Shown: one piece after another, positions 1 through 32,802 of the stretch | Position numbering within the stretch: position 1 is the first letter of the stretch | How the letters are laid out: every line of letters begins with the position of its first letter | From: Gammaproteobacteria bacterium | GTDB taxonomy: Bacteria; Pseudomonadota; Gammaproteobacteria; SZUA-152 | Direction: 5' to 3' | Assembly: GCA_013151355.1 (NCBI GenBank) | Contig: JAADIL010000125.1 | Location: 1 to 32,802 of the forward strand | Length of the DNA: 32,802 bases | Made by a program: the position numbers and the translations under genes | The notes under the pieces: generated by a model | The model's input: only the letters and a program-made list of their open reading frames with translations | Database searches by the model: none | What the model was told of the DNA's origin: nothing

Positions 1-138
1 CAGCCCGTCTTTGCCCGTTCTTCAATCACAAAAGCTCGAAATAGAACGACTATTCCTGCACTTTTGTTCAATCAGAACGAACAAATACAGATTAAATATG
101 AGCGCCAGATCGGGATGTTATTACGTGCACGTCCCTAA
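1..138. repeat. Interspersed repeat, family R1 (CAGCCCGTCTTYGCCCGTTCTTCAATCACAAAA...), ending in GGGATGTTATTACGTGCACGTCCCT
   Basis: Bases 1-105 closely match 1254-1358; the core also occurs at 4636-4705. The terminal motif at 114-138 recurs inverted at about 4591-4616 and direct at about 4718-4739. Confidence 0.7.
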
Positions 139-145
139 GTCATAT

Positions 146-1095
146 TTATGTGATTGATTCAGGTTCAAAAACCACTTCCAAAAACTCTGCTTTCGATATG
201 CTGCTGATGTCTTTCGCAATTTGCATCATTTGCCAATGTTTGTTTACATTGTCCGTGCCGGGAGTGTCGATGTGATATTTCCAGAATCGCCAACAAGAGG
301 TTGCAGCTGCTGCGTACTGAACAAACATTTGCAGCGTTTCTTTTTCTGTTTGTTCTAACTTTCTGACTTGTTGGTATCCACTGACCAAAGCGCGTGCTTT
401 ATTGCCACGGTCGTGCTTTCGACACACAACCCGAGAATTCCCATTCCCAGGTCAAATCCTTTGTAATAATGGCAGGCTTCCTCAAAGTCGATAATCGCCC
501 TGAATTTCTTTTCTTCAAATATCACGTTATCATAAAACAAGTCACCATGAATCAAACCGCAAGGCAGATCGGGCGGGATGTTTTGTTCAAGATAGTCGAG
601 TTGTTTCGCCAGCCAGGATTCGTATTCTGTATTGATATTGCAGCCAATCACATTTGAAAAAACCTGTAGCCCGTAGGCGTGTTTATCAGGTAAAAAATCA
701 GGTGCAGGCACCTCATGCAGTCGGGCCATTTCCGCACCCACCTGGCGTAACATACCCTCATCCAGATTTTCACAGACCTGTCCATCAATATAGGCTTTCA
801 ACATCACGGGTTTATTCATGTATTCTGTGATGACGGGGCTGTTAACGGGAGGCAACAGGCGTGTGGCGGGGAAATTGTGTGTTTTCAGCAGTAACAGCAA
901 ATGGCCCATACTGGCCGCGTCACTCAAGTTTTTATCATCGCAAACGGTTAACACATATTTGCCATTCATGGTGTGCAGCAAGTAGCTGGAGTTACCCGCA
1001 CCACCGTCAACAATCTCAAACCCGGTGACCACAAGATCATAATTGGCCGTTATTTTCTGGATGTCACTTTGCTGTAATTGTGTATATCTGGCCAT
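146..1095 (-). pseudogene. thrB: Homoserine kinase type II / APH-fold phosphotransferase, frameshifted
   Basis: ORFs 355-1095 and 146-427 are collinear parts of one protein (LIHGDLFYDNVIF...IIDFEEACHYYKGFDLGMGILGLC + ALVSGYQQVRKLEQTEKETLQMFVQYAAAATSCWRFWKYHIDTP). Adding one A to the AAA run at about 398-400 (minus strand) joins them as ...VAIKARALVSGYQQV... Confidence 0.7.
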
Positions 1096-1253
1096 TATGG
1101 TTTATAAAAATTCTCTGTAATATGATTCGCCAGAAATTTCTGGGAAAGTGACCTGGGAATGGAAATTAAATAACTCATACAATTGGCATCTCGGCCTCTG
1201 TTCCAGACTCGGCTCTCCCTCTCCCATCCATATCCATGGGGTCATCTGCTTCA

Positions 1254-1358
1254 GCCCGTCTTCGCCCGTTCTTCAATCACAAAAGTTCAAAATAGAACGA
1301 CTATTCCTGCACTTTTACTCAATCAGAACGAACGAATACACACTAAATCAGAGTGCCA
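1254..1358. repeat. Second copy of interspersed repeat family R1
   Basis: Near-identical to 1-105. Confidence 0.75.
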
Positions 1359-1416
1359 CTTGTATGAATTATTTAATCTCTATGGGTTCAATTTCCCGCA
1401 GCTTGCTGCGAATACT

Positions 1417-1515
1417 GTCATTCTGGCGCAGGCCAGAATCCAGAGATTGAAACCCTGGACATCGGCCTTCGCCGGTGTGGCGTTATTACCCCGCCAGCTT
1501 GCTGCGGGGTCGTTT
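1417..1515. repeat. Palindromic intergenic repeat (GTCATTCTGGCGCAGGCCAGAATCCAG...CTGGACATCGGCCTTCGCCGGTGTGGCG) followed by hairpin ACCCCGCCAGCTTGCTGCGGGGT
   Basis: Internal dyads (TTCTGGCGCAGGCCAGAA; CGGCCTTCGCCG; ACCCCGC...GCGGGGT). The right half is repeated at 3015-3078. Confidence 0.65.
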
Positions 1516-1582
1516 ATTTTCCATTCCTTAACTGGTGGAATCATTTTTCGTATCCGGAAAAATTTGATTCTGCTCAAAAAAA

Positions 1583-2356
1583 CTATCCTGTCTGTGCATA
1601 TGCCAGCTGATCAGGCCGTTCGAGATCCGGCTCATGAGAATAACCTATCAGCAGCGTGTCACGGATGGCTTGTTTGCCGGGATTTTCCGGGAGAATTGGG
1701 CTAACCCCGTGCATTACCTGTGGGTCCCACACGATCATTGAATCCATGGATTGACTCAATGTGCAGCTTTCCAGCGGGTTGCGGTCATTATCATAAATCG
1801 TACTGACGCCACCAACAGCATTTTTGCGACTAATGAGATGCATGCAAACAAAATCATTTTCGTCGTGGTGAATTCCTTCAGGCGTTGGCAAACCGGCAAC
1901 ATCCGGCGTACCCATAACTCGTATTTGATGCACGTCAAGCTTCCACGGTTGCCGGGCTTTTTTCGGGCTCACCGGGAGCTGACGGAAATTAAATTTGATC
2001 AGATTATGGAGAAACGGGTTCCGGAGCGTCGAATCCAGTAATGGGGCAAACTTGCGTTCGATACCACCTGCATAACTATTGAGTTCACTCGACTGGAAAT
2101 AAGGTGTTGGGGGGTAGGGTAAAATTTCTCCTGTATCCGGTAAAAAATAAATATAGGCAAACCGTCGCAACCGAAAGCAAATATTATTTTTCAGGTAATC
2201 ATCCTCCTTCAAATCGTTCCAGTCTGTCGAAAAACGACGCCAGTCGTCCAGCAGCCCGGGAGCCACAGAAAAATCGTCAGCTAAAATCGTTACATATTTA
2301 TTCTCCTTTAACTCAGAACGAATATCCAGATTGGTTGTAATCGGGTTTTTGGTCAT
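1583..2356 (-). CDS. 2OG-Fe(II) dioxygenase family protein (PF10014-like)
   Basis: 257 aa with GIHHDENDFVCMHLISRKNAVGGVSTIYDN (Fe-binding HxD-like) and distal VMHGVSPI. Confidence 0.7.
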   Translation of the reverse strand: MTKNPITTNLDIRSELKENKYVTILADDFSVAPGLLDDWRRFSTDWNDLKEDDYLKNNICFRLRRFAYIYFLPDTGEILPYPPTPYFQSSELNSYAGGIERKFAPLLDSTLRNPFLHNLIKFNFRQLPVSPKKARQPWKLDVHQIRVMGTPDVAGLPTPEGIHHDENDFVCMHLISRKNAVGGVSTIYDNDRNPLESCTLSQSMDSMIVWDPQVMHGVSPILPENPGKQAIRDTLLIGYSHEPDLERPDQLAYAQTG

Positions 2357-2855
2357 TTACTTTTTGTTCCTTTGTCGATGTTGACGAGGCAAGCGCTCAT
2401 TGCTGCCAGAAAATTTCTGCGTTCTCAATACCACGCCGGAGCGCAACGAAATGACCACATAAACCAGGTAATGTGGAAGACTATCCGGGTTGAAGCGCAG
2501 TGTTAATAATAATAATGATGTGTGCGGGGGTTAAATGATGACAGGTTTTTTGTATGACTCTTCAGACTTCATTGTTGGAAGACGACTTAACGATTTTTTT
2601 GTTTTTCCAGGATGTATTTTAATGATTTATGCCATCATTTTGTTTTGGGATAAACGCCCGCTTTTTTGCTCTTCATTTGCGTCAATTGCCAGCAGTGGAT
2701 ATCTGCCTGGAAATGAGATGTTTCAGGTCTTTTCTTTTGTCCCATTCTATACTATCGGGCCCGGAGTGTGCAGTGCCGTAAAATAATGTTTTACGAGCAT
2801 TTTCCTTATCCAGAAAGCCTGGGGAGAAACTTATAGTTTTATGCTGAAAGCATGG

Positions 2856-3020
2856 GAGTCTGTCGGACTCAGGATGAATCTACTGCGGAAAATTCATTTT
2901 GGTCCATTTTTTCGATTCTTTTCGTTGAGTATGTCCAATATTCGCCTCAAACGATCAAAAAAATGGACTCAAAATGACTTTCCCTTGCTACGATTCTCTG
3001 AGCCCGACAGACGTCCTGGA
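2856..3020. mobile_element. MITE-like long imperfect inverted repeat
   Basis: Left arm GTCTGTCGGACTCAGGATGAATC..GCGGAAAATTCATTTTGGTCCATTTTTTCGAT pairs with the right arm, whose reverse complement is GTCTGTCGGGCTCAGAGAATCG..GGAAAGTCATTTTGAGTCCATTTTTTTGATCG. The core recurs at 32536-32645. Confidence 0.6.
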
Positions 3021-3078
3021 CGCCGACCTTTGCCGGTGTGGCGTTAATACCCCATCAACTTGCTGCGAAGTTGTTTAT
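3015..3078. repeat. Partial copy of the 1417-1515 repeat (CCTGGACGCCGACCTTTGCCGGTGTGGCGTTAATACCCC..CAACTTGCTGCGAAGT)
   Basis: Aligns with 1454-1517. Confidence 0.6.
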
Positions 3079-3214
3079 TCATTCCGGGTTTTTTTAACGT
3101 GTATTTTCACTATGTTGAGTTTGCATCAGATTTTATAGCCAGGGCAGGTTGATGTGGCTTGTTGTTCTGGCACATTGAGGCTCATAAAAAATAGTCACTC
3201 CAAACGGATGCAAC

Positions 3215-3766
3215 TTATGTTCGTACCAAACCTGCTTCTACTTCTTCACGTTTTTTTACTCCGACCAGGTTCTCGATCAATACCAATGCAAAATCCATGG
3301 CGGTGCCGGGACCGCGCGAGGTAATGACGTTGCCGTCTTTTACCACGGGTGCAGATTCCAGTGTGACATTATCAAGATGAAGTTCTTCCAGGGTACCGGG
3401 GTATGCGGAGGCACGTTTGCCGTTAAGCAATCCGGCATTGGCAAGCACTTTGGGTGCGGCGCAAATAGCGGCGGTGAATTTTCCATCGTTGGCCATTTTC
3501 TTCAGCAGATTTTGAATACGTTCATCCTGATCGAGGTAATCGGCACCGGGCAATCCGCCGGGTAATACCACCATGTCATATTCTTTTTTTAATGCGTCAT
3601 CCAGTGTGGTGTCGGGGATGAGTACGACGCCGCGGCTGGCAGTGACGGGTTGTTCATCGAGTCCGGCGGTGATCACCTCGATGTCTGCGCGACGCAATAA
3701 ATCAATAATGGTGACAGCTTCCAGTTCTTCGCAGCTTTGTGCTAACGGGACAAGTACGCTTGCCAT
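3215..3766 (-). CDS. yajL: DJ-1/PfpI family protein (YajL-like)
   Basis: 183 aa; MASVLVPLAQSCEELEAVTIIDLLRRADIEV, nucleophile-elbow AAICAAPKVLANAGLL, RGPGTAMDFAL. Confidence 0.85.
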   Translation of the reverse strand: MASVLVPLAQSCEELEAVTIIDLLRRADIEVITAGLDEQPVTASRGVVLIPDTTLDDALKKEYDMVVLPGGLPGADYLDQDERIQNLLKKMANDGKFTAAICAAPKVLANAGLLNGKRASAYPGTLEELHLDNVTLESAPVVKDGNVITSRGPGTAMDFALVLIENLVGVKKREEVEAGLVRT

Positions 3767-4563
3767 GATGATTTCTCCAGGGTTCGATGGATTAACTGTG
3801 ATACCGGCAGCAGGGTGATGCCTTGTGCACGGAGTTTGGGCAATTCTTCTTTCAGTACAGCGATGGTTTCCGGGAAGGGGTGACCGATGGCCAGTGCGGT
3901 GCCATTTTGGCGCGCCTTTGTGATCAGGCGTTGCAGGTGAAAACGAATAGTGTCCGGGTTCCGGTCATGGTCCAAAAATACATCGCGACGCATGTTGGGT
4001 ATCCGGTTTTCGTTGGCAAGTTGCCGGGCAATGCTGTTTTTGCTGGTGTAGCTGTCAACAAAGTAGAGGTCTTTGCGTTTGCGCAATTCGGTCATCAGCC
4101 ATTGCATGTGGCCGGGGTGCTGGGTGAGCAGGCTGCCCATATGGTTGTTGATGCCGACAACATGTGGAATGGCTGCAAAATTTAATGTTAATTGTTGTAT
4201 AAATTGTCGGGCAGTCATGTGCAAAGTCAGTGCGCCAGGGCCAGACTTGTCATATTCGATGGGCTCCATGGGCAAGTGCAGCATAACTTCTTTATCGAGC
4301 TGGTGAGCGAGTTCGGCTAACTCACGGGCGTGGGGAGTGTGGGGCAGAAAGGCGAACGTGACCGGACCGGGCAGTTGCAGGGCGCGTTTGTCGCGTTGTT
4401 CAAGATTACCCATGTCATCGATGATGATACCAATGGCAGGCTGGTCAGGCGGTGTTGCTGCGAACACCGCCGTGTTTGAAGTCCAGTTGCCTGTTAAGAC
4501 CAGCAGAGCAAGTATGAATATTTTTTTGCTCGTCGTTGAGAGTGGTGCCGTCATGTCGTTCAC
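3742..4563 (-). CDS. Divergent polysaccharide deacetylase family protein (YibQ-like)
   Basis: 273 aa with signal peptide; PAIGIIIDDMGNLEQRDKRALQLPGPVTFAFLPHTPHA, HLPMEP, NNHMGSLLT, IGHPFPETIAVL. Confidence 0.85.
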   Translation of the reverse strand: MNDMTAPLSTTSKKIFILALLVLTGNWTSNTAVFAATPPDQPAIGIIIDDMGNLEQRDKRALQLPGPVTFAFLPHTPHARELAELAHQLDKEVMLHLPMEPIEYDKSGPGALTLHMTARQFIQQLTLNFAAIPHVVGINNHMGSLLTQHPGHMQWLMTELRKRKDLYFVDSYTSKNSIARQLANENRIPNMRRDVFLDHDRNPDTIRFHLQRLITKARQNGTALAIGHPFPETIAVLKEELPKLRAQGITLLPVSQLIHRTLEKSSWQAYLSR

Positions 4564-4587
4564 ACAGGTGCGGCGCTTGACCAGTGG

Positions 4588-4742
4588 TTAAGGGACGTGC
4601 ACGCAATAACATCCCTATCTTGTGCGTCTCATCTTCAGCCCGTCTTCGCCTAAAGCGCCTGGTGTTGTCTAAAAGCACCTGGTTTTGGTGGTGCCCGTTC
4701 TTCAATCGCAAAACCGGGAAGTTATTACGTGCTCATTCCTGA
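4588..4742. repeat. R1-related element bounded by inverted copies of AGGGACGTGCACG(C/T)AATAACATCCC
   Basis: AGGGACGTGCACGCAATAACATCCCT at about 4591-4616 faces GGGAAGTTATTACGTGCTCATTCCT at about 4718-4739. Between them is an R1 core with an inserted segment of about 45 bp (TAAAGCGCCTGGTGTTGTCTAAAAGCACCTGGTTTTGGTGGTG). Confidence 0.6.
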
Positions 4743-6067
4743 TGTTGTCGCAGCACGATGCTCATGCCCTTGAGTACGTTGAGTGCTTCAAAAAGCTGGT
4801 AGTCTCTTTGAGCCAGTGATAATTCGGGTGCATTTTCCTTTTGGGCATCCTTTTTATTGTCCTTGCCCTTGTCTGTACCGTTACCATTATCCAGGTGTCC
4901 GGAAAGGTCGGCTTCTTTGACTCGCTCTCCCAGGCCTTCCAGTTTGGTGAGTTTGAGTGGTTCAAGCACGATGTCCGGCATCACACCTTCGGCCTGAATG
5001 GAACGACCGGATGGTGTGTAATAGCGCGCAGTGGTCAGTTTAAGTGCTGTTTTTTCGTTGAGCGGCAGAATGGTTTGCACCGAGCCTTTACCGAAGGTGC
5101 GGGTGCCGATAATCACGGCGCGTTTGTGATCCTGCAATGCACCGGCAACGATTTCCGATGCTGATGCCGAACCACCGTTCACCAGGACGACCAACGGTGC
5201 GCCATCCAGCAGGCGACGCGGTGTGGCGTTAAATTTCATTTCAGAATCGGTAATGCGACCCTGGGTGTAAACGATGAGGCCGGTTTCGAGGAAGGCGTCA
5301 CTGACTTCCACTGCAGCATTTAACACGCCGCCGGGGTTGTTGCGCAGATCCAGCACCATGCCGTTAAGTTTGCCGTCATTGTCTTTTTTCAGCTTCTCGA
5401 TGGCCTCGGCGAGGTTTTCGCCAGTGCGCGACTGGAATTGTGAAATGCGCAAATAACCAAAGCCGTCACCCAGGTCCCGGGCACGTACGCTTTTGACCTT
5501 GATGATGTCGCGGGTGATGGTGATTTTCAGGGGTTTTTCTTCGCCGTCGCGGATAATGGTGAGCACGATGTCGGTGCCCACTTTGCCACGCATGATTTTT
5601 ACTGCGTCGTGGAGGGTCATGCCTTTCACGGGTTTTTCATCGAGGCGAATCACCAGATCACCGGCCTTCACTCCAGCACGTTGCGCGGGGGTATCGTCTA
5701 TGGGAGAGATGACCTTGACGAAACCGTCTTCCATGCCTACTTCGATGCCCAAACCGCCAAATTCACCAGAGGTGCCCACTTGCAATTCTTTAAAATGTTC
5801 GGGATCGAGGTAGCTGGAATGCGGGTCAAGGCCGGACAGCATGCCACGGATGGCATTTTCCAGCAGGGTTTTGTCGCTGACCTCTTCCACGTAATCTTTT
5901 TTGATGCGGGCGAACACTTCGGTGAAACTGCGCAACTCATCCAGAGGCAGGGCACTGGTGGCCTTGCTCGCGTTCTTGTCGGCAAAAACGCCCTGGCCAA
6001 TAGCCAGAGTTATGCCAAGGATCAGACCAACAGTCAGCACCAGCAGGGTGCGTAAATTTGCATTCAT
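4733..6067 (-). CDS. ctpA: S41 family C-terminal processing peptidase with PDZ domain
   Basis: 444 aa; SGLDPHSSYLDPEHFKELQVGTSGEFGGLGIEV, LRNNPGGVLNAAVEVSDAFL, VLVNGGSASASEIVAGALQDHKRAVIIGTRTFGKGSVQ. Confidence 0.93.
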   Translation of the reverse strand: MNANLRTLLVLTVGLILGITLAIGQGVFADKNASKATSALPLDELRSFTEVFARIKKDYVEEVSDKTLLENAIRGMLSGLDPHSSYLDPEHFKELQVGTSGEFGGLGIEVGMEDGFVKVISPIDDTPAQRAGVKAGDLVIRLDEKPVKGMTLHDAVKIMRGKVGTDIVLTIIRDGEEKPLKITITRDIIKVKSVRARDLGDGFGYLRISQFQSRTGENLAEAIEKLKKDNDGKLNGMVLDLRNNPGGVLNAAVEVSDAFLETGLIVYTQGRITDSEMKFNATPRRLLDGAPLVVLVNGGSASASEIVAGALQDHKRAVIIGTRTFGKGSVQTILPLNEKTALKLTTARYYTPSGRSIQAEGVMPDIVLEPLKLTKLEGLGERVKEADLSGHLDNGNGTDKGKDNKKDAQKENAPELSLAQRDYQLFEALNVLKGMSIVLRQHQE

Positions 6068-6218
6068 GGATAGCTCCGCAGGCCGGAAAAATCGGCCTCA
6101 AAAAGAAACACAGTTGTTATTGATAATGTTTACGCCGAAAAATTCAACCCGATTATGCAGGACTCTGTCTGACTTGTGAATCAGGCAATATTTGCACGCC
6201 TTCAGTTACGAAAGATTA

Positions 6219-6345
6219 TGGCGGTGCCAGAACCCTTTTCGGCTTGTTTCGGCACCACTTGAGCGGGTTACCGGGTTTGTTATTGTGGCGAACCTCAAAA
6301 TACAGGGCAGAATCCTTGTGCCCGCCACTTCTGCCCACGCTGCCC
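6219..6345 (-). pseudogene. envC 3'-end relic (duplicated diverged tail)
   Basis: 6233-6345 is about 86% identical to 8391-8503. Minus-strand translation [42 protein letters not shown] parallels the EnvC C-terminus [41 protein letters not shown]. Confidence 0.85.
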
Positions 6346-6394
6346 TGGTGGCTCTGGCCATAAAACTCCTTACAAGCGAAAGCCTGCTGGCGTA

Positions 6395-6790
6395 GTGTGA
6401 TTACCTTGTCCTTCGCCCATTGGGCAGGTTAACCGCAAGGCAAACTGTTGGAGGTTCGGATTGAGATGCTTTTATGAGGCGAATGGCCTGCTGTAATGGT
6501 GGGTATACCGGGTGAAATATTCCTGGCATCGTTAAGGAGGCTGATATCTGGCAGGTGTCTTGTCACGAGAACAGAGGTAGAGTCAGTTTTAAAAGGAAGA
6601 GCAAATGACGGTCTTGAGTGGGTGTGCGCTCTTTTGGCTAACGTCGTACTGACTGCTCTTTAGTATTGTGAAGCAAGCTTTTAGCTTGTGGGGCCCCCTA
6701 GTGGGCACTTTAATGAGGCTTGAGCTGTGTGATGGGAAACTATTACGCACGGTTCTGAGGAGGGAATCGAACAGCAATGCCCGTGACCTG
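6395..6790 (+). ncRNA. Group II intron without an RT ORF (5' part with GTGTG start, and domain V); 3' boundary uncertain
   Basis: GTGTGATTACC 5' boundary at 6395; group II-like domain I motifs (GGGTGAAATATTCCTGGCATCGTTAAG, GGTGTCTTGTCACGAGAAC). Domain V at 6722-6755 folds as an 8-bp stem, CG bulge, 6-bp stem and GAAA loop, 34 nt in total. No RT/maturase ORF lies in between. Confidence 0.75.
6722..6755 (+). ncRNA. Group II intron domain V hairpin (GAGCTGTGTGATGGGAAACTATTACGCACGGTTC)
   Basis: GAGCTGTG/CACGGTTC + TGATGG/CTATTA + GAAA tetraloop + CG bulge; exact canonical size and AGC triad. Confidence 0.85.
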
Positions 6791-6837
6791 CCCGGTGTTT
6801 TGACTAATCAAACAAGAATTGATTCAGGAAAATAATT

Positions 6838-7437
6838 ATGACAGAAAGGAGAAAAATTATATTCTCATTTGATGACGGCCCAAATCCTGCCGGGGCGCTC
6901 AGTACGATATTGAACACTCTTCAGAAAAATTTAATCACAGCAGAATTCTATGTTCTTGGCAACGAAGTTGAAAGAAACCCATCTGCGGCGAAGTCAATTG
7001 TTACTAAGGGACATAAAATTCAGAATCACTCATGGAGCCATCCTGACTTGGCAAAGGCAAGTGAGGCTAAAGTTTATTTGGAACTGGAAAAAACGCAGAA
7101 AATTATAAAAAAGGCAACGGGCGTAACGGCAACGAAAGTACGACCACCCTATGGTGCGGGTGGGTGGCCCAAGAAACATGATCCTGAACTGGGAAAGGTT
7201 GCGCGTAAATTATCATTAAGCATCCATAATTGGGATATTGATACTGAAGATTGGAAAGCACCGAGGGGTATTGGGCCTAACAAAATAAAATACATCAAAA
7301 AGCAGTTGAGCGGGAATAAAACGAAGACAGTGTTAAATGTGCTAATGCATGTACAAAGTGAGACAGCTAAAGATCTTTCCGAGTTTATTAAAATTTTAAA
7401 AGAGCCGGGTTTTTCATTTGCAAAATCAATCAGTTAA
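6838..7437 (+). CDS. Polysaccharide deacetylase (NodB-homology), no obvious signal peptide
   Basis: 199 aa; IIFSFDDGPNPAGALSTIL, HKIQNHSWSHPDLAKA, VRPPYGAGGWPKK, WDIDTEDWKAP, VLMHVQS. Confidence 0.88.
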   Translation: MTERRKIIFSFDDGPNPAGALSTILNTLQKNLITAEFYVLGNEVERNPSAAKSIVTKGHKIQNHSWSHPDLAKASEAKVYLELEKTQKIIKKATGVTATKVRPPYGAGGWPKKHDPELGKVARKLSLSIHNWDIDTEDWKAPRGIGPNKIKYIKKQLSGNKTKTVLNVLMHVQSETAKDLSEFIKILKEPGFSFAKSIS

Positions 7438-7458
7438 GGTGAGGATGGGTTTTATCTG

Positions 7459-7812
7459 ATGTTTAAACTTGTTAACATAATGTTAGTGAGTCTTTTGACA
7501 GCTTGTTCTGTTTTTTTGTCGCCATTAGAGGAGGCGAGTGCAAAATACAAGAATAATAGAGATTATGAGAGCCTGCAAATCATTCATGAACATTTAGCGT
7601 TTGGCATTGAGCGCAAAGCAATTGAAAATTTATTGGGGGAACCAGATTATTCACCAACGGATGGTCTGTATTATTACTCTTCAAGCCAGCGAGTGTTTAT
7701 AGAAAATCAAAATAGATATACCTCTCCGGGATTAATCGTGGATTACCGGGATAAAAAGGGTGTCACTACAGAAACGCTTCGAAAATTTCAATTAAGGAAT
7801 ATTGGTGAATAA
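7459..7812 (+). CDS. Small lipoprotein, SmpA/OmlA (BamE)-like domain
   Basis: 117 aa; lipobox SLLTACS; HLAFGIERKAIENLLGEPDYSPTDGLYYYSS. Confidence 0.6.
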   Translation: MFKLVNIMLVSLLTACSVFLSPLEEASAKYKNNRDYESLQIIHEHLAFGIERKAIENLLGEPDYSPTDGLYYYSSSQRVFIENQNRYTSPGLIVDYRDKKGVTTETLRKFQLRNIGE

Positions 7813-8049
7813 ACGATGGTTTAGCTAATAAAAAAAACAGAAAAAGGGATCAAGTATCATATTGACGATTAGTGGGTAGAAAATTATCCTTCCAACCATG
7901 TTTGGACCACTCAAAATGGACGTTGCGTATGAAGTCTAAGATTAATCTCTCTAAATTGGCATCTAAAATAAAGCATCAATGTAATTGATGACCCTTTCTT
8001 TGCAATGGAGTTCAGGCAGTAGAGCCATCAGAAAAGTATCAGCCAGGTT

Positions 8050-8316
8050 GTGACCACAAATAGAAAGTTGACTGACCTTAGAAATATTGGCCCCAGGATA
8101 GCAGGCCGTTTAAATGAGGCTGGTATTTTTTTTGAGGAAGAGTTGAGGTTTTATGGTGCTATTGAGACACATAAAATGATTAAGAAAAACCATCCAAATG
8201 AAACCTTGCCAGTCTGCTATTATTTGTATTCTTTTGAAGGGGCATTGTGCGATAAGCATTGGGGTGAAATTGGAGAAGAGAAAAAGAAAAAACTTAAACA
8301 GGGAATTGCATCTTGA
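8050..8316 (+). CDS. Stand-alone TfoX/Sxy C-terminal domain protein
   Basis: 88 aa, GTG start; LRNIGPRIAGRLNEAGIFFEEELRFYGAIETHKMIKK..LYSFEGALCDKHWGEI. Confidence 0.8.
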   Translation: MTTNRKLTDLRNIGPRIAGRLNEAGIFFEEELRFYGAIETHKMIKKNHPNETLPVCYYLYSFEGALCDKHWGEIGEEKKKKLKQGIAS

Positions 8317-8342
8317 CCTGGTTAGGTTGTTAACCAGAAATT

Positions 8343-8360
8343 ATGCATAACGAATCAGGT
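8343..8360 (+). repeat. 18-bp island-end motif ATGCATAACGAATCAGGT, copy 1
   Basis: Perfect match to 17623-17640. Confidence 0.75.
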
Positions 8361-8377
8361 TAGAACTTGATTCACAT

Positions 8378-9601
8378 TTAAGACGCAGAGACTCTTTTTG
8401 GTTTGTTTCGACACCACTTGAGTGGGTTACCGGGTTTGCCATTGTGGCGAATCTCAAAATACAGGGCAGAATCCTTGCGTCCGCCACTCTTGCCTACACT
8501 GGCGATGACTTCACCAGTTTCCACCCAGTCGCCCACTTCCTTGAATAAACTTTGATTGCCGCCGTACAAACTCATGTAACCGTCACCATGGTCAATGATT
8601 ATAAGCAGGCCAAAACCGCGCAGCCAATCGGAGAAAGCCACGCGGCCGTGAGAAATGGCACTCACTTCTGTGCCTTCGGGGGCTCTGATATTCACTCCCT
8701 GCCATTTGAGTTTACCTGCTTTGCGGGTGCTGCCGTAACGAGTGATCAGCTGACCGCGTGATGGCCAGGGTAACTGCCCGCGCAATTTGGCAAAGGGCGT
8801 ATGCTCACTGCCTTCAGAGATCAGTTTCGATCCGATGTTTTCCGGCTGTCGTGGAACGGTGGCAAGGCTGTCCAGCAGGCCTTGCAGGCGGCGTTTGTCT
8901 TCTTCCATTGACGACAAGCGTTCACCCTTGGCGAAAATTTGTTGTTGCAATCCGGCAAGTACGGTGGCGCGTTGTTGTCGGGTTTTTTCCAGCTGCATCT
9001 TTTCGCGATTCTGTTCCTCGCGGGTTTTTTCCAGTTTTCGGGTTTTTTGCTGAATATTTTTTTCTACGGCGCGCAGTTCGGCAAGATTTTCATTGATATC
9101 TTGCATGCGCGCCAGACGGGCCCGGTGAAAATAATCGTAGTATGTGAGGGTGCGGGCAACGGCAGCGGGGTCTTGCTGGTTGAGCAGAATTTTCACGTAT
9201 TCCTGTTGGCCGATGGTGTAAGCCGCGCGAATCTGTTGAGCCAGTGCGATGCGGTGCTTGTGCAGGTCTGACTGTAACCCGCTACGACGGGTGTTGAGTG
9301 TTTTCAGTTCACGTTGTTGTGTGCGCAGCTGGTGTTTCAGCTTTTTCAGCAAAGAGACCACTTTGCCGATGTGGCGTTCGCTGCGCCGCAGCCTGGATTG
9401 CAGACTTTGTTTGCGCTGCACATCAGAATTCAGATCGCTGCGCAGCACCTGAATTTGTTGTCGCAACTGCTCCAGTTTTTGGGGGTCCGTCTGATCATTG
9501 TCAGCAGCCAGTGATGCTGATGACCAGCTGCCCAGTGTGAACAGTGACAAGAATATACCGAAGATAAAAGGGAAATCAGGCGTTTTCATCTCCCGCCACA
9601 T
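8378..9601 (-). CDS. envC: Murein hydrolase activator EnvC (coiled coil + LytM/M23 domain)
   Basis: 407 aa; extended coiled coil, [76 protein letters not shown]. Confidence 0.93.
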
Positions 9602-11153
9602 TGTTGTCTGTGGCCAGCGTAACCAGATTACGTCCGCCCATTTCGGCAGGGATGTCTATCCCCATGAGTTTGAGCATGGTGGGAGCAATGTCACACAGTG
9701 AGCCGGTGTCGGCCAGGCTGCCGGGGCGGCCCAGATAAATCAGTGGCACCGGGTTGGTGGTGTGGGCGGTGTGCGCCTGACCGGTTTCTTTATTGTTGAG
9801 CAGTTCGGCATTGCCATGGTCGGCGGTAATCAGTGCTTCGCCGCCCACAGATTCCAGTGCTTCCACTACACGCGCAAGACAGACATCCAGCGCCTCAATG
9901 GCCTGGGTGGTGGCTTCGAGGTTGCCGGTATGGCCCACCATATCCGGGTTGGCGTAATTGCAAATAATGGTGTCATATTTTTTGCCGAGAATGGCCTTTA
10001 CCAGCTTGTCGGTGAGTTCCGGTGCGCTCATTTCCGGTTGCAGGTCATAGGTAGCCACGTCGGGTGAGGGCACCAGAATGCGATCTTCACCGTCAAAAGG
10101 TTCTTCGCGGCCACCATTAAAAAAGAAAGTGACATGCGCGTATTTTTCAGTTTCGGCGATGCGCAACTGGCGCAGGCCAAGGTCGGCAATGTATTCACCA
10201 AATACATTATTCAGTCGTTCCGGAGGGAAGGCGACGGGAATGTCAAAATCGGCGCTGTATTCGGTGAGGCTGACAAAGGCGCCCAGTTTGGGCGTAACGA
10301 TGCGTTCAAAACTGTCAAAGTCCGGCTCGATGAAGGGTCGGGTGATTTGCCGTGCGCGGTCGGAGCGATAGTTCATGAATACCAGTATGTCGCCATCGCG
10401 CAGTTCCACCGGCGTTTCGCCTGGTGGCACAATACGTGTGGCCTGGACGAACTCGTCGGATTCATCGCGGGCATAAGCGGCATCTACGGCAGCCTGGGCA
10501 TTGGGGGCCTCGAATTCACTTTTACCCTGGGTGATGAGGTCATAGGCGGCTTGCACCCGGGGCCAGCGGTGGTCGCGATCCATAGCGTAATAACGACCGA
10601 TGATGGAGGCAAAACGTCCGCCACCCAGTTCGTCGAACGTTTTTTGCATGGAGGCGACGTAGGTCTCGGCGCTTTTGGGTGCGGTGTCGCGGCCATCCAG
10701 AAAGGCGTGCAGGTAAACATGTTTGGCGCCACGTTCTATTGCCAGTTTGACCATGGCACAAATGTGCTCTTCGTGGCTGTGTACGCCACCGTCGGAGAGC
10801 AGGCCGAGGATGTGCACGGCACGATCGGTCTCGATGCTTAAATCCACCGCATCGGTGAGCGTCTGGTTGGTAAAAAACGAGCCGGTGCGAATGGCGCGGC
10901 TGACGCGAGTGAATTCCTGGTATACCACTCGTCCCGCACCCAGATTCAGGTGGCCGACTTCGGAGTTACCCATTTGTCCACTGGGCAAGCCGACTTCCGG
11001 GCCGGAACCCTTGATCAGCGTGTGCGGGTATTTCGCCCACAGGGCATCCCATGCCGGAGTATTGGCATTGATGATGGCATTGGATTCAGGGTCTTCGCTA
11101 TAACCCCAACCATCCAGGATGATGGTCATTACGGGCGCTGGTGTGCTTGGCAT
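9576..11153 (-). CDS. gpmI: 2,3-bisphosphoglycerate-independent phosphoglycerate mutase
   Basis: 525 aa; [59 protein letters not shown]. Confidence 0.96.
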
Positions 11154-11631
11154 GTACTCAGGCTTGCTCTTTAGAATGATAACAATGGTGGATGTGAACG
11201 AATCATTTTAAATGATTTTTCCGGTTTGTGAAAAGTATTTGCTGTGCTTCCGGGTCTTTTGCAAAATGTTTTTAAAGCGTTTTTGGTGGCTGGTTCTGGC
11301 AGAATATTTCAGGCAGGGGGTTACAGGAGGTGTTGGCAGATGAATCGGTGAAACCCGATCCCGAAATAGTTGGCGCACACTATGGCGTTTAATGCGAATA
11401 TTATTAATTGCTCAAGTTGCGGGATGCTGTATAGTGAGAAACGGCGTCAGGCTGCCCGGTATTGCAGGGTTTTTCCGGTAGTTGCGCGACGTTTTAACAG
11501 GTTGTTTCGATAACATGGATGTGTCGGAAAAATCGGGGAACTGCAAAATTTTTACTTTTCGCGTTTTGAAAAGGGCAGGATGCCTTTTTCGACAACCTGG
11601 TAAAATGTATTTGATTTTATGGTGATGACGT

Positions 11632-11943
11632 ATGAATACAATGGAACATCTGATTACGCGCGATGAAGACATCGAGCGGGCCGCGCGCTCCATCAAGGCC
11701 ATGTCGCATCCGCTGCGGCTGAAAATTCTCTGTGCTCTGAGCGATCAGGAAATTAGTGTGCAGGATATTGTCGCCATGGTGGGTACCTCGCAGAGCAACA
11801 TTTCCCAGCATCTGGCCATATTGCGTGACAAGGGTATTTTGATGTCGCGCAAAGATGCCAATCGTGTTTTTTATCGGGTTGGCGATGCACGGACTTTGCG
11901 CCTGATCGGCATGATGCGTGAAGTTTTTTGTAACCCTGACTGA
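11632..11943 (+). CDS. ArsR-family regulator, SqrR/BigR/YgaV-like with Cys34 and Cys100
   Basis: 103 aa wHTH; AMSHPLRLKILCALSDQEISVQDIVAMVGTSQSNISQHLAILRDKGIL...MREVFCNPD. Confidence 0.88.
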   Translation: MNTMEHLITRDEDIERAARSIKAMSHPLRLKILCALSDQEISVQDIVAMVGTSQSNISQHLAILRDKGILMSRKDANRVFYRVGDARTLRLIGMMREVFCNPD

Positions 11944-12067
11944 ACGTCAAGCATAGTCTGGTTTGTTACACCGGATGTTTTCGGGGTTTTTGGTGGACTC
12001 CTGTTTAGCCCGATATCTTGCCTGAAACACCGCAGATGGGCGCTTTTCTTTTTTGATTCCTGTCTAT

Positions 12068-12097
12068 ATAGTGCGCAACCAAATAGTGCGTAACCAA
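12068..12097. promoter_or_regulatory. Tandem 15-bp direct repeat ATAGTGCG(C/T)AACCAA x2
   Basis: ATAGTGCGCAACCAA followed directly by ATAGTGCGTAACCAA, between the ArsR gene and the rhodanese-Grx gene. Confidence 0.5.
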
Positions 12098-12244
12098 TGC
12101 CCGATACTGGTCGGGATTCGGTGTTGTCACGGTGCTGTACGGGGTGTGTTTGGCGCATCTCAATGAGTATATTTACTGCAGTGCAAGTGTGATAGTTCGT
12201 CCAGTTTCAGCATACAATTCAAAATACAGGTTTGGAAGAGCGTT

Positions 12245-13045
12245 ATGCAGGAGTTCGGTAATTTTGTCAGCGGTAACTGGGAATTGTTTGTCGCCCTGGT
12301 CATCATTTTGTTTTTATTGGCGCGCACCTGGTTTGGTCCGAGCGCAGTGGTCATGGTATTGGCCAGCGAGGCGGTGCAGCTGATCAATCACAAAAATGCC
12401 CTGGTGGTGGATGTGCGTACTGAAAAGGAGTACCAGGAAGGTCATGTGATGAATGCCCTTCATATCCCGTTAGGCATGCTGGACGATCGCATCCAGGAAT
12501 TACAGGCGTACAAAAATGATGTAGTGGTGATGGTGTGCCGTTCCGGTGCCCGTTCTGCACAGGCGGCGACCAAACTGAAAAAACAGGGTTTTACCGATGT
12601 GCATAACATCGGCGGTGGCATGCTGGCCTGGGAGCGCGTCAAACTGCCCACCACAACGAAAGTCGGCAAGCCGCCCGAACCGGGCAAACCTGAACCTGAA
12701 AAACCCGAACCAGACACAGCAGAAACGGGTGACAATAGCGAAACTGAAAGTCCGGTACTGATTTACAGTACTCACCAGGATCCGTTTTGCACCCGTGCCA
12801 TCGATTTGCTGGAAGCAAAAAACGTTGGCTTTAATGAAATTCGTATTGACCAGGATGCTGACAAACGCAGCGAAATGGAAACACGGTCAGGTCAAACTTC
12901 TGTGCCACAGATTTTTATTGGTGACGTTTATGTCGGTGGCTGTGACGATATGTACGCGCTGGAAGACAAAGGTGAACTGGATGCCTTGCTGGGTCTGCAA
13001 GACACACCGGCAACGGACAGCAAGCCTCAGGGTTCTGTTGCATGA
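12245..13045 (+). CDS. Membrane-anchored rhodanese fused to a C-terminal glutaredoxin-like domain
   Basis: 266 aa; N-terminal TM helix, rhodanese loop CRSGARS (12536-12556), Pro/Glu-rich linker GKPPEPGKPEPEKPEPD, Grx domain SVPQIFIGDVYVGGCDD with active site DPFC. Confidence 0.9.
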   Translation: MQEFGNFVSGNWELFVALVIILFLLARTWFGPSAVVMVLASEAVQLINHKNALVVDVRTEKEYQEGHVMNALHIPLGMLDDRIQELQAYKNDVVVMVCRSGARSAQAATKLKKQGFTDVHNIGGGMLAWERVKLPTTTKVGKPPEPGKPEPEKPEPDTAETGDNSETESPVLIYSTHQDPFCTRAIDLLEAKNVGFNEIRIDQDADKRSEMETRSGQTSVPQIFIGDVYVGGCDDMYALEDKGELDALLGLQDTPATDSKPQGSVA

Positions 13046-13341
13046 GTGGAGCTGTGGGCAAAAAAAAGACACCTGAAATTGTTATGTATACCGCCGCTTT
13101 TTGTGGTTACTGTGCGGGCGCAAAAAGCCTGCTGAAAAAAAAGGGTGTGGATTATCTGGAAATCCGTATTGATCAGGAAGCGGGCAAACGCGAAGAAATG
13201 GAACAGCGTGCCGGGCGTGATTCTGTACCACAAATTTTTATTGGCGACCAATACGTCGGCGGTTTTGATGAGCTGGTCGAGCTGGATATGGACGACGAGC
13301 TTGATCCGCTTTTGGGTCTGGAACAAACGGGGCTTGAATAA
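13042..13341 (+). CDS. grxC: Glutaredoxin 3
   Basis: 99 aa; VMYTAAFCGYCAGAKSLL, DSVPQIFIGDQYVGGFDEL; overlaps the previous stop by 4 nt. Confidence 0.9.
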   Translation: MSGAVGKKKTPEIVMYTAAFCGYCAGAKSLLKKKGVDYLEIRIDQEAGKREEMEQRAGRDSVPQIFIGDQYVGGFDELVELDMDDELDPLLGLEQTGLE

Positions 13342-13368
13342 ACGGCACATCGGCCCCACACAGCATTC

Positions 13369-13815
13369 ATGAGCGATAGTTTACACATTGTGTGCCCCCA
13401 CTGTGACGGCATCAACCGGGTGCCACAGGCAAAGCTGGCCACAGGTGGTTCGTGCGGTGCCTGCCACAAGCCTCTGTTCACAGGTGACCCGCTTGATCTC
13501 AATCAGATCCGTTTTCAGCGTCACCTCGCAAAAAGCGATTTACCGTTGTTAGTGGATTTTTGGGCACCATGGTGTGGTCCCTGCAAGATAATGTCGCCGG
13601 TGTTTGCCGAGGCGGCCGGACAGCTTGAGCCTGACATGCGTCTGGTGAAAATTAACTCCGAACAGGAACAGGCGCTGTCTGCGCAACTGGCCATTCGCAG
13701 TATCCCCACCCTGTTGATTTTCAGGCAGGGCAGAGAGGTTGCGCGTATGTCTGGTGCCCTGGATTTGCCGAATTTGCTGACCTGGGTTGGTCAGCAGGTG
13801 CGCGAGCATCCGTAA
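13369..13815 (+). CDS. trxC: Thioredoxin 2 (N-terminal zinc-binding CxxC pairs)
   Basis: 148 aa; IVCPHCDGINRVP..GSCGACHKPLF, VDFWAPWCGPCKIMSP. Confidence 0.94.
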   Translation: MSDSLHIVCPHCDGINRVPQAKLATGGSCGACHKPLFTGDPLDLNQIRFQRHLAKSDLPLLVDFWAPWCGPCKIMSPVFAEAAGQLEPDMRLVKINSEQEQALSAQLAIRSIPTLLIFRQGREVARMSGALDLPNLLTWVGQQVREHP

Positions 13816-13871
13816 CCCGTTAAAATCCCTTTTTCTTTCTGCCCGTTTGGGCCTAATCTGGAATACCATTC

Positions 13872-14366
13872 ATGTCAGACGATAAAGAAGAGCAAAATGC
13901 TGCCGCCGCAAGCGGCGAACAGGCAGGGCAGCAATTTGCCCTGCAAAAAATTTACCTCAAAGATATCTCTTTTGAGACCCCTAATTCACCTGAAATTTTT
14001 ACCGAAGAATGGAAGCCCGATGTCAACGTGGAATTGCAGACCGCTGGCAAGCCGTTAACCGACGAGGTGATGGAAGTGGTACTCACAGTAACGGTTACCT
14101 CCAAACTGGGTGACAAGATCGCCTACCTGGCTGAAGTACACCAGGCGGGCGTGTTCACTATGAGTGGATTTAACGACGATGAGCGTGTCCACATGCAGGG
14201 CAGTTACTGTCCAAACATCCTGTTTCCGTATGCACGTGAAGCCGTTTCTGATCTCATTGGCAAGGGTGGTTTTCCGCAGCTGTTATTGGCCCCCGTCAAC
14301 TTTGATGCCTTGCTGGCGCAACACAAACAACAAGCCGAGGCACCTGTTGAAGAGGTTGTGCACTGA
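13872..14366 (+). CDS. secB: Protein-export chaperone SecB
   Basis: 164 aa; FALQKIYLKDISFETPNSPEIFTEEWKPDVNVEL, CPNILFPYAREAVSDLIGKGGFPQLLLAPVNFDAL. Confidence 0.96.
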   Translation: MSDDKEEQNAAAASGEQAGQQFALQKIYLKDISFETPNSPEIFTEEWKPDVNVELQTAGKPLTDEVMEVVLTVTVTSKLGDKIAYLAEVHQAGVFTMSGFNDDERVHMQGSYCPNILFPYAREAVSDLIGKGGFPQLLLAPVNFDALLAQHKQQAEAPVEEVVH

Positions 14367-14415
14367 TTCTGTGCACCTTCTTTTTTCGGACGATTCATTC
14401 ACGTGGATGCCATGA

Positions 14416-15423
14416 ATGACTAAACAGCACAATCCTGCCGCCGTACTGGGTGCCGGTTCCTGGGGTACGGCACTGGCCATCCAGCTGTGTCGTGCGGGTG
14501 GTTCGGTGACTCTGTGGGGGCATGAGGCCGCACTCATGGCCGATATCAGCGCTGCCCGTTGTAATGAGCGTTATCTGCCCGGCGTACACTTGCCTGAACA
14601 GCTGTCTCTCAATGCGGATTTGGCCTCGGCTCTGGTCGATGTGCAGGATGTGCTGGTTGTCGTGCCCAGCCATGCCTTTCGTGCTGTGCTTACCCGACTC
14701 CGGCCGTTGTTGAAAAGCGGTGTCCGGTTGGCGTGGGCGACCAAGGGACTGGAATCCGGTTCCGGCAAGCTGCTGCACGAAGTGGCCGAAGAAGTGCTGG
14801 GCAAAGACATTGCCACCGCTGTCGTTTCTGGCCCTACTTTCGCCCGTGAAGTGGCCGAAGGTCTGCCCACGGCGGTGACCGTGGCGTCCACCGACGAATT
14901 ATTTGCCGCTGACATGGCTGCGCGTCTGCACAGTAAAACCTTCCGTGCCTATACGAACGATGATGTTGTTGGGGTTGAGGTCGGTGGTGCGGTGAAAAAT
15001 GTGCTCGCCATCGCTGCGGGTATTGCCGATGGTTTGGGTTATGGGGCCAATGCGCGTACCGCGTTGATTACCCGTGGTTTGGCGGAAATGATGCGCCTGG
15101 GTGAAACCTTGCACGGCCAACGTGAGACCTTCATGGGCCTCGCGGGTCTGGGTGATCTGGTACTGACCTGCACCGATGACCAGTCACGTAACCGTCGGCT
15201 CGGTTTGGCGTTGGGGCAGGGCAAACGTCTGGAAGAGGCGCTGGCTGCCATTGATCAGGTGGTGGAAGGTGTGCAGACCGCACGCGAAGTGCATGATTTG
15301 GCCTTAAGCCAGGGGGTTGATATGCCTATCACCGAACAGGTTTATGCCGTGCTGTACGAAGCGCGCAAGCCGAAAGACGCTGTGCAGGCGTTGCTGAATC
15401 GTGATCAAAAGGCAGAGCTGTAA
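14416..15423 (+). CDS. gpsA: Glycerol-3-phosphate dehydrogenase [NAD(P)+]
   Basis: 335 aa; AVLGAGSWGTALAIQL, WATKGLE, GPTFAREVAEGLPTAV, GAVKNVLAIAAGIADGLGYGANARTALITRGLAEM. Confidence 0.96.
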   Translation: MTKQHNPAAVLGAGSWGTALAIQLCRAGGSVTLWGHEAALMADISAARCNERYLPGVHLPEQLSLNADLASALVDVQDVLVVVPSHAFRAVLTRLRPLLKSGVRLAWATKGLESGSGKLLHEVAEEVLGKDIATAVVSGPTFAREVAEGLPTAVTVASTDELFAADMAARLHSKTFRAYTNDDVVGVEVGGAVKNVLAIAAGIADGLGYGANARTALITRGLAEMMRLGETLHGQRETFMGLAGLGDLVLTCTDDQSRNRRLGLALGQGKRLEEALAAIDQVVEGVQTAREVHDLALSQGVDMPITEQVYAVLYEARKPKDAVQALLNRDQKAEL

Positions 15424-15436
15424 CAGATGTGGGAGT

Positions 15437-15530
15437 TTTGCTTTTTGCTTGAGGCTTTATTGCTCGACTAACTCGCAAAGCACCAGAAAATTCTATTCGT
15501 AGTGGTCGAGTCATGTATCAGGAATAACGC
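15437..15530 (-). mobile_element. REP-associated tyrosine transposase (RAYT)-like 5' relic, left copy
   Basis: Minus-strand start MTRPLRIEFSGAL resembles the RAYT N-terminus (MARPLRIEFPGALYHV). About 85% identical over about 85 bp to 17641-17735. Confidence 0.6.
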
Positions 15531-15576
15531 AAGGTGCTCGAAGGAAAATGTCAATTAATTGATGGGTGTCTTCATT

Positions 15577-16206
15577 TTATAGCCAGAATAACCAGCCAAC
15601 GACTATACCAGCCCCACCATGAATGTTTGTTTTCGTGTTTTCATTCAGGAATGAAATTACATTCTTGTCTTCGCCTGTCAGGATATTTTTATCAGAATTA
15701 TTTTTATTCAAATATGCTACACCTCCCATAACAGACACATTGAACCCGTTTTTCCAATACCACTGATAACCAACGTGAGCCGCCAGATTTGTAAAGGTAA
15801 CATCTGCCGTCGAGCCTGCCTGTGACTTGAACTTGCTTCTTTCAAGGCCAGCCAGGGCCTGTACAAACAAACCATCTTCAAAAACTCCGTTAATGGAATA
15901 CTTCCAGGGAACCAATATTCTGCTAAATGTGTTTTCTACATTACTGTTTGCACTTCCATAAGTTGGCCTGTCCGAGCCACAATTCACTCGCCCAAGAACT
16001 CCCAGAGTACTGTTTCCGGAAATGCCAGTTTCGATACCGGCCTGGTGACAACCAAATGGATCAGGGAGAAAAACAAAATTAAATTTTTCCCCTGCAAAAC
16101 ACTTTCCTGATTGCAATACGATAACAGATACTATTATCAGCCTGCCGATACCACCAGACTTCAATACCATTTTCTTTCTTCTCCAGCCATTATTATGAAA
16201 TGTCAT
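15577..16206 (-). CDS. Putative exported outer-membrane beta-barrel protein (start uncertain; MVLKSGG at 16170 also plausible)
   Basis: Hydrophobic signal-like N-terminus GRLIIVSVIVLQSGKCFAGE; alternating strands; C-terminal GAGIVVGWLFWL. Confidence 0.5.
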   Translation of the reverse strand: MTFHNNGWRRKKMVLKSGGIGRLIIVSVIVLQSGKCFAGEKFNFVFLPDPFGCHQAGIETGISGNSTLGVLGRVNCGSDRPTYGSANSNVENTFSRILVPWKYSINGVFEDGLFVQALAGLERSKFKSQAGSTADVTFTNLAAHVGYQWYWKNGFNVSVMGGVAYLNKNNSDKNILTGEDKNVISFLNENTKTNIHGGAGIVVGWLFWL

Positions 16207-16478
16207 GCTGCCACCGTAATTTTTGAAGACGCAGCCACGGCAGGAACGCTGAATACTCAGCATCCCCCACCATGAAGCTTTGCTTCACGAAGCCTCCGGT
16301 TGTACTCGCTTTTGTGCCAACAAAAACTTCATCGACTCTATCACCAAACCTTCGTCACCGCTGCCTTCAACTTGACACACGGGTGTTGGCAAAGGATTAA
16401 AATTGGAGCAGCGTTTGAGTCATCCCTGAATGAAGCACAACAGCCACCCTCCCACAGCGGGGCATCCTTTCGGAATGC

Positions 16479-16512
16479 CTGGCATATGACGGGAAATTAT
16501 CACGCACGGTCC
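16479..16512 (+). ncRNA. Decayed group II intron domain V relic (3' end of an intron)
   Basis: CTGGCATATGACGGGAAATTATCACGCACGGTCC: GAAA loop, CG bulge and 3' strand kept, 5' strand of the lower stem eroded; followed by CGAGGGGAAATGGGG..GATCTACCC. Confidence 0.5.
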
Positions 16513-16936
16513 CGAGGGGAAATGGGGCTGTGAGGCCTCTGATCTACCCGCCAGCTTTCTCAGGTTTTCCTGATATTCTGTTGAAAAGGACTGATATATG
16601 ACCTATATCAAGGTCTTAAATTCATCCAATATCAGGTGTTTTATGCGACAAATTTTAGCGAGCTGTTCTGCATAGAGAAAAAGAAAGAGAAAAAGAAGAC
16701 ACCCATCAAATAAAAACTTTGCTCAAACCTATCTCCCAGAAACATTTGCAACACCATGATCAGAAATTTATGGTTTTTGCCAGACAGGCAAAAAATCGAA
16801 AAATTTCCGGCAAACAAACAGATTTTATTTATTTACCCTAGTTGCTTATCCAGGCGTTATGCATCCATAAAGCCTGTAGTTTGACAAAAGTCACCCCAAG
16901 AACTAAAGTCTAGTCATACTAGTCAGAATCATAGGT

Positions 16937-17205
16937 ATGATTATGAAAAATAATACGTGGCAATTACAAGAAGCAAAGAGTAAATTTAGCCAGCTGGTTG
17001 AAGATGCGATAAACAAGGAACCACAAATCGTCACAAAACATGGTGACATGGTGACAAGGCGGTGGTGATTTTATCATTTGAGGAATATACCAAAATCACC
17101 AAACCAAAAACGGATCTGGTAAAGTTTTTGCGGGACTCTCCCCTGGCAGAAGCAACGCTTGAAATTACAAGAAGCAAAGATATTCCAAGGGATATCAGTT
17201 TATGA
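16937..17205 (+). pseudogene. Phd/YefM-family antitoxin, frameshifted by an 8-bp tandem duplication (truncated product ends at 17068)
   Basis: MIMKNNTWQLQEAKSKFSQLVEDAINKEPQIVTKHGD-[frameshift]-KAVVILSFEEYTKITKPKTDLVKFLRDSPLAEATLEITRSKDIPRDISL*. Period-8 tract at 17038-17056. Confidence 0.88.
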
Positions 17206-17630
17206 AATACCTTCTTGATACCTGTGTAATCTCAGAAGTGATAAAACCAAAGCCAGACAGAAAAGTTCTCGGATGGCTAAAAAATCAAGATGAAAAAAGC
17301 CTGTATCTCAGCGTGCTCACATTTGGTGAAATCGAAAAAGGTATTGAGAAATCAGTTGATGAGAGGAAAAAAAACAAACTCAGATTATGGGTCGAGGAAG
17401 ACTTAAAGCAACGTTTTGAAGGGCGAATACTCCCAATAGATATGCAAGTGGCGTCCAGGTGGGGAGAGATACAGGGCAAGTCAGAAACAGCAGGTAAACC
17501 ACTTCCTTCAATTGATGGATTAATAGCGGTTACAGGTCTGGTAAACAATTGTATTGTAGTTACAAGAAATATATCGGATATGCAGCAAAGCTCCGTGGAA
17601 TTGCATAATCCCTGGGGCAATAATGCATAA
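17202..17630 (+). CDS. PIN-domain toxin (VapC/FitB-like)
   Basis: 142 aa; MKYLLDTCVISEVIKP, SVLTFGEIEKGIE, PSIDGLIAVTGLVNNCIVVTRNISDM; ATGA overlap with the antitoxin stop. Confidence 0.92.
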   Translation: MKYLLDTCVISEVIKPKPDRKVLGWLKNQDEKSLYLSVLTFGEIEKGIEKSVDERKKNKLRLWVEEDLKQRFEGRILPIDMQVASRWGEIQGKSETAGKPLPSIDGLIAVTGLVNNCIVVTRNISDMQQSSVELHNPWGNNA

Positions 17631-17640
17631 CGAATCAGGT
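17623..17640 (+). repeat. 18-bp island-end motif ATGCATAACGAATCAGGT, copy 2
   Basis: Identical to 8343-8360; contains the toxin stop codon. Confidence 0.75.
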
Positions 17641-17735
17641 CTTGCTTTTTCCCTGAGGCTTTATTGCCCGACTAATTCGCAAAGTACCAGAAAGTTCTAT
17701 TTGTAGCGGCCTGGCCATGCATCACAAGAAGGGCA
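17641..17735 (-). mobile_element. RAYT-like 5' relic, right copy
   Basis: Minus strand MARPLQIELSGTLRISRAIKPQGKSKT; diverged direct repeat of 15437-15530. Confidence 0.6.
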
Positions 17736-17759
17736 AAACGCAAGACCTATGGCTCACAT

Positions 17760-19931
17760 TCACACCTTGCCATATTGCAGACCGTCCCCCAGCCAGCGTC
17801 GCATCAGTGGAGCCACACTCGCAGGGTGTTCTTTCAGCAAAATGTCAGCACACCGGGCGATGCGTGGAATCAGTGCCTGATCCCGTTGAAAATCTGCAAT
17901 ACGCAAATTGACCAGGCCCGTTTGCCGGGTGCCCAGCAATTCGCCCGGGCCTCGAATTTCCAGGTCTCGTTGCGCCACGACAAAGCCGTCATTGCTTTCC
18001 CGTAAAATCGCCAGACGTGCCCGTGCCGTTTTTGATAACGCTGCACCATAAAGCAATACACAATTGCTTTGCTGCGTGCCCCGGCCCACACGCCCACGTA
18101 ACTGATGCAGTTGCGACAAACCCAGGCGCTCTGCATTGTCGATAATCATCAGCGTGGCATTGGGCACATCGACACCCACTTCAATCACGGTGGTGGCGAC
18201 CAGCAGGTCAATTTTACCTGCCTTGAAGACTTCCATCGCTTTGGCTTTTTCCGCTGTCTTGAGCCGACCATGCACGAGGCCGATGCGCAAATCCGGCAGT
18301 GCCATTTGCAAGGCTTCTGCTGTTTCCTGTGCGGCCTGACATTGCAGTTTTTCGGATTCTTCTACCAATGGACACACCCAGTAGGCCTGCCGACCACCCT
18401 GACAGGCCTTGTGGGTACGCGCCACGACTTCATCGCGGCGTTGTTCTGAAATCACTACTGTTTCCACCGGACTGCGGCCCGGCGGTAATTCATCAATAAT
18501 CGATACTTCCAGGTCGGCGTAGGCTGTTTGTGCCAGAGTACGCGGGATGGGGGTCGCGGTCATCACCAGCTGATGTGGGTAACTTTCGCCATGCATATCG
18601 TCAGTCGCACCCTTGTTGCGCAATGACAAACGCTGATGCACACCAAAACGATGTTGCTCATCAATAATCACCAGCCCGAGTTGCCTGAATTCCACGCCTT
18701 CCTGAAACAGGGCCTGGGTCCCTACAATTACCTGTGCACTGCCATCGTTCATCGCCGCCAGGGTATCCTTGCGTGTTGTGCCTTTGGTTTTACCGGAGAG
18801 CCAAAATACCGATACATCCAGTGCAGATAACCATTGGGTAAAATTGATGCGATGCTGCTCGGCCAGCAATTCTGTGGGTGCCATTACTGCCACCTGAAAA
18901 CCTGCTTCCACTGCCTGCAAGGCAGCCATTGCTGCGACAATGGTTTTACCGCTGCCCACATCACCTTGCACCAGGCGTTGCATGGGGTGTGGCTGATTCA
19001 GATCCTGCTTTATTTCATTCACCACCCGTTGTTGGGCTGCAGTTAATTCAAACGGCAGATTTTTTTCCAGGGTTTGTTTTAAACGGCCGGTGACACGCAT
19101 CGCCGATGCGGCCTTTTTTTGTTGCTGTTGACGTAATTGGCGCAAGCTGACCTGATGCGCCAATAATTCTTCAAAGGCGAGGCGTTGCTGCATGGGATGT
19201 TCACCCGCCTGTAGTTTATGCACGTCTGCATCCACGGGTGGATAATGCACATACTGAATGGCGGCTTGCAGGGTGGGCATTTTTTCCTGCTGTAATATTT
19301 CTGCGGGCAGATATTCTGCAAGTTGTGCGGCAAACAATGTTGGTTCTGCCAATACCATGTTAATCAACGCGCGCAGTTTTAACTGGCGCAGGCCTTCTGT
19401 AGCGGGATATACCGGTGTCAGGCGAGCTTCTTTTTTGACGGGCCCGGCATCGTTCTCTACCAACCGATATTCCGGGTGCACCATTTCCAGTGCGCCACCT
19501 GCTGCACGTACTTCACCAAAACATTCTACATGAGCTCCACGTGCCAGGCTTGCCTGTTGTTGCGCGCTGAAATGAAAAAATCGCAGGGTTAAAAAGCCGG
19601 TGCCATCACTAATGCGCGACAACAACATGCGACGACGGCCATGTTTTATTTCGGTGAGCTGTACTTCGCCACGTACGGTAATTTCATCCCCGTTACGCAA
19701 GCTGCCAAGTGCGGCCGTGCGGGTGCGGTCCTGATAACGCAGGGGTAAGTGGAATAATAAATCGGCAATGCAATGAATACCCAGGTTGGCCAGCTTTTGT
19801 TGTACGCTGGGGCCCACTCCTTTTAACCCGGTCAGTGACTGGCTTTGGGAATTCTGCACGTAAGTTCTTCCATTAATGTGTCTAACGGTAATCAGGTACC
19901 GCCGTGCAACGAGAAAATCCGGGCATTGCAC
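17760..19931 (-). CDS. recG: ATP-dependent DNA helicase RecG (N-terminal start uncertain)
   Basis: LVQGDVGSGKTIVAAMAALQAVEAGFQVAVMAPTELLAEQH, VIIDEQHRFGVHQR, MTATPIPRTLA, QLRGRVGRG. Confidence 0.96.
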   Translation of the reverse strand: MQCPDFLVARRYLITVRHINGRTYVQNSQSQSLTGLKGVGPSVQQKLANLGIHCIADLLFHLPLRYQDRTRTAALGSLRNGDEITVRGEVQLTEIKHGRRRMLLSRISDGTGFLTLRFFHFSAQQQASLARGAHVECFGEVRAAGGALEMVHPEYRLVENDAGPVKKEARLTPVYPATEGLRQLKLRALINMVLAEPTLFAAQLAEYLPAEILQQEKMPTLQAAIQYVHYPPVDADVHKLQAGEHPMQQRLAFEELLAHQVSLRQLRQQQQKKAASAMRVTGRLKQTLEKNLPFELTAAQQRVVNEIKQDLNQPHPMQRLVQGDVGSGKTIVAAMAALQAVEAGFQVAVMAPTELLAEQHRINFTQWLSALDVSVFWLSGKTKGTTRKDTLAAMNDGSAQVIVGTQALFQEGVEFRQLGLVIIDEQHRFGVHQRLSLRNKGATDDMHGESYPHQLVMTATPIPRTLAQTAYADLEVSIIDELPPGRSPVETVVISEQRRDEVVARTHKACQGGRQAYWVCPLVEESEKLQCQAAQETAEALQMALPDLRIGLVHGRLKTAEKAKAMEVFKAGKIDLLVATTVIEVGVDVPNATLMIIDNAERLGLSQLHQLRGRVGRGTQQSNCVLLYGAALSKTARARLAILRESNDGFVVAQRDLEIRGPGELLGTRQTGLVNLRIADFQRDQALIPRIARCADILLKEHPASVAPLMRRWLGDGLQYGKV

Positions 19932-19970
19932 AGGAGCGGGCCCGCAATAATGAAAGACCCGGGAGTAATG

Positions 19971-20381
19971 TCAGGTCAGCACCATAATAGCATCCATTTC
20001 CACCGGTACACCTTTGGGCAGGCTGGCGACGCCGACTGCAGCACGTGCCGGGTAGGGTTGTTGAAAATAATCGGCCATTATTTCATTCACCAGTGCAAAG
20101 TGAGAAAGGTCGGTAAGAAAAATATTTAATTTGGCGATATCTGCCAGACTGCCGCCTGCCGCCATGGCAACGGCTTGCAGATTATCAAACACCTGGCGGA
20201 TTTGTGTCGCCATATCCGCATCAGCGACTTCCATGGTTTCCGGTACTAGTGGAATTTGCCCGGAAAGGTACACGGTATCACCGACTTTTATTGCCTGTGA
20301 ATAGGTACCAATGGCATCGGGTGCAGCATCGGTATGTATTGCTTCATGCTTTTTTGTTTCAGCATTAATAGCCTGACTCAT
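19971..20381 (-). CDS. ridA: RidA family enamine/imine deaminase
   Basis: 136 aa; [51 protein letters not shown]. Confidence 0.92.
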
Positions 20382-20424
20382 CAGTGTTCTCCTTTTTTTA
20401 TTAATCCGGGTTAAATATGAATGA

Positions 20425-22596
20425 TTATGACTTTGATCGTGCGATTTTTACTACACCTTCAGTCGATTTTATACGTCGCATCAATTGCGCCAAATGCACA
20501 CGGTTTTTCACGGATACGGTAAACATCATTGTGGAATAACGGCCATCACGTTCTGTAATGGACACATTTTCAATATTGGAGCCAAGGTCTGAAATAGCTG
20601 CCGCCACTGTTGCCAGAACGCCGCGCCGGTTTGCCGTATCTGCACGAATGTCGACAGGATAAAATCCTTCAACATCTTTCTCCCACTGTACATCAACCCA
20701 GCGTTCCGGGCTATTTTTGAATTCGCCCACATTTTTGCAGCCGCGCAAATGTATTACGATACCCCGGCCCGCACTCACAAACCCCAGGATCGGATCACCT
20801 GGAATCGGATGGCAACACTTGGCGTAAGTGACAACAGAACCTTCTGTACCACGAATAGCCAGTGGTCGATTAATCGGGCGGTTGACCGATGCTCTCATCC
20901 AGCCCGGTGCATAGCGGTTAAACATGCCTTTCACACCGGCACTTTCCTGATTGTGCAAATTTTTGCCTGACTGAATATCGACGATTTGTCGGGCGACCAC
21001 TGATGCCACCCGTTTTCCCAGACTGACATCTTCGTAAAGGTCTTCCAGGGTTTTTACATTCAGGTTGTTCAGGATTTTATGTTGTGACTCTGGTGAAAAC
21101 TTGTCCCAGGAAATCGAAATGGCCGCCATCGCTTTTTCCAGCAGGCGTTTTCCCAGGCTGATGGCTTCATCCTGGTGCATGTGTTTCAAAAAATAACGTA
21201 TATTGGCACGGGCCTTGCCCGTGGTGACAAAGTCCAGCCAGACCGGATTTGGCTTTGCGCCGGGCGCAGTAATAATTTCCACCGTTTGCCCGTTGAGCAA
21301 TACACTTCGCAGCGGAGACAGGTGCCGGTCAATCATCACCGAGACGCAAGTATTGCCCACATCGGTGTGTACCGCATAGGCAAAATCCAGCGCCGTGGCA
21401 CCACGTGAAATATTCATGATGTCACCTTCCGGAGTGAACACATACACCTCGTCGGGAAACAAATCGATTTTTGCATTTTCAAGAAATTCTTCGGAGTTGC
21501 CTGCATTTTGCTGCATTTCCAGCAAGCGTTTGAGCCACTCGGTGGCATGTACCGGCGTGGCGTCACCCGTTTTATACAACCAGTGTGCGGCAATGCCGGC
21601 TTCTGCCACACGTTGCATATCTTCTGATCGAATCTGAACTTCAATGGGAATGCCGTAAGGACTAAACAAAATAGTGTGTAAGGACTGGTAACCATTGGCT
21701 TTGGGTATGGCAATATAATCCTTGAACCGGCCCGGCACGGGTTTATATAGATTATGCACAACACCTAATGCGCGATAACAGGTATCAACTTTATCGACAA
21801 CCAGCCTGAACGCAAAAACATCTGCAACTTCTTTAAACGTCAGGGCCTTGTTGTGCATTTTTTGATAAATACTGTAAAGGTGTTTTTCTCTGCCAATAAC
21901 AGGAACATCCAGTCCTTCACTGCGCAACCGCTCTTCAATGGCGATACGAATTTTATCGATAATTTCTTTACGATGACCACGAGCCTGTTTTACTGCTTTG
22001 TCCAGCACCCGGTAGCGTAGCGGGTGGATTGCCTCAAAACACAAGTCCTCTAATTCCAGACAGATATTTTTCATGCCCAGGCGATTGGCAATGGGCGCAT
22101 AAATATCCAGCGTTTCGCGTGCAATGCGCCGTTTTTTATCGGGCCGCATGACGTCCAGGGTGCGCATGTTGTGCAGACGGTCTGCCAGTTTGATGAGAAT
22201 AATGCGGATATCCTTCGCCATGGCGAGGATCATTTTGCGGAAATTTTCTGCCTGCGCTTCGGCTTTGCTGCCAAACTTGACCTGTGTCAGCTTGGTCACA
22301 CCATCCACCAGAGCAGCGACCTCTTCGCTGAAATTACTTTCCAGGCTTTCTCTGACGGTTTCAGTATCTTCAATCACATCATGCAACAGGGCTGCGATGA
22401 TGGTGTTGTAGTCCATACGCATTTCGGCCAGGATTCTGGCCACGGCAAGCGGATGATAAATATAGGGCTCACCACTCAGGCGATGTTGGCCTTCGTGAGC
22501 TTCCGCACCAAACAGGTACGCCCGATAAACTTCTTTTACCTGATCCGGTTCAAGATACCCTTCCAGCAGAGTACACAGATCATGGATTAGAAACAC
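20425..22596 (-). CDS. spoT: Bifunctional (p)ppGpp synthase/hydrolase
   Basis: HD region [32 protein letters not shown]; synthetase [24 protein letters not shown] and C-terminal ACT domains. Confidence 0.95.
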
Positions 22597-22684
22597 CGGG
22601 TTCCCTTCTTTAGTTGTAAAGTTTTTAGTGGAGAAACAAAAAGTTCCACGCCTTCAGACGGCAGCTATCCTGACAAAGAGGGTT

Positions 22685-22728
22685 TTGCCCCTCCCCCCTG
22701 AAGGGGGAAGGTCGGGATGAGGGGTGGA
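22685..22728. repeat. Palindromic intergenic repeat CCCCTCCCCCCTGAAGGGGGAAGGTCGGGATGAGGGG
   Basis: CCTCCCCCCTGAAGGGGGAAGG dyad between rpoZ and spoT. Confidence 0.5.
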
Positions 22729-22815
22729 ACGTACGGAGGCTGTTTCATGCCCCCAAAATCTTTCTGCCTGTCACATGCCTTCAGCAAAGAACGTGTGACA
22801 ACGCACTAATTGTTA

Positions 22816-23103
22816 TTAACCGTCATTTCGCTCGGCAAATTCAGCTGCTTCCATCGCAGCCGCTTCTGCCTCGGCAGCTTCGCGTGCCAGACGTTCATCA
22901 GCGGCCATTTTGTCCAGGATTTTATCACTGATTTTGCCTGCACCAATTTCACGCAGGGCAACGACTGTGGCCTTGTCATTTTCCCAGTCCACCATTGCTT
23001 CCTTGCCGTTAACCAGTTGTCGGGCGCGTTTGCTTGCCAACAACACCAGCTCAAAACGACTGTTGACGTTTTCCAGACAATCTTCAACGGTGACTCGTGC
23101 CAT
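22816..23103 (-). CDS. rpoZ: RNA polymerase omega subunit
   Basis: [30 protein letters not shown]; internal ATG at 23103 preferred over the longer ORF. Confidence 0.95.
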
Positions 23104-23278
23104 GATGTAAAACTCCTGAATGTGAATCGTAAAAACGAATTCTGATAATTTGAATGTGGCCCCCACTGTCGCAAAACCGGCGAATTTCCACGAGGGCGGA
23201 AAATTGTACAAAAATGTGCCCGGTTTTACCAGTGAAAAAACGGCTGACGGGTTCGGATAAAAATTGGGCAGAGTCACA

Positions 23279-23908
23279 TTAGTCCAGCAAATCCGCCAAT
23301 AAATCTTTTAATTGCACACGCTGGCGCTTAATCCCCAGTCGCTGGCTGCTGATGACTGTCCGTAAATCCGCCACGGCGGTATCAAAATCGTCATTTACCA
23401 CGACATAATCAAACTCATCGTAATGCGACATTTCGGCTTCCGCGTCTCGCATGCGCCGGGCAATAACAGCTCCGTCGTCCTGGTCGCGTTCGGTGAGCCG
23501 TTCCCGCAATGCTGCTTTGGAAGGTGGCAAAATAAAAATGCCCACAGCATCCGCAAAACGCTCACGTATTTGGTGAGCCCCCTGCCAGTCGATCTCCAGA
23601 ATCACATCTTGTCCCGAGGCCAGCTGCGTCATTACTGCCGCTTGCGATGTGCCGTAATAATGATCAAAAACCCGGGCGTGCTCCAGAAAATCTGCCTGGG
23701 CAATCATTTGCTTGAACGTGTTTTCATTCACAAAATGATAATGCACGCCGTCCTGCTCGCCGGGACGCATGGCCCGCGTGGTGTGGGACACCGACACTCC
23801 AATACCGTTCGCATTTTCAAGCAATACCGTTAACAGGCTTGTTTTGCCTGCACCGGAAGGTGCCGAAACAATGTAAAGCGTGCCGTTGACAGCTTGCTGC
23901 TGTGTCAT
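23279..23908 (-). CDS. gmk: Guanylate kinase
   Basis: 209 aa; [51 protein letters not shown]. Confidence 0.96.
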
Positions 23909-24025
23909 GCAGATCCCCCCAAACGTAAATATGGTTAATGTACGTATTAATGGTACTTAGATGTAAATCAAGTGCTAAATTGCCATGTTTCCCGCGGATG
24001 CAGCGAAATCGGGGTAATGAAAATC

Positions 24026-24116
24026 CAACGCAAAGGCGCGGAGAACGCAAAACCATGTCCTTTCCCGTACCCTCTCATCCTTTGCGCTCTCTGCATCTCC
24101 GCGCCTTTGCGTCAGA
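24026..24116. repeat. Large imperfect inverted repeat (AACGCAAAGGCGCGGAGAACGCAAA...TTTGCGCTCTCTGCATCTCCGCGCCTTTGCGTC)
   Basis: The arms are reverse complements except for a few mismatches and a short insertion. Confidence 0.65.
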
Positions 24117-24238
24117 TTTTATGCCCTTGTGATTCATGACCAGGGAACAGCCTGTTTCGCTGAATATAAACCAATGATTTTATTCGGTTGGATATTTTTA
24201 GCGCTTGATTCACATTTAATGTGATAAACGTGCCTGAT

Positions 24239-25123
24239 TTACTCGATGTTTTGAATTTGCTCCCGCATTTGCTCGATCAGCACCTTTAATTCCACCGAAA
24301 CGGCTGTGGTATCGGTATGCACCGATTTTGAACCCAGGGTATTGGCCTCCCGGTTCAGCTCCTGCATGAGAAAATCCAGCCGCCGACCCACCGGCTCATC
24401 CTGGGCCAATACTCGCCGTACTTCGTCAATATGGGCCTTGAGGCGTTCGATTTCTTCGTCTACATCAGCTTTGTTGAGCAGTAATACAACTTCCTGCTCC
24501 AGTCGTGCCGGGTCCAGCTCGCCACGGATTTCCGCCAGACGTTTTTCCAGGCGCTCGCGCGTAGCCTGCAAAATCGCCGGTAAACGCTCCATGACTATTT
24601 TCACCTGCACATCAATAGCGGCGCAACGTGCTTCGATGACTGCCTTGAGCTTTTCACCTTCACGCGCCCGCGAATCCAGCAAATCGGCCAGCGCAGTCTC
24701 CAGCAGGGTCTGGGCATCGGTCGCCAGTTGTTGCATGTTTTTCTCGGGCGCCCTTAGTACTCCCGGCCATTGCAGCACCTCCAGCGCATTGATTGGGGCC
24801 GCGCTGTATAATAATTGATCAATTTCCCGGGTAATATGTGCCAGTTTTTCCACCAGGGCTGTATCAATTTCCAGCGACGGTTGCTCACGATTTGTCTGCT
24901 GGCCGGTTGTTTGAAAACGCAGGGTGGCATCAATTTTTCCGCGCCTGATCCGTTTGGCCACCTGCTCCCGAATCTTCGGTTCCAGAAAACGCAGTTCTTC
25001 CGGCAAGCGCAGGCTGACTTCAGAAAACCGGTGATTGACCGATCTTAATTCCCAGACGAGGTACCCATTTTCAGTATCGCCTTCCTGTCGGGAAAACGCC
25101 GTCATGCTGTGAATCATCTTCAT
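24239..25123 (-). CDS. yicC: YicC family endoribonuclease
   Basis: MKMIHSMTAFSRQEGDTENGYLVWELRSVNHRFSEVSLRLPEELRFLEPKIRE; C-terminal REANTLGSKSVHTDTTAVSVELKVLIEQMREQIQNIE. Confidence 0.93.
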   Translation of the reverse strand: MKMIHSMTAFSRQEGDTENGYLVWELRSVNHRFSEVSLRLPEELRFLEPKIREQVAKRIRRGKIDATLRFQTTGQQTNREQPSLEIDTALVEKLAHITREIDQLLYSAAPINALEVLQWPGVLRAPEKNMQQLATDAQTLLETALADLLDSRAREGEKLKAVIEARCAAIDVQVKIVMERLPAILQATRERLEKRLAEIRGELDPARLEQEVVLLLNKADVDEEIERLKAHIDEVRRVLAQDEPVGRRLDFLMQELNREANTLGSKSVHTDTTAVSVELKVLIEQMREQIQNIE

Positions 25124-25264
25124 TGCTCCCGAAAGGTTGTGTACTGCAAACAGGCACTGCAAATCAGTGCGCAGTGTAACCCCAATTCGACACGCGGAGA
25201 ACCGGCCTTTGTAACAGAATATCTTGTAACAAAACACCGTGATCAAAAAAACTGTAATGTATTT

Positions 25265-26194
25265 ATGATTGAGCCTGATATTGCCCTTCCCGCTGGTACG
25301 GAACTGAAACACTACCGCATCAACAGCACATTAAGTGCCGGTGGTTTCGGCATTGTATATCTCGCCACCGATGTACAAAATGACCGGCAAATCGTCATCA
25401 AGGAATACATGCCCAACAAATTGGCGCAACGCCTGCCCGATGGTTTTGTCATGCCACAGGGTGAGCAACAACAGGAACACCATAACGAAGGCATGCGCCT
25501 GTTTTTGCAGGAAGCTGCCGCACTGATCAAACTCAAACATTCCAATATTGTGCGTGTGCTGAACTTTTTCCGCGCCAATGGCACTGTTTACATGGTGATG
25601 GAATATCGTCCTGGTAAAAACCTGCAACGTTATATAAAAAGCCGCAGCGGCACTCTCAGTGAAAATTTTTTACGCACCATTTTCCCGCCGTTACTGGAAG
25701 GGCTGCGGGTGGTGCACGAAACGGGGTTTCTGCACCTGGACATCAAACCCGGCAATATTCATTTATGCTCCGGGGGCATTCCACTGCTTCTGGACTTTGG
25801 GGCCGTACATCCCCGCAATGCCAGTCGCAAGTTGCAGGTTACCCAGGTGGTTACCGCCGGGTTTTCTCCCATGGAACAATATAATCTTGGTGGCTACATA
25901 GGGCCCTGGACCGACATTTATGCTATTGGAGCCTCCATGCGTGCCTGCATCGAAGGTAGTGCCCCCATGTCGGCTAAAGAGCGGAATGAAAAAGATAAAA
26001 TGAAGCCTGCTGCCAGCGCCTTTAAACGGCGTTATTCCACCAGCCTTTTGCAGGCGCTGGACTGGGCGATGGAAATGGACCCTCTGTTGCGCCCGCAAAC
26101 AGTTGATGAGTTTCTCGACGCAATAAATCAGCAAGACGATAAAGATAGCAACTTGCTGGGTAAAATTGTCGATACTCTGACCCGGCCACTTTGA
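25265..26194 (+). CDS. Ser/Thr protein kinase (soluble)
   Basis: LSAGGFGIVYLATDV, VIKEYMP, HLDIKPGNIHL, LLDFGAV; internal ATG at 25265 preferred because the longer ORF overlaps yicC. Confidence 0.9.
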   Translation: MIEPDIALPAGTELKHYRINSTLSAGGFGIVYLATDVQNDRQIVIKEYMPNKLAQRLPDGFVMPQGEQQQEHHNEGMRLFLQEAAALIKLKHSNIVRVLNFFRANGTVYMVMEYRPGKNLQRYIKSRSGTLSENFLRTIFPPLLEGLRVVHETGFLHLDIKPGNIHLCSGGIPLLLDFGAVHPRNASRKLQVTQVVTAGFSPMEQYNLGGYIGPWTDIYAIGASMRACIEGSAPMSAKERNEKDKMKPAASAFKRRYSTSLLQALDWAMEMDPLLRPQTVDEFLDAINQQDDKDSNLLGKIVDTLTRPL

Positions 26195-26209
26195 TCCGGC
26201 CTCTCTGAC

Positions 26210-27049
26210 ATGAAATATCAACTCGCCAAAACTTCCCGCCTCGGTAATCGTGTTGTTAATGAAGACCGTATTGGCGTTGTGGAACATAATAATGCCGTGT
26301 TACTGATTCTGGCGGATGGCATGGGTGGATATCGCGGTGGGCAGATTGCTTCCAAAGCCATGGTTAATCGTATGTTGCGACAATTTAAACGCAGCAAATT
26401 ACCCGCTGCTGACCCTGTCGCCTTTCTCAAGGACCTGATCATCGACGCACATCTCGCCGTACTGCGTGCAGGTAGTGAACAGTATCCGCCGATTGAGCCA
26501 CGCACTACCTGTGTGGTTTGCCTGATTCAGGAAGGCAATGCCTGGTGGGCGCATGTGGGTGACAGCCGTCTGTACCTTTTTCGTGGCGGCAAGCCGTTTA
26601 TGCGCACCATTGATCATTCAAAAATTGAAGAGTTACGTCGCAAGGGTAAACTCAGCAAAGAAGAAATGGACAATCACCCGCAGCGACATCTGGTCACACG
26701 TTGCGTGGGCTATCAGAAACACCCGCCCATTCCCACGGTAAGCGACAAAATGCCGTTAGAAAAATATGACATGTTATTATTGTGCAGTGACGGTTTATGG
26801 GGGCCGCTTACAAAAGAAAATATCGCTGACACATTAACCCAAAACTCACTGACTGAAGCGGTTGAGCGTATTGCTTATCAGGCTGAATTTCGCAGTTACC
26901 CCGGGGCGGACAATATCAGCGTAATAGCTCTTCGCTGGATTTCCAGTGAAGCTGACGAAACGGAAGAAATACCAAAAGAAGAGGTGCAGGATGAGTTAAC
27001 ACAAACTATCAGTGCCCTCGATAGTGTCATGAATAAACTCAACCCCTGA
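26210..27049 (+). CDS. PP2C-family Ser/Thr phosphatase
   Basis: 279 aa; RLGNRVVNEDRIGV, LADGMGGYRGGQIASK, WWAHVGDSRLYLFRGG, LLLCSDGLWGPL, GADNISVIAL. Confidence 0.93.
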   Translation: MKYQLAKTSRLGNRVVNEDRIGVVEHNNAVLLILADGMGGYRGGQIASKAMVNRMLRQFKRSKLPAADPVAFLKDLIIDAHLAVLRAGSEQYPPIEPRTTCVVCLIQEGNAWWAHVGDSRLYLFRGGKPFMRTIDHSKIEELRRKGKLSKEEMDNHPQRHLVTRCVGYQKHPPIPTVSDKMPLEKYDMLLLCSDGLWGPLTKENIADTLTQNSLTEAVERIAYQAEFRSYPGADNISVIALRWISSEADETEEIPKEEVQDELTQTISALDSVMNKLNP

Positions 27050-27069
27050 TTGCACGTTCCTGACGAAAG

Positions 27070-27744
27070 TCACATCAAGCCCCGCTCGGCAAACGACACT
27101 GTCGTACCATCTCCCACCACGACATGATCCAGCACTCGCACATCCACCAGTGCCAGCGCATCGATTAATTGTCGGGTCACTTGTTTGTCTGCCATGCTGG
27201 GTTCTGCCACACCGGACGGATGATTGTGTGCAAAAATCACCGCTGCCGCATTATGCCCCAGCGCCTTTTTCACCACCTCTCGTGGATGCACGCTCGCGCC
27301 ATTGATTGTGCCTCGAAATAATTCTTCAAATTGAATGACCCGGTGGCGGTTATCGAGATACAAACAGGAAAAAACTTCAAACGAATAATCCCGTAAATGT
27401 GCGGCCAGAAAATGGTGTGTTTGTTTCGGATTCTCCAGTGCGTTGCCACGCTGCAACGTTTCGGAAAAATGGCGGCGTGTCATTTCCACTGTGGCCTGCA
27501 ATTGTGTGAATTTCGCTTCGCCCAGACCTGGCCCCTCACAAAATTGCTTCAGGTCTGCATTTAACAAAACACGCAGACTGCCAAACCGGCTCAACAGGTC
27601 GCGTGCCAGGTCTACCGCCGTTTTACCCGCAACGCCGGTGCGCAAAAATATCGCCAGCAATTCTGCGTCTGACAGCGCTGCCGCACCACGCTGCAATAAT
27701 TTTTCCCGTGGACGTTCCGCTTTTGGCCAATCTGTAATCGCCAT
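27070..27744 (-). CDS. radC: RadC family JAB-domain protein
   Basis: [64 protein letters not shown]. Confidence 0.95.
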
Positions 27745-27879
27745 TGTTAACTCCCTTTAATTTTTGTATCCCTGTGTTTTTTATCCAAAACACTACAATT
27801 CGGTTAAACTGCTGACTTATGAGCGCTCACCTGAAAGTAACAGTTTCACCCCGGCAAAACGGGCACACTATGTTTGTGT

Positions 27880-27898
27880 GGCCTGTGTGCCACAGGCC
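27880..27898. promoter_or_regulatory. Hairpin GGCCTGT-GTGCC-ACAGGCC upstream of coaBC
   Basis: Perfect 7-bp dyad 22 bp upstream of the coaBC start. Confidence 0.3.
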
Positions 27899-27919
27899 CG
27901 GATGGATACACTGTAAATC

Positions 27920-29125
27920 ATGATCAGCCTCAACAATAAACACATCCTGCTTGGCGTTAGCGGTTCCATTGCCGCCTACAAATCTGCCGAACTGGTGCGA
28001 CAATTAAAAAACGCCGGGGCCAGCGTGCGCGTGGTACTGACTTCCGGTGGGGCCGAATTTGTCACCCCGCTGACTTTTCAGGCCTTGTCGGGTAATCCCG
28101 TGTCCAGCGAATTACTGGACACGGCAGCCGAAGCTGCCATGAGTCACATTGAGTTGGCGCGCTGGGCCGACGTGATTCTGATTGCTCCCGCCAGTGCCAA
28201 TTTCATCGCCCGACTCGCACAGGGCCGTGCAGACGATTTGCTCAGCGCCATTTGTCTGGCCACAAACGCCACCATTGCCATTGCTCCGGCCATGAATCAG
28301 CAAATGTGGGTCAATGCCGCCACCCGGGAAAACCTGCAACAACTCAGGCAGCGCGACATATTGCAATTCGGCCCCGGCGAAGGTGATCAGGCCTGTGGTG
28401 AAGTCGGCCCCGGCCGTATGCTGGAAGCAAACCAGCTCGCCCGGTTAACCGCTGACATTTTTGAAACCGGGTCACTGTCCGGGCATACAGTACTACTTAC
28501 TGCGGGTCCCACGCAAGAGTCGATCGATCCTGTGCGTTATTTGAGCAATCGTAGTTCCGGAAAAATGGGTTACGCCATCGCCCAGGCTGCCATCGAAGCA
28601 GGGGCAAAAGTGACTTTGATCAGCGGTCCCACCGCACTTGCTGCACCACCGCGTGTTGAACGTATCAATGTGCGCAGTGCACAACAAATGTTTGATGCCG
28701 TTATGCAGCACGTCACCAACAGTGACATCTTTATCAGCACGGCTGCCGTCGCCGATTATCGGCCGGTAAATATTGCCGGGCAAAAAATCAAAAAAACTGA
28801 AGATACCCTCATACTGGAACTGCAACGCAACCCCGATATCCTCGCCAGGGTCGCTGCATTGGAAAACGCCCCATTCACTGTTGGTTTTGCTGCCGAAACG
28901 GAGAGTCTCGAACAGCATGCGCGGGAAAAACTGGAAAGCAAAGGAGTTGATATGATTATCGCGAATCTGGTTGGAGAAGATATTGCTTTTGAGCGTGATG
29001 AAAATACATTACTGATTCTTGCTGCGGATAATAAACAGCAATTGGCTACGGCATCAAAACGTGTGCTTGGGCGACAGTTGACAGATATTATCGCCAAACA
29101 AAAAAATACACCCCGTAGCATTTGA
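27920..29125 (+). CDS. coaBC: Bifunctional phosphopantothenoylcysteine decarboxylase / phosphopantothenate-cysteine ligase
   Basis: 401 aa; ILLGVSGSIAAYKSAELVRQLK, APAMNQQMW, TAGPTQESIDPVRYLSNRSSGKMGYA. Confidence 0.96.
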   Translation: MISLNNKHILLGVSGSIAAYKSAELVRQLKNAGASVRVVLTSGGAEFVTPLTFQALSGNPVSSELLDTAAEAAMSHIELARWADVILIAPASANFIARLAQGRADDLLSAICLATNATIAIAPAMNQQMWVNAATRENLQQLRQRDILQFGPGEGDQACGEVGPGRMLEANQLARLTADIFETGSLSGHTVLLTAGPTQESIDPVRYLSNRSSGKMGYAIAQAAIEAGAKVTLISGPTALAAPPRVERINVRSAQQMFDAVMQHVTNSDIFISTAAVADYRPVNIAGQKIKKTEDTLILELQRNPDILARVAALENAPFTVGFAAETESLEQHAREKLESKGVDMIIANLVGEDIAFERDENTLLILAADNKQQLATASKRVLGRQLTDIIAKQKNTPRSI

Positions 29126-29266
29126 GATTTTGGCATTCATTGCACACCTTCTTTATTCTATGGCTGTGTTAAAATTTCTTGCTCCAGACCAGCTGTTATT
29201 CGTTATTTCGCCTTGCCGTGAAATGAATATGACGCACACTGAAACCTCAAGCGTTACAGGTATGTT

Positions 29267-29758
29267 ATGCCAAAAAAGGAGAAGCTTATGAAAATTATAT
29301 TTTTACTGTTATTGTCAGGAATGATTGTTTCCATACTGGGGTGTGTTAATGATTCCAGTGCTGAAGGGCCGCTGCCGGAACCAATGTTCTCAGAGATCCA
29401 GAGTGGATTCCATACAGATAGTGGTACATATACCAAAAAACAATCAAAAGTCATTGTGAACCAGGCTGATTACGATGAAGAGTTACTGATTTATACGGGT
29501 GCCCAGCCTGCAAGCATTGATTTTTCAACAGGGAAAGTGTTGTTGGTTGATATGGGGCAGCGAAATACAGGTGGATATTCTATAAAAGTGACATCAATTG
29601 ATGTCAATGAAAATGATGTAATTGCACATGTAAACCTGGCGAAACCCGGGGAGAATTGTATTGTTACCACTGTTCTTGAAAATCCATATCAATTTGTGTT
29701 TATTTCTACCCGGAAAGAAATTTTAATAACAGAACGAGTAACACTTGAAGAGTGTTAA
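29267..29758 (+). CDS. Lipoprotein with PrcB-like C-terminal domain
   Basis: 163 aa; hydrophobic N-terminus ending ILGC; VLLVDMGQRNTGGYSIKVTSIDV...CIVTTVLENPYQFVFI. Confidence 0.65.
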   Translation: MPKKEKLMKIIFLLLLSGMIVSILGCVNDSSAEGPLPEPMFSEIQSGFHTDSGTYTKKQSKVIVNQADYDEELLIYTGAQPASIDFSTGKVLLVDMGQRNTGGYSIKVTSIDVNENDVIAHVNLAKPGENCIVTTVLENPYQFVFISTRKEILITERVTLEEC

Positions 29759-29857
29759 CAGCAATTGAATCTTTAGAGATTAAAAAGTAGCGTCTCCAGT
29801 GCCATCAAGTCAGGTAACAAGTCATTAATTTTCAAAATGTAGAACAACAAAATCACT

Positions 29858-31441
29858 ATGCTGTTTAACTCTTATATTTTTATATTCATATTCTTGCCTG
29901 TTGTCCTGTTAGTATTTTACCAGTTGGGAGGAAGTGGCAAGCAATTTGTTGCTATTTCATGGCTTGTGGTCGCCTCTCTTTTTTTCTACGCATGGTGGAA
30001 CCCTGTCTATGTCACCATACTGTTGAGTTCCATCCTCGCCAATTACACGTTTGCCACATTATTAAGCAAAAATAAAAAAAGCGAAACTGAAATGTTTCGA
30101 TATAAAGCGATTTTAATTGTTGGAATATTGTTTAATTTATCAGCGTTGAGTTATTTCAAGTACGCTAATTTTTTCGTTGATAATGCAAATGTTATCCTGG
30201 GTAATTCTTTTCACCTGGATACCATTATTCTTCCGCTGGCCATTTCTTTTTTTACATTCCAGCAGATTACCTATCTGGTGGACTCGTATCGGGGGCTGGT
30301 CAAGAAAAACAGTTTTGTACATTACTGTTTATTTGTTACTTTTTTCCCCCAGTTAATTGCCGGGCCCATCGTTCATTATAAAGAGATGCTGCCGCAATTT
30401 CTGAAAGATTCAGCCGCCCGGTTTTCCCACAAGTATTTGGCGATTGGTTTGAGTATATTTGTTATCGGTTTGTTTAAAAAAGTCATTATTGCCGATAACA
30501 TTGCATTGTATTCCACTCCTGTGTTTGATGCTGCTGCTCAAGGAGCCACAATCAGTTTTATCGAAGCCTGGGGTGGCGCGCTGTCATATACATTCCAGTT
30601 ATATTTTGATTTTTCTGGCTATGCGGACATGGCTGTGGGTCTTGCATATATGTTTGGAATACACCTTGCGCTTAATTTCCATTCACCCTACAAAGCCAAT
30701 AATATTATCGATTTTTGGCGTAAATGGCATATTACTTTATCGCGATTTTTGCGTGAGTATTTATACATTCCTCTTGGGGGGAACAGAAATGGTACTTTCA
30801 GGCGCTATTTAAATCTCATGCTGGTTATGCTTATTGGTGGTCTCTGGCACGGGGCAGGGTGGACATTTATTATATGGGGTGCGTTACATGGTTTTTATTT
30901 GGTCATAAATTACTTGTGGAGAGCAATAAAGGCTCAAGCAGGCTGGGGGAGTTCAGAAGGGTGGGTATGGGTTTTCAGTTCAAGAATAATCACTTTTGTT
31001 GCTATAGTGGTCGCATGGGTGGTTTTCCGGGCAGACAATATGCCAGCAGCCCTGGAGGTCCTCAAAGGAATGTCAGGATCAAATGGTATTATATTTCCAC
31101 CTGCTTATTTGGAATATGCCAATAAAGTTTTTTCCTCTGGTGACTGGTTGCAATCTGTTGGCGTGATTTTTGAAAATAATGTGCCTTTGTTTGGCGGCTT
31201 GTTACAGATTGTGTTTTTGGGATCATTAATTTTTATTGTTTGGTGTTTTCCCAATACGCATCAAATATTTCACAAACATTCACCCTTTCTCGACACCACA
31301 AATGTGGTGCGAACTGACGACTCCGGTCAACGAATCAAATGGCAGGCACGTCCGTCAATTGCGATTGGAATAATAATCATGTTTTTTGGGGTGTTGTTTT
31401 CAATGGATTCAACGAGTGAATTTCTCTACTTCCAGTTTTAA
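29858..31441 (+). CDS. MBOAT family O-acyltransferase (AlgI-like)
   Basis: 527 aa polytopic; PQLIAGPIVHYKEMLPQF, FDFSGYADMAVGLAYMFGIHLALNFHSPYKANNIIDFWRKWHITLSRFLREYLYIPLGGNR, GGLWHGAGWTFIIWGALHG. Confidence 0.95.
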   Translation: MLFNSYIFIFIFLPVVLLVFYQLGGSGKQFVAISWLVVASLFFYAWWNPVYVTILLSSILANYTFATLLSKNKKSETEMFRYKAILIVGILFNLSALSYFKYANFFVDNANVILGNSFHLDTIILPLAISFFTFQQITYLVDSYRGLVKKNSFVHYCLFVTFFPQLIAGPIVHYKEMLPQFLKDSAARFSHKYLAIGLSIFVIGLFKKVIIADNIALYSTPVFDAAAQGATISFIEAWGGALSYTFQLYFDFSGYADMAVGLAYMFGIHLALNFHSPYKANNIIDFWRKWHITLSRFLREYLYIPLGGNRNGTFRRYLNLMLVMLIGGLWHGAGWTFIIWGALHGFYLVINYLWRAIKAQAGWGSSEGWVWVFSSRIITFVAIVVAWVVFRADNMPAALEVLKGMSGSNGIIFPPAYLEYANKVFSSGDWLQSVGVIFENNVPLFGGLLQIVFLGSLIFIVWCFPNTHQIFHKHSPFLDTTNVVRTDDSGQRIKWQARPSIAIGIIIMFFGVLFSMDSTSEFLYFQF

Positions 31442-31443
31442 AT

Positions 31444-32534
31444 ATGTACATGTTCTCAAGCTATAATAAAATTATATTGACACTTTTTCTTGTTGTGTTT
31501 TCTCCTATGGCTGCTTTAAGTTTATATATGGAGCCTGAAAGTAATGAGCTAACCCGTATGGGCGGTTACCTGGAAAATTATTATGGCTGGAATGATCCGC
31601 AAGAAAATTTTGAAAAACCATTATTTACATTGGCAAAGAATATACTGGAGTATGATAGTTATTATGATGTTGTTGTACTGGGTGATTCATTTTCTGAAAA
31701 TTTATCCCATGGTTGGCAAAATTATTTTAGTCTGAAAACGGGACTGAAAATAATTACACTAAATATGAATTATGTGAGCATAGATAGTGTCCTTGACAGT
31801 AAAATTTACCGGGAGAAACCTCCCCTGTTATTTATTTATCAGTCAGTTGAAAGAAATATTGTGTCCCGAAATCAATATTGCCCCTCAGGTGATTTTGCTT
31901 CAGGTAATCTGTATGTTAAAAAAACAATCGAAGTAAATCCACATGAAGTTAATATAAGGGATATAAACCGAAACAGGAAAAAATTATCTGTTGATGGTCT
32001 GGATTTTAATTTGGCACTAAATTATATGAAAAAATCATTTAATCGGAATATATTGGGGAGGAATATCACTGAGGTCCACCAGTTCTCACTAACAAGGAAA
32101 AATTTGTTTTCCAATAAAAAGCCAGATTCCCTTTTGGTTATTACAAGAGACTTTAAATTAAAAGGTGTCACTCAAGAGCAAATTAAAACGGCACAGTGTA
32201 GTTTGCTGGCCCTTCAACAGAGAATAAGAAGTAACGATAAAACCGGGTTCGTCGCGCTATTTTTTCCGGACAAGACCACTGTTTATGCTGATGTTATCAA
32301 TGATGACAAGTTTACTGATATGAGTATCATTAAACGTATTGAAAGTACCCGTGGATTAAATTCAACTTCGCTGGTTCGCTGGTCGATCTATTTAAAGGCC
32401 AAATAGATAAAAATTATACGGATCTTTATCTGCCAAATGATACACATTGCGGTTTTTTTGGGTATAAACTTGCCGCAGATGCAGTGCTTGCACGTTTGCA
32501 CCTTTCTCAACACCAGGAGCTTGTCCGGGAATGA
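31444..32534 (+). pseudogene. AlgJ/AlgX SGNH-like O-acetylation protein, frameshifted by an 8-bp tandem duplication (ORF as read ends at 32406)
   Basis: VVVLGDSFSENLSHGWQNYF; deleting one TTCGCTGG copy gives LNSTSLVDLFKGQIDKNYTDLYLPNDTHCGFFGYKLAADAVLARLHLSQHQELVRE*, with the family-like NDTHxGxxGY motif. Confidence 0.85.
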
Positions 32535-32535
32535 A

Positions 32536-32645
32536 AAATCTGCTGCGGAAAATCCATTTTGGCCACATTTTCCGTTCATTTTCGCTACTATAGAACCAAC
32601 TATTCGTTCAAATGAACGAAAAATCGGCCTCAAAATGGCTTTCCT
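32536..32645. mobile_element. MITE-like long imperfect hairpin, second copy of the core at 2879-2992
   Basis: CTGCGGAAAATCCATTTTGGCCACATTTTCCGTTCATTTTCG pairs with AATGAACGAAAAATCGGCCTCAAAATGGCTTTCC. Confidence 0.6.
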
Positions 32646-32758
32646 TTTCGTGCATTATGGTTGTCCTGAATCGTTGTTTGAACTTTGCAGCCATAAATAT
32701 ATCATAGGCATCGAATGAACATACTTCACAGGTATTTTGCCAAAACAAGAACGATGAC

Positions 32759-32802
32759 ATGACAGACGACATTCTCATCAAGGTCGAGCAACTGACGCGA
32801 TA
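32759..32802 (+). CDS. Start of a CDS truncated by the window edge, possibly an ABC transporter ATPase
   Basis: ATG ACA GAC GAC ATT CTC ATC AAG GTC GAG CAA CTG ACG CGA (MTDDILIKVEQLTR), resembling ABC ATPase N-termini; only 14 codons visible. Confidence 0.3.
   Translation, partial: MTDDILIKVEQLTR

Follow-up and report, generated by a model that had tools for sequence, protein, structure and literature searches.

A Phd/YefM-PIN toxin-antitoxin module carrying an antitoxin frame split by an exact 8-bp tandem duplication

Type II toxin-antitoxin (TA) modules that associate a Phd/YefM antitoxin with a PIN toxin of the VapC family are the closest described systems to the locus addressed here, which resembles them in gene order, family domains, ATGA overlap between the two genes and a promoter accompanied by a palindrome. 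It differs from them in that its antitoxin frame is broken by an 8-bp duplication, the C-terminal half forming a separate open frame. Among solved structures, the toxin is nearest to FitB from the FitAB module of Neisseria gonorrhoeae (2h1c, 2h1o and 2bsq; 2.6e-23). FitA is a ribbon-helix-helix antitoxin, whereas the antitoxin found here is of the Phd/YefM type, its nearest solved chain being 2odk. Slipped-strand phase-variable genes also carry, within a coding frame, a tandem unit whose length is not divisible by three, but only two units are present here and no variation is seen among relatives. As in degraded or orphan TA modules, such as the orphan VapC and VapB of M. tuberculosis (PMC7354431), one partner is damaged and the other intact; in contrast to these modules, both halves of the damaged antitoxin remain open and the toxin start is still overlapped.

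The window, i.e. the whole stretch of DNA that was analysed (32,802 nucleotides), is one entire contig of the 2.94-Mb assembly G000 of a gammaproteobacterium, which is 84% complete and consists of 278 contigs. The features of the module are as follows.

16881-16909, + strand: promoter-like TTGACA-17-TAAAGT of the module (10/12 matches)
16910-16922, + strand: palindrome CTAGTCATACTAG, likely antitoxin operator, intact; the motif is found upstream of relatives
16937-17068, + strand: ORF1, Phd/YefM antitoxin, N-terminal portion (PF02604, TIGR01552), truncated by frameshift, 43 aa (41 aa from ATG 16943)
17038-17056, + strand: exact tandem duplication, ACATGGTG twice followed by ACA; 8 bp more than in relatives
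17056-17059, + strand: AAGG, read as a putative Shine-Dalgarno-like motif, 5 nt upstream of GTG 17065
17062-17205, + strand: ORF2, antitoxin C-terminal half including the toxin-binding tail (open frame, weak PF02604 match, conserved tail positions)
17202-17630, + strand: FitB/VapC-like PIN-domain toxin, 142 aa, intact (PF01850, 2.1e-13; FitB 2h1c, 2.6e-23; 89% identical orthologue)

The assembly does contain the lesion. It is an exact doubling of 8 bp (17038-17053), written ACATGGTG then ACATGGTG then ACA, whose matching run extends to 17056; when the window was shuffled 30 times with a Markov model, period-8 runs of at least 11 matching bases averaged 0.03 per shuffled window. The antitoxin is therefore not a single continuous frame, the break being located at 17038-17068. 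A first-pass annotation had claimed that a Phd-like antitoxin has lost its frame through an exact tandem duplication of 8 bp while the adjacent PIN toxin is intact, and the sequence, the frames and the one-unit relatives all bear this out. It had also claimed that removal of 8 bp yields a full Phd-like antitoxin. A genome of the same genus (G009) carries the module and shares 85% of its DNA sequence over 16880-17631; the alignment has a gap of exactly 8 bases at the duplication, and G009 encodes an uninterrupted antitoxin of 84 aa.

The comparison was extended to 80 related toxin loci from public genomes, in which antitoxin frames were judged by a fixed-length check. An uninterrupted frame of antitoxin length is found in 72 of these 80 loci (including L084, which qualifies through a fusion), and the antitoxins of nearly all relatives end with the 4-nt ATGA overlap. 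None of the six nearest relatives, which belong to species different from that of G000, carries the extra 8-bp unit. Judged from these sequences, the duplication is therefore derived and a single unit is ancestral. In the ancestral form, the unit is flanked by short repeats (ACA-TGGTG-ACA), and ACATGGTGACA, with ACA at either end, is compatible with simple slippage; replication slippage would thus have caused the duplication.

The relatives of the toxin (46-89% identity) are distributed over many phyla and include members with 65-73% identity in assemblies of Spirochaetes, Omnitrophota and Anaerolineae. Furthermore, L048, from a Methylophaga assembly, and L049, from a methanotrophic endosymbiont of Bathymodiolus, encode identical antitoxins. 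Together with the spread of the toxin over phyla, this identity points to wide horizontal transfer. The closest relatives carry recG but no gpsA within 1.5 kb, so that a comparison at gpsA-recG revealed no empty site. Among 50,697 phage records, the sole match is an unannotated relative of the PIN toxin with 33% identity in Pseudomonas phage 62-2 (OR621022.1:12040-12459).

Repeats lie on either side of the module. A dispersed non-coding repeat is present to its left (16680-16827), with copies sharing 71-83% identity on contigs C259, C232, C1, C192 and C262, two of them at contig ends. Moreover, an 86-base direct repeat, 84% identical between its copies, occurs directly after gpsA (15435-15520) and after the toxin (17639-17724), so that the entire 2.2-kb stretch holding the module is flanked.

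Upstream of the antitoxin, the homology with the orthologue begins on the left at the TTGACA box, which is also present in L041. A motif corresponding to the palindrome, CTAGWC-N2..4-CTAG, is found upstream of 50 of 76 relatives, versus 57 matches in the whole 441 kb of those loci. This enrichment makes CTAGTCATACTAG a candidate antitoxin operator, and probably the actual one. Most relatives carry one copy of this type of sequence; in L109, the operator-like CTAGACAGACTAG occurs five times within the 190 bases upstream of the toxin, which starts at 3001.

The toxin is adjoined upstream by an antitoxin of the Phd/YefM family, whose PF02604 domain is divided over two frames here; relatives encode a full-length antitoxin. 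ORF1 matches positions 2-34 of this Pfam profile at 5.8e-8; the start of the relatives' antitoxins corresponds to its ATG at 16943, and it terminates at a TGA (17066-17068), its peptide ending in ...TKHGDMVTRRW. A second frame, open between 17047 and 17205, contains KAVVILSFEEYTKITKPKTDLVKFLRDSPLAEATLEITRSKDIPRDISL and matches positions 32-69 of PF02604 below the cut-off (E 7e-4). ORF2, which lies in this frame, comprises 47 aa from GTG 17062 or 46 aa from GTG 17065. The invariant positions of the antitoxin cluster in W6-G34 and F59-R80 (L84 is almost invariant), and each of the open frames retains one cluster; ORF2 keeps all the conserved tail positions (F, SPL, R, R and L). As read at the DNA level, the locus is a damaged or split Phd/YefM-PIN (VapBC) type II module and not an intact member. 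In the first-pass annotation, the truncation was taken to remove the toxin-neutralising C-terminus. This claim is unproven, since the frame encoding the C-terminus is open and overlaps the new stop at a GTGA. A programmed -1 frameshift was also considered, and reading of 17039-17068 revealed no slippery heptamer of the X XXY YYZ type.

The toxin itself is above the cut-off for PF01850, and its residues D6, E43 and D105 are matched by acidic residues of FitB in the alignment and would provide the three acidic residues of a PIN active site. It does not reach the NCBIfam VapC equivalog NF047863 (59.7 bits for a cut-off of 140).

Two -4 stop/start overlaps are thus arranged in series: the stop of ORF1 overlaps the GTG start of the ORF2 frame (GTGA, 17065-17068), and the stop of this frame (TGA, 17203-17205) overlaps the ATG of the toxin at 17202 (ATGA, 17202-17205). 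Overlaps of this type, ATGA or GTGA, are the commonest native coupled geometry, and reinitiation drops almost to zero over about 20-40 nt, coupling in native pairs being nearly lost at spacings of about 20-38 nt (PMC10666635). In another study, strict translational coupling was observed in 13 of 14 overlapping pairs tested (PMC6728339). Translation of the toxin is expected to need a ribosome that finishes the antitoxin frame at ATGA. As 133 nt now separate the new stop of ORF1 from the start of the toxin, coupling would imply that the toxin comes mainly from ribosomes that restart within the C-terminal half, or that none is made. Without reinitiation, the frameshift would silence the toxin along with the antitoxin; with reinitiation at GTG 17065, a toxin-binding C-terminal peptide would be made together with the toxin. 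The cell would tolerate either a silenced pair or a peptide accompanying the toxin, and coupled translation would therefore explain why the lesion is tolerated. Several features count against this explanation. An AGGG belonging to the toxin is located about 10 nt before its start, so that de novo initiation may occur, and a weak hairpin predicted just 3' of the GTG (17064-17100, z -1.45) may hinder reinitiation. In addition, the GTGA overlap is not remarkable, since a start codon would by chance fall in a -4 overlap at 19% of the possible positions for such shifts in 72 relatives.

On balance, the locus probably results from the recent and ordinary breakage of a widespread mobile TA module, whose split antitoxin would be tolerated through the coupling of the toxin to the C-terminal half. 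According to this explanation, a recent slippage event would have duplicated 8 bp in a chromosomal module made of a Phd/YefM antitoxin and a FitB/VapC-like PIN toxin, splitting the antitoxin into pieces of 41-43 aa and 46-47 aa, and the module would most likely be heading to decay. In a small parsimony comparison, the toxin displays 9 synonymous and 3 nonsynonymous changes unique to the branch (3/12), and the antitoxin pieces together display 5 and 3 (3/8). Nonsynonymous changes are below a simple neutral expectation in both cases (p about 1e-4 for the toxin and about 0.01 for the antitoxin). Their small number implies that most of the branch predates the lesion or that the pieces are still functional, unless a normally intact gene was misassembled. 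The counts look purifying and are compatible with a recent lesion, with a split gene that works and with misassembly of an intact gene, without discriminating among them.

Other altered antitoxins are found in the family. In L084 (2105-3004), the last ~35 residues of the antitoxin are fused in frame to the end of an ORF assigned as TruA-like from reading; the DNA-binding half is missing, and the usual ATGA overlap and an intact toxin are present. L063 (2700-3004) carries an independent frameshift in the middle of the antitoxin, near a T run, with both halves open and an intact toxin. In L114 (1704-1929), a different N-terminal part is associated with a similar toxin-binding tail, which suggests an exchange of antitoxin domains, and L118 has an altered antitoxin tail. 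Palindrome-like insertions with inverted ends are located at the antitoxin/toxin junction of L055 and L061, ~100 bases upstream of the toxin start (3001), where they eliminate both the usual stop of the antitoxin and the overlap of this stop with the toxin. The toxins of all six loci have no stop within the matched stretch. Broken or rebuilt antitoxins next to intact toxins are thus not rare in the family, each of these cases coming from a draft assembly.

The duplication could also be an assembly error or the allele of a minority strain in this metagenome-assembled genome, i.e. not fixed. The assembly is fragmented and incomplete, and a free PIN toxin combined with a broken antitoxin is expected to be costly. 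However, the duplicated unit is not a homopolymer, the locus is in single copy, with no second, intact copy in the assembly, and frame-breaking tandem duplications show no excess in a 279-kb sample of the same genome (40 seen versus 40.8 expected). The purifying-looking substitutions do not decide the matter, as an allele that is normally intact would be expected to show them just as much. Globally, this explanation is unlikely, although it deserves to be kept in mind. It appears more doubtful that the antitoxin is a functional split protein, i.e. that its halves are produced by termination-reinitiation, that the C-terminal peptide neutralises the toxin and that selection maintains this state. 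The GTGA overlap preceded by AAGG and the retention of every conserved tail residue would fit such a state, as would the tail-only fusion beside an intact toxin in L084, the different N-terminus of L114 and the two halves kept in L063. C-terminal antitoxin fragments are also known to form complexes with toxins, such as VapB5 53-86 with VapC5 and CcdA 37-72 with CcdB (reviewed in PMC4803016). Nevertheless, the same split is present in no second genome and its long maintenance is unproven, the overlap has the chance frequency given above, and the N-terminal piece, in which part of the Phd/YefM core is missing, is probably unable to act as a repressor. The related proposal of a naturally split antitoxin, in which the GTGA and ATGA form a chain and the toxin is produced only by ribosomes that have just made the neutralising peptide, is tentative and rather unlikely.

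Two further explanations, which the first-pass annotation had listed as options, are very improbable. A reversible slipped-strand switch between one-unit and two-unit antitoxins could operate because a change of one unit alters the frame and an 11-bp match run permits misalignment. Two repeat units are associated with low slippage rates, and phase-variable loci would be expected to carry a tract of several units. Among the six nearest relatives the unit is never repeated, the altered antitoxins of relatives carry different lesions, and the genome-wide sample mentioned above shows no excess; this option thus finds no support. A literature search found no such switch in an antitoxin and nothing relevant on reversible 8-bp duplications or phase-variable antitoxins. 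Either an already inactive toxin or an antitoxin acting in trans would make the loss of the antitoxin harmless, and it is hard to credit that one of them applies here. The toxin is full length, with its putative catalytic residues retained and few nonsynonymous changes, which argues against a dead toxin. A search of the 84%-complete genome revealed no other antitoxin with this tail; its three other Phd antitoxins have unrelated C-termini and are apparently paired with RelE/ParE/YoeB-like ORFs. This leaves the trans-acting option unsupported, although such a gene could be in the missing part of the genome.

The locus provides a natural test of how a cell survives the loss of an antitoxin. The conserved stop/start overlap may protect cells by tying synthesis of the toxin to that of the C-terminal half of the antitoxin. 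If the split works, the DNA-binding and neutralising parts of these antitoxins would be separable in one mutational step; if it does not, the locus would illustrate the routine decay of a mobile module.
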